Origin: Trueperaceae bacterium
Lineage (GTDB): Bacteria; Deinococcota; Deinococci; Deinococcales; Trueperaceae
Direction: 5' to 3'
Length of the DNA: 45,973 nucleotides
Assembly (NCBI GenBank): GCA_011389865.1
Contig: JAABTL010000023.1
Span: forward strand, 1-45,973
The notes beneath the pieces were generated by a model. That model saw only the letters and a list, made by a program, of their open reading frames with translations. It was not told where the DNA came from and made no database searches. A program made the translations under genes and the position numbers. Shown one piece after another: positions 1 to 45,973 of this stretch (its first letter is position 1; each line of letters begins with the position of its first letter).

Positions 1-1
1 C

Positions 2-232
2 GCCTCGTGGCTCGTCTTCGGCAGCATCTACGCGCTGAGCGGCAACCTGTGGCTGGTCGTGGTCGCCCACGCGGCGACCGACTACGGCCTCTCGCCGCTC
101 GTGACGAACGAACCCCTCTTCGGTCTGCTGTTCATGGCGATCCTCATCGCCGGCGCCCGCTGGTCTCGCCGGCCAGCGCGCAGCGAGCGGCCGGAACGAG
201 CGGCCGAGAGCGATCCACCGCCGTCCCTCTGA
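2..232 (+). CDS. CPBP-family intramembrane protease, C-terminal fragment
   Basis: Only the last 76 codons are in the window; the start lies upstream. The visible part has a hydrophobic helix ending in a VVAHAATD segment, which fits the last conserved motif (His plus Asn/Asp) of CPBP (CAAX/Abi-type) membrane metalloproteases, then a second hydrophobic helix and a basic, proline-rich cytoplasmic tail. Members of this family cleave or process membrane substrates, but the glutamate-pair motif is outside the window, so activity cannot be judged. The frame was chosen because it alone gives an alternating hydrophobic, membrane-like sequence. A second, complete CPBP gene lies at 38675. Confidence 0.6.
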   Translation, partial: ASWLVFGSIYALSGNLWLVVVAHAATDYGLSPLVTNEPLFGLLFMAILIAGARWSRRPARSERPERAAESDPPPSL

Positions 233-245
233 GCGCGCCGTGTGT

Positions 246-251
246 TAGCAT
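246..251 (+). promoter_or_regulatory. -10 element for the rpsF operon
   Basis: TAGCAT preceded by TGT. The same hexamer recurs before greA and the hydrolase at 35042. It would start a transcript near 258, giving a leader of about 325 nt before rpsF. No good -35 hexamer is visible. Confidence 0.4.
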
Positions 252-389
252 CTTCGTTCGGACCCGCGCCTCGGGCGCGGTCCCGTGAGCCTACGCTGGG
301 GAAGGTGACGTCCCTTGCGCGTGGCGACCGCTTCGCGGTCGCTTTCGACCGACGGCTCCCCTCGATCGCCCATGGCGCCTGGCGCCTGT

Positions 390-450
390 GTCCCCTTCGG
401 GGACCCGCCCCTCCGGGGACCAGCCCCTTCGGGGACCAGCCCCGCGGGGC
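390..450 (+). repeat. Four tandem short GC hairpins in the rpsF leader
   Basis: Four adjacent inverted repeats: stems at 390-404, 408-418 and 424-434 with three-base loops (TTC or TCC) between runs of C and G, and a 12-bp palindrome at 439-450. Two have the C-TTCG-G form, the very stable UUCG tetraloop in RNA. The copies are linked by a repeated GGGGACCAGCCCC-like unit. They sit in the otherwise gene-free stretch 233-581 upstream of rpsF and probably structure the leader RNA; I see nothing else in that stretch apart from the -10 element. Confidence 0.6.
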
Positions 451-581
451 AAGGGCGAGGGCGTCGCGGCCCCAGACCGGGGCTTCGCGCTGATGCGTGC
501 CGCCTCGGGCGGACGCGGCCTGGGGTTCGTCGGACGCGCGGACCCGGGTGCCACCACCAGTTACTGAGAGGAGGTGCACCC

Positions 582-932
582 ATGGCCGAAACCGCGAAGT
601 ACGACTTGAACCTGATCCTCGACCCCGGGCTCTCCGAAGCCCAGATCCAGACGGAGAAGGACGCCGTCCAGACGCAACTCGACCGCGCCGGCGGCACGCT
701 GCTGGAGCTCGACGAGTGGGGCCTGCGACGACTCGCCTACCCGATCCGCAAGGGGAGCGAGGGCTACTATCTGATCTACCGCCTAGAACTGTCGCTCGAC
801 AAGCCCAAGACGCTCGAGGCCGCCCTGCGTCAGCGCGATAACGTCATGCGCGTCCTGGTCGTCAAGGACCGTCCGGAGTGGAAGACGCGCAAGGCGAAGC
901 CCGCAGCCGAGGGCGAAGCCACGACGGCCTGA
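582..932 (+). CDS. rpsF: 30S ribosomal protein bS6
   Basis: Ribosomal protein S6, 116 residues, which pairs with S18 on the platform of the small subunit. The sequence has the usual N-terminal YDLNLILDP strand, the WGLRRLAYPI segment typical of S6, and a short lysine/alanine-rich tail after about residue 100. ATG at 582 is preceded by a strong GAGAGGAGG ribosome binding site. It is first in the operon with ssb, rpsR and rplI, a classic bacterial order. The long structured leader upstream suggests autoregulation, as described for S6:S18 in other bacteria, but I could not confirm the known S6:S18 motif. Confidence 0.96.
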   Translation: MAETAKYDLNLILDPGLSEAQIQTEKDAVQTQLDRAGGTLLELDEWGLRRLAYPIRKGSEGYYLIYRLELSLDKPKTLEAALRQRDNVMRVLVVKDRPEWKTRKAKPAAEGEATTA

Positions 933-995
933 GCACGGCCGTCCGCTTCCGCGAGGGCCCGTCCTTCGGTGGCTGCAGGCGGTGAGGAGCAAACG

Positions 996-1829
996 ATGGC
1001 AAGAGGACTCAACAACGTCTACCTGGTCGGCACGCTCACGCAGGCGCCCGAACTGCGCTACACGCCGGGCGGCCTGGCGATCCTGGAGCTGAACCTCGCC
1101 GGCAACGACCACGTCATCGGCGACGACAACCAGCCGCGCGAGCTGGCCTGGTACCACCGGGTCACCGTGTTCGGCGCCCAGGCCGAATCGCTGGCCAACC
1201 AGCTGGAGGAGGGCGCCCCGGTGTATGCCGAGGGACGCCTGAACTACCGCAGCTGGGAGGCGCCCGACGGCCAGAAGCGCTCGTCGCTCGACGTCAACGC
1301 GCAGCGCGTGGAAGTCCTCGGCTTCGGGGGTCGCGGCGATCAGCCGACCGTGACCGACGCGCGCAACCAGCATCGGCTGCGAGACGCGCTCAACCAGGTC
1401 CTGCTCATCGGCAACCTCACGCGCGACGCGGAGCTCCGCTACACGCCCAACGGCAGCGCGGTCACGCGCTTCAGCCTGGCCGTCAACGAACGCTTCCGCG
1501 ACCGCAGCGGCAACGACCAGGAGCGCACGCACTACATCGACATCAACGTCTGGCGTGATCTGGCGGAGTCCTCCGCCACGTTGGCCAAGGGCGATCCGGT
1601 GTTCGTCATCGGGCGCCTCGTCAACGACTCCTGGACCGACAAGGACGGCAACAAGCGCTTCACGACGCGGATCGAAGGATCGCGCGTCGAGCACCTGACG
1701 CGTGGCCCCGGCTCTGGTGGCGCCGGGACCCGGCCGCCGAGGCAGCCTTCCGCTGCTGCGGCTACCGCCCAGACACGTCAGCTCGACATCGACGAAGAGT
1801 TCCCACCAGAAGAGGAATTGCCCTTTTAA
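996..1829 (+). CDS. ssb: Single-stranded DNA-binding protein with two OB folds
   Basis: 277 residues, about one and a half times the usual SSB. Two homologous OB-fold domains are visible: the first begins NNVYLVGTLTQAPELRY (residues about 4-105), the second NQVLLIGNLTRDAELRY (about 129-235). A proline- and alanine-rich linker and an acidic tail ending in EEELPF follow; such tails recruit replication and repair partners. In Deinococcus and Thermus SSB has this double-OB form and works as a dimer, which supports the phylum assignment. ATG 996 follows GGTGAGGAG. Its TAA stop overlaps the rpsR start by one base, implying translational coupling. Confidence 0.96.
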   Translation: MARGLNNVYLVGTLTQAPELRYTPGGLAILELNLAGNDHVIGDDNQPRELAWYHRVTVFGAQAESLANQLEEGAPVYAEGRLNYRSWEAPDGQKRSSLDVNAQRVEVLGFGGRGDQPTVTDARNQHRLRDALNQVLLIGNLTRDAELRYTPNGSAVTRFSLAVNERFRDRSGNDQERTHYIDINVWRDLAESSATLAKGDPVFVIGRLVNDSWTDKDGNKRFTTRIEGSRVEHLTRGPGSGGAGTRPPRQPSAAAATAQTRQLDIDEEFPPEEELPF

Positions 1830-2113
1830 TGCCTAGAGAGTCTTCCCGCGGGGGCGGCGCCGACAAGCGCCGTCGCGGTGGCGGCCGCCGCGGCCGCCGC
1901 CCCAAGGTGTGCGCCTTCTGCACCGGCGAACACGAGATCATGGACTACCACGACGGCCGGATGCTGCGGCGCTACATCAGCGACACCGCCAAGATCCTGC
2001 CGCGCCGCCGCAGCGGCGTGTGCGCCAAGCACCAGCGCCGCCTGGCGACCACCCTCAAGCGCGCCCGCATGCTGGCGATCATCCCGATCACGGAGAAGCT
2101 GGTCCGGCGATGA
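1829..2113 (+). CDS. rpsR: 30S ribosomal protein bS18
   Basis: 94 residues. A very basic, glycine-rich N-terminus (residues 5-25) precedes the conserved S18 core: CAFC near residue 30, YHDGRMLRRYIS and the KILPRR segment, then CAKHQRRLA. The CxxC plus later C and H could bind zinc, as in C+ ribosomal proteins. It binds S6, encoded first in the operon. The start ATG shares its A with the ssb stop codon, and the stop TGA overlaps the rplI ATG. Confidence 0.95.
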   Translation: MPRESSRGGGADKRRRGGGRRGRRPKVCAFCTGEHEIMDYHDGRMLRRYISDTAKILPRRRSGVCAKHQRRLATTLKRARMLAIIPITEKLVRR

Positions 2114-2556
2114 ACGTCATCCTGCTCGAACCCGTCCAGAACCTGGGCGACGCCGGCGAGATGGTGCGGGTGCGGCCGGGCTACGCGCGCAACTGGCTCG
2201 TGCCGCAGGGCCTGGCCCTGCCGGCGACCAAGGCCAACCAGCGCGAGCTCCAGGCGCGTCTCATGCAGCGCGCGCGGCAGCTGTCGGAGCGCAAGGGCGA
2301 CGCCGAGCGCCTGGCCGAACTGCTCGGCGACGCGGCCATCACGATCCGCGTCAAGGCGGGCGAGGACCGCATCTACGGCTCGGTCGGCAACCGCGACATC
2401 GCCGACGCGCTGCAGGCGGCCTTCGACGTCGAGGTCGACCGCCGCAAGATCGACCTGCGCGAGCCCATCAAGCTGCTCGGCGAGTACGTGGTGCCGTACC
2501 GGCCCCACCCCGACGTCACGATCGACATCAAGCTCGAGGTGATCTCGGAGGGCTGA
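2110..2556 (+). CDS. rplI: 50S ribosomal protein bL9
   Basis: 148 residues, the normal length for L9. The N-terminal domain shows MNVILLEPVQNLGDAGE and VRPGYARNWLVPQGLA, the diagnostic L9 signature. A long charged helix (residues about 50-75) links it to the C-terminal domain with GSVGNRDIADAL. L9 binds 23S rRNA at the base of the L1 stalk and helps reading-frame fidelity. The start overlaps the rpsR stop (ATGA). It is the last gene of the operon and is followed by a perfect hairpin. Confidence 0.96.
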   Translation: MNVILLEPVQNLGDAGEMVRVRPGYARNWLVPQGLALPATKANQRELQARLMQRARQLSERKGDAERLAELLGDAAITIRVKAGEDRIYGSVGNRDIADALQAAFDVEVDRRKIDLREPIKLLGEYVVPYRPHPDVTIDIKLEVISEG

Positions 2557-2578
2557 CGCCCGCAGCCCCAACGCCCGT

Positions 2579-2611
2579 GAGCCCGACGGCGCCCCGTGTG
2601 CCGTCGGGCTC
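2579..2611. terminator. Bidirectional terminator between rplI and pyk
   Basis: Perfect 12-bp inverted repeat (2579-2590 with 2600-2611) and a 9-nt loop between two convergent genes. There is no clear T-tract, as is common in very GC-rich genomes. Confidence 0.7.
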
Positions 2612-2650
2612 GAACGTGACGGTCGCCTGGGCATGGGGCAGCCGTGGTGT

Positions 2651-6523
<3,873 letters not shown>

Positions 6524-6573
6524 CGTCGCGGCGGCCCTCCGGGTGCGTGGGATGGCCCGTCCTGGGCGTCTGC

Positions 6574-6579
6574 AGCATA
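6574..6579 (-). promoter_or_regulatory. dnaN -10 element
   Basis: On the minus strand this reads TATGCT, about 50 nt before the dnaN start. The same hexamer occurs in the TRAP, IclR and antitoxin promoters. Confidence 0.4.
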
Positions 6580-6682
6580 CCGAATCGCCCGTCGGCACGT
6601 TGCGATAGCGCCGCGAACACGGTGTGTTTCGCCTCTTTGGCGAGGGCGTGGGCCGTGACTCGATGATGGATCCGCCACGCTC

Positions 6683-6928
6683 AGGTCCACAGCGGTTGGG
6701 GGTGGTCCAGCGGATGAAGGGGCGAGGAGTACTCTTCATAGGGGCTGTGGATGGTGTGGAAAAGCGCACAGAGTGGCGTAGGAGACGGCGACGCGCATGT
6801 GGACCTGGATGTGGATAACACCGTCCGAGTTGTGGAAGGGCGCCGCTCCTGTCCCCAGGTTTCCACAGAGCACGACGGCATTCGCGGGTCCACAGGCCCT
6901 CCCCAAGCTTGTCCACAGGTCTTCCACA
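6683..6928. other. Candidate chromosomal origin (oriC) with DnaA-box cluster
   Basis: About ten DnaA-box-like 9-mers lie in 246 bases between dnaN and dnaA. A perfect consensus box is at 6810-6818 (TGTGGATAA). Close variants are at 6746-6754, 6755-6763, 6798-6806 and 6831-6839 in the same orientation, and at 6683-6691, 6859-6867, 6886-6894, 6909-6917 and 6920-6928 in the opposite orientation. The boxes thus change direction near 6850. No obvious AT-rich unwinding element is visible; the least GC-rich part is around 6728-6742. The gene-free stretch 6524-7099 holds only this and the dnaN promoter. Confidence 0.85.
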
Positions 6929-7099
6929 GGCCGTTGCGTGGGGCCCTACGAGCGGCGACGCCGGCGGCGTTCGGCAGGTTGGCCGCGGCTGGACGGCGGC
7001 TCGCGGCGACCGTCGCCGCGCCGCGCGAGAACGCGCGACGCACCTGTCGTCGAGCCGGGCGGCGCCCGCGCGAAGCGGTCGAGAACGCGCGATGGTGGG

Positions 7100-8443
7100 T
7101 CAGATCAGCGCGTCTTGGATCTGCCGGATGTGGCGCGACAGGTCACCGTCGTCGCCGGCATGCTCGCCGACCTTCTGGACGGCGTACATCACCGTCGAGT
7201 GGTCGCGGCCGCCGAAGAACTGGCCGATCTCCGGGTAGCTGTGCGAGGTCATCTCGCGGATGAGGAACATCGCCACCTGGCGCGCCTGGACGAGCTCCTG
7301 CCGGCGCCCCTTGGAGCGCAGGTCGTCGACCTCGACGCCGAAGTGCTTCGCGGTGACGCGCAGGATGTCGGGCATCGTCAGGCTGGAACCGGCCGGCGCG
7401 AACACGTCGGAGAGCGCCTTCGCCGCGGAGGCGCGGGTCAGCGGCTCCTGGTTCATCGACGCGTAGAGGATCGCGCGCACCAGCGCGCCCTCGAGTTCGC
7501 GGATGTTGCTGGTGACGTTGCGCGCGATGTAGTCGATCACCTCGATCGGGACCTTCACGCCGCGGTAGTCGGCGTTCATCTTGAGGATCGCGATGCGCGT
7601 CTCGAGCTCGGGCGCCTGGATGTCGGTGATCAGGCCCCACTCGAAGCGGCTGCGCAGGCGGTTCTCGAGGGTGGGGATGTCCTTCGGCGGCCGGTCGGAG
7701 CTGACGATGATCTGCTTGGCCGACTCGTACAAGGCGTTGAAGGTGTGGAAGAACTCCTCCTGCGTCCGCTCCTTGCCGGCGAGGAACTGGATGTCGTCCA
7801 CGAGCAGGACGTCGATCGATCGGAAGCGGTCGCGGAAGGCGACCATCTGGTCGCCGCGGATCGCGTTGATCAGCTCGTTGGTGAACTGCTCGGTCGTGAC
7901 GTACGCGACCCGCAAGTCGGGGGCGCGGTCGGCGACCGCGTGCCCGACCGCATGCATCAGGTGCGTCTTGCCCAGGCCGGAGTCGCCGTACACGAACAGC
8001 GGGTTGTACGCCCGTCCCGGCGCCTCGGCGACGGCGAGGGCCGCCGCGTGCGCGAGGTTGTTGTTCGGGCCCACGACGAAGTTGGAGAACACGTACTTGG
8101 GGTTGAGTTGGGCGCGCTCGCGCGGCGCCCCCGCGGCCCGTGCATCGCTCTGCGCCGGTTGGCTGAACATGTCGGGCTGCTCGGAGGCGCTGAAGCTCAC
8201 CACCTGGAAGCCGATCTTCGGGGAGGGCGCACCGAGGTCGCGCAGCGCCTGCTCGAGGACCTCTCCGAAGTGGTTGCGGATCCAGTCGCGCGCGAAGGAG
8301 TGGGGAACCCCCAGCTGGAACACGCCGTCGCTGATCCCGAGGGGGCGGACCTGCTTGAACCAGGTGCGGAACTCGGTCTCCGAGATCTGGTCGCGGACGT
8401 AGTCGAGCACGTCGTCCCAGATGGCGTGGTCACGGCTGAGCAT
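7100..8443 (-). CDS. dnaA: Chromosomal replication initiator DnaA
   Basis: 447 residues. An N-terminal domain (1-80) is followed by a short linker, then the AAA+ domain starting near [12 protein letters not shown] with Walker A GDSGLGKT (153-160) and Walker B LLVDDIQ (213-219). The C-terminal DNA-binding domain contains the DnaA signature GGRDHSTV near residue 411. It binds DnaA boxes, opens the origin and loads the helicase. The box cluster immediately downstream and dnaN beyond it fit the standard arrangement. Confidence 0.98.
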
Positions 8444-8498
8444 GCGCGTCGTGCCTCCTCGATGGACCGCGTTCGGGCGTCGACCAACCCCGAAGGGG

Positions 8499-8509
8499 CG
8501 TCCAGGACG
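8499..8509. promoter_or_regulatory. 11-bp palindrome in the dnaA leader
   Basis: CGTCC-A-GGACG. The same palindrome, extended to 15 bp, occurs just upstream of the mnmG -10 element at 9802-9816. Confidence 0.3.
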
Positions 8510-8569
8510 GGGTTCGCCCGTGTGCGGGCGGCGGTGCCGGGTCCTGTGGGGGGCCGAAGCCGGACCGGC

Positions 8570-8575
8570 AGTCTA
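8570..8575 (-). promoter_or_regulatory. dnaA -10 element
   Basis: Reads TAGACT on the minus strand, the hexamer also found before mnmG, the Fur-family gene, Hsp20 and the gene at 45626. It predicts a dnaA leader of about 120 nt. Confidence 0.45.
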
Positions 8576-8637
8576 TCAGGGAAAGGCGGCCGGCCTGGGG
8601 GAACGCGGCCGGTGTGGCCGGGGGAGCGTGGCGGGCC

Positions 8638-9735
8638 TCAGCGGGGGCGGGCTCGGCGCGGCCTTCGGACGATGGCGACGGCGGCCGCCAGGAGGGGCAG
8701 GGCTGCGATGGCCGCCCCGACCGCGACCGCGGGCACGTCCAACCGGCCCAGCGCGATGGCGACGACGGCGGCGAGGTAGACGGCGTACGCGACGACGAGT
8801 ACGGCGCCCTCCCAGCGGACGAGGGCGCCGCCGCTACGGGCCAGCGGGAGGAGCAGGGCGGCCGCGCCCAGCGCGACCCAGGCGTCGAGGGCGAGCACCT
8901 GCGAAGCGACCGGGAGTCCACTGGGCGCCGTCAGCGAGGCCAGGCCCAGGATGCCCACGAGGTTGAAGACGTTCGAGCCGACGACGTTGCCGATGGCGAG
9001 GTCGCGCTGGCCGCGGAGGGCGGCGACGACGGACGTGGCCAACTCGGGGAGCGAGGTGCCGGCCGCGACGATGGTGAGCCCGACGACGACCTCGCTGACG
9101 CCGAGGTCGAGCGCGATGGTGACGGCAGCGTCGACCAACCAGCCGGCGCCGATCACGAGCCCGGTCAGGCCGGTGACCACGAGAAGCGCGTCGCGGACGA
9201 GGCCCCGGCCGCGGCCGGGCTCCGCGACGGACTGGTGGGCGTGTCGGTCGCGCCGGACGTGGGCGGCGCCTCGGGCGGCGCCTCGGGCGGCGCGGCGGGC
9301 GGCGCGCACCTGGCCGGCGGTCAACGCCGCGAGTCCCGCGAGCAGGAGCAGGCCGTCGCCGCGGCCGAACACCGCGTCGGCGCCGAGCACCATCGCCCCG
9401 ACCGTGACGAGCAGCATGAAGGGGATCTCGCGGCGCACGACGTCGGCCGAGGCCGCGATGGGCGCGAACAGCGCGGCCAGCCCCAGGATCACCAGGACGT
9501 TGAAGACGTTGCTGCCCACGAGGTTCGCCAGGGCGAGCTCGGGCCGTGCGCTGGCGCCGGCGCTCAGGCTGACGGCCAGCTCCGGTGCGCTGGTACCGTA
9601 GGCGACCACGGTCAACCCGACCAGCAGCGGCGGCACCCCGAACGCGGCGGCGGCGCGGGCCGCGCCGCGAACCAACGCGTCCGCGCCGGCGACGACCAGG
9701 ACGAGACCGGCGACGAGACCGAGCCACGCGCCCAT
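8638..9735 (-). CDS. Calcium/sodium antiporter (CaCA family, YrbG-like)
   Basis: 365 residues with about ten hydrophobic helices in two homologous halves. Each half has an alpha-repeat of the CaCA cation-exchanger family: [11 protein letters not shown] (residues 46-56) followed by LVGSNVFN in the first, and [11 protein letters not shown] followed by VVGSNVFN in the second. The glutamates in these repeats are the ion-binding residues of the family. A basic, alanine-rich cytoplasmic loop of about 35 residues separates the halves. No binding site precedes ATG 9735; a TAGGAT -10 element lies 6 nt upstream, so the mRNA is probably leaderless. Confidence 0.9.
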
Positions 9736-9741
9736 GCAGGA

Positions 9742-9747
9742 ATCCTA
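9742..9747 (-). promoter_or_regulatory. -10 element of a leaderless antiporter promoter
   Basis: TAGGAT on the minus strand, 6 nt before the ATG at 9735, with no ribosome binding site. Confidence 0.5.
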
Positions 9748-9801
9748 CTGCTCGAGGGAGGCGTGGGGTGCGCGGCGCACGCCGTTCTGGTCGCGCCGAC
9801 G

Positions 9802-9832
9802 CCCGTCCAGGACGGGAATCGCGTGCTAGACT
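9802..9832 (+). promoter_or_regulatory. mnmG promoter with a 15-bp palindrome
   Basis: An extended -10 element TGCTAGACT ends at 9832. Immediately upstream, at 9802-9816, lies a perfect inverted repeat with 7-bp arms (CCCGTCC) around a single A, placed where the -35 region would be. Its core is shared with the dnaA leader. Confidence 0.5.
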
Positions 9833-9927
9833 CCGGGCTCTGCGGCGGCCATCGCCGCCCGCTCGGCGGGGACGCGAGGCGCCCTACGGGCTTCGCCGGC
9901 CGAGGCGCCGGTTCGAGGGAGAGCGAC

Positions 9928-11841
9928 GTGCGCGAGTTCGACGTCATCGTGGTTGGGGGAGGGCACGCCGGTATCGAGGCCGCCGTGGCCGCGGCGCGCC
10001 TGGGCGCCCGGGTCGCGCTGGCCCTGCCCAACCCCGACACGATCGGCCGCATGCCGTGCAACCCGGCGATCGGTGGGCCCGGGAAGTCCCAGTTGGTTTT
10101 CGAGGTGAACGCATTAGGGGGGGTGATGGGACGGCTCGCCGACGCCACGGCGATCCACGGGCGGACGCTCAACGCCTCCAAGGGGCCGGCCGTGAGGTCG
10201 CTGCGGGTGCAGAACGAGCGGGACGGGTACGCCGCCGCGGCGCGCGATCTCGTCGAGGCGACGTCTGGGATCGAGATCGTCCGGGGCGAGGTCGCGGATC
10301 TCGACGTCGTGGGCACGGGCGGCGATCGTCGGGTGGCCGGGGTGCGGCTGGTGGACGGCCGCTCCCTGGTAGCGCCCAGCGTGGTCCTGTGCACCGGCAC
10401 GTTCCTCAGGGGCATCGTCTGGTACGGGCGCCGCAGCCGCGAGGCCGGGCGACAGGGCGAGGCGCCCGCGAGACACCTGTCGGCGGCGCTGGTGGCGACC
10501 GGGCACCGGCTGATGCGCTTCAAGACCGGCACCCCGCCGCGGGTGCGTTCGTCGTCGGTCGACTTCCAGGAGCTGGAGCGGGTGGCGCCGGACGACCCGC
10601 CGGCCTCCTTCACGGGCACGCCGGGTCCCCGCGTCACCGAGAGCCCGACGTGGATGACGAGGACGACGGCGGAGACGCACCTGCTGATCATTGAGAACCT
10701 CGACCAGTCCGCGATGTACGGCGGCGACATCGATGGCCAGGGACCGCGCTACTGCCCATCGATCGAGGACAAGGTCGTGCGCTTCGCGGACAAGGAGCAC
10801 CACCTGCTCTTCGTGGAGCCGGACGGCGTCGACACCAGCGAGGTGTACCTGCAGGGCTTCTCCAGTTCGCTGCCGCCGGAGCTGCAGGACCGTATGGTCC
10901 GCACGCTGCCAGGATTCGCCCGCGCGGAGATCCAGCGCTACGCCTACGCGGTCGAGTACGACGCGCTCGACCCGACGCAGCTCGACGTGACGATGATGTC
11001 GCGGGTGCTGCCCGGGCTGTTCAGCGCGGGCCAGATCAACGGCACGTCCGGTTACGAGGAGGCGGCGGCCCAGGGCCTGATCGCCGGCGTGAACGCTGCC
11101 CGCCGGGCGGCGGCGATGCCGGCGGTGACGGTGCGGCGGGACCAGGGTTACGTCGGCGTGTTGCTAGACGACCTGGTGCGCTGGGGCATCGACGAGCCCT
11201 ACCGCATGCTGACCTCGCGCAACGAGTACCGGCTGCTGCACCGGCAGGACAACGCGGATGCGCGTCTGGCGGGCGTCGGCCACGCCTGGGGCCTGGTCGA
11301 CGGGGCGCGCTGGGACGCGGTTCGCGAGGGTCAGGCGCGGGTCGAGGCGGAGGTCGCGCGACTCTCGCGCGCGCGCGACGGCGGCGAACTCGCGACGACG
11401 GTCATGTGCCGGCCCGGCGAGTCCTACGCCAGCGTGGTCGCGCGCTTCGGCGCGTCGGCCGAGGCGCTCGACGCGATGGAGGCGGCCAGGGTCGAGGTCT
11501 TGGTGCGGTACGCGGCCTACATCGAGCGCAGCCAGCGGGAGCTCGCCGCGCGGGCGCGCTTCGAGGCGTGGTCGCTCGAGGGGACGGCGTTCGGAGACGT
11601 GCCATCGCTCTCGGCGGAGGGGCGTGCCGCGCTGGAGCGGGGGCGGCCGGCCACGCTCGGCGCCGCACAGCGACTGCGGGGCGTGCGCGACTCGGACGTC
11701 AGCGCGCTGCTGGTCCACCTCAAGACGCGGCCCGGCGGCGGGGGGGATGCCGATGGCTCGCGGAACGGCGCGCCCGCCGTGGGGGCGTTGCGGCGCGCCG
11801 AGGGTCCCGGGGGCGCCGTTTCACGTGAAACGGCCGCATGA
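9928..11841 (+). CDS. mnmG: tRNA uridine-5-carboxymethylaminomethyl modification enzyme MnmG (GidA)
   Basis: 637 residues. With MnmE, this FAD enzyme modifies U34 of certain tRNAs. The N-terminal dinucleotide-binding motif [12 protein letters not shown] is at residues 8-19; [21 protein letters not shown] and [10 protein letters not shown] are diagnostic. The C-terminal helical domain ends with [15 protein letters not shown], after which about 40 low-complexity residues extend the protein. GTG 9928 was chosen because GAGGGAGA precedes it and the FAD motif starts straight after. The last codons are formed by a parS site. The mnmG-rsmG-parA-parB order is typical of origin regions. Confidence 0.95.
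11817..11832. promoter_or_regulatory. parS site 1, inside the 3' end of mnmG
   Basis: Perfect 16-bp palindrome CGTTTCACGTGAAACG, matching the conserved bacterial parS core GTTTCACGTGAAAC. It encodes the VSRET residues near the end of MnmG. ParB, encoded at 13258, should load here. Confidence 0.92.
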
Positions 11842-11849
11842 GTTGGTGG

Positions 11850-11865
11850 CGTTCCACGTGAAACG
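11850..11865. promoter_or_regulatory. parS site 2, between mnmG and rsmG
   Basis: CGTTCCACGTGAAACG, one base from a perfect parS. Its centre is 33 bp from that of site 1. Confidence 0.85.
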
Positions 11866-11877
11866 TCTGCCGCCGCC

Positions 11878-12513
11878 GTGACGCCGGCGGCCGCTCGAGG
11901 GGGCGAGGACGAGGCCCTCGTCGCGTACCGAACCCTCCTCGACCGCTACCACCGGACGCTCGATCTCCTGTCGCCTGCGGGCTACGCCGACATCGATCGG
12001 CACCTGGCCGAGGCCGAGCGCTACGCGGCGGCGGTGGGAGAACTGGCCGCCGAGGCGGGGCCGGTGCTCGACCTGGGCAGCGGCGCGGGTCTGCCCGGGG
12101 TGGTCGTGGCCGCCCGCCTCGCGCCCCGCGAGGTGTGGTGGGTCGAGCGCCGCCGGCGTCGAGTGGCCTTCCTCACCCAGGTCGCGGCGCAGGCGCGCCT
12201 GTCCTCGGTCCGGGTGATCGGCGACGACGTCCGACGGCTCGCGCGGCCGCAGGACGGCGTCGCAGCGGTGACCGCGCAGGCGGTCGGCACGCTCCGCGAG
12301 GCGGCGGCGCTGACACGTCCCCTGTGGGGGCCACGGGTGCTGCTCGTCAGCCGCAAGGGCCCGGCCTGGCGGAGCGAGGTCGCCGCGCTCGAGGCCTGGT
12401 GGCGGGGCGACTCGCAGGCGGCCGGGAGTGGCTGGGCAGCGCCCCGCGTGCTCCGTGCCGAGCCGTTGGGCACGCGTGGTACCTTGGTCGCCGTCGAGCT
12501 GCGGGGAGGCTGA
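11878..12513 (+). CDS. rsmG: 16S rRNA (guanine527-N7)-methyltransferase RsmG (GidB)
   Basis: 211 residues. It uses S-adenosylmethionine to methylate G527 of 16S rRNA. The SAM-binding motif VLDLGSGAGLPGVVVA is at residues 63-78, followed by the VWWVERRRRRVAFL segment and the later VTAQAVGTLRE motif of the family. The N-terminal helix is divergent: the usual WNxxxNLT signature is replaced by a sequence reading RTLDLLSPAGYADIDRH. The start is GTG 11878 with no clear binding site. It lies between mnmG and parA. Confidence 0.88.
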   Translation: MTPAAARGGEDEALVAYRTLLDRYHRTLDLLSPAGYADIDRHLAEAERYAAAVGELAAEAGPVLDLGSGAGLPGVVVAARLAPREVWWVERRRRRVAFLTQVAAQARLSSVRVIGDDVRRLARPQDGVAAVTAQAVGTLREAAALTRPLWGPRVLLVSRKGPAWRSEVAALEAWWRGDSQAAGSGWAAPRVLRAEPLGTRGTLVAVELRGG

Positions 12514-12515
12514 GC

Positions 12516-13274
12516 GTGCCCATCGTGGGCGTCATCAACCAGAAGGGCGGGGTGGGCAAGACCACCACCGCGATCAACCTCGCGGCCGCGCTGGCACGCC
12601 AACGCCGGGTCCTGCTCGTGGATCTCGATCCGCAGGCCAACGCCACCAGCGGCATCGGGCTGCAGGGCGTGGCGAACAGCGTCTACGACGTCCTGGTGGG
12701 GCGTTCTTCCGCCCGCGGCGCCGTCGTCCCGAGCCGCGTGCCGCAACTCGACGTGCTCCCGGCCACGGCCGAGCTCGCGGGGGCGGCGCTCGAGCTCGAC
12801 GCCAGCGCGGAGGACCTGCGTCTGCTCGGCAAGGCGCTGACGGGCGTGCGCCCGAACTACGACTTCATCTTGCTCGATGCGCCGCCCTCGTTCGGCGCGC
12901 TGACGCTCAACGCGCTGGTCGCCGCGGATCACCTGCTGCTGCCGGTGCAGTGCGAGTACTACGCGCTGGAGGGCATCGCCGGCATGCTCGACACGATCGA
13001 CCGCGTGCGCGGGTCGCTGCACGGAGAGCTCAACGTGCTGGGCATGCTGTTGACGATGGCGGACCATCGGACGAACCTGTCGCAGCAGGTGGAGGCGAAC
13101 GTCCGCCAGCACTTCGGGCGACTGGTGTTCGATAGCGTCATCCCCAGGACCGTCCGCCTGGCCGAGGCGCCGTCGTACGGCCTGTCGATCTACGACTACG
13201 CGCCGACGTCGTCGGCAGCCGTGGCGTACACGGCCCTGGCCGAGGAGGTGATCGACCGTGTCAGCCAAGCCTAG
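12516..13274 (+). CDS. parA: Chromosome-partitioning ATPase ParA (Soj)
   Basis: 252 residues, the short Soj type. The deviant Walker A motif KGGVGKTT (10-17) lies near the N-terminus, followed by LLVDLDPQANATSGIG and FILLDAPPSFGALT, the switch motifs of ParA ATPases. There is no N-terminal helix-turn-helix, so it is the chromosomal rather than the autoregulatory plasmid type. With ParB bound to nearby parS it segregates the origin. GTG 12516 is preceded by GGGGAGG and follows the rsmG stop by two bases. Its 3' end overlaps parB by 17 bases. Confidence 0.95.
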   Translation: MPIVGVINQKGGVGKTTTAINLAAALARQRRVLLVDLDPQANATSGIGLQGVANSVYDVLVGRSSARGAVVPSRVPQLDVLPATAELAGAALELDASAEDLRLLGKALTGVRPNYDFILLDAPPSFGALTLNALVAADHLLLPVQCEYYALEGIAGMLDTIDRVRGSLHGELNVLGMLLTMADHRTNLSQQVEANVRQHFGRLVFDSVIPRTVRLAEAPSYGLSIYDYAPTSSAAVAYTALAEEVIDRVSQA

Positions 13275-14079
13275 TCGTGGCCTCGGCCGCGGCCTGGACG
13301 CGCTCCTGCCCCGACCGGAGGGCGGAGGGCGGCAGGTGGCGCTCGCGGATCTGCGGGTCGGGACGCTGCAGCCCCGGAAGCGCTTCGACGATGCCGCGAT
13401 CGCCGAGATGGCCGCGTCGATCGCCGAGAAGGGCGTCCTGCAGCCCCTCCTGGTGCGCCCGGTCGCCGGCGGTTACGAGATCGTCGCCGGCGAGCGGCGG
13501 TTCCGGGCCGCGCAGGTGGCGGGCCTGACCAGCGTCCCCGTCGTCGTTCGCGAGCTCGACGACCGCCAGGCGCTCGAGATCGCCATCATCGAGAACCTGC
13601 AACGCGAGGACCTCGACGACCTCGAAGAGGCCGAGGCGTTCCAGCAGTTGCTGAGCTTCGGGCTCACGCAGGAGGAGGTCGCGAAGGCGGTCGGCAAGAG
13701 CCGACCCGCGGTCGCCAACACGCTGCGGCTGCTGACGCTGCCACCGCCCGCGCGTCAGGCGCTCAGCGAGCGCCGCATCACCGCGGGCCACGCGCGGGCG
13801 ATCCTCGCGCAGGAGCCCGTCGACCGTGATTGGGCGCTCGGCCAGGTGCTGGAGCGGCACCTCTCGGTGCGCGAGGCCGAGTCGCTGCGGCGCCCGAAGG
13901 ACCGGGCGCGGCGCACGCGCGTGCGCGACGAGCGCTACGAAGCCCTGGCCGACGAGCTGACGCGCCAGCTCGGCGCCCGCGTGCGCATCCGGGGCGGCCG
14001 GCGCGGTGCGATCGAGCTGCATTTCCACGACCAGGAGGAGCTCCAGCGGCTCCTGGAGGTGCTGGGCTTCCAGGGCTGA
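13258..14079 (+). CDS. parB: Chromosome-partitioning protein ParB (Spo0J)
   Basis: 273 residues. It begins SRGLGRGLDALLP, the short motif by which ParB stimulates the ParA ATPase. The CTP-binding ParB/Srx domain shows GERRFRA (78-84) and ENLQRE (112-117); a helix-turn-helix follows at about 137-160 (LTQEEVAKAVGKSRPAVAN). The C-terminal part dimerises. It should load at the two parS sites at 11817 and 11850. The GTG start lies inside parA, so the two are co-translated. Confidence 0.95.
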   Translation: MSAKPSRGLGRGLDALLPRPEGGGRQVALADLRVGTLQPRKRFDDAAIAEMAASIAEKGVLQPLLVRPVAGGYEIVAGERRFRAAQVAGLTSVPVVVRELDDRQALEIAIIENLQREDLDDLEEAEAFQQLLSFGLTQEEVAKAVGKSRPAVANTLRLLTLPPPARQALSERRITAGHARAILAQEPVDRDWALGQVLERHLSVREAESLRRPKDRARRTRVRDERYEALADELTRQLGARVRIRGGRRGAIELHFHDQEELQRLLEVLGFQG

Positions 14080-14196
14080 GCACGCCGGCTCGGCCCTGGG
14101 TGGCGCCGAACGGCCAGGCAGCCGGCCCGGCGTCCAGCGGTGATCAGCCACGTCGGTGAGGCCCCGCGCGGGCGTGGCGCCGGCCGAAGGCTCTGG

Positions 14197-14202
14197 TAGG
14201 AT
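14197..14202 (+). promoter_or_regulatory. Malate dehydrogenase -10 element
   Basis: TAGGAT preceded by TGG, about 60 nt before the ATG at 14261. Confidence 0.4.
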
Positions 14203-14260
14203 GTCGCCCGCTCGGCCGCCTATGTCGCAGCCCCCAGGCGGTCCCTACGGAGGCCACCCC

Positions 14261-15241
14261 ATGAACGCACCCGTGCACGTCGCGGTCACCGGCGCCGCCG
14301 GCCAGATCGGCTACGCCCTCCTGTTCCGCATCGCCGCCGGCGACCTCCTCGGTCGCGACCAGCCCGTGATCCTGAGGCTCCTGGAGATCACCCCCGCGCT
14401 GCAGGCGCTCGAGGGCGTGGTCATGGAGTTGAACGACTGCGCCTTCCCGCTCCTGCACGGCATCGTCGCCACCGACGACGCCAACGTGGCCTTCGACGGA
14501 GCGCAGTTTGCGTTGCTGGTCGGGTCGCGGCCGCGTGGCCCGGGGATGGAGCGCAAGGACCTGCTGGAGGCGAACGGCGCCATCTTCACCGTGCAGGGCA
14601 AGGCGCTCGACGCCCACGCCGCCCGAGACGTCAAGGTGCTGGTGGTCGGCAACCCGGCCAACACGAACGCGTTGATCGCGATGCGCAACGCGCCGCATCT
14701 GGCCCCGTCGCAGTTCTCGGCCATGACGCGGCTCGACCACAACCGGGCGATCAGCCAGCTCGCCGCCAAGACCGGCGCCCCGAACGCAGCCGTCAGGCGC
14801 ATGACGATCTGGGGCAACCATTCCGTCACGCAGGTGCCGGACCTCTCGCACGCGACGGTGGTCGGGCGCCCCGCACCGGAGCTGGTCGACGCCGACTGGG
14901 TCGACGCCGAGTTCATCCCGACCGTCCAGAAGCGCGGTGCGACCGTCATCGCGGCCCGCGGCGCCTCCAGCGCCGCCTCGGCGGCCAACGCCGCCATCGA
15001 TCAGATGCGCGACTGGGCGCTCGGTACCCCCGAGGGCGACTGGGTCAGCATGGCGGTTCCGTCCGACGGGCACTACGGCGTCGGGGCCGGGCTGATGTAC
15101 TCCTTCCCGGTCACCGTTCGCGACGGCCGGATCTCCGTGGTGGAGGGCCTGGCGATCGACGACGGCATCCGCCGGCGGATGACCGCCAGCGAAGAGGAGC
15201 TCCTGGAGGAGCGCGAAGCGGTGGCGCACCTGTTGGGGTGA
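14261..15241 (+). CDS. mdh: Malate dehydrogenase
   Basis: 326 residues. It interconverts malate and oxaloacetate with NAD. It starts with [19 protein letters not shown], including the nucleotide-binding loop at residues 11-17, and has [12 protein letters not shown], the substrate-binding MTRLDHNRA and the catalytic-histidine segment WGNHS. The sequence is very like the Thermus enzyme as I remember it, along most of its length. ATG 14261 follows GGAGGCCACCCC. It has its own promoter and no neighbours from the citric acid cycle. Confidence 0.96.
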
Positions 15242-15334
15242 TCGACCTGACCATCGCGGGCTCGCTCTGACGACGGCGGGGGCCGGGCGGCGGTTCACGG
15301 ACGCCGCGAAACTCGGAACCGTTCCGACGGATGC

Positions 15335-15340
15335 TAGACT
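15335..15340 (+). promoter_or_regulatory. -10 element of the Fur-family gene
   Basis: TAGACT preceded by TGC, giving the extended -10 TGCTAGACT seen also before mnmG and Hsp20. A transcript would begin near 15347. Confidence 0.5.
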
Positions 15341-15386
15341 CGTCGCAACGCGGCATGGTCATGGCGTGCGCCGCGTTGGGAGGAAG

Positions 15387-15935
15387 ATGCGAGACCCGAT
15401 GATCGAGACCGGCGAGGCCCGCGAGCTCATGCCCGAGGGCGGGCCGTCGGTCGGTGGTGACGGCGACGCCCCAGGACGCGAGGCGGCGAGCGAGCTCGAG
15501 GGGGCCGTGCGTGACGTGCTGCGCGATCGCGGGCTGCGTTACAGCCGCCCGCGCGAGGCGATCCTCGCGTTCATGGCCGAGGAGCCGCGGCACGTCAGCG
15601 CCGAGTCCCTGTACCAGTCGCTGCGCGAACGCGGCGAGGACCTGAGCCTCTCCACCGTCTACCTGAACCTCGGGGTGTTGGTCGAGGCGGGGCTGCTGCG
15701 CGAGTTCAAGGGCGCACAGGGCGAATCGCTGTACGACGCGAGCGTCGAGCCGCACGATCACCTCATCTGTCGCGAGACCGGCGAGGTCGTCGACGTGCCC
15801 ATGCCGCTCGTCGATGGTGTGGCGCTGCCCGACTTCCTCCGTTCCCACGTGGAGCGCGTGACCGGTTGGACGGTCGACGAGGTCCACCTCAGCCTGCGTG
15901 GCCGGCCGAAGAGGACGGGCAGCGAGGCGAACTGA
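15387..15935 (+). CDS. Fur/PerR-family metal- or peroxide-responsive regulator
   Basis: 182 residues from ATG 15387. The winged-helix domain (about 38-105) shows LRYSRPREAILAFM and AESLYQSLRERGEDLSLSTVYLNLGVLVEAGLL, the Fur recognition helix. The PHDHLIC metal-binding segment follows. The second cysteine of the usual CxxC is absent (C-R-E-T-G), and no C-terminal cysteine pair is seen, so the structural zinc site is missing. The start is uncertain: GGGAGGA lies only two bases before ATG 15387, and ATG 15399 or GTG 15366 are alternatives. The first 35 residues or so are variable and acidic. Confidence 0.88.
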   Translation: MRDPMIETGEARELMPEGGPSVGGDGDAPGREAASELEGAVRDVLRDRGLRYSRPREAILAFMAEEPRHVSAESLYQSLRERGEDLSLSTVYLNLGVLVEAGLLREFKGAQGESLYDASVEPHDHLICRETGEVVDVPMPLVDGVALPDFLRSHVERVTGWTVDEVHLSLRGRPKRTGSEAN

Positions 15936-16049
15936 GCGAGCCGTCGCGAGGCGACCCTGAGGATGTGCCGGTGCGGTCCGCGGTCCAGCGGTGTTCGACC
16001 GCGAGCGCCGACGCGCGTCGCGCTCGGTGATGATGCGAAGGCATGAGAA

Positions 16050-16075
16050 GGCGGCCGCCCTTTCGGGCGGCCGCC
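16050..16075. terminator. Bidirectional terminator between the Fur-family gene and fasciclin
   Basis: Perfect 11-bp stem with a TTTC loop between convergent genes, with no T-tract. The rest of the gap 15936-16104 holds nothing recognisable. Confidence 0.75.
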
Positions 16076-16104
16076 GTTCGCGAGGTTGACCTAGGGACGA
16101 TGGG

Positions 16105-16626
16105 TCAGTTGGACGGGGGCAGGATGACCGCGTCGATCACGTGCACGACACCGTTGCCGGCCTCGAGGTCGACGGTCGTGACGGTCGCGGTGCCGTCGAT
16201 GACGACGTTGCCGTCGACGACTTCAACGGTGATCGAGGCGCCGTTGAGCGTCTCCACCATGACCGAGCCGCCACCGGATTCGACCGCGGCGAGCACGTCG
16301 GCGGCCATCAGCTTGCCAGCGACCACGTGGTAGGTGAGGATCGAGCCGAGGTCGGGGCTGGCGAGCAGCTCTTCGGCGGTGAGGCCGAGGGCCTCGAGGG
16401 CCGCGGCGAACGCCTCGTTCGTCGGGGCGAACACGGTGAAGGGGCCTTCGCCGGAGAGGGCGCCGGCCAGGTCGGCGGTGACGACGGCCTGCACGAGGAT
16501 GCTGAAGTCTTCGCTGCTGGTCGCGATGTCGACGACGGTCTCGGGCATGTCGCCGTGGCCGTCGGCGTTGGCGATGCCGAAGACGAGGCCGAACGAGAGG
16601 GCGAGGGCGAGAAGGGTGCGCTTCAT
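16105..16626 (-). CDS. Secreted fasciclin (FAS1) domain protein
   Basis: 173 residues. A signal peptide (about 1-21, MKRTLLALALSFGLVFGIANA) precedes a single FAS1 domain: TSSEDFSILVQAVVTADL, the FTVFAPTNEAFAA box (H1 region), ILTYHVVAGKL, and the C-terminal VHVIDAVILPP. FAS1 proteins are exported and mediate adhesion or polymer binding. The ATG at 16626 follows AAGGAGT. The gene stands alone between a Fur-family regulator and an IclR regulator. The upstream gap 16627-16879 is relatively AT-rich around 16700-16760 and probably contains its promoter, but I could not pick one hexamer pair with confidence. Confidence 0.93.
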   Translation of the reverse strand: MKRTLLALALSFGLVFGIANADGHGDMPETVVDIATSSEDFSILVQAVVTADLAGALSGEGPFTVFAPTNEAFAAALEALGLTAEELLASPDLGSILTYHVVAGKLMAADVLAAVESGGGSVMVETLNGASITVEVVDGNVVIDGTATVTTVDLEAGNGVVHVIDAVILPPSN

Positions 16627-16879
16627 GGTGGACTCCTTGAAGGGCGTCGCGTGGATCGCGATCGCCCGGGCCGGCGGGTGGGTGCCCGTCCGGCGATGAG
16701 TCAAGGTACACGTCCAAGGTTTGAGCAATGTGAGTACAAGTTACGTTTAGGTTGTCGGGGTTCTCATGATCGGGGGAGCGGTCGTCGCCGACAGACGGCG
16801 CCCGCGAGACGGCGGCCGCTGCGGACCGTCGTCTGCGCCGCGCAGGACGGCGCAACGGGCGGCCGCAGGGACGATCCAC

Positions 16880-16895
16880 GGGCCGACGACGGCCC
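16880..16895 (-). terminator. Terminator after the IclR regulator
   Basis: Perfect 6-bp GGGCCG stem with a 4-nt loop, directly after the IclR stop codon. Confidence 0.5.
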
Positions 16896-17636
16896 TCAGC
16901 CTCTCCCCGCCCCCCCGAGTTCGTGCGAGATCGCGGCGGCGCAGGCGACGACCTCCTGGGCGAGCCCCTCGAGGCGTTCGGGCGGGATGTAGACGACGGC
17001 GCCGCTGATGCTGACCGCCGCCACCGCCTGCCCAGCGGAGTCCCAGACCGGCGCGGCGACGCAGCAGATGCCCAGCTCGTTCTCCTCGCGGTCGAAGGCG
17101 AAGCCTCGGGCGCGGGTCGCCACGAGCTCGGCGGTGAACGCGGCTGGCGATGTGATCGTGTGGGGCGTCCGCGGCGGGTCGTCGCGGAGGTAGTCACCCC
17201 AACGGGCCTCGGGCTGGAACGCGATGATCGCCTTGCCCATCGCCGTCGTCGCCGCATGTGACGCCAGGCCGATGCGCGAGCGCATCTGCAGGCCGCGCGC
17301 GCCCTCGATCTTCTCCAGGTAGATGATGTCGGTCCCCACCAGTTCGCCGAGATGGAGCGTCTCGTACGTCGCGGACGCGGTCGCCTCCATGTGCCGGCGC
17401 GCGAGGGCCGGCAGGCGCACCTGGCGCTTGGCGAGTTCGCCCAGCTCCATGAGCCGGTACCCGAGGTAGTAGCGGTGGCCGGCGACCCTGAGGAAGCCGT
17501 GGTCGACGAGGACCGCGGCGAGGCGGTGGGCCGTGCTCTTGGGCAGCCCGCTCGCGGTGGCCAGCTCCGTCAGCGTTTGGGCGCCCTCACCGACGTGGCC
17601 GAGGAGATCGAGCGACTTGTGCATCGAGCGGCTCAT
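16896..17636 (-). CDS. IclR-family transcriptional regulator of the adjacent TRAP operon
   Basis: 246 residues. The N-terminal winged helix (about 3-60) reads KSLDLLGHV, then TLTELATASGLPKSTAHRLAAVLVDHGFL, typical IclR. The C-terminal effector domain carries GLASHAATTAMGKAIIAF and the GICCVAAPVWD segment found in IclR ligand pockets. IclR proteins usually sense small organic acids or sugar acids and control catabolic genes beside them. ATG 17636 is preceded by GGAAGGGA. Its own -10 element overlaps the promoter of the TRAP operon transcribed the other way, so one bound dimer could govern both. Confidence 0.92.
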   Translation of the reverse strand: MSRSMHKSLDLLGHVGEGAQTLTELATASGLPKSTAHRLAAVLVDHGFLRVAGHRYYLGYRLMELGELAKRQVRLPALARRHMEATASATYETLHLGELVGTDIIYLEKIEGARGLQMRSRIGLASHAATTAMGKAIIAFQPEARWGDYLRDDPPRTPHTITSPAAFTAELVATRARGFAFDREENELGICCVAAPVWDSAGQAVAAVSISGAVVYIPPERLEGLAQEVVACAAAISHELGGAGRG

Positions 17637-17688
17637 TGGCTTCCCTTCCGGCGCCGCAACGACCGCGACCCATCTCAATATCTGGGAT

Positions 17689-17694
17689 AGCATA
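17689..17694 (-). promoter_or_regulatory. -10 element of the IclR gene
   Basis: TATGCT on the minus strand, about 53 nt before ATG 17636. Its -35 position would fall inside the spacer of the TRAP promoter. Confidence 0.4.
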
Positions 17695-17701
17695 CTGTAT
17701 C

Positions 17702-17731
17702 TTGACACGAACCGCGGCCGGTCCCTATGCT
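17702..17731 (+). promoter_or_regulatory. Strong sigma-70-type promoter of the TRAP operon
   Basis: TTGACA at 17702-17707, an 18-nt spacer, and TATGCT at 17726-17731. It predicts a leader of about 230 nt before the DctQ gene at 17965; the leader holds a possible small reading frame and otherwise nothing I recognise. Confidence 0.75.
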
Positions 17732-17806
17732 GTGAGTACATCCGACCACCCGACGAGCGTGTCCGTCGACCGGCGTCCGCGCTCGCCTGCATCCGCCGAG
17801 GAGGCG

Positions 17807-17968
17807 TTGGACACGGACATGGAGCGCGTGCATCGCCGAGAGCTAGCCCACACGCCAGACGTCGTTCCCGTCGGCATGACGCGGGCCGGTCGACCCGCCG
17901 ATCGGGACGGACGGCGACCGGACACCGGCCGACGCCGCGCGCGAGCTGCGAGGTGGCGAGTGACATGA
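17807..17968 (+). CDS. Possible leader reading frame upstream of the TRAP genes
   Basis: A 53-codon frame from TTG 17807, or 49 codons from ATG 17819, ending in a TGA that overlaps the DctQ ATG (ATGA). GAGGAGG lies at 17798-17804, too close to the TTG and rather far from the ATG for an ideal site. The product would be very arginine-rich in its second half and resembles nothing I know. It may be a coupling or regulatory leader peptide, or chance in GC-rich DNA. Confidence 0.25.
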   Translation: MDTDMERVHRRELAHTPDVVPVGMTRAGRPADRDGRRPDTGRRRARAARWRVT

Positions 17969-18498
17969 AGGTGCTCCGACGGCTCGAGCACGCCTTCGTG
18001 TATCTCAACCAGGGCCTCGTCATGCTGATGATGATGACGATGGCCGCGTTGGTGTTCACCAACGTGGTCACCCGCTACGCGTTCGGCTTCTCGCTCAACT
18101 GGGCCGAGGAGACGTCGCGCTACCTGATGATCTGGGTGGCTTACCTCGGCGCGGGTCTGGCGATGCGCGAGGGTCGCCACGTGGCGATCGAGTACCTCCA
18201 GGGCCTGCTGCCCGAGCGGTTGGCGCCCTACGCGCGCGCCGTGGTCGCCCTGCTCATCCTGGCCTTCATGATCGCGCTCGCCGTCCTCGGCGGGCAGATC
18301 GCGCAGTTCGCGTGGCGCCAACGCACGCCGGTGCTCGGCCTACCGCAGGGCGCGGTGTACCTGGCGATCCCCATCGGCGCTGGCCTGTTCGTGCTGCACT
18401 TCCTGATCGTCTTGCGCGACTACCTCCGCCAGAGGCCCAACGCGATCGACGTCGAGGACCTCGTGGCCCACGCCGGCGTCGAGGAGGGCGCGGGGTGA
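17965..18498 (+). CDS. TRAP transporter small membrane subunit (DctQ-like)
   Basis: 177 residues with four predicted membrane helices. Helix one (about 15-37) contains MLMMMTMAALVFTNVVTRYAFG, and the next segment LNWAEETSRYLMIWVAYLGAG is the hallmark of DctQ proteins. It pairs with the large permease encoded next. TRAP transporters use a sodium or proton gradient and a periplasmic binding protein to import organic acids. ATG 17965 was chosen from the GAGGTGGCGAG site. The stop overlaps the DctM GTG (GTGA). Confidence 0.93.
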   Translation: MKVLRRLEHAFVYLNQGLVMLMMMTMAALVFTNVVTRYAFGFSLNWAEETSRYLMIWVAYLGAGLAMREGRHVAIEYLQGLLPERLAPYARAVVALLILAFMIALAVLGGQIAQFAWRQRTPVLGLPQGAVYLAIPIGAGLFVLHFLIVLRDYLRQRPNAIDVEDLVAHAGVEEGAG

Positions 18499-19787
18499 CG
18501 GTCCTCCTGCTCGGCGCCTTCGTGCTGCTCATGGCGATCGGGATGCCGGTGGCGCTGGTCATGGGTGCAGCGAGCCTGGTGGCGCTCCTGTGGGGCGGCA
18601 GCAACCTGCCGTCGATCATCGTGCCGCAGAGCCTGCTGCGCGGGATCGACTCGTTCCCGCTGATGGCCGTGCCCCTGTTCATCCTGGCGGCCGATCTCAT
18701 GACGGCCGGCCGGCTGACCGACGCGCTGATGAAGCACGCCAACCTGCTCGTCGGCCACCTGCGCGGCGGCCTCGGTTACGTCAACGTGCTGACCAGCATG
18801 CTGTTCGCCGGCATCAGCGGCTCGGCCCTCGCAGATGCTGCGGGGCCCGGCAAGATCGTCATGGACATGATGCGCGGCGCCGGCTACCCCGCCTACTACG
18901 CAGGCGCGCTCACCGCGACCACGGCGACGATCGGGCCGATCATTCCACCCAGCATCATCATGGTCATCTACGCGGTGACCGACAACAGCGTGACCGTCGC
19001 TGGCCTGTTCCTCGCCGGCGTCGTGCCGGGGGTGATGCTCGGCGTGGCGCTGGCGCTGGTCAACTACGCCATCTCCGTCCGCCATGGCTACCAGTCCGCA
19101 TCCAGCAGGCCGCCCGTGCGCGACGTGCTGCGCAGCTTCTTCCCCGCACTGCCGGGCCTGATGATGCCGATCATCATCCTCGGTGGCATCCTCGGCGGCA
19201 TCTTCACCGCGACCGAGGCCGCTGCCGTCGCCGTGTTCTACGCGCTGATCGTCAGCCTCTTCCTCACCCGCCGGCTGAAGTGGCGCGACGTGCCGGGCGT
19301 CTTCCTGCGCAGCGGGATCCTGACCTCCGCGGTCCTGCTGATCGTCTCGATGGCGACGATCTTCTCGCGGCTCCTCACCGTGCTGCAGGTGCCGCAGAAC
19401 CTCGCCCGCTGGCTGGCTGGCCTCACCGAGGACCGCATCGTGATCATGATCCTGCTGGCGGTGTTCATCCTGCTCGTCGGCCTCGTCGTCGACACCCTGC
19501 CCGCCGTCATCATCCTGGTGCCCGTGCTGGCCCCGGTGGCAGCCCAGTTCGGCATCGATCCCCTGCAGTTCGCGATGATGCTGGTGCTCAACCTCGCGAT
19601 CGGGATGGTGACGCCCCCCATCGGGCCCGTGCTGTTCGTCATCTGCACCGTGGGCAAGCTCCGTCTGGAGCGGCTCTCGCGTGCCGTCGTCCCCTTGCTG
19701 CTCGCCGAACTCGTCGTGCTGGCGCTGGTGATCGCCTTCCCGGCCATCAGTCTGACCGTGCCCGGCTGGTTCGGGTTGACCCGCTGA
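18495..19787 (+). CDS. TRAP transporter large permease (DctM-like)
   Basis: 430 residues, about twelve hydrophobic helices. Typical DctM signatures are GMPVALVMGAASLVALL near the start, MLFAGISGSALADAAGPGKI, IGPIIPPSIIMVIYAV, and the late MVTPPIGPVLFVIC. It forms the transport channel with the DctQ subunit. The start is GTG 18495, overlapping the DctQ stop, so the two are co-translated. The next gene begins 82 bases later. Confidence 0.95.
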   Translation: MTVLLLGAFVLLMAIGMPVALVMGAASLVALLWGGSNLPSIIVPQSLLRGIDSFPLMAVPLFILAADLMTAGRLTDALMKHANLLVGHLRGGLGYVNVLTSMLFAGISGSALADAAGPGKIVMDMMRGAGYPAYYAGALTATTATIGPIIPPSIIMVIYAVTDNSVTVAGLFLAGVVPGVMLGVALALVNYAISVRHGYQSASSRPPVRDVLRSFFPALPGLMMPIIILGGILGGIFTATEAAAVAVFYALIVSLFLTRRLKWRDVPGVFLRSGILTSAVLLIVSMATIFSRLLTVLQVPQNLARWLAGLTEDRIVIMILLAVFILLVGLVVDTLPAVIILVPVLAPVAAQFGIDPLQFAMMLVLNLAIGMVTPPIGPVLFVICTVGKLRLERLSRAVVPLLLAELVVLALVIAFPAISLTVPGWFGLTR

Positions 19788-19869
19788 GGAAGGAGGCCCA
19801 ACGACCCCCCGCCGCCCCCCGTTCCCGCAGTCGCGGAAACGTCCCGTCCCCGCCTCGAAGGAGGCCCGC

Positions 19870-20865
19870 ATGCGCAAGCTCTCCATCCTCGTTCTGCTCC
19901 TCGTCCTCGGAACCGCGTTCGGCCAGACCGTCATCCGCTACGCCCACTTCCAGCCCGGTCGCACCGACCAACCCAAGCACGCCGCCGCCCTCGCCTTCGA
20001 GCGCTACGTGGAGGCCGAGTCGGACGGCAGCCTGCAGGTCGAGATCTTCCCGGCCAGCCAGCTCGGCACCGCCGCCGAGGTCCTCGAGGGCCTGCAGTTC
20101 GGCACGATCCAGATGGGCGTCGTGCACGACGGACCCATCTCGGGCTTCTTCCGCCCGATCGAGCTCTTCAGCATCCCCTACCTGTTCACCGGGCAGCCCG
20201 AGGCGTACAGCGTCTTCGACGGCGCCTTCGGCGAACTCTTCGCCGAGCGCATGATCGCCGAATCCAACCTGCGGCCGCTGGCCATCGCCGACAACGGCAT
20301 CCGCCACTTCACCAACGACGTCCGCCCCATCCGCAGCCCCGCGGACATGCGCGGGCTCAAGATCCGCGTGCAGCCCAGCCCGATCTACGAGGCCCTCGTG
20401 AACAGCCTCGGCGCCAGCCCGGCCGCCATCGCCTGGCCGGAGCTCCCCAGCGCGCTGCAGCAGGGCGTGGTCGACGGCCAGGAGAACGGCGTCACCAACA
20501 TCCTCGCCGCGAGCCTCTACCAGTACCAGAAGTACGTTTCGCTCGACGCCCACGTGTACAGCGTGCACGTCTACATCACGGGCGAGGACTTCTGGCAGAG
20601 CCTGACCCCCGAGGAACAGCGCATCGTCCAGGACGGCACCAACATCGCCAAGGAGATCCACCGCGCGATGACGACCGCGCAGGACGACAGCGCCGAGGAG
20701 ATCCTCAGTGGCCTCGGCATGGAGGTGGCCGTCCTGACGCCTGCCGAGATCCAGGCGTTCCGCGAGCTGGCGCAGCCCGCCGTGCTCGAGTACATCCGCA
20801 CGGTGGTGCCGCAGGACATGATCGACGCCCTGTTCGCCGCCATCGACGAGTTCCGCGGCAACTGA
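19870..20865 (+). CDS. TRAP transporter periplasmic substrate-binding protein (DctP-like)
   Basis: 331 residues. A signal peptide (about 1-19) is followed by VIRYAHFQPGRTDQPKHAAALAFERYVEAES, the DctP opening. SQLGTAAEVLEGLQFGTIQMG, the GLKIRVQPSPIYEALVNSLGASPAAIAW segment with its substrate-binding arginine, and LQQGVVDGQENGVTN are characteristic. The Gln after the predicted cleavage site shows it is not a lipoprotein. The arginine suggests a carboxylate ligand; which one cannot be told. GAAGGAGG precedes ATG 19870. Confidence 0.94.
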   Translation: MRKLSILVLLLVLGTAFGQTVIRYAHFQPGRTDQPKHAAALAFERYVEAESDGSLQVEIFPASQLGTAAEVLEGLQFGTIQMGVVHDGPISGFFRPIELFSIPYLFTGQPEAYSVFDGAFGELFAERMIAESNLRPLAIADNGIRHFTNDVRPIRSPADMRGLKIRVQPSPIYEALVNSLGASPAAIAWPELPSALQQGVVDGQENGVTNILAASLYQYQKYVSLDAHVYSVHVYITGEDFWQSLTPEEQRIVQDGTNIAKEIHRAMTTAQDDSAEEILSGLGMEVAVLTPAEIQAFRELAQPAVLEYIRTVVPQDMIDALFAAIDEFRGN

Positions 20866-20875
20866 CGGGGGCGAC

Positions 20876-21844
20876 GTGAGCCGCTCCACCCGCCGCGTCT
20901 TCGTGGTCGGGAACGGCTACCAGAGCTACGACACCGAGGGGGCGATCCTCGCCCCCTTCGGTGTCGCCGGCATCGAGACCACCGCCCCCGGCGAACCCGG
21001 CTTCGCCGAGGCGCTCGCGCAGGCGGACGCGCTGCTGGTGCGCGAGGCGCGCATCGACCGCGGCGTCATCGAACGCCTGGGGCGCTGCCGCGCGATCGTC
21101 CGCTACGGCATCGGCGTCGACAATGTCGACCTGGAGGCCGCCCGCGAGCGCCGCATCCACGTCGCCAACACGCCCGGGTACGGCATCGATGAGGTGAGTA
21201 CCCACGCGCTCGCGCTGCTGCTCGCCGTCGCCCGGCGGATCGTGCCGCGCGACCGCCACGTGCGCGCGGGCGCCTGGGGCGTGGGGCAGGCGGAGCCGAT
21301 GCACTCGCTCACCGGCCGGACGCTGGGCCTCGTCGGCTTCGGCGCGATCGCCCGCGCCTTCCTGGCCAAGATGCGGCCGTTCGCCCCCCGACGGCTGCTC
21401 GTCGCAGACCCGTACGCCGCCGACCTGCCGGCCGACGCGGAGCGCGTCGACGTCGGCACCCTGTGCCGCGAGGCCGACCTGATCTCGCTGCACGCACCGC
21501 TCACCGACGAGACGCGCCATCTGATCGGCCCGGCCGAGTTGGCGTCGATGCGTTCGACGACCATCCTCGTCAACACCGGCCGCGGCGGCCTCATCGACGA
21601 GGGCGCCCTCGTCGCGGCGCTGCGGGCCGGCCGGCTCTTCGGCGCGGGCATCGACGTCTTCGAGCGCGAGCCCCTCGCGCCCGACCATCCGCTGCGCGAG
21701 CTCGACGCCGTCGTCCTCTCCGACCACACCGCCTGGTACTCCGAGGCGTCGGTGCGCGAGCTGCAGCAGCGGGCCGCGCAGGAGGTCGCCCGCGTCTTCT
21801 CCGGCGAGCCGCCACGCGCCTGGGTCAACCCCTGGCCCACCTGA
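20876..21844 (+). CDS. NAD-dependent D-2-hydroxyacid dehydrogenase, CtBP-like
   Basis: 322 residues. The nucleotide-binding motif GLVGFGAIARAF is near 151-162, NTGRGGLIDEGAL at 233-245 holds the catalytic arginine (R236), DVFEREP holds the glutamate, and SDHTAWYSE carries the catalytic histidine (H284) in the form typical of the CtBP-like branch. The family oxidises or reduces 2-hydroxy acids. GTG 20876 lies 10 bases after the DctP stop, so it is in the same operon and probably acts on the imported acid. Confidence 0.92.
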   Translation: MSRSTRRVFVVGNGYQSYDTEGAILAPFGVAGIETTAPGEPGFAEALAQADALLVREARIDRGVIERLGRCRAIVRYGIGVDNVDLEAARERRIHVANTPGYGIDEVSTHALALLLAVARRIVPRDRHVRAGAWGVGQAEPMHSLTGRTLGLVGFGAIARAFLAKMRPFAPRRLLVADPYAADLPADAERVDVGTLCREADLISLHAPLTDETRHLIGPAELASMRSTTILVNTGRGGLIDEGALVAALRAGRLFGAGIDVFEREPLAPDHPLRELDAVVLSDHTAWYSEASVRELQQRAAQEVARVFSGEPPRAWVNPWPT

Positions 21845-21899
21845 TGCGCCGCGCGTCGCGGCCACGCATCATGCCGTTCGACCATCCCCAGGAGGCCCC

Positions 21900-22553
21900 A
21901 TGACCTACCCCGACCCCGTCATCGCCCAGTTCCACACCGTCGCGACCGCCTCGGTGGCCGACGCCGTCGACCTCATCACCGGCCGGCGCGGCTACCTGCA
22001 TCACAGCGTCAAGCCACGCATCAACGACAAGAAGGTCGTCGGCCCGGCGGTCACGGTCGCCGAGGGCCCGACCGACGAGAAGCACCCGCCCACCCACGCG
22101 CTCGAGATCATCGATGCCAGCCCGGCCGGCTCCGTGGTCGTCATCGGCACCGGCGGCGAGTGCGACCTGGCGGTGTGGGGCGGCCTGATGACCGCCGGCG
22201 CCGTCGTCAACGGCCTCGCCGGCGCGATCCTCGACGGCGGCGTGCGCGACGTCACCGAGATCCGCCGCGACTACGACTTTCCCGTCTATGCCCGCGCCGT
22301 CTCCCCCGGAACTACCGTCGGCCGCTTCCGCACGCTGGCGGCCAACGTGCCGGTCGAGTGCGGCGGCGTCACCGTGCATCCCGGCGACCTGATCGTCGCC
22401 GACATCGACGGCGTGGTCGTGGTGCCGCAGGCCCACGTCGACGAGGTGCTGGCGATGTCGCTCGACATCGAGAAGAAGGAGGCCGAGCAGGCGCGCTACA
22501 TCCGCGAGAGTGGCTCGCTGGCCGCGGGCCTCGCCAAGTACAACCGGATCTAG
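21900..22553 (+). CDS. RraA-like / class II pyruvate aldolase-family protein
   Basis: 217 residues. Family signatures: SVADAVDLI at the start, GTGGECDLAVWGGLMTAGA, and AILDGGVRDVTEI with the R-D pair that binds substrate carboxylate and metal in the 4-hydroxy-4-methyl-2-oxoglutarate and 4-carboxy-4-hydroxy-2-oxoadipate aldolases. RraA itself inhibits RNase E, but the operon with transporter, dehydrogenase and sugar kinase favours a catabolic aldolase, decarboxylase or related enzyme. Strong CCAGGAGG precedes ATG 21900. Confidence 0.88.
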   Translation: MTYPDPVIAQFHTVATASVADAVDLITGRRGYLHHSVKPRINDKKVVGPAVTVAEGPTDEKHPPTHALEIIDASPAGSVVVIGTGGECDLAVWGGLMTAGAVVNGLAGAILDGGVRDVTEIRRDYDFPVYARAVSPGTTVGRFRTLAANVPVECGGVTVHPGDLIVADIDGVVVVPQAHVDEVLAMSLDIEKKEAEQARYIRESGSLAAGLAKYNRI

Positions 22554-22556
22554 GCC

Positions 22557-23495
22557 GTGGCGAAGACGCTGGACGTCCTCGGCCTCGGCGAGCCGATGCT
22601 CGAGTTCAACGAGACGGCCGAGCCCGGCGACGGTGGCCCGCGCTACCTGCAGGGCTTCGGGGGCGACACCTCCAACGCGGTCATCGCCGCCGCCCGCCAG
22701 GGCGCCGCGGCCGGCTACTGGACGCGGCTCGGCCGTGACGTGTTCGGCGATCGCTTCATGGAACTGTGGGCCGCCGAGGGCGTCGAAGCGGGCCACGTCG
22801 CGCGCGACCCGGACGCGCCCACCGGCATCTACTTCGTCACCCATGGCCCCGACGGCCATGCGTTCAGCTACTACCGGCGCGACTCCGCCGCCAGCCGCAT
22901 GCGGCCGGCCGACGTGCCCGTCGCGGCGATCGCGGCCGCCCGGGTGCTGCACGTCTCCGGCATCAGCCAGGCGATCAGCGACGGCGCCTGCGACGCCGTC
23001 TTCGCCGCCATCGGGGCCGCCCGGTCGGCGGACACGGCGGTCGCCTACGACACCAACCTGCGCCTCAAGCTCTGGCCGCTGGCGCGGGCACGCGCCGTGG
23101 TCATGGAGACGATCGCCCAGTGCGACGTCTGCCTGCCGAGCCTGGAGGACGCCACCCAGCTGACGGGGCTGGACGACCCGGACGCGGTCGTCGACGCCCT
23201 GCTGGGGCGGGGCGCCCGGGTCGTCGCGCTCAAGCTGGGACCGGACGGCGCGCTCGTCGCCGACGGCCGCGAGCGCCACCGGGTGGCCGGCCACGCGGTG
23301 GCGACGGTCGACGCGACCGGCGCCGGCGACACCTTCGACGGCGCCTTCCTCGCCGAGTGGCTGCGCGGGGTGCCTCTCGCCGACGCGGCGCGCTACGCCA
23401 ACGCGGCGGCGGCGCTGGCGACCCGCGGCTACGGTGCGGTCGGTCCGATCCCGCGGCGCGCCGAGGTGGAGGCGTGGCTCGAGGCGCAGGGCTGA
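22557..23495 (+). CDS. PfkB-family sugar kinase, likely 2-keto-3-deoxygluconate kinase type
   Basis: 312 residues. The first PfkB signature region is GGDTSNAVIAAARQGA with GYWTRLGRDVFGDRF; the second is DATGAGDTFDGAF, with the catalytic Asp, anion hole and ATP site. The N-terminus LGEPMLEFNE and the PTGIYFVTHG segment are those of 2-keto-3-deoxygluconate kinases, though substrate cannot be fixed from sequence alone. GTG 22557 starts three bases after the preceding stop, making it the last gene of the operon. Confidence 0.88.
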   Translation: MAKTLDVLGLGEPMLEFNETAEPGDGGPRYLQGFGGDTSNAVIAAARQGAAAGYWTRLGRDVFGDRFMELWAAEGVEAGHVARDPDAPTGIYFVTHGPDGHAFSYYRRDSAASRMRPADVPVAAIAAARVLHVSGISQAISDGACDAVFAAIGAARSADTAVAYDTNLRLKLWPLARARAVVMETIAQCDVCLPSLEDATQLTGLDDPDAVVDALLGRGARVVALKLGPDGALVADGRERHRVAGHAVATVDATGAGDTFDGAFLAEWLRGVPLADAARYANAAAALATRGYGAVGPIPRRAEVEAWLEAQG

Positions 23496-23510
23496 AGGCG
23501 CGGGGCTGAA

Positions 23511-23532
23511 GGCGGTGCCGGCGGACACCGCC
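23511..23532 (+). terminator. Terminator after the TRAP catabolic operon
   Basis: 7-bp stem GGCGGTG/CACCGCC with an 8-nt loop, 15 bases after the kinase stop. Confidence 0.5.
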
Positions 23533-23562
23533 TCCGGGGGCCCGCGGCGGGCGCCCACCGCT

Positions 23563-23568
23563 TACACT
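23563..23568 (+). promoter_or_regulatory. -10 element of a leaderless promoter
   Basis: TACACT, 8 nt before ATG 23577, without a ribosome binding site. Confidence 0.5.
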
Positions 23569-23576
23569 CGTCCCTG

Positions 23577-24446
23577 ATGACCATGGACGTCCACATCCGA
23601 CCGCTGTTGACGATGGACGCGCTGCGTACCTGCGAGGAGTTGCAGAGCCGGGTGTGGGGCTACCGCGACCGCGAGATCGTGCCGGCGGCGCAGATCCGTG
23701 CCGCGCTGCACGCGGGCGCACTGGTCGCCGGGGCGTTCGTCGGCCGCGAGCAGGTCGGCTTCCTGTACGGCTTCCCGGCGTTCGCCCACGAGCCGGGGTT
23801 GCGGCCCTTGGGCCTGCACTCGCACATGATGGCGGTGGTCCCCGAGGCGCGGGGCCTGGGTCTTGGTCGGCGCCTCAAGTGGTACCAGCGGCGCTGGTGC
23901 CTGGAGCGCGGCATCGATTGGGTCGCCTGGACCTTCGACCCGCTGCAGGCGGGCAACGCGCGGCTGAACCTCGAGCACCTCGGCGTGGTGGTCCACGAGT
24001 ACCACGTCGACTTCTACGGCGTCCTCGGAGGCGTGCTGTCGGGCGAGTTGCCGACCGACCGCTTCGTCGGCCTGTGGCGGCTCGACTCGCCGCGGGTGGG
24101 CGGGCGCGCCGGCGACGATCCGCACGCGGCCTTCTTCCGCGTCGATGGCGACGCCCCCAGTGGGCGCGCCGCACTGCCGCCCGGTCCCGATGCCGTCTGG
24201 GCACTGGCGCGCGACCCGGAGCGCGACGCACCGGGTGCGGTGACGCTCGGGCTCGACGCCGACGACGTGTGGGTCGCGGCGCCGCGCGCCATCGGCGCGC
24301 TGCGGCGCGAGGCGCGGAACGACGCGCTCGCCTGGGGCGAGGCCTTCCGCGCCGCCTCCGTCGACCTGGTGGAGCGCGGATACGAGGTTCGAGCCTTCCT
24401 GGACGGCGCTTATCGCTGGTGGCGGAGGGCGGCAGAAGAAGAATAG
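23577..24446 (+). CDS. Predicted GNAT-superfamily acetyltransferase (COG3375-like)
   Basis: 289 residues. The first 165 residues form a GNAT fold: LQSRVWGYRDREIVPA, GFLYGFPAFA, LHSHMMAVVPEARGLGLGRRLKWYQR (the acetyl-CoA loop, in the form GLGLGRR), and WTFDPLQAGNARLNLEHLG, a diagnostic segment of the COG3375 group. The rest (about 165-289) has the family's LPTDRFVGLWRLDSP and a less conserved tail. The substrate of this group is unknown to me. ATG 23577 and ATG 23583 are both possible; the first is 8 nt from a -10 element. Confidence 0.82.
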   Translation: MTMDVHIRPLLTMDALRTCEELQSRVWGYRDREIVPAAQIRAALHAGALVAGAFVGREQVGFLYGFPAFAHEPGLRPLGLHSHMMAVVPEARGLGLGRRLKWYQRRWCLERGIDWVAWTFDPLQAGNARLNLEHLGVVVHEYHVDFYGVLGGVLSGELPTDRFVGLWRLDSPRVGGRAGDDPHAAFFRVDGDAPSGRAALPPGPDAVWALARDPERDAPGAVTLGLDADDVWVAAPRAIGALRREARNDALAWGEAFRAASVDLVERGYEVRAFLDGAYRWWRRAAEEE

Positions 24447-24456
24447 AAAGACGGGC

Positions 24457-24485
24457 TTGACAATCTGACAATGCTCGCCTATCAT
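24457..24485 (+). promoter_or_regulatory. Strong promoter of the SHOCT-like operon, with direct repeat
   Basis: TTGACA (24457-24462), a 17-nt spacer and TATCAT (24480-24485). TGACAAT occurs twice, 8 bases apart, starting inside the -35 hexamer, and may be an operator. Confidence 0.75.
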
Positions 24486-24504
24486 CTTGAGCAAGGAGGC
24501 GAGT

Positions 24505-24750
24505 ATGTACGTCAACAACGTTCTGCCCCACGGCGCCGCCTACGCCGCGCAACTCCGCAAGGAGGCCGACAGCGCCCGCCTCCTCGCCCAGGCACAGCAG
24601 CCCAGCCTCGATCGGCTCATCGTCGCCCGCGCCCTGCTCGCCCTCGCCCGCCGGATCGTTCGCTTCGCCGAGCGGATCGAGCCCACCGCGGCGGACGCCG
24701 CGAACTGGCGCCCCAACCGCCCCAACCGCCCCGTCCGCACGACCGCCTGA
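24505..24750 (+). CDS. Small unknown protein, first gene of the SHOCT-like operon
   Basis: 81 residues; I do not recognise it. It starts MYVNNVLPHGAAYAAQLRKEADSA, then has an amphipathic, alanine/leucine/arginine-rich helix (about 30-57) and a repetitive C-terminus with RPNRPNRP. No signal peptide or membrane segment. ATG 24505 has an excellent AAGGAGG site and one of the strongest promoters in the window, which argues that it is a real, well-expressed gene. A long hairpin separates it from the next gene. Confidence 0.75.
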   Translation: MYVNNVLPHGAAYAAQLRKEADSARLLAQAQQPSLDRLIVARALLALARRIVRFAERIEPTAADAANWRPNRPNRPVRTTA

Positions 24751-24757
24751 TCGGCAC

Positions 24758-24803
24758 GGCCCGCGCCCCCAGCGACGGCCAAGCGTCGCGGGGGGCGCGG
24801 GCC
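24758..24803 (+). terminator. Long hairpin between the first two genes of the SHOCT-like operon
   Basis: 13-bp outer stem (24758-24770 with 24791-24803) enclosing a second 6-bp stem (24772-24777 with 24784-24789). It is followed by CCTAC rather than a T-tract. It may be a partial terminator or an RNA-stability element giving more of the first protein than of those downstream. Confidence 0.6.
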
Positions 24804-24827
24804 CCTACAGCCACGCGAGGAGGAGCC

Positions 24828-25688
24828 ATGAACGACATCGAGCGCGTCCGAGCCCTGCGCGACGCAGGTCAGATCACCCCCGAGGAGGCCGAGCGCTTGA
24901 TCGGCGTCCTGACCGAACTCGACGAGTCCCACGAGGACGTGGACGTCGAGGTGGCGGGAACTGCTGCGCCGGCGGCCGTGCCGGAGGCGGGTGTGCCCGA
25001 GGCCGCGGCACCGGTGCACGAGCCGGTCGCTGCGGCCACGGCGGCGACCGACGCGATCGATCTCGCCCCTGCGGGTACCCGCTGGTGCGCGATCGAGTTG
25101 ACGGCCGCCGATCTGAGCGTCGTCGCCGACGACGTCGACGAGCCCGTCGTCCAGGGCGACGACGAGCAGAAGCTGCGCGTCACGCAGACCGACGACGGCG
25201 TCCGCGTCACCTCCGAGCGCGGCTGGTCGCTCGACCGCTGGGTCGGGCGCACCCCCTCGCTCGACGTCCGCGTCCGGCTCCCGAGGGCCTGGGGCGTGGC
25301 GCTCGATCTCAAGGCGGGCGACGCCGACGTGGCCGGCGTCCGCTACGTCCGCGGCCGCATGCTGGCCGGCGACCTCTCCGTGCGCGACGCCGAGTCCGTC
25401 GACCTCTCCAAGGCCGCCGGCGACCTGTCCGTCGCGTTCCGGCCCACACAGGGCCGCCACCGCATCGCCGCCAAGGCGGGCGACGTCGACGTCCGCTTCC
25501 TGCCGGGCAGCGACGCGGCGGTCGAGGCCTCGGTGTCGATGGGCGACCTGCACGCGCCCGGCTTCGAGATCGACGACCGCATGGTCGGCGCGCAGGCGCG
25601 CGGACGCGTCGGCGCCGGCAACGCGCGGGTCGAGGTGCGGCTGACCGCCGGCGACCTCAGCCTTCGCGCCCCCGCCAAGGAGGGGTGA
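24828..25688 (+). CDS. SHOCT-like and DUF4097 protein (YvlB/LiaX-like architecture)
   Basis: 286 residues. Residues 4-30 form a short helical segment with the pattern ALRDAGQITPEEAERLIGVL, as in the SHOCT-like N-terminus of YvlB and LiaX. A proline/alanine/glutamate linker (about 42-75) follows, then a repetitive beta region (about 83-283) with recurring AGDLSV, AGDADV and AGDVDV turns, the DUF4097 beta-strand repeat. No signal peptide or membrane helix is seen. In Firmicutes such proteins take part in cell-envelope stress responses; that role here is inference. GAGGAGG precedes ATG 24828. Confidence 0.85.
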   Translation: MNDIERVRALRDAGQITPEEAERLIGVLTELDESHEDVDVEVAGTAAPAAVPEAGVPEAAAPVHEPVAAATAATDAIDLAPAGTRWCAIELTAADLSVVADDVDEPVVQGDDEQKLRVTQTDDGVRVTSERGWSLDRWVGRTPSLDVRVRLPRAWGVALDLKAGDADVAGVRYVRGRMLAGDLSVRDAESVDLSKAAGDLSVAFRPTQGRHRIAAKAGDVDVRFLPGSDAAVEASVSMGDLHAPGFEIDDRMVGAQARGRVGAGNARVEVRLTAGDLSLRAPAKEG

Positions 25689-25690
25689 CC

Positions 25691-26116
25691 ATGGCCGCCC
25701 AGGACGAACGCAAGAAGGTGCTGGACATGCTGGCCGCCGGCCAGATCAACGTCGACCAGGCGAGCGAACTGCTGCGCGCCCTAGGGGACGCCCCGACCGG
25801 CGCGGCCGCGCCGCCCCCGCCGCCCAAGCCGGCCCGCACCGGCACGGCGCGGATGCTGCGCATCTCGATCGACGCGAACGACGACGGCGATGGCGACCGC
25901 GCCAAGATTCGCGTCAACGTCCCGCTCGGCCTCGCCAAGTTCGCCGGCCGCTTCCTGCCGGCCGAGGCGCGCACCGAGCTCGAGGCGCAGGGCATCGACC
26001 TCAGCGAGCTCATCAACGCGCTCTCCACGGAGACGCCCGAGGGCAAGCTCGTCGACATCGACGTCGACGACGACAGCGGCGGCAAGAAGGCGAAGATCGT
26101 CGTCGAGGTCGTGTGA
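25691..26116 (+). CDS. SHOCT-like domain protein
   Basis: 141 residues. Residues 5-33 (KKVLDMLAAGQINVDQASELLRALG) repeat the helical pattern seen in the preceding protein. A proline-rich linker (about 41-50) leads to a domain with LRISIDANDDGDGDRAKIRVNVPLGLAKFAGRF and an acidic end DIDVDDDSGGKKAKIVVEV. The second part looks like the conserved region that accompanies SHOCT-like N-termini in many uncharacterised bacterial proteins. ATG 25691 lies two bases after the previous stop. Confidence 0.82.
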   Translation: MAAQDERKKVLDMLAAGQINVDQASELLRALGDAPTGAAAPPPPPKPARTGTARMLRISIDANDDGDGDRAKIRVNVPLGLAKFAGRFLPAEARTELEAQGIDLSELINALSTETPEGKLVDIDVDDDSGGKKAKIVVEVV

Positions 26117-26529
26117 TGCAGAGCTGGCCCCGCTGGGGCGAGGCCGACTGGTGGGTCCGCTACCTGGACGACGTCCGCCCTCGGCTGCTCTGGCTGCGGC
26201 TCGAGGCCGACAAGGTCCGGATCCGCTGGGGCGTGCCCGTGTGGGCGCTCGAGGAGTCGCTGCGCGCGCTGTTGCTGCTCGGGCCCTGGGTGCTGTGGGT
26301 CGCTCGGCACCTGCCGATCAAGGCACGCGTGAAGGCCAGCGGAGAGTTCAAGCGCGGCCGCTTCCGCCTCGACCTCGACCTGTCCGGCGAGCCCGGACCG
26401 GCGCCGTGGCACACGGCGCTAGCCCTGCTCGAGGGCGCCGGCGAGGGCATGCTGCGCCTGCCCACGGGCGAGCCCTTCGTCCACGTCGAGGCCGGTGACG
26501 GCGTGCGGATCCAGATCGTCTCGTACTGA
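26116..26529 (+). CDS. Unknown protein of the SHOCT-like operon, possibly membrane-associated
   Basis: 137 residues; family not recognised. The N-terminus is tryptophan-rich (four of the first 25 or so residues) and a hydrophobic segment at about 50-65 (LRALLLLGPWVLWVARHLP) could lie in or on the membrane. The C-terminal half is beta-like and ends with FVHVEAGDGVRIQIVSY. ATG 26116 shares its A with the preceding TGA stop; a GTG one codon earlier is also possible. Strict coupling to the SHOCT-like gene suggests that the two products act together. Confidence 0.72.
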   Translation: MQSWPRWGEADWWVRYLDDVRPRLLWLRLEADKVRIRWGVPVWALEESLRALLLLGPWVLWVARHLPIKARVKASGEFKRGRFRLDLDLSGEPGPAPWHTALALLEGAGEGMLRLPTGEPFVHVEAGDGVRIQIVSY

Positions 26530-26568
26530 CGGGGGCGCGGCCCGACCGCGCCCCGGAGAGGCCAAACC

Positions 26569-26955
26569 ATGAACGACAAGCACCCGATGCCCACCCGCTG
26601 CCCCGTCACGGGCGAGTCGCTCGAGGTCACCCGCCTGCGCGGGCCGAACTCCGGCGTCGTCATCGAGGGCAACTTCTTGCCCAACGAGTTCGCCCTGCTC
26701 GACCGCGAGAGCCTCGACTACCTGCGCCTGTTCGTCAAGGTCCGCGGCAACCTCAAGGAGGTCGAGCGCATGCTCGGCGTCAGCTACCCGACGGTGCGCG
26801 CGCGCTTCGAGCAACTGCTGCGCGCGCTGGGCTACGAGGCAGCCGCCGAGGAGCCCGGTCCGTCCCGCGCGGACGTTCTGGGCCAACTCGAGCGCGGCGA
26901 GATCACCGCCGAGGAGGCGACGCGGGCGTTGAAGGGCCTGCAGCGGGCGAACTGA
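26569..26955 (+). CDS. DUF2089-family protein with SHOCT-like C-terminus
   Basis: 128 residues. The core matches DUF2089: FLPNEFALLDRESLDYLRLFVKVRGNLKEVERMLGVSYPTVRARF, a region with a helix-turn-helix-like part (about 60-82). The family normally opens with a zinc ribbon; here only one of its cysteines (C11) remains. Residues 101-124 (ADVLGQLERGEITAEEATRALKGL) repeat the SHOCT-like pattern found at the N-termini of the two proteins at 24828 and 25691. It may be the regulator or a partner of the operon. ATG 26569 follows GGAGAGG. Confidence 0.85.
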   Translation: MNDKHPMPTRCPVTGESLEVTRLRGPNSGVVIEGNFLPNEFALLDRESLDYLRLFVKVRGNLKEVERMLGVSYPTVRARFEQLLRALGYEAAAEEPGPSRADVLGQLERGEITAEEATRALKGLQRAN

Positions 26956-27439
26956 GCCGCGGACCGGCACGCACCGTCCCCCCCACCGCCAACGCCGCGG
27001 CGATGATCACCAGGTTCTTGATGATGTACTGCCCCTCCATCGTCGGGGCGAACGGCACGCCGCCGCTCTGGAAGGTGACCTCGCTGAGGATCACGAGGGG
27101 CATGAACGCCCCCACCATCTGCAGGAACAGCAGCGCGATCGCGATCCGCAGCGTCTGCGGGATGAGGAACGTCACCCCGATGGCGACCTCCCACCAACCG
27201 ATCACGGCGAGCCAGGTCTGCGCGTCGAAGAGCGGCATCCACGCCACCGTCGCGAGCACGAGGGGCTCGGCGGCGGACAGGCCGAGCGGTTTGAGCAGGC
27301 CGAACCAGATGAACACGATGCCCAGGGTGGACCTGAGGAGGGCGACGCCCCAGCGCGCCATCCGCAGCGACAACCAGCGGTCGATGCGGTCGAAGCGCGC
27401 GACGAGGCCGAGTCGGGCGTGGTGAACGGTACTGGCCAT
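26903..27439 (-). CDS. DoxX-like integral membrane protein
   Basis: 178 residues with four predicted membrane helices. Characteristic stretches are LLRSTLGIVFIWFGLLKPLG, WWEVAIGVTFLIP and IIKNLVIIAAALAVGG, matching the DoxX/DoxD-like family. Members have been linked to thiosulfate oxidation, but most are uncharacterised. The gene converges on the DUF2089 gene and overlaps its end by 53 bases; the extra C-terminal 15-20 residues are low-complexity. There is no ribosome binding site; TACCGT lies 5 nt before ATG 27439. Confidence 0.78.
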   Translation of the reverse strand: MASTVHHARLGLVARFDRIDRWLSLRMARWGVALLRSTLGIVFIWFGLLKPLGLSAAEPLVLATVAWMPLFDAQTWLAVIGWWEVAIGVTFLIPQTLRIAIALLFLQMVGAFMPLVILSEVTFQSGGVPFAPTMEGQYIIKNLVIIAAALAVGGTVRAGPRLSSPAAGPSTPASPPRR

Positions 27440-27444
27440 GCCTC

Positions 27445-27450
27445 ACGGTA
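27445..27450 (-). promoter_or_regulatory. -10 element of the DoxX-like gene
   Basis: TACCGT on the minus strand, 5 nt before the start codon; the same hexamer precedes miaA at similar spacing. Suggests a leaderless transcript. Confidence 0.35.
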
Positions 27451-27699
27451 CAGGGCGGCGTCGCGGCGGACCGTGTCAAGGGCGTCGAAGGCGAACGAGT
27501 TCCGGCCTTGGCGGCGAAGCGCCTCTTGCGAGCGGGGGCATGCGGGGCACGCCCATGCGCGGCGCGCGGCCAAGATGCAAGCCGGGCGCTCGCGTGGGCT
27601 ACGGCGATGGACCAGGCGCTGAGCGTGCCCGGGAGCCCCTGCCAACACCGCGCGCAAGGATGTTGCGTCCCGGCCGACGGTCGTTCCCGGGTGCGCGCG

Positions 27700-27705
27700 T
27701 ATACT
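27700..27705 (+). promoter_or_regulatory. -10 element of a leaderless dnaJ promoter
   Basis: TATACT, 8 nt before ATG 27714, with no ribosome binding site. The gap 27451-27699 contains nothing else I can identify. Confidence 0.55.
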
Positions 27706-27713
27706 GGCGCGCG

Positions 27714-28844
27714 ATGGCGGATTACTACGAACTTCTCGGGGTGGCGCGCGACGCCGACGACAAGGCGATCAAGGGCGCCTACCGCAGGCTCGCGCTGAAG
27801 TACCATCCGGACCGCAACCCGGGCGACCGTGCAGCCGAGGAGAGCTTCAAGGAGATCAACGAGGCCTACGCGGTGCTCTCCGACGGCGAGAAGCGCGCGC
27901 GCTACGACCGCTTCGGCTCGGCGGATGCCGCCGGGGTGCAGTTCAGCGGCGACATCTTCGACATCTTCGCCTCCGTGTTCGGCGGCGCCGTCGGACGCCG
28001 CCCCACCCAGCGCGGCACCCCGGGCGAGGACCTCGAGGTGGAGCTCGCCGTCACGCTCGAGCAGGCGCGTGACGGCGAGACCGTGCCCGTCGAGGTCGAT
28101 CGCCTGACCGTGTGTGATCACTGCCACGGCGACCGCGCCGAGCCGGGCGGCAAGGGCAAGCAGCGCTGCGTGCAGTGTGCCGGCAGCGGCTCGGTCCGGA
28201 TGCAGACCCAATCGTTCTTCGGGACGATGGTCAGCCAGCAGGTCTGCCCGCGCTGCCACGGGCTCGGCGAGGTCGTCATCGAGCCGTGCGGCGCCTGCCA
28301 CGGCGTCGGACGCACGGCGGAGCGCGCCACCGTCCAGGTGGGCCTGCCGAAGGGCATCGACCGCGGGTACCGGCTGCGGGTGCCGCGCGAGGGCAACGCC
28401 GGGCTAGACGGCGGCAACGCCGGCGATCTCTACGTCTACCTCGAGCTCGCACCCCACGAGCACCTGACCCGCGAGGGCGACGACCTCTTCTACGAACTGA
28501 ACGTGGGCTTCGCCCAGGCGGCGCTCGGGTCGGCGTTCGAGGTGCCGACGCTCGACGGCGTCGAGGTCTTCGAGGTCCTGCCGGGCACCCGCTCGGGCAC
28601 CGAGGTGCGCCTGCGCGGCAAGGGCATGCCGCGCCTCCGGCACGTCGGGACCGGCGATCAGGTGATCCGCGTCGTCGTCGACACGCCGCAGCGGCTGACG
28701 CCGAAGGCCCGCGAACTCCTCACGGCCTACGCCGAGGAGATGGGCGAGCCGATCGAGCCGCAGGAGACGCTGCTCGAGCGGGTGAAGGGCATGTTCGGCA
28801 AGCGCCGCAAGGGCAAGGAGCCCGAGGCCGGCGTCGCGAACTGA
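27714..28844 (+). CDS. dnaJ: Chaperone protein DnaJ
   Basis: 376 residues. The J domain is at 1-67 with the HPD motif (LKYHPDRNPGD). The Gly/Phe region is short and only modestly glycine-rich. The zinc-binding domain has all four CxxCxGxG-like repeats: CDHCHGDR, CVQCAGSG, CPRCHGLG and CGACHGVG. The C-terminal substrate-binding domains follow. It is the DnaK co-chaperone; dnaK and grpE are not in the window. The reading frame stays open 92 codons upstream, but the J domain defines the start and a -10 element lies 8 nt before it. Confidence 0.96.
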   Translation: MADYYELLGVARDADDKAIKGAYRRLALKYHPDRNPGDRAAEESFKEINEAYAVLSDGEKRARYDRFGSADAAGVQFSGDIFDIFASVFGGAVGRRPTQRGTPGEDLEVELAVTLEQARDGETVPVEVDRLTVCDHCHGDRAEPGGKGKQRCVQCAGSGSVRMQTQSFFGTMVSQQVCPRCHGLGEVVIEPCGACHGVGRTAERATVQVGLPKGIDRGYRLRVPREGNAGLDGGNAGDLYVYLELAPHEHLTREGDDLFYELNVGFAQAALGSAFEVPTLDGVEVFEVLPGTRSGTEVRLRGKGMPRLRHVGTGDQVIRVVVDTPQRLTPKARELLTAYAEEMGEPIEPQETLLERVKGMFGKRRKGKEPEAGVAN

Positions 28845-28912
28845 GGGATCGCGGCGCGCGAACGGGGTGCGGCGTCGCGGAGTCGTGGCCGGCGTGATGG
28901 TCGACTGAGCCC

Positions 28913-29380
28913 ATGGCATCCCCCCTCCTCCGATTCCTGGTCACCGTCTTCGTGGAGCGCCCCGCGCATCGCGCCGGCGCCGAGCGCCTGAGCGAGCGGC
29001 TCGAGGCCTCGATGGCGCGGCTCGGTGCGCGCTATGCCGCCGCGGCCGACGAGGCCAAGGCGGCCGAGACGCTGCGCCACGTCATCGGCATCGAGCGCTG
29101 GGGCCAGCGCCGCCTGAAGGTCGCCCTCGGCGAGGCCGCGTACGAGCGCGACGAGCACCACGGTTACAAGCCGCCGGATGACCTGCCGCTCGACGCCCTG
29201 GTCGACGAGCTGCGCGTCACCCGCGCGGAGACCGTCGCGCTCGGGCGGCGCGTCGCGGCCGAGGGCCGCTCGGGCGTCGCCGTCGAGCACAACGGCATCG
29301 GGCCGCTGTCGGCCGCCGGTTGGCTGCGCTACCTGAGGCAGCACGGCGACCTCGAGTCGTGGCGGGTCAGGACCCGTTGA
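28913..29380 (+). CDS. DinB-like four-helix protein of unknown function
   Basis: 155 residues. Helical throughout, with the pattern ETLRHVIGIERWGQRRLKVAL (about 53-73), DELRVTRAETVALGRRVA, and HNGIGPLSAAGWLRYLRQHGDLE near the C-terminus. This resembles the DinB/YfiT four-helix-bundle superfamily, in which histidines bind a metal; histidines at the ends of these helices fit that. Assignment is by pattern only. No binding site is visible before ATG 28913. It converges on miaA and overlaps it by 14 bases. Confidence 0.65.
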   Translation: MASPLLRFLVTVFVERPAHRAGAERLSERLEASMARLGARYAAAADEAKAAETLRHVIGIERWGQRRLKVALGEAAYERDEHHGYKPPDDLPLDALVDELRVTRAETVALGRRVAAEGRSGVAVEHNGIGPLSAAGWLRYLRQHGDLESWRVRTR

Positions 29381-30293
29381 CGCCCCACCAGCGCGCGAGA
29401 TCGTCGAACAGGTCGTCGAGCACGCCCACCACCCGCCGCGCGGCCGCAGGTCGGCGCCCGAACCAGGTGCGCTGCCGCTTGGCGTAGCGCCGGGTCGCGA
29501 GCGCGATCGCCGCGGTGGCGTCGGCGAGGGTCGCCTCGCCACGCACGACGCGCGCGAGCTCGCCGTAGCCGATCGCCTGCCAGGCGGGCGCCGAGGCGGG
29601 GACGCGGGCGGCCAGCGCCGCCACCTCGTCCAGCCAGCCGGCCGCCAGCATCGCGTTGACCCGGTCGTCGACGCGCGCCTCGAGCGCCGCGGCCGACGGC
29701 AGCGCCACGTAGCTGCGCAGGGAGAAGCGCGGCCGCGTCCGCGGGAACGCCGACGGCGGCCGACCGCTGCTGCGCAGCACCTCGAGGGCGCGCAGCACCC
29801 GCCGCGGGTTGCCCTGGCTGGCGGTGGCGTCCTCGGGCGCCAGGGCGCGCAGGTCGGCGAGCATCGCGGCGTCGCCGCGCTCGGCCCGCTCGGCCTCCAG
29901 CGCGGCACGCACCGCCGGGTCGGCCGGGGGGGTGGTCGGCAGGCCGCGGTCGAGGGCGTCGAGGTAGAAGCCCGTGCCCGCGACCACCAAGGGGCGCGCG
30001 CCGCGCGCGAGCGCGTCGTCGAGGGCATCCTCGGCCGCGCGCGTCCAGGCGACGGCGTCGATCGCGCCCTCGGGTGGCACGGCGTCGACCAGGTGGTGCG
30101 GCACGCGGGCGCGCTCCTCCGGGGTCGGCTTGGCGGTCCCGATGTCGAAGCCGCGGTACGCCTGCAGCGCGTCCGCGCTGACCACCTCGAGCCCTCGACC
30201 CGCCGGGAGGTCGGCCAGCCGCAGCACCGCGGCGGTCTTGCCGCTGGCGGTGGGTGCGGCCAGGACGGGGATCGTCGGCGGCATGGCGGGCAT
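29367..30293 (-). CDS. miaA: tRNA dimethylallyltransferase MiaA
   Basis: 308 residues. It transfers a dimethylallyl group to A37 of tRNAs reading UNN codons. The P-loop is unusual, APTASGKTAAV, but matches MiaA; EVVSADALQAYRGFDIGTAKP with PHHLVD and the VVAGTGFYLDAL segment are diagnostic. The C-terminal RRYAKRQRTWFGRR is the usual MiaA ending. Two starts are possible, ATG 30293 and ATG 30284; TACCGT lies 6 nt before the first, consistent with a leaderless message. Confidence 0.94.
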   Translation of the reverse strand: MPAMPPTIPVLAAPTASGKTAAVLRLADLPAGRGLEVVSADALQAYRGFDIGTAKPTPEERARVPHHLVDAVPPEGAIDAVAWTRAAEDALDDALARGARPLVVAGTGFYLDALDRGLPTTPPADPAVRAALEAERAERGDAAMLADLRALAPEDATASQGNPRRVLRALEVLRSSGRPPSAFPRTRPRFSLRSYVALPSAAALEARVDDRVNAMLAAGWLDEVAALAARVPASAPAWQAIGYGELARVVRGEATLADATAAIALATRRYAKRQRTWFGRRPAAARRVVGVLDDLFDDLARWWGVNGS

Positions 30294-30299
30294 CGCGAC

Positions 30300-30305
30300 A
30301 CGGTA
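30300..30305 (-). promoter_or_regulatory. -10 element of miaA
   Basis: TACCGT on the minus strand, 6 nt before ATG 30293. Confidence 0.4.
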
Positions 30306-30363
30306 CCGCGGTGCGCTGGGACGACGCGCAGCCGGCGCGCGAACCGCCTGATCCGCGACCCGG

Positions 30364-30372
30364 TGCTAGACT
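30364..30372 (+). promoter_or_regulatory. Extended -10 of a leaderless Hsp20 promoter
   Basis: TGCTAGACT, ending 7 nt before ATG 30380. No ribosome binding site. Confidence 0.6.
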
Positions 30373-30379
30373 CCGCGGG

Positions 30380-30808
30380 ATGAGCGACCGCGACCACGAC
30401 GCGCAGACCGCCGGCCTGGGCGGCCTGGAGATCGAGCTTCACGGCATCCACCCCGACCTGAGCGAACTCCTCGAGGTCAAGCGGCGCATCGAGACGCTGG
30501 CCGCCCGCGACCTGCAGGTCGATGCCGCAGGACCGCGCGCCGACCTGCTCGACGTCGGCGACGCGTGGCAGCTGCGGCTCGAGGTTCCGGGCGTCGAGCT
30601 CTCGGACCTGGAACTCTCGCTGCAGGGCGATGAGCTGGTGGTGGCCGGCGTGCGCGACACCGTCGAGGACGGCGCCCGCGCCGTGTTCACCGAACGCCCC
30701 AACGGCCCCTTCCAGCGCACCGTGCGGCTCCCCGGCGAGGTCGACGCCGACGGCGTCACCGCCCACGTGCGCGGCGGCCTGCTGGTGGTGGACCTCCCCA
30801 AGGGGTGA
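30380..30808 (+). CDS. Small heat-shock protein (Hsp20/alpha-crystallin)
   Basis: 142 residues. An N-terminal region of about 50 residues is followed by the alpha-crystallin domain: PRADLLDVGDAWQLRLEVPGVELSDLELSL, then ELVVAGVR and GPFQRTVRLPGEVDADGVTAHVRGGLLVVDLPK, the conserved A-x-x-x-G-L-like box. The usual I-x-I C-terminal extension is missing, since the protein ends right after the domain. Probably an ATP-independent holdase. The stop overlaps the start of the next gene (GTGA). Confidence 0.9.
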   Translation: MSDRDHDAQTAGLGGLEIELHGIHPDLSELLEVKRRIETLAARDLQVDAAGPRADLLDVGDAWQLRLEVPGVELSDLELSLQGDELVVAGVRDTVEDGARAVFTERPNGPFQRTVRLPGEVDADGVTAHVRGGLLVVDLPKG

Positions 30809-31905
30809 GCCCGGCCCCGGCGGCGCCGCCGAGCGACCTGCCACCCGCCGTCGTGCCGTTCCCGGTGGCGCCCGTCTACCGGATCCGACCCGATCTCGTC
30901 CCCCTCGGCCGCCTGCCGGAACACGTCTTCGACCCCGGCCCCGCCACCGTGGTGCGGCCGGACGACGGCGCCCCCGCCGCGCTCGAGCATGCCCTGCGCG
31001 AGTTGGGCGCGGCGGCCGAGGCGGTGCGTTGGGTCGACCCGGGGGTCGACGCCGGTCGCTGGTGGGGGATCGCTACGGCCGTCGCCCACGCGCTGGCGGC
31101 CGACGGCGACCCGCGGGTGGGTCTCGTCCACGCCGAGGCGGCGTTGGGCGGCCGCGGTGTGGGGAACGCGCCCATCCCGGAGGGCGCCGAAGCCCTGGTC
31201 CTCCCGTGGTTGGGCCTGCAGGTGGGGCGCGACGGGGCGCTGGAGCAGGGGCCGGCGGACGCGCGGGCCCCACGCGAGGTCGCCGCGTCGGCTCCGCGCG
31301 CGGCGGCCGCGCTGGCGTGCCTCCCCGCCGCCGCTCGCGCCCTGGACGCGCTGCGGCTGGCAATCGCCGAGGACCTCGTCGTGATGCTGCGCGACCGTCG
31401 CGGCGACGGCGGCCGCGCCGGCTACCTGTTCGTCGTCGCCCCGAGCGGCTGGGACCCGGGCCAGCGCGGAGGCGCCGGCTTCGCGGACCTGCACGCCCCC
31501 GTCCCGCACGCCGGTGGCCTGCGGGCGGCGGGTGCCACCATCGCCGACGCGATGGTCGAGAAGGGACCCTTCGTCCGCTACGTCTGGAGCCTCGCCGCGG
31601 ACGCCGCGCCCAGCCACCACCCGCGGCGGCACCCGGGCGCGCCGCTCGGGGGCCGCGACCCGGCGACCTGGTGGCTGCGGGTCGAGCGCCAGACGACGCT
31701 ACCCCTCCCGCGCCTGTCTGCCTCGGCGTTCTTCATCCGGGTGCTGCACGAGCCGCTCGCGCGGGCGGTCGCGCGTCCCGAGCGCCGTGCGCGGATGGCC
31801 TCGGCGGTGCGCTCGATGGACGCAGAACTGCTGTCGTACAAGGGCCTCGGCGGATCGGCCGACGCACTGCTCGACTGGCTCGCGCGGTCGGACGGGGCGG
31901 CCTAG
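30805..31905 (+). CDS. DUF3445 protein, heme-dependent oxidative N-demethylase-like
   Basis: 366 residues. The first 170 or so are variable; the conserved part runs from VVMLRDRRGD to ALARAVARPE, including APSGWDPGQRGGAGFADLHAPVPHA, VRYVWSL with a following SHHPRRHPG segment, and LRVERQTTLPLPRLSASAFFIRVL. These are the signatures of DUF3445, the catalytic subunit of heme-dependent oxidative N-demethylase, which removes a methyl group from dimethylamine in the studied enzyme. No reductase subunits are nearby. The GTG start overlaps the Hsp20 stop, an unexpected coupling. Confidence 0.85.
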   Translation: MSPAPAAPPSDLPPAVVPFPVAPVYRIRPDLVPLGRLPEHVFDPGPATVVRPDDGAPAALEHALRELGAAAEAVRWVDPGVDAGRWWGIATAVAHALAADGDPRVGLVHAEAALGGRGVGNAPIPEGAEALVLPWLGLQVGRDGALEQGPADARAPREVAASAPRAAAALACLPAAARALDALRLAIAEDLVVMLRDRRGDGGRAGYLFVVAPSGWDPGQRGGAGFADLHAPVPHAGGLRAAGATIADAMVEKGPFVRYVWSLAADAAPSHHPRRHPGAPLGGRDPATWWLRVERQTTLPLPRLSASAFFIRVLHEPLARAVARPERRARMASAVRSMDAELLSYKGLGGSADALLDWLARSDGAA

Positions 31906-32714
31906 TCGTCCAGTTCGACCTCGAAGGTCGCCGACACCGCGCCGATCGCCACCACCTCGTCGGTCTCCAGGTCGTAGCGCAGCGTGTTGCCGCGCACCTC
32001 GTCGGCACCGCGTCGGCTGATCGCCGGCGAGCCTGTCAGCAGAGCGACGCCGGCGGCCTCGTCGAGCTCGAGGCGATCGGCCTCGCTCACGCGTTCCCCG
32101 GAGGTCACCACCACCGAGCCGATCAACGTCGCCCGCTCGCGCTCGACGTCGAAGGTCATCTCGCCGGCCGTGGCCTCGAGGGGCGGGCGGTCGTCGCCGT
32201 CCACGGGCGCGCGGGTGAGCGACACGGGGCCGTCCATCGTGGCGACGTCGGTGCCGCGATCGAGGAAGAAGCGGCCGCCGAGGACCGTGGTCCTCCCCTG
32301 GCGCAACTCGACTTGCAGCGCGTCCTCCTCGTCGACCTCGGCGATGCAGCCGGGGCGATCGAAGGTGACGCGGCCGCCGTAGAGTTCCACCGTCTCGTCG
32401 TCGTCCGAAGCGGTCGGCGCTTCGGCGTCCACCGGATCCTCCTCCGCCTGCTCGCTCGGTACCCGCACGACGGCCACCTGGCTCAGCAGCACGGTCTCCT
32501 CGAAGGCGGTCTCGACGTAACCGGCCACGGGACCGAAGAACACGTTGGTGAGCACGCCCTCCTCACAGTTGCGGTTGGCGAGCACGGTCCGCGCGCCGTC
32601 GGAGCCGGCGGTGCGCTGTGCGATGACGATCGTGCGCTCGCCGCGGGTGACGGTGACCGTCGGCAACCCCTGGGCCAGCGCCAGGGCTGCGCCGGCGGCG
32701 ATCACCGAGGCCAC
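31902..32714 (-). CDS. LptA/OstA-like periplasmic protein, second copy
   Basis: 270 residues from GTG 32714. It has repeated short beta units of the OstA type: ELYGGRVTFDRPG, LQVELRQGRTTVLGGRFFLDR, LEATAGEMTFDVERERATLIGSVVVTSGERVSEADRLELDEAAGVALLTGSPAI and ADEVRGNTLRYDLETDE. The first 15 residues end a signal peptide (ALALAQG) but lack a positive charge. Reading from CTG 32735 instead would supply NGRR and overlap the upstream stop, as the other genes here do. It is the third gene of the lptC-lptA-lptA-like cluster. Its TAG stop shares the palindrome CTAG with that of the convergent DUF3445 gene. Confidence 0.8.
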   Translation of the reverse strand: MASVIAAGAALALAQGLPTVTVTRGERTIVIAQRTAGSDGARTVLANRNCEEGVLTNVFFGPVAGYVETAFEETVLLSQVAVVRVPSEQAEEDPVDAEAPTASDDDETVELYGGRVTFDRPGCIAEVDEEDALQVELRQGRTTVLGGRFFLDRGTDVATMDGPVSLTRAPVDGDDRPPLEATAGEMTFDVERERATLIGSVVVTSGERVSEADRLELDEAAGVALLTGSPAISRRGADEVRGNTLRYDLETDEVVAIGAVSATFEVELDD

Positions 32715-32731
32715 GGCGATGCGGCGTCCGT

Positions 32732-33793
32732 TCAGGGTGCCTTCTCTCGGACGAGCAGGAACTGCTCGACGGTGTAGGGGGTCGGCAGCGACGCGTCCAT
32801 CGCCTCGACGAAGCGGAAGCGAACGTCCTGGCGCACGCGGGCGGTCTCGAGGCGCACGCCCGCGCTCTCGTCGACGGCGATCGCCGGATCGCCCAGGACC
32901 TCGGCGACCTCCTCCTCGTCGTCGTAGAAGACCTCGTCGCCCTCGGAGGTGATGTCGCCGTCCTCGACGCGCACGTCGCCGACCGCGTAGAGCGCCGAGA
33001 TGTCGGTCAGGACGCGGATCTCGTCGGCCACGATGCGCAGCTCCCCGCCGTCGTCTGCGGTGCGGACGACCTCGGGCCGGTCACTGCCGGAGAGCACGCC
33101 GAGGTTGGCGTCCTCCTCGTACTCGAGCCGCTCGGAGCGGGCGGCCTGGTCCCCGTTGAGCAGGCGCACGTCACCCTCGCTGACGCTGGTGTCGGTGTCG
33201 ACGTCGAACGTCACGCGCTCGGCGTCGATGACGACCTCCGGTTCGCCCTCCTGGGCCGGCGCGATGCGCACCTCCACCCGGGCGCCTTGGGCGCCCGCGA
33301 GCACGCCCAGGCCGGTGGCCTCCGCGTAGCGCAGGGTCGCGCCCACCGCGGTCAGCCGACCGCGGGTGACGACCACGCCGCCGTCGAAGACCGCGTCGCG
33401 ACGCCCCTGCGCCTGGGCGATGAGCTCGCCCTCGGGGGCCGTGAGTTCGGCGCGCGGGCCACGGATCGTCAGGTTGGAGACCGTGGCGACCACGCCGTCC
33501 GGTTCGGGGTGCTGGTAGACGATGGGGCCGAAGCGCAGGTTGCCCGACTGGGTGCCACCGCTCGAGTCGATCGTGATCAGGCGGCGGGCCGGCGGCTCGG
33601 CGTCGTCCTGGGCCACGGCGAGCGGGCCCGCTACGAGCGGGGCCCAGGCGAGCGCGAGGGCGAGAGCGCCGGCCCAGAGGGCGGCGGCCCGGCGGCCGGT
33701 GTCTCGCCGGCCGGCGAGGCGGACGGGGTCGGTCGTCGGGCGGTGCTGGCGTCGCGACACGGGGGTCCTCCTGGGCGCCGGTCGGGTCGTCAC
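32732..33793 (-). CDS. LptA/OstA-like periplasmic protein, first copy
   Basis: 353 residues. The N-terminus is long and basic (about 1-36), then a hydrophobic stretch (AALWAGALALALAWAPLVAGPLAVAQ) serves as signal or anchor. OstA-type repeats follow: NLTIRGPRAELTAPEGELIAQ, AVFDGGVVVTRGRLTAVGATLRY, VTFDVDTDTSVSEGDVRLLNGDQAARSERLEY and LRIVADEIRVLTDISALYAVGDVRVEDGDITSEGDEVFY. The fold forms a beta-jellyroll bridge between membranes in LPS export. The GTG start overlaps the lptC-like stop (GTGA). Confidence 0.82.
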   Translation of the reverse strand: MTTRPAPRRTPVSRRQHRPTTDPVRLAGRRDTGRRAAALWAGALALALAWAPLVAGPLAVAQDDAEPPARRLITIDSSGGTQSGNLRFGPIVYQHPEPDGVVATVSNLTIRGPRAELTAPEGELIAQAQGRRDAVFDGGVVVTRGRLTAVGATLRYAEATGLGVLAGAQGARVEVRIAPAQEGEPEVVIDAERVTFDVDTDTSVSEGDVRLLNGDQAARSERLEYEEDANLGVLSGSDRPEVVRTADDGGELRIVADEIRVLTDISALYAVGDVRVEDGDITSEGDEVFYDDEEEVAEVLGDPAIAVDESAGVRLETARVRQDVRFRFVEAMDASLPTPYTVEQFLLVREKAP

Positions 33794-34350
33794 GGTTCAC
33801 GCACGTCGGCGACGAACGCCGAGGTGCCGACCGTGCCGGGGCCGCCGGCCTGGAAGTCGGTGAAGTCGAAGCTGATGCGCATGTCCTGGTAGACGCTGCG
33901 GCCGATGCCCTCGCCGGTGATCTCCACGTGCGGCACCTCGAAACGGCCGACGTCCTGGCGCACGAGCACGTTGCGCTGGTCGCGACCCTCCATGAGAACG
34001 TCCCAGCCGTCGGCGACCAGGTGGGCGTCGATGCGCTCGGCCACCAGGTCGTCACGCCGGTCGATCACCAGGCGCTCGGAGGAGAGCGTGAAGTCGACGA
34101 CGCCGCCGACGGTGCGGGCGCCGTCCTCGACGTCGAACAACTCGGTGGTGTCGCGGTCGGGATCGAAGCGGGCGGTGGGCGCGCTGAACGTCCACACGGC
34201 CTCCGGGTCGGCCTCCGGCATCAGCACGACGGTCGCGTCCGCGAGAGCGATCGTCGCGTCGGGCAGGTCGGGTCGCCGATCGGGCAGCAGCGTGAGGGCG
34301 AACAGGCCCAACACCACGGCGACCAACGTGAGGAGCGCTGCCCGGGTCAC
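33790..34350 (-). CDS. LptC-like membrane-anchored protein
   Basis: 186 residues. One N-terminal membrane helix (about 4-22, AALLTLVAVVLGLFALTLL) is followed by a beta-rich domain with VWTFSAPTARFDPDRDTTELFDVEDGA and LSSERLVIDRRDDLVAERIDA, the LptC pattern. LptC passes lipid from the inner-membrane complex to LptA. The gene order lptC-lptA-lptA supports the assignment; no ABC transporter is in the window. The GTG start at 34350 has TAGGGT 6 nt upstream and no binding site. Confidence 0.78.
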   Translation of the reverse strand: MTRAALLTLVAVVLGLFALTLLPDRRPDLPDATIALADATVVLMPEADPEAVWTFSAPTARFDPDRDTTELFDVEDGARTVGGVVDFTLSSERLVIDRRDDLVAERIDAHLVADGWDVLMEGRDQRNVLVRQDVGRFEVPHVEITGEGIGRSVYQDMRISFDFTDFQAGGPGTVGTSAFVADVREP

Positions 34351-34356
34351 GCGCTC

Positions 34357-34362
34357 ACCCTA
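34357..34362 (-). promoter_or_regulatory. -10 element of the lptC-like operon
   Basis: TAGGGT on the minus strand, 6 nt before GTG 34350. Suggests a leaderless message. Confidence 0.4.
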
Positions 34363-34423
34363 CAACGGCACTCCTGAACGGCACATGATGGGTTGGCAAG
34401 CGCCGCTTCAGCAGCGGCCGCCA

Positions 34424-34456
34424 CCCCGCAGGGCGGCGGCCCGCCGCAGGGCGGGG
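34424..34456 (-). terminator. Hairpin after greA
   Basis: Interrupted GC stem: CCCCGC (34424-34429) with GCGGGG (34451-34456), and an inner GGCGG/CCGCC pair. The 11-mer CCGCAGGGCGG occurs twice within it. Confidence 0.4.
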
Positions 34457-34487
34457 CCTCTGGCGGGACGGTGCCACCGGCGGCCGA

Positions 34488-34952
34488 TCAGTCGAACATC
34501 ACCGACGTGATGCGGTAGCTGAGCTTGCCGAGGTTGACGTGATCGCCCGCCCGGCGGCCCACGAGCTGCTGGCCCAGCGGCGACTCGTCGGAGATGCGGT
34601 TCTCGAACACGTCGGCCTCGAGCGAGCCGACCAGGTGGAACACGTGGGTGGTCCCCTGGTCGTCCTCGAGGTGCAGGCTCGCGCCGAGCCGGGCGACGGA
34701 CTCGACGCCGGACGCCTGCTCGACGACGACGGCGCGGGCGACGATCTCCTCGAGGTCGGCGATGCGCGTCTCGTTGGCGCTCTGCAGCAGCCGCGCCTCG
34801 TCGTAGGCAGCGTTCTCGCGCAGGTCGCCGTCGGCGAGCGCGGCGCCCATGTACTCGGAGAGCTCCTGGCGGCGCTCCTCCTTGAGGTAGCGCAGCTCTT
34901 CCTTGATCTTGGCGAGCCCCTTGGGGGTCAGTTGGATCGTGTTGTCGGCCAT
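34488..34952 (-). CDS. greA: Transcription elongation factor GreA
   Basis: 154 residues. GreA rescues backtracked RNA polymerase by stimulating transcript cleavage. The N-terminal coiled coil carries LTPKGLAKIKEELRYLKEERRQELSEYMGAALADGDLRENAAYDEAR, with the acidic D and E residues at the coiled-coil tip that act in the polymerase channel (D-L-R-E-N). The C-terminal domain has ESPLGQQLVGRRAGDHVNL. ATG 34952 was chosen because MADNTIQLTPKG is the usual start. A divergent hydrolase gene shares the upstream region. Confidence 0.95.
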   Translation of the reverse strand: MADNTIQLTPKGLAKIKEELRYLKEERRQELSEYMGAALADGDLRENAAYDEARLLQSANETRIADLEEIVARAVVVEQASGVESVARLGASLHLEDDQGTTHVFHLVGSLEADVFENRISDESPLGQQLVGRRAGDHVNLGKLSYRITSVMFD

Positions 34953-34992
34953 GTTCACCTCGTCCGGCACCCGAGGCGCCTCTTCGTAGCGG

Positions 34993-34998
34993 ATGCTA
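34993..34998 (-). promoter_or_regulatory. greA -10 element
   Basis: TAGCAT on the minus strand, about 40 nt before the ATG. Confidence 0.45.
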
Positions 34999-35030
34999 AC
35001 CGCTCGCGGCCGGTGCCCGCGTGTGTGAGG

Positions 35031-35036
35031 TAGCAT
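35031..35036 (+). promoter_or_regulatory. -10 element of a leaderless hydrolase promoter
   Basis: TAGCAT, 5 nt before ATG 35042; no ribosome binding site. It is divergent from the greA promoter and has the same hexamer. Confidence 0.5.
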
Positions 35037-35041
35037 CCCGC

Positions 35042-35995
35042 ATGCGCATCCCGTCCAGCACGCGCGCGTCGGGTCGGGCAGGGCGAAGGGCCCTCGTGCT
35101 GCTGCCGGTCCTCGCCCTCCTCGCGTTCGCCGTCTGGCTCGGCGTCGGCTACGTGGCGGCCGACCGCCTCACGCGACCAGAGCGCCGCTTCGATGCGTCG
35201 CAGCACCCGGGCACCTACGGCGCGACCTACCGCGACGTCACCCTCACGACCCGGGACGGCGTCGACCTCGCCGCCTGGCACCTCCCCGTTCCCGGCTCCG
35301 ACGCGGCGGTCGTCCTGGTGCACGGCCACACGTCGAGCCGCACCTGGGAGTTCCAGCAGTCCTTCCCCGCCCTGGCCGCGGCGCTGCAGGCCAACGGTTA
35401 CCACGTCGTCATGCTCGACCTGCGCGGCCACGGCGCCTCCGGCGGCGAGCGCTTCAGCTTCGGCCACCTCGAGCGACTCGATGTGATGGCCGCCGTGGAC
35501 CTGCTGCTGGCCGAGGGCGTGCCGGCGGGCCAGGTGGGCGTGCTGGGCGTGTCGATGGGCGCCGCGACCGCGATCGGTGCAGCGGCCGACGACCCGCGCA
35601 TCGGCGCGCTGTGGGCCGACTCCGGCTACGCCGACATCCGCCCGATCATCGAGGCGCGCTGGCCGGACGAGAGCGGCCTGCCGATGGCCTTCCTCCACGC
35701 CGCTCTGCTCGCCCACCGGCTGCGCTTCGGGTTCGACCTCGGAGGCGTGCGGCCGGAGGTGGAGATCGCGCGGGTCGCGCCGCGGCCCATCCAGCTCGTC
35801 CACGGCACCGCCGACACGACCGTGCCCTACGAGCACGCACAGCGGCTGGCCGCCGCACCCGGCGCCGGCCTGTGGACGCTCCCGGGGGTGACGCACGCGG
35901 CGAGCTACCCCGGTGACCCCGAGGGGTACACCTTCCGGGTCGTCGAGTTCTTCGATCAGGCGCTACGGGTGAAGGCGGCCTCCGCTCGGCGCTGA
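35042..35995 (+). CDS. Membrane-anchored alpha/beta hydrolase
   Basis: 317 residues. A basic N-terminus (about 1-16) and a hydrophobic helix (about 17-40) form a signal anchor. The catalytic domain shows the oxyanion region VVLVHGHTSS, the nucleophile elbow GVSMGAAT with serine, HGTADTTVP with the acid, and GVTHAASYP with histidine. This is the pattern of the S9/BAAT-like serine hydrolases often annotated as YfhR-like. Substrate unknown. The ATG is 5 nt from a -10 element. Confidence 0.88.
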   Translation: MRIPSSTRASGRAGRRALVLLPVLALLAFAVWLGVGYVAADRLTRPERRFDASQHPGTYGATYRDVTLTTRDGVDLAAWHLPVPGSDAAVVLVHGHTSSRTWEFQQSFPALAAALQANGYHVVMLDLRGHGASGGERFSFGHLERLDVMAAVDLLLAEGVPAGQVGVLGVSMGAATAIGAAADDPRIGALWADSGYADIRPIIEARWPDESGLPMAFLHAALLAHRLRFGFDLGGVRPEVEIARVAPRPIQLVHGTADTTVPYEHAQRLAAAPGAGLWTLPGVTHAASYPGDPEGYTFRVVEFFDQALRVKAASARR

Positions 35996-36031
35996 GACCG
36001 CGCGCCGCCCGGTGCCGAGGCTGCGAGGCGG

Positions 36032-36037
36032 TAGCGT
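36032..36037 (+). promoter_or_regulatory. Possible -10 element of the second hydrolase
   Basis: TAGCGT, about 60 nt before ATG 36096. Confidence 0.3.
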
Positions 36038-36095
36038 GCGGCGCGAGCGCGTGCCGCCGCGGCCGCCGTGCCGTGCCCATCCAGGAGGCCACCCC

Positions 36096-36974
36096 ATGCC
36101 GGAGCAGCGTTTCATCGAGACCAACGGCGTCCGCCTGAACGTGCTCCAGGACGGGCCGCCAGACGGGCCGCTGACGATCCTGCTGCACGGCTTCCCCGAG
36201 TTCTCCAGCGGCTGGCGCAAGCAGGTGCCCTTCCTGGCGGCGGCCGGGCACCGGGTCTGGGCGCCGGATCAGCGCGGCTACGCCCTGAGCGACAAGCCGG
36301 ACGCGATCGCGGCCTACGCGCTCGACGAGCTGGCCGCGGACGTGATCGGCCTGATGGACGCCGCCGGTTGCGACCGGGCGTTCCTGGTCGGCCACGACTG
36401 GGGCGCGGCCGTCGCCTGGTGGGTGGCCCAGACGCACCCGGAGCGAGTGGCGCGGCTGGTGGTCATCAACGTGCCGCACCCGGCCGTCATGCTGGCGCAC
36501 CTGCGGGGCAGCCTTGCCCAGCTGCTCAAGAGTTGGTACATCTTCTTCTTCCAGCTGCCGTGGCTGCCCGAGTGGACGCTGAGCCTCGGGAACTGGCGCG
36601 GCCTGACGCGGGCCCTGACGACCGGCACGCGCCCCGGGGCCTTCACCGAGGCCGACCTCGACGCCTACCGCGAGGCGTGGTCACGGCGGGGGGCGATGCG
36701 CTCCATGCTGCACTGGTACCGGGCGATCGTGCGGCGGCCGCCCGCCATGCCCGCCGAGCCGCGGATCACCGTCCCCACGCTGATGTTGTGGGGCGTGAAC
36801 GACCTCGCCCTGACCCGCGAGCTGGCGCAGCCGAGCATCGATCTGTGCGACGACGGCCGGCTGGTCTTCTTCGAGGACGCGAGCCACTGGGTCCACCACG
36901 AGGAACCCGACCGCGTCAACGCGTTGATCGGGGCGTTCCTCGACGCGGGTGAGGCGCCGTCGCCGGCCGCCTGA
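36096..36974 (+). CDS. Alpha/beta hydrolase, epoxide hydrolase type
   Basis: 292 residues. HGFPEF (31-36) and the elbow VGHDWGAAVAW with aspartate nucleophile (D101) mark the epoxide hydrolase/haloalkane dehalogenase branch. WAPDQRGYALSDKP and the late FEDASHWVHHEEPDRVN with the catalytic histidine agree. The cap domain is in the middle (about 140-210), with a tyrosine near SWYIFFFQLPWLPEW and another in LHWYRAI, as expected for the two activating tyrosines of epoxide hydrolases. CCAGGAGG precedes ATG 36096. Confidence 0.9.
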   Translation: MPEQRFIETNGVRLNVLQDGPPDGPLTILLHGFPEFSSGWRKQVPFLAAAGHRVWAPDQRGYALSDKPDAIAAYALDELAADVIGLMDAAGCDRAFLVGHDWGAAVAWWVAQTHPERVARLVVINVPHPAVMLAHLRGSLAQLLKSWYIFFFQLPWLPEWTLSLGNWRGLTRALTTGTRPGAFTEADLDAYREAWSRRGAMRSMLHWYRAIVRRPPAMPAEPRITVPTLMLWGVNDLALTRELAQPSIDLCDDGRLVFFEDASHWVHHEEPDRVNALIGAFLDAGEAPSPAA

Positions 36975-36995
36975 TCGGCCCGCCTACCGGGCGGC

Positions 36996-37493
36996 CTACC
37001 AGCCCTCGGTCCCCGGCCCGCCCTTGAACGGACCGACCACCCGCGAGGTCACCCAGCTGCCGTAGAAGTCGCCGCCGACGGGGCGCACGACCTCGCCGTC
37101 GACGGTGATGCGGTCCACGCGCGAGGGGTAGAAGGCGATCCAGCCGGCGATCGCCGCGAAGGCCGGCGTGGGGTCGGCGTACCACCAGCATGCGGCCGGC
37201 GCGCGCGCATCGCCGACGACGAGGTCGGCGTACGAGGCCGCGCCCTTGAACTCGCAGAAGGTGCGGCGCGCGAGTGGCTGCAGGAGGTCGGTCCGGACGT
37301 CGTCGGGCGGCAGGTAGTAGACCGGGGCGTGCGAGGTCTCCAGCCCGCGGACGGCGCGCCGGCTCTCGGCGACCGTCGTGCCGGCGAAGGCGACGACGAC
37401 GTGCTCGTTCGACGCGTCGAGGGCGGGCGGGCGCGGGTAGTCCCAGGCGGACTCCTGGCCGGGGCCGGGGGGTTCGGGGGTCGGACGGCGCAT
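36996..37493 (-). CDS. DUF427-domain protein
   Basis: 165 residues. The central part (about 30-140) matches DUF427: VVVAFAGTTVAESRRAVRGLETSHAPVYYLPPDDVRTDLLQPLARRTFCEFKGAASYADLVV, with the CEFKG and the later WWYADPTPAF and GWIAFYP blocks. The family's function is unknown; some members are found near regulators or lyases. It converges on the epoxide hydrolase gene. The start ATG at 37493 has TACCCT 5 nt upstream and no ribosome binding site. Confidence 0.85.
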   Translation of the reverse strand: MRRPTPEPPGPGQESAWDYPRPPALDASNEHVVVAFAGTTVAESRRAVRGLETSHAPVYYLPPDDVRTDLLQPLARRTFCEFKGAASYADLVVGDARAPAACWWYADPTPAFAAIAGWIAFYPSRVDRITVDGEVVRPVGGDFYGSWVTSRVVGPFKGGPGTEGW

Positions 37494-37498
37494 GCCCG

Positions 37499-37504
37499 AG
37501 GGTA
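37499..37504 (-). promoter_or_regulatory. -10 element of the DUF427 gene
   Basis: TACCCT on the minus strand, 5 nt before ATG 37493. Suggests a leaderless message. Confidence 0.4.
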
Positions 37505-37650
37505 ACCGCGGGCTCCGCCGGCGACCGGTGGCCAGGACCCGATGCCGGCCGTGGGGGGCGGCGGGCAGGGGACGCAGGGAGGGCGCCCGCGTCGCGCGAG
37601 CGCCCTGCTCGAGGTCCTACCGTGGGGCCGGGGTCGGTCCCGGCGTCGGC

Positions 37651-38403
37651 TCAGTCGCGGGCGTTCGGCACGCGGTCGGGGTCGCCGAGCCCGGAGAAGG
37701 TGAGGACGTTGCGGACGTTGGCCTGGGTGCGGCCGTCCTCGAGGGTCACGGGCGCGGAGATGCCCTGCGCGCGGCCCCAGCCCCACTCGGGGTGGTAGGT
37801 CTCGCAGAGGAACAGCATCCCCGATTCGGTCGCCACGATCGGCTGGCCCGACTGGTAGTGGATGATGATCGGCTCGCCGCCCGGGACGTCGATGTTGTAG
37901 TCGCCGAAGACGAATACCGCGCCCTGTGGGACGTGCGTCCCGGCGAACTCGCCGCCGAGGTCGAGGCCGTCGGGGTCGGTGACGGAGAGCATCCAGCCGC
38001 CGTCGCGGACGACCCAGCCCTCGCTCGGGATCGCGGCCTCGGAGGAGACGTAGGCGCGGTACTCGTTGCGCGGATCGAACATGAAGTCGACGAGCATGAG
38101 CCCGTCCTGCGTATCGGGATTCAGCCCGAAGCGCTCCTCGAAGAACGCCACGGCCTCGGCGCGGTTCTCGGCGATCTCGGCGTCGCTGCGACCCATGATC
38201 TCGCGGTGCCAGACGTCGCCGTCGGGCATCACGTAGTCGGGATCGGTCGCGTCGTAGACACCGGTGCCCATGTAGACGAGCATCGTCTCGAAGCCGTCGG
38301 GCGGTTGCTGGTCGGCGACGCCCTGCGCGGTGGCGAGCGAGCCGGCGAACAGCAGGAGCGTGGCGATCAGGGCGTGGATGAGCTGGCGCGTTCGTTGGGT
38401 CAT
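37651..38403 (-). CDS. Secreted protein of unknown function
   Basis: 250 residues; family not recognised. Signal peptide at about 1-27 (RQLIHALIATLLLFAGSLATAQG). The mature protein has DPDYVMPDGDVWHREIMGRSDAEIAENRAEAVAFFEERFGL and then a beta-rich, aromatic and acidic region with GTHVPQGAVFVFGDYNI, PIIIHYQSGQP and MLFLCETYHPEWGWG. A single cysteine lies in the last block. ATG 38403 has GAAAGGA 9 nt upstream; ATG 38412 is an alternative with a worse spacing. Two palindromes lie 135-180 bases upstream. Probably periplasmic. Confidence 0.8.
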   Translation of the reverse strand: MTQRTRQLIHALIATLLLFAGSLATAQGVADQQPPDGFETMLVYMGTGVYDATDPDYVMPDGDVWHREIMGRSDAEIAENRAEAVAFFEERFGLNPDTQDGLMLVDFMFDPRNEYRAYVSSEAAIPSEGWVVRDGGWMLSVTDPDGLDLGGEFAGTHVPQGAVFVFGDYNIDVPGGEPIIIHYQSGQPIVATESGMLFLCETYHPEWGWGRAQGISAPVTLEDGRTQANVRNVLTFSGLGDPDRVPNARD

Positions 38404-38538
38404 GGTGTTCATTCCTTTCGAGGATTCATCGATGAGGCCCACGTGCTACCTGTTGGGATGCTGCGGGCCTTCGGCCTCTTCGCGTCGGGTGCGTACTCTT
38501 CGCCTCGCCTCCTCTCGGAATCGTTCCGCTGTACGCAA

Positions 38539-38580
38539 GTTCCCACGGACCCGGGAACGGTTGGGTCAAGAACTTGACCC
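38539..38580. promoter_or_regulatory. Two adjacent palindromes between the secreted protein and CPBP genes
   Basis: GTTCCC (38539-38544) and GGGAAC (38553-38558) are separated by 8 bases. Then GGGTCAAG-AA-CTTGACCC at 38563-38580 forms 8-bp arms. They could be operators for either divergent gene. The rest of the gap 38404-38674 holds nothing I recognise. Confidence 0.5.
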
Positions 38581-38674
38581 GAGCGGGCGTGGTCATCTTG
38601 GGCGTGGGTCGTGACGGCGTGAGCCCCACGGCAGCCGCGCGACCGGCCGCGGCGGATCGGGCATCATCGGAGGC

Positions 38675-39355
38675 GTGACCGCAGCGAGCGCGCTCGCGTC
38701 CCTCGCCCTCGTGCTCGGCGTCTCCGCCCTGCTCGTGTGGACGGGCCTCACCAAGCGACCGGGACTCGGCGTGCTGGGCGCGCTGCTGGTCGTCGTTCTC
38801 ACGCTGTGGCTGCGCGGCGACGGCACGGCCGCCCTCGGCTTCGTCCTCCCGGACGCCTGGTGGCGGACGGTGTTGGTCGCGCTCGGGCTGGGCGTGGGCA
38901 TCCAACTGCTGTCCCTGGGGCTCGTCGAGCCCTGGGTCGAGCGGTGGACGGGCGAGGCGCACGACCACGCCATCGTGGACGGCGTGCGCGGGAGCTGGCG
39001 GGCGTTCGGCCTGTGGATGCTCGTCGTGTGGCTGCTCGTCGCCCCGCTCGAGGAGGTCGTCTTCCGCGGCTTCCTGATGACCGAGACCGCCAGGCTGCTC
39101 GGCACCTCCGCCTGGGCGACGGCGGCCAACGTCCTCGTGGGGGCGGTCGTGTTCGGCCTCGCGCACGGTTACCAGGGCCGGGCAGGCGTGCTGAGCACGG
39201 GCGTCGCCGGCGCCCTGCTCGGCACGGTCTTCGTCGCCAGCGGCTTCGACCTGTGGCTGGCGATCCTCACGCACGGCTTCATCGACACGGTGGGGATCGC
39301 GCTCATCGCGGTCGGGGCGGATCGGGCCCTCCGGCGCGGACGGGCGGCGCCGTGA
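38675..39355 (+). CDS. CPBP-family intramembrane metalloprotease
   Basis: 226 residues, about six membrane helices. The three family motifs are present: EEVVFRGFL (two glutamates and arginine, near 129-137), FGLAHG with histidine, and a final HGFIDT with histidine and aspartate. This is the CAAX/Abi type of membrane protease; many members act on small peptides or in self-immunity. GTG 38675 is preceded by CGGAGG. It is divergent from the secreted-protein gene, with palindromes between. Confidence 0.88.
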   Translation: MTAASALASLALVLGVSALLVWTGLTKRPGLGVLGALLVVVLTLWLRGDGTAALGFVLPDAWWRTVLVALGLGVGIQLLSLGLVEPWVERWTGEAHDHAIVDGVRGSWRAFGLWMLVVWLLVAPLEEVVFRGFLMTETARLLGTSAWATAANVLVGAVVFGLAHGYQGRAGVLSTGVAGALLGTVFVASGFDLWLAILTHGFIDTVGIALIAVGADRALRRGRAAP

Positions 39356-39378
39356 GGGACGGGCGAAGGGGGTGCGCC

Positions 39379-39498
39379 ATGCGTAGGCGCGACCGGGAAC
39401 TCGACCAGACGGCGGCGTGGGCGATCCTCGAGAGGGGCGCAAGCTCGACCACCTCGCGCGCGAGCCGCGGGTGTTCAGGATTGACGTCCAGGCCCTGA
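39379..39498 (+). pseudogene. Possible truncated remnant of a pyridoxamine-phosphate-oxidase-like gene
   Basis: The frame starts MRRRDRELDQTAAWAILERG, similar to the beginning of small flavin/PPOX-type proteins, and stops after 39 codons. A one-base shift near 39440 continues as GRKLDHLAREPRVFRIDVQ before the next stop. It may be the decayed start of such a gene. Evidence is weak; the rest of 39356-39595 shows two palindromes and nothing else. Confidence 0.25.
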
Positions 39499-39550
39499 CG
39501 GCGAAGGCGAGGCGGCCGTGAGCGGGGGTGGGCGCGCGTGTGGCCCGGGC

Positions 39551-39582
39551 GGGCACGTGCCCAGAGATCCAGGGCACGTGCC
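39551..39582. promoter_or_regulatory. Two CACGTG palindromes upstream of the toxin-antitoxin pair
   Basis: GGGCACGTGCCC at 39551-39562 and GGCACGTGCC at 39573-39582. Their centres are 21 bp apart, two helical turns, which is typical of paired binding sites on one DNA face. Confidence 0.55.
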
Positions 39583-39595
39583 GAGCCGGGTGGGT

Positions 39596-39622
39596 GATAA
39601 CACCTCACGGTATGCTGTTATC
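39596..39622 (+). promoter_or_regulatory. Antitoxin promoter and operator
   Basis: Perfect 7-bp inverted repeat GATAACA (39596-39602) and TGTTATC (39616-39622) surrounds the -10 hexamer TATGCT (39611-39616), which lies 9 nt before ATG 39626. Fits autorepression by the RHH antitoxin. Confidence 0.65.
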
Positions 39623-39625
39623 AGG

Positions 39626-39850
39626 ATGGTGCGGACGCAGATCAGCCTGACGGAAGAGGACTACGCGGCAGCGAAGCGCGAGGCGCGGCGCCTGGGGATC
39701 TCGCTGGCGGAGCTCCTCCGTCGTTCGTTGCGGCGGATGCTTCCGGCGGACGAGGAAAGGCCCTGGATGCGCTACGCGGGGATGATCGAGTCCGGCGATC
39801 CGGCGTCGAGCCAGCACGTCGACGAGGTGGTCCATGGCCGCAAGGATTGA
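39626..39850 (+). CDS. Ribbon-helix-helix antitoxin
   Basis: 74 residues. MVRTQISLTEEDYAAAKREARRLGISLAELLRRSLRRML is a standard ribbon-helix-helix: a short strand (TQISL) and two helices that bind DNA as a dimer. The tail (about 45-74), acidic at first and basic at the end, would wrap the toxin. It precedes and overlaps a PIN toxin by 17 bases, the usual VapBC-type order. The ATG follows a -10 element by 9 nt, so translation is likely leaderless or nearly so. Confidence 0.9.
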   Translation: MVRTQISLTEEDYAAAKREARRLGISLAELLRRSLRRMLPADEERPWMRYAGMIESGDPASSQHVDEVVHGRKD

Positions 39851-40250
39851 CGCCTACGTCGACACGTCGGCCCTGATCGCCTTCGCGGACGCGAGCGACA
39901 CCTACCATCCCGTCTTCCGGCGCCTGTTCGCGGCGCCGCCGAGCGTCGTCGTGACGTCCAGCCTGGTCGTCACCGAGGGGCACGCGTGGTTTCTGCGGCG
40001 CTTCGATCGTGTCAGGGCGCTGCAGTTCCTGGCGATGATCGACGACATGCCCTTCATCGACGTCCGTCCGGTCGGGACGCCCGAGCTGCAGGGCGCCACC
40101 GCGATGCTGCGCCGATTCGCCGACCAAGACCTCACCCTGGTCGACGCCGTCGGCCTGCACCTCATGCGCGACGGGCACGTCACGTCGTGCTGGTCGACGG
40201 ACCGGCACCTCGGGCTGACCGGCGCACCGCTCGCCATCCACACGGCCTGA
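39834..40250 (+). CDS. PIN-domain toxin (VapC-type ribonuclease)
   Basis: 138 residues. The four PIN acidic residues are visible: D10 in AYVDTSALIAF, E48 in VVTEGHAW, D104 in LTLVDAVGLHL and D123 in CWSTDRH. The family cuts tRNA or rRNA when freed from its antitoxin. The overlap with the antitoxin gene (ATG inside it) ensures co-translation. The length is normal and all active-site residues are kept, so the pair looks functional. Confidence 0.9.
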   Translation: MAARIDAYVDTSALIAFADASDTYHPVFRRLFAAPPSVVVTSSLVVTEGHAWFLRRFDRVRALQFLAMIDDMPFIDVRPVGTPELQGATAMLRRFADQDLTLVDAVGLHLMRDGHVTSCWSTDRHLGLTGAPLAIHTA

Positions 40251-40303
40251 TCCCCGCGTTGCTGCCGGTCGGGACGAGCCCTACCGGCTCCGCTTCCAGC
40301 CGG

Positions 40304-40309
40304 TATCGT
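40304..40309 (+). promoter_or_regulatory. Possible -10 element of the metallo-beta-lactamase fold gene
   Basis: TATCGT, about 32 nt before ATG 40342, in a short imperfect dyad around 40301-40316. Confidence 0.3.
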
Positions 40310-40341
40310 GGTACCGCCGGGTCACGCCAAGGGAGCATCGG

Positions 40342-41019
40342 ATGCCACCGATCCCAGTCACCGAGACGGTCATGCGCTTGCCGCTCGTCCCGCCGCATCG
40401 GTTGAACGCCTACCTCGTCGGGGGCGTCCTCATCGATTCCGGCGGGCGTCTGGGGGGCCGCCGGCTGTTGCGCCTCCTCGAGGGCCAACGGCTCTCCGCG
40501 CACGTCCTCACGCATGCCCACCCCGATCACCAAGGGTGCAGCCAGCGGGTCTGCCGTGCGTTGGGGATCCCGCTCCTCTGCGGGGCGGGCGACCGCGCCG
40601 CCGCGGAGTCCGGGGACCAACGCACTCTCATGGCCAACCCGGGATCGCCGATGATCCCGCTCCTCAACCTCATGTCGGGCCCGGGTCACCCGGTGGCCGG
40701 CACGCTGGCCGAAGGCGACGAGATCGGTGGGCTGACGGTCATCGAGGCGCCCGGCCACACGCCGGGGCACCTGGCGTTCTGGGAGGAACGGACCCGGGTG
40801 CTGATCCTCGGCGACGTGTTGTTCCACATGCAGCCGCTCACCCTACGGACGACGCTATCGGAGCCCTTCCGCTTCGCCACCTTCGATCGCGCGGCGAACC
40901 TGGCATCGGCGCGGAAGCTGGCGGCGCTCGACCCCGAGACGATCTGCTTCGGCCACGGCCCGCCCCTCACGGCCGGGGACGCTTTCCAGCGGTTCGTCGC
41001 CGGGTTGCCGCGAGCATGA
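40342..41019 (+). CDS. Metallo-beta-lactamase-fold hydrolase
   Basis: 225 residues. The zinc motif HxHxDH is at 58-63 (THAHPDHQG). A further histidine lies in APGHTPGHLAF, an aspartate in LILGDVLF, and the last in FGHGPPL. The N-terminus NAYLVGGVLIDSGG is that of glyoxalase II-like and related hydrolases. Substrate not determined; quinoprotein-type lyases, lactonases and thioesterases share the fold. AAGGGAG precedes ATG 40342. It converges on the isochorismatase-like gene. Confidence 0.9.
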   Translation: MPPIPVTETVMRLPLVPPHRLNAYLVGGVLIDSGGRLGGRRLLRLLEGQRLSAHVLTHAHPDHQGCSQRVCRALGIPLLCGAGDRAAAESGDQRTLMANPGSPMIPLLNLMSGPGHPVAGTLAEGDEIGGLTVIEAPGHTPGHLAFWEERTRVLILGDVLFHMQPLTLRTTLSEPFRFATFDRAANLASARKLAALDPETICFGHGPPLTAGDAFQRFVAGLPRA

Positions 41020-41089
41020 CGGTGCGCCGTGCCTCGGGTCCGGTGGGCTGCAGGTCGGCGACGCGGGTCGATCGCCGGTTCGCCGCCGC

Positions 41090-41959
41090 TCAGCCCGCCT
41101 TACGGCCGTCGGGGTGCTCGGTACCCTTGACGGCGCCGGGCTCGCCGGCGACGAAGTCCTGCTCCATGTACCTCAGCACGTCGTCGGTCGACAGCACCTT
41201 GGCGACCGTGCTGTTGGCGACCTGCAGGGCCATCTCTTGGTTGGCGGTGGCCGTGGCGACGGCGTCGCTCACCACCACGACGTCGTAGCCGCGCGAGTTG
41301 CCCGCGTAGGCGGTGCTGAGGACGCACTCGTCCGTCCATAGGCCGACGATGACGATCGTGTCGATGCCCTGCGCCTTGAGTTTCTCGTCCAGGTACGAGG
41401 CGCCGTTCTCGTCGAAGGTCCAGAACATGTCCAGGTGCTTGCCCAGGTAGAACCAGCCGTCGGCCTCCTCCGCTTCCGTCGGGGCGATCTCGGCCAGCGG
41501 CTGCATCCCGGCGGAGCCGGTGAAGACGTAGGCGGCGTTCTCCGGCTCCTCGGGGCGCAGGCCGCGCGGTCCGTACCAGCGGTCCATCGCGTTGGCGATG
41601 CCGTCGTCGAAGGCGCGGCTCCAGGCGCTCCAGGCGATGCAGACGCCGTCGCTGCCTGAGTGCGCGGCGCGCGCGGCGCGCGCGGTCCGAAAGGCCTCGA
41701 CCAGCCGCTTCACGTTCGGAAGGATGCCGCCAGCGTACGGACGGTACTCCTCCTGACAGTCGTCGACGAGCAGGGCGATCCTGCGGGGGCGGTCGGCGAG
41801 GTCCCACGACGCCCAGAACGCCAGCGGCTGTCCGTGCGGGCCGCCCGGGGTCGAGCTGAAGTTGGGCATCGGCTCGAGCGCGAGTGTCATGTCGCGGTGC
41901 TTGCAGGGCTTGCGCAGGGCCTCCTCGAGCGTCGGGACGGGGCGTTCGTTGGGCTTCAT
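41090..41959 (-). CDS. Isochorismatase-like cysteine hydrolase
   Basis: 289 residues, longer than a minimal isochorismatase domain (about 180) because of an N-terminal extension of about 65 residues and a region between the first motifs. The catalytic Asp is in ALLVDDCQEEY (near 70) and the nucleophilic cysteine in VGLWTDECVLSTAY, followed by GYDVVVVSDAVAT. The lysine of the triad could lie in FYLGKHLDMF. The family hydrolyses amides and esters such as nicotinamide or isochorismate. ATG 41959 has GAGGAG upstream. It stands alone. Confidence 0.85.
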   Translation of the reverse strand: MKPNERPVPTLEEALRKPCKHRDMTLALEPMPNFSSTPGGPHGQPLAFWASWDLADRPRRIALLVDDCQEEYRPYAGGILPNVKRLVEAFRTARAARAAHSGSDGVCIAWSAWSRAFDDGIANAMDRWYGPRGLRPEEPENAAYVFTGSAGMQPLAEIAPTEAEEADGWFYLGKHLDMFWTFDENGASYLDEKLKAQGIDTIVIVGLWTDECVLSTAYAGNSRGYDVVVVSDAVATATANQEMALQVANSTVAKVLSTDDVLRYMEQDFVAGEPGAVKGTEHPDGRKAG

Positions 41960-42219
41960 CGAGGGGCTCCTCTCGGCGGCAACCGGCCTCGCGACGGACG
42001 CGGAGGGAGTGACCGCGCGGACGAGGACCGCGGTTGCCGACCGTGCCGCGACCGATCTGCAGGTCGCGTTCGAAGCGGAGTCACACGCGCCGCGCGTCAC
42101 CGCGGGGCGTTCGTCGCGTCCGCCGGGTGCTCGTTCACGCTATGTGCCGCAGGGTAGCCCGTCAAGGGACGCGGGAGAGGTTGCGCCGCGCAACGACACG
42201 TGTCAGCCTCGCGGGGAGC

Positions 42220-42456
42220 GTGAGACGATCCGTGCCCCTACTCCTCGTGGCGACCGGCCTGGCGCTGGTCTTCGCCGGCTTGGTCTACGACGTGGCGTTC
42301 GCCGGCATCCCGTACCAGGATCCGACGCCGGAGATGACGGCCGACTACGCGCGCCACGCGCGCGTCGCCTCGCTGATCCGCTGGGTGGGGCTGGGCGTGG
42401 CGCTGGCGGGGGGCGCCGCCGGCCTCGGCGGTCGTCTCGCGCGACGGCTGCGGTGA
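42220..42456 (+). CDS. Small membrane protein of unknown function
   Basis: 78 residues from GTG 42220. Two membrane helices (about 5-25 and 55-72) flank a loop with AGIPYQDPTPEMTADYARHARVA, a block I recall from other short uncharacterised membrane proteins. GTG 42232 and ATG 42142 are other possible starts; GGGGAG just upstream is better placed for 42232. The stretch 41960-42219 upstream contains nothing else. Confidence 0.6.
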   Translation: MRRSVPLLLVATGLALVFAGLVYDVAFAGIPYQDPTPEMTADYARHARVASLIRWVGLGVALAGGAAGLGGRLARRLR

Positions 42457-42551
42457 GTCGCGGCACCGTGACGAGCGGCGCCGCATCGTGGCTGCTCGAA
42501 CCCCCGTTTCCTGCACGGGCCAGCGATACAAGCGCATACGGGAGCGTCCCT

Positions 42552-42557
42552 TACCCT
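42552..42557 (+). promoter_or_regulatory. Possible dodecin -10 element
   Basis: TACCCT, about 35 nt before the dodecin ATG. Confidence 0.3.
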
Positions 42558-42591
42558 GGGAGGTACGGAACGTAGAAAGGGAGGAGACTTC

Positions 42592-42804
42592 ATGGCACCC
42601 ATGGTGAAGGTCATCGAGGTTCTGGCGCAGTCCGAGAAGAGTTGGGACGACGCGGCCAAGGTCGCGCTCGAGGAGGCCTCCAAGACCGTCAGGAACATCC
42701 AGAGCATCTACGTCAAGGAGATGCAGGCCGTCGTCGAGGACAATCGGATCGTGAAGTACCGGCTCAACGCGAAGATCTCGTTCCTTCTCGAGCGGGACGA
42801 CTGA
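42592..42804 (+). CDS. Dodecin-family protein
   Basis: 70 residues. The sequence MVKVIEVLAQSEKSWDDAAKVALEEASKTVRNIQSIYVKEMQ matches dodecins, twelve-subunit spheres that store flavin. At the place of the flavin-stacking tryptophan (NIRWFEV in flavin dodecins) it reads NIQSIYV, so it may belong to the calcium or flavin-free type. AGGGAGGAG precedes ATG 42592; translation from ATG 42601 would also give a complete domain. Confidence 0.92.
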   Translation: MAPMVKVIEVLAQSEKSWDDAAKVALEEASKTVRNIQSIYVKEMQAVVEDNRIVKYRLNAKISFLLERDD

Positions 42805-42837
42805 TCTAGCGCACGTCACGCGCGGGTTGAGGCCGCA

Positions 42838-42858
42838 CACCGCTACGACCACGCGGTG
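42838..42858 (+). terminator. Possible terminator after dodecin
   Basis: 6-bp stem CACCGC/GCGGTG with a 9-nt loop. The rest of 42805-42973 holds nothing recognisable. Confidence 0.3.
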
Positions 42859-42973
42859 GATTCGTTCGCGTGACCGCCGTCGCTGAGCGTCGACGCACCG
42901 GCGCTGCTGCCCGCACAGGTCGGATGCCACTGGCGGCGGCAAGGGCGCCGATCGATGCTGGCGCGTGTTCGGA

Positions 42974-44008
42974 ATGTCCCGCAGGGCGGCCACGGTGCTT
43001 CTATCCGTGGTCCTCGTCGCCGTACTCGGGGTGGCGCTGGTCGTGATGGTGCCGCGCGTGCGGCTCGAGCGCGCGAAGGACCCGGGTCTCGGCGTGCGCG
43101 AGCTTCACGCCCAGGGTGTGACGGGCGCCGGCGTCTCGGTCGCGATCATCGACGGCCAGCTCCGGCGCGACCACGTGGAGTACGCCGACCGGCTCGTTGC
43201 CTACGAGGAGCTCGACGACTTCACCGGGCTGCCCTTCGACATGCACGGTCCCGCCATGGCCAGCCTGCTGGTCGGGCGATCCATCGGCGTCGCTCCGGGC
43301 GCCGCGTTGCACTACTTCGCCCTCGACTTCGCTCGGCTCACGCCGGCGCGGCTGGCGGCGGCCATCGACCACGTGGTCGATCGGAACGACACCTTGCGGC
43401 CCGAGGAGCGGGTGCGGCTGCTGAGCGTGTCGACGGGGTACCGAGGCGAGGGGCGCGTCGTGGTCGACGCCGCGATCCGGCGCGCGATGGAGCGCAACGT
43501 CTTCGTGTTGCTGAGCGTCTACCCGCTGGACCAACTGGATCCGCCGCTGGCGATCCGCGGGCTCGGCTGTTCGCCGTGGCGCGACTGCGACCGGCCGGAG
43601 GCGTTCGGCGCCTCGCCAGGCGAGGCCGCCTTCTGGCGCGCCGACGGCGAGTCGGTCGGCGAGGTGTTGGCACGCCGTGCGGCCTCCGACGCCGCGCTCG
43701 GGTACGTCACCGTCTACGCCCCCGCCCACCACCGCACCGTGGCCGGCCACCACCACCCGCGGCACTACCGTTACGACGCCGAGGGCGGCGACAGCGAATG
43801 GCCGCCGTACCTCGCGGGGGTGCTGGCACTGGCGCTCCAGGTGGCGCCGGACCTGCACGCGGCCGAGCTCGCGGGCCTTCTGGCTGTGGGTGTGAATCCT
43901 CCGCATGGGCTAGTCTCACCGTCACGGGTGGTGGAGTTGGCGCGTGCGCTCGCGGAAACGGGACGCAGCGCCGTGGTCGCGGGCGGATCGGAAGGTGTGC
44001 GCAGATGA
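42974..44008 (+). CDS. Membrane-anchored subtilase-like protein with degenerate motifs
   Basis: 344 residues. An N-terminal signal-anchor helix (about 6-28) is followed by a peptidase S8 fold. The aspartate block reads VAIIDGQ (D60) in place of D-T/S-G, the histidine block MHGPAMASLLVG (H91) is intact, and the serine block is DSEWPPYLAGVLALAL (S274) without the usual GTS. The oxyanion asparagine region (normally AGN) reads VLLSVYP. Activity is doubtful or altered. A histidine-rich loop (AHHRTVAGHHHPRH) precedes the serine. ATG 42974 has no clear binding site; GTG 42965 is an alternative. The stop overlaps the next start (ATGA). Confidence 0.78.
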   Translation: MSRRAATVLLSVVLVAVLGVALVVMVPRVRLERAKDPGLGVRELHAQGVTGAGVSVAIIDGQLRRDHVEYADRLVAYEELDDFTGLPFDMHGPAMASLLVGRSIGVAPGAALHYFALDFARLTPARLAAAIDHVVDRNDTLRPEERVRLLSVSTGYRGEGRVVVDAAIRRAMERNVFVLLSVYPLDQLDPPLAIRGLGCSPWRDCDRPEAFGASPGEAAFWRADGESVGEVLARRAASDAALGYVTVYAPAHHRTVAGHHHPRHYRYDAEGGDSEWPPYLAGVLALALQVAPDLHAAELAGLLAVGVNPPHGLVSPSRVVELARALAETGRSAVVAGGSEGVRR

Positions 44009-44214
44009 GCGATCGGCAGGCACGCTCGAGGGTCCTCGCCGGGTTCCCCGGCATGGGCGCCGTGATCGGCATCGGCGCGGGCTTCGGCTTGGTACTGGGG
44101 ATCATCCTCGGCAGCCTGGTCATGGGCATGCTGGCCGGGGCCGCCGTAGGGACGGTCGCGGGCGCCGTCATCGAGACGCTGCGGCGGGACGCGGCGAAGC
44201 GCGACGAGGCGTAG
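44005..44214 (+). CDS. Small glycine-zipper membrane protein
   Basis: 69 residues. The middle (about 12-57) alternates glycine with hydrophobic residues: GFPGMGAVIGIGAGFGLVLGIILGSL and GMLAGAAVGTVAGAV, a glycine-zipper membrane pattern likely forming two packed helices. The basic C-terminus (RRDAAKR) is likely cytoplasmic. Its ATG overlaps the stop of the subtilase-like gene, so the two are co-translated and may interact. Confidence 0.75.
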   Translation: MSDRQARSRVLAGFPGMGAVIGIGAGFGLVLGIILGSLVMGMLAGAAVGTVAGAVIETLRRDAAKRDEA

Positions 44215-44308
44215 AGGTCTGGCGGCGCTGACGCCCAACGCCGGTCTCGTGCCTCGCGTCGCGGCCGGTCGGCGGGTGCCCGCGCGGGGAACGGAAGGGG
44301 TGCCGCCC

Positions 44309-45025
44309 GTGTTCGAGGTCGACCGCGCGCTCGTGCGAGAGGCTGCCCTGAGCCTTGCATCGGCCCGCGGGCTCCGCTGGGTGATCGGCGGCGCCTGCTC
44401 GGGGAAGTCCTCCGTTTGCCGGACCATCTCGCGCTGGACGGGCGTCCCCGTCTTCGACATGGACGAGCACATCTACGGGCGCTACATGAGCCGGTACTCC
44501 CAGTCCCGGCACCCCGCGAGCTCGGCCTGGTTCAAGCGCCGCGATGGCCTCGCGTGGGTGCTCTCGTTGCCGTGGGAGGCGTTCGACGACCTGAACAGGG
44601 CCACGAACGCCGAGTTCCTGGACCTCGTGGCTCGGGACGTGTCCGAGCGCTACGGTGACCGGCCGGTCCTGGTGGACGGCGGGATCACGCACCCGTCCGT
44701 CCTGGCGGCGGTGGTCGACCCGGCGCGCATCGCCTGCCTCGCGGTCGACGATGCCGAGAGCCGGCGGATTTGGGAGGAGGACGAGGCCCGGTCGGGGATG
44801 CGCCGCGCCGTCGAAGGGCTGCCCGGAGGGGCGGAACGGTGGGCGACGTTCCTGACGTTCGACGAGCGCATGAGCGCGACGATCGAGCGCGAGGCGCGCG
44901 AGCAGGGCATCGTCGTTCTCGCGAGGACGCGAAGCGCCTCGGTCGAGGAGCTGTCGCGGGTCGTGATGGGAGCGCTCGGCATCGAACGCGAAGACGGCGC
45001 GGCCACCGGCCCGTTCGGCCCCTGA
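44309..45025 (+). CDS. P-loop kinase-like protein
   Basis: 238 residues. The P-loop VIGGACSGKSSVCRTISRW lies near residues 25-43, followed by VFDMDEHIYG, typical of small nucleotide- or metabolite-kinases related to shikimate kinase. A mid-protein RPVLVDGGITHPSVL could be the Walker B strand. The rest is charged and helical, with EDEARSGMRRAVEGLPGG. Start chosen at GTG 44309 because GGAAGGGG lies 8 nt upstream; GTG 44249 and 44300 are alternatives giving extra N-terminal residues. Substrate unknown. Confidence 0.65.
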   Translation: MFEVDRALVREAALSLASARGLRWVIGGACSGKSSVCRTISRWTGVPVFDMDEHIYGRYMSRYSQSRHPASSAWFKRRDGLAWVLSLPWEAFDDLNRATNAEFLDLVARDVSERYGDRPVLVDGGITHPSVLAAVVDPARIACLAVDDAESRRIWEEDEARSGMRRAVEGLPGGAERWATFLTFDERMSATIEREAREQGIVVLARTRSASVEELSRVVMGALGIEREDGAATGPFGP

Positions 45026-45071
45026 TGCGGCCGCCGCGCGAGGGACCCGGCTGACGGGCGAGGAGGCGAGC

Positions 45072-45587
45072 ATGACACCGAGGCTGATCGAGCGGGGCGA
45101 GATGACGATCGTCGGGATGGTCTATTACGGCGATCCCTTCCACGCCCAGGGGGTGGCGCCGGAACACAACGAGGTCGGCAAGCTGTGGACGCGCTTCAGC
45201 GCCTACTGGGATCGCCATCGCGAGGCGTTCCTGCACGAGGTCGATGTGAGGGTGGGGTGGGAGCTTCACGTCGCCACCCAGGAGTACGCCGAGACGAAGG
45301 CCTACTACGTGATGGTCGGCGTGGAGGTGTTCCGGATCGAGGACCTGCCGGCGCCCATCTTCGCCAAGGTGCTGCCCGGCGGCACCTACGCGGTGTTCAC
45401 CCTCCGCGGTGCGCAGATGACCGCGAACTGGAGCGACGCGATCTACCGGGATTGGCTGCCCGCGTCGGACTACGAGGAGGCCTTGGGCTGCACGCTCGAG
45501 CGCTACGACCAGGAGCGCTTCCGTGGGTGGGGCGAGGCCGACTCCGAGGTCGAGATCTGGGTGCCCGTCAGGGCGAGGCAGGGCTGA
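45072..45587 (+). CDS. GyrI-like / AraC-effector-binding-domain protein
   Basis: 171 residues. The layout, PRLIERGEMTIVGMVYYGD, then a helix with LWTRFSAYWDRH, YYVMVGVEVFRIEDLPAPIFAKVLPGGTYAVFTLRGAQ and a C-terminal WIPV-like strand VEIWVPV, is that of the GyrI/Bacterial transcription activator effector-binding fold. Such stand-alone domains bind small hydrophobic compounds or, in some cases, hydrolyse them. There is no DNA-binding domain. GCGAGGAGG precedes ATG 45072. Confidence 0.82.
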   Translation: MTPRLIERGEMTIVGMVYYGDPFHAQGVAPEHNEVGKLWTRFSAYWDRHREAFLHEVDVRVGWELHVATQEYAETKAYYVMVGVEVFRIEDLPAPIFAKVLPGGTYAVFTLRGAQMTANWSDAIYRDWLPASDYEEALGCTLERYDQERFRGWGEADSEVEIWVPVRARQG

Positions 45588-45590
45588 CCG

Positions 45591-45596
45591 TAGACT
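45591..45596 (+). promoter_or_regulatory. -10 element of the last gene
   Basis: TAGACT, about 30 nt before GTG 45626. Confidence 0.4.
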
Positions 45597-45625
45597 CGTT
45601 CCGAGCACTTCCCGCCGCGCGCGAC

Positions 45626-45973
45626 GTGACCGGCGGCGGCGCGCCGCGCGGGGGTCGTGCCCCGAGCGGCGGCCAGATCATCCTCCTCAACGGCGGCTCC
45701 AGCGCCGGCAAGACGACGCTGGTCAGGGCGCTGCAGACGGCGCTCGAGCAGCCGTACTACCTCGTGCAACTCGATGCGTTCGAGGACATGATCCCCAGCC
45801 GACTCCTCACGGGGACCGCGCAGGAGCTCGAAGCCCTGACGCTCAGTGCGCGGGCGATGCATGGGACGGTGGCCACGCTGTCCCGCGGCGGAGCGAACGT
45901 GATCGCCGACCACGTGTTCCTCGACGCGCCGGGCTTGGACACCTGGCTCGAGGACTGCGTGCGGGCCCTCCAC
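45626..45973 (+). CDS. Chloramphenicol phosphotransferase-like kinase, N-terminal part
   Basis: 116 codons before the window ends. After a short glycine-rich start it reads QIILLNGGSSAGKTTLVRALQ, the P-loop form typical of chloramphenicol phosphotransferase-like proteins, then YYLVQLDAFEDMIPSRLL with the proposed catalytic aspartate and VIADHVFLD. In Streptomyces the enzyme phosphorylates chloramphenicol; relatives act on unknown metabolites. GTG 45626 is the only start seen in frame near the -10 element, so the N-terminus is tentative. Confidence 0.8.
   Translation, partial: MTGGGAPRGGRAPSGGQIILLNGGSSAGKTTLVRALQTALEQPYYLVQLDAFEDMIPSRLLTGTAQELEALTLSARAMHGTVATLSRGGANVIADHVFLDAPGLDTWLEDCVRALH

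Follow-up and report, generated by a model that had tools for sequence, protein, structure and literature searches.

A Toastrack/SHOCT-like/DUF2089 operon of the Deinococcota with a dedicated promoter element and a possible role as a kinase-free envelope-stress switch

Five adjacent genes (P1 to P5) in the window, the whole 45,973-nucleotide stretch of DNA analyzed here, are, with a probability of about one half, the Deinococcota form of the Toastrack/SHOCT-like/DUF2089 system, working as an autoregulated, kinase-free envelope-stress switch. The layout of the operon in Deinococcota, its dedicated promoter and the most likely origin of one of its proteins, P4, are newly worked out.

In the proposed switch, P5, an HTH regulator, would act on the promoter of its own operon through an element that overlaps and flanks the -35 box, and its C-terminal SHOCT-like bihelix would pair with those of P2 and P3. 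P2 and P3 would form a sub-membrane scaffold that holds P5, with P4 (by its hydrophobic helix) and the small helical P1 tying this scaffold to the inner face of the membrane. Envelope damage, the presumed signal, would alter the scaffold such that P5 is freed or remodelled and transcription of the operon changes. The full version, in which P5 regulates a single operon through an own-promoter element found about once per genome, SHOCT-SHOCT docking on a Toastrack scaffold is the switch and the P4 duplicate is membrane-associated, is put forward tentatively. If true, a kinase-free envelope-stress circuit would be conserved across Deinococcota, built in part by duplication of a scaffold domain (P4).

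Operon layout and the shared SHOCT-like segment

The originally predicted five-gene operon is confirmed: in the window, one promoter is followed by five ORFs that lie on the same strand and have good ribosome-binding sites. The features are:

24447–24485, + strand: promoter element AAA-N7-TTGACA-N7-AA-N8-TATCAT (AAA at 24447–24449, -35 box at 24457–24462, -10 box at 24480–24485)
24466–24472, + strand: second TGACAAT copy, not conserved in relatives
24505–24750, + strand: P1, small helical protein of 81 aa, first gene of the operon
24828–25688, + strand: P2, N-terminal SHOCT-like segment and C-terminal Toastrack (DUF4097) domain
24867–24905, + strand: SHOCT-like match in P2 (Pfam PF22746 search and profile comparison)
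25691–26116, + strand: P3, N-terminal SHOCT-like bihelix and C-terminal beta-beta-alpha(3)-beta-beta domain
25703–25786, + strand: SHOCT-like domain of P3 (PF22746, above cut-off)
26116–26529, + strand: P4, Trp-rich, most likely derived by duplication and divergence from the P3 C-terminal domain; long hydrophobic helix at residues 42–64
26569–26955, + strand: P5, DUF2089 protein with a degenerate zinc ribbon (residues 11–42), HTH (44–90) and SHOCT-like segment (100–123)
26866–26940, + strand: SHOCT-like match at the P5 C-terminus (Pfam PF22746 search and profile comparison)

The neighbouring upstream gene (23577–24446) has no Pfam match at 1e-4 and stops right before the AAA of the element; the closest relatives have a conserved copy of this gene's 3' end in the upstream position.

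Across Deinococcota the genes are found together. P5 (DUF2089) is found in 104 of the 111 genomes of the phylum, and three of the seven genomes that lack it still carry the promoter element, which suggests an assembly gap in these three. Of the Deinococcota DUF2089 loci, 52 have 3 kb or more of upstream DNA (they come from two overlapping sources, such that some genomes appear twice, and one of them may not be of Deinococcota); P2 is present in 42 of these, P3 in 48 and P4 in 32, in the same order. Direct searches place P4 in 22 genomes, nearly always adjoining P5, and an iterated profile finds it in more. The P2-P3-(P4)-P5 order is conserved in Trueperaceae, Thermus, Meiothermus and Calidithermus, with P2 missing from some Thermus loci; named records with the operon include Thermus, Meiothermus, Calidithermus and Truepera, and no Deinococcus genome is recognizable among the genomes searched. 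In Bacillota, Spirochaetota, Chloroflexota and others, the DUF2089 gene usually comes first, followed by genes for SHOCT-like or SHOCT-Toastrack proteins; we count this position, first rather than last, against the proposed switch.

The segment common to P2, P3 and P5 is the Pfam SHOCT-like domain PF22746 (SHOCT-like_DUF2089-C). With E allowed up to 10, the whole genome yields just five matches to this domain, three of them in this operon. P3 lies above the curated cut-off of 27 bits (E = 5.1e-8, 32.7 bits); P5 (E = 0.0015, 18.5 bits) and P2 (E = 0.11, 12.6 bits) lie below it. That two of three matches miss the cut-off, and that the segments are short (about 30 residues), would agree with an unrelated helical pattern in a chance gene neighbourhood. 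Profile-profile comparison, however, gives probabilities of 98.5% for P2/P3, 96.9% for P3/P5 and 95.2% for P2/P5, with scores of 31–56 against column-shuffled maxima of 14–21, the compared sequences having been chosen with a loose motif that favours a match. A P3 profile built without motif selection also picks up, throughout the phylum, the N-termini of P2 proteins and the C-termini of P5 proteins. On these three lines the segments are homologous, as originally proposed, and gene order is conserved across the phylum; the co-occurrence in 52 loci refutes a chance neighbourhood, and we regard that explanation as extremely improbable. The further suggestion, that this common segment might bring about assembly of the proteins, is plausible.

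P1 matches no family in Pfam or NCBIfam. Most loci with an identified promoter have a P1-like small ORF ahead of P2, and in promoter-bearing loci these ORFs (about 51–91 aa) usually start 17–24 bases past the -10 box. An EA box together with an R..LA..L...A..LEP box, a pattern picked after inspection of the P1-like sequences, occurs in 25 of 32 of them (shuffles, 3.1; maximum, 9).

Promoter element and the DUF2089 protein

The promoter, TTGACA-17-TATCAT (24457–24485), has 11 of 12 consensus bases and is the sole sigma-70-type match in 5.5 kb, where 0.1 would be expected. The repeat of TGACAAT reported with it is real in the window (24458–24464 and 24466–24472), but relatives keep only the first copy (TGATAAA, TGATAAT, CCATAAA), and the repeat is therefore ruled out as an operator. 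The aligned promoters have two features in common: an AAA located ten bases ahead of the TTGACA box, and a spacer patch rich in A. The corresponding pattern, AAA-N7-TTGACA-N7-AA-N8..10-TAnnnT, has 81 distinct matches in 111 genomes, with one in the genome studied here; 51 lie on the same strand upstream of a DUF2089 gene, one per genome, and 30 lie elsewhere. A control with shifted spacing and equal information yields 17 scattered matches in the 111 genomes. The pattern was derived from these same operons, such that its presence there is expected and its rarity elsewhere is the test.

Several of these other 30 matches have recognizable contexts. Some belong to the operon itself on contig fragments, as confirmed for two at contig ends, and two others, in two genomes, are second copies of the element, away from DUF2089, followed by a P1-like ORF and a second Toastrack-like gene (an assignment that rests on TSNG repeats read in the sequence). 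The element stays with P5 when other operon genes are lost: it precedes DUF2089 alone at one locus from which P1 to P4 are gone, and at another it is kept with P1-P3-P4-P5 after loss of P2.

A conserved promoter could reflect promoter strength and not a regulator, which counts against the proposed switch. The operon would then be a constitutive housekeeping module with a strong sigma-A promoter and an upstream A-tract, its proteins forming a permanent scaffold without feedback and P5 acting elsewhere. The near-consensus -35 and -10 boxes, the lack of an inverted repeat in the element and the loss of P5 zinc ligands in part of the phylum (described below) are all consistent with such a module; however, a promoter that was merely strong would be expected at other highly expressed genes too, whereas genomes carry the complete element about once each, mostly at this operon, and it follows P5 through gene loss. 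We consider a housekeeping module somewhat unlikely. It is less probable still that an unlinked regulator controls the promoter while P5 transduces the signal to other targets, e.g., exporters. In three genomes of one genus, the element immediately precedes a gene pair for an ABC ATPase and an ABC-2 permease, which may be a second target or background, and DUF2089 genes adjoin ABC transporters in leaderless bacteriocin clusters. Yet with a chance level of about 17 matches per 111 genomes, the three sites of a single genus may be background or shared ancestry, and no gene other than P5 is seen to accompany the element in this way.

A palindrome or inverted repeat is the binding site of many dimeric HTH proteins. 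When 56 promoter sequences were tested for inverted repeats and covariation, no palindrome or convincing operator emerged; a palindromic operator is thus rejected, and we count the missing inverted repeat against the proposed switch. Counted in its favour are the SHOCT-like homology, the HTH resemblance, the conserved gene order, the placement of the element and its retention with P5, together with the P4/P3 duplication, the hydropathy of P4 and the published Toastrack/DUF2089, YvlB and LiaX relatives. The near-unique element offers a concrete candidate binding site for DUF2089, a family of unknown function present in many phyla.

P5 matches PF09862 (DUF2089-HTH, E = 3.5e-21) and PF22747 (E = 1.8e-9), and also resembles the PucR-type HTH_30 (E = 0.005). 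In its zinc ribbon, CPVTGESLEVTRLRGPNSG, three of the four Cys positions are replaced and one is kept. Over the 34 residues at the start of the DUF2089 match, Cys number two or fewer (0–2) in 37 of the 70 distinct sequences from Deinococcota and at least four in each of the 33 sequences from other phyla (none with two or fewer). Judged by these counts, the zinc ligands of P5 have been lost in about half of the Deinococcota.

Origin of P4

P4 has no family match in Pfam or NCBIfam. A 22-sequence P4 profile aligns with most of the P3 C-terminal domain at 45.8% probability (31% after trimming), and P4 scores 25.4 against the profile of that domain, compared with 10.0±1.7 (mean and sd; maximum 16.2) for 200 shuffles. 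The AlphaFold models of P4 and P3 (mean pLDDT 85 and 83, respectively) have the same order of two strands, helices and two strands, and the broken helix pair of P3 corresponds to a single 23-residue hydrophobic helix in the P4 model. The profile score and the agreement in secondary-structure order make it most likely that P4 arose by duplication of the P3 C-terminal domain and then diverged; an orphan protein thereby gains an origin.

A 19-residue stretch with hydropathy of at least 1.6 is present in 12 of 22 P4 homologues and in 0 of 20 P3 homologues. The hydrophobic helix suggests membrane attachment of P4, less so in this genus: in the genome studied here its hydropathy is 1.18, weak for a transmembrane segment. 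We count this weak helix against the proposed switch, as we do the fold search of the P3 and P4 models against the PDB, which returned no match at E 0.001 or better.

A 91-aa Oceanirhabdus protein (locus L148, 6799–7071), encoded after a DUF2089 gene and a P3-like gene, resembles the P3 C-terminal domain by eye. This stand-alone domain was rejected as a counterpart of P4, the profile comparison not being significant.

Relation to known systems

The original prediction called the gene set undescribed. This does not stand: Pfam already has a named domain for the SHOCT-like segment, and Ravi et al. 2024 (mSystems, PMC11237479) defined the Toastrack and SHOCT-like domains and a four-gene Toastrack-DUF2089 context, so the present operon belongs to a described kind. 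Those authors proposed signal transduction from membrane to transcription with a PSP-like membrane-stress role, in which Toastrack and SHOCT-like domains provide a sub-membrane assembly platform and DUF2089 the transcriptional output. Compared by the main text of that paper, the operon shares a Toastrack/DUF4097 protein, a DUF2089 protein composed of zinc ribbon, HTH and SHOCT-like segment, and partners with SHOCT-like segments, but differs in that it ends with DUF2089, encodes a small protein of the P1 type as well as the P3/P4 pair, and has its own dedicated promoter. An intact Cys set, a feature of the Pfam zinc ribbon that Ravi et al. 2024 do not state as required, is absent in P5. Deinococcota are not mentioned in the main text of PMC11237479, and a search of the main texts of accessible papers found no description of the promoter element, the P1-like ORF, the gene layout in Deinococcota or the duplication that links P3 and P4.

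The DUF4097 domain predicted in P2 is borne out by Pfam (PF13349, E = 3.6e-7, above cut-off) and is the genome's only DUF4097 match; no transmembrane-like stretch was found in P2. The nearest studied relatives, LiaX and YvlB, act in envelope stress, as had been stated, and in both the Toastrack domain that they share with P2 belongs to a membrane-stress protein. YvlB (B. subtilis yvlABCD; CAB15517.1) has a SHOCT-like domain at its N-terminus (PMC11237479) and interacts with PspA and LiaH, while LiaX (Enterococcus liaXYZ) binds daptomycin and modulates LiaFSR. Their output is the LiaFSR two-component system. Within the operon there are no two-component kinase or regulator genes, and the LiaG model scores 36, its cut-off being 285. 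DUF2089 was not found in B. subtilis; a Bacillota DUF2089 locus has genes for a SHOCT-Toastrack protein and a phage-holin-4 (YvlD-like) protein.

The likeness to the classical PSP system (PspA/Vipp1) lies in the proposed envelope-stress role and in Toastrack as a partner domain. PspA/IM30 (PF04012) is absent from the 97% complete genome studied here and present in 9 of 14 control genomes; in a genome without PspA, the operon may be the main PSP-like system.

One genome of the phylum has a second DUF2089 gene; the gene next to it encodes a protein that has a SHOCT-like segment at its N-terminus and HGID/HGV repeat units, each about 20–25 residues long.
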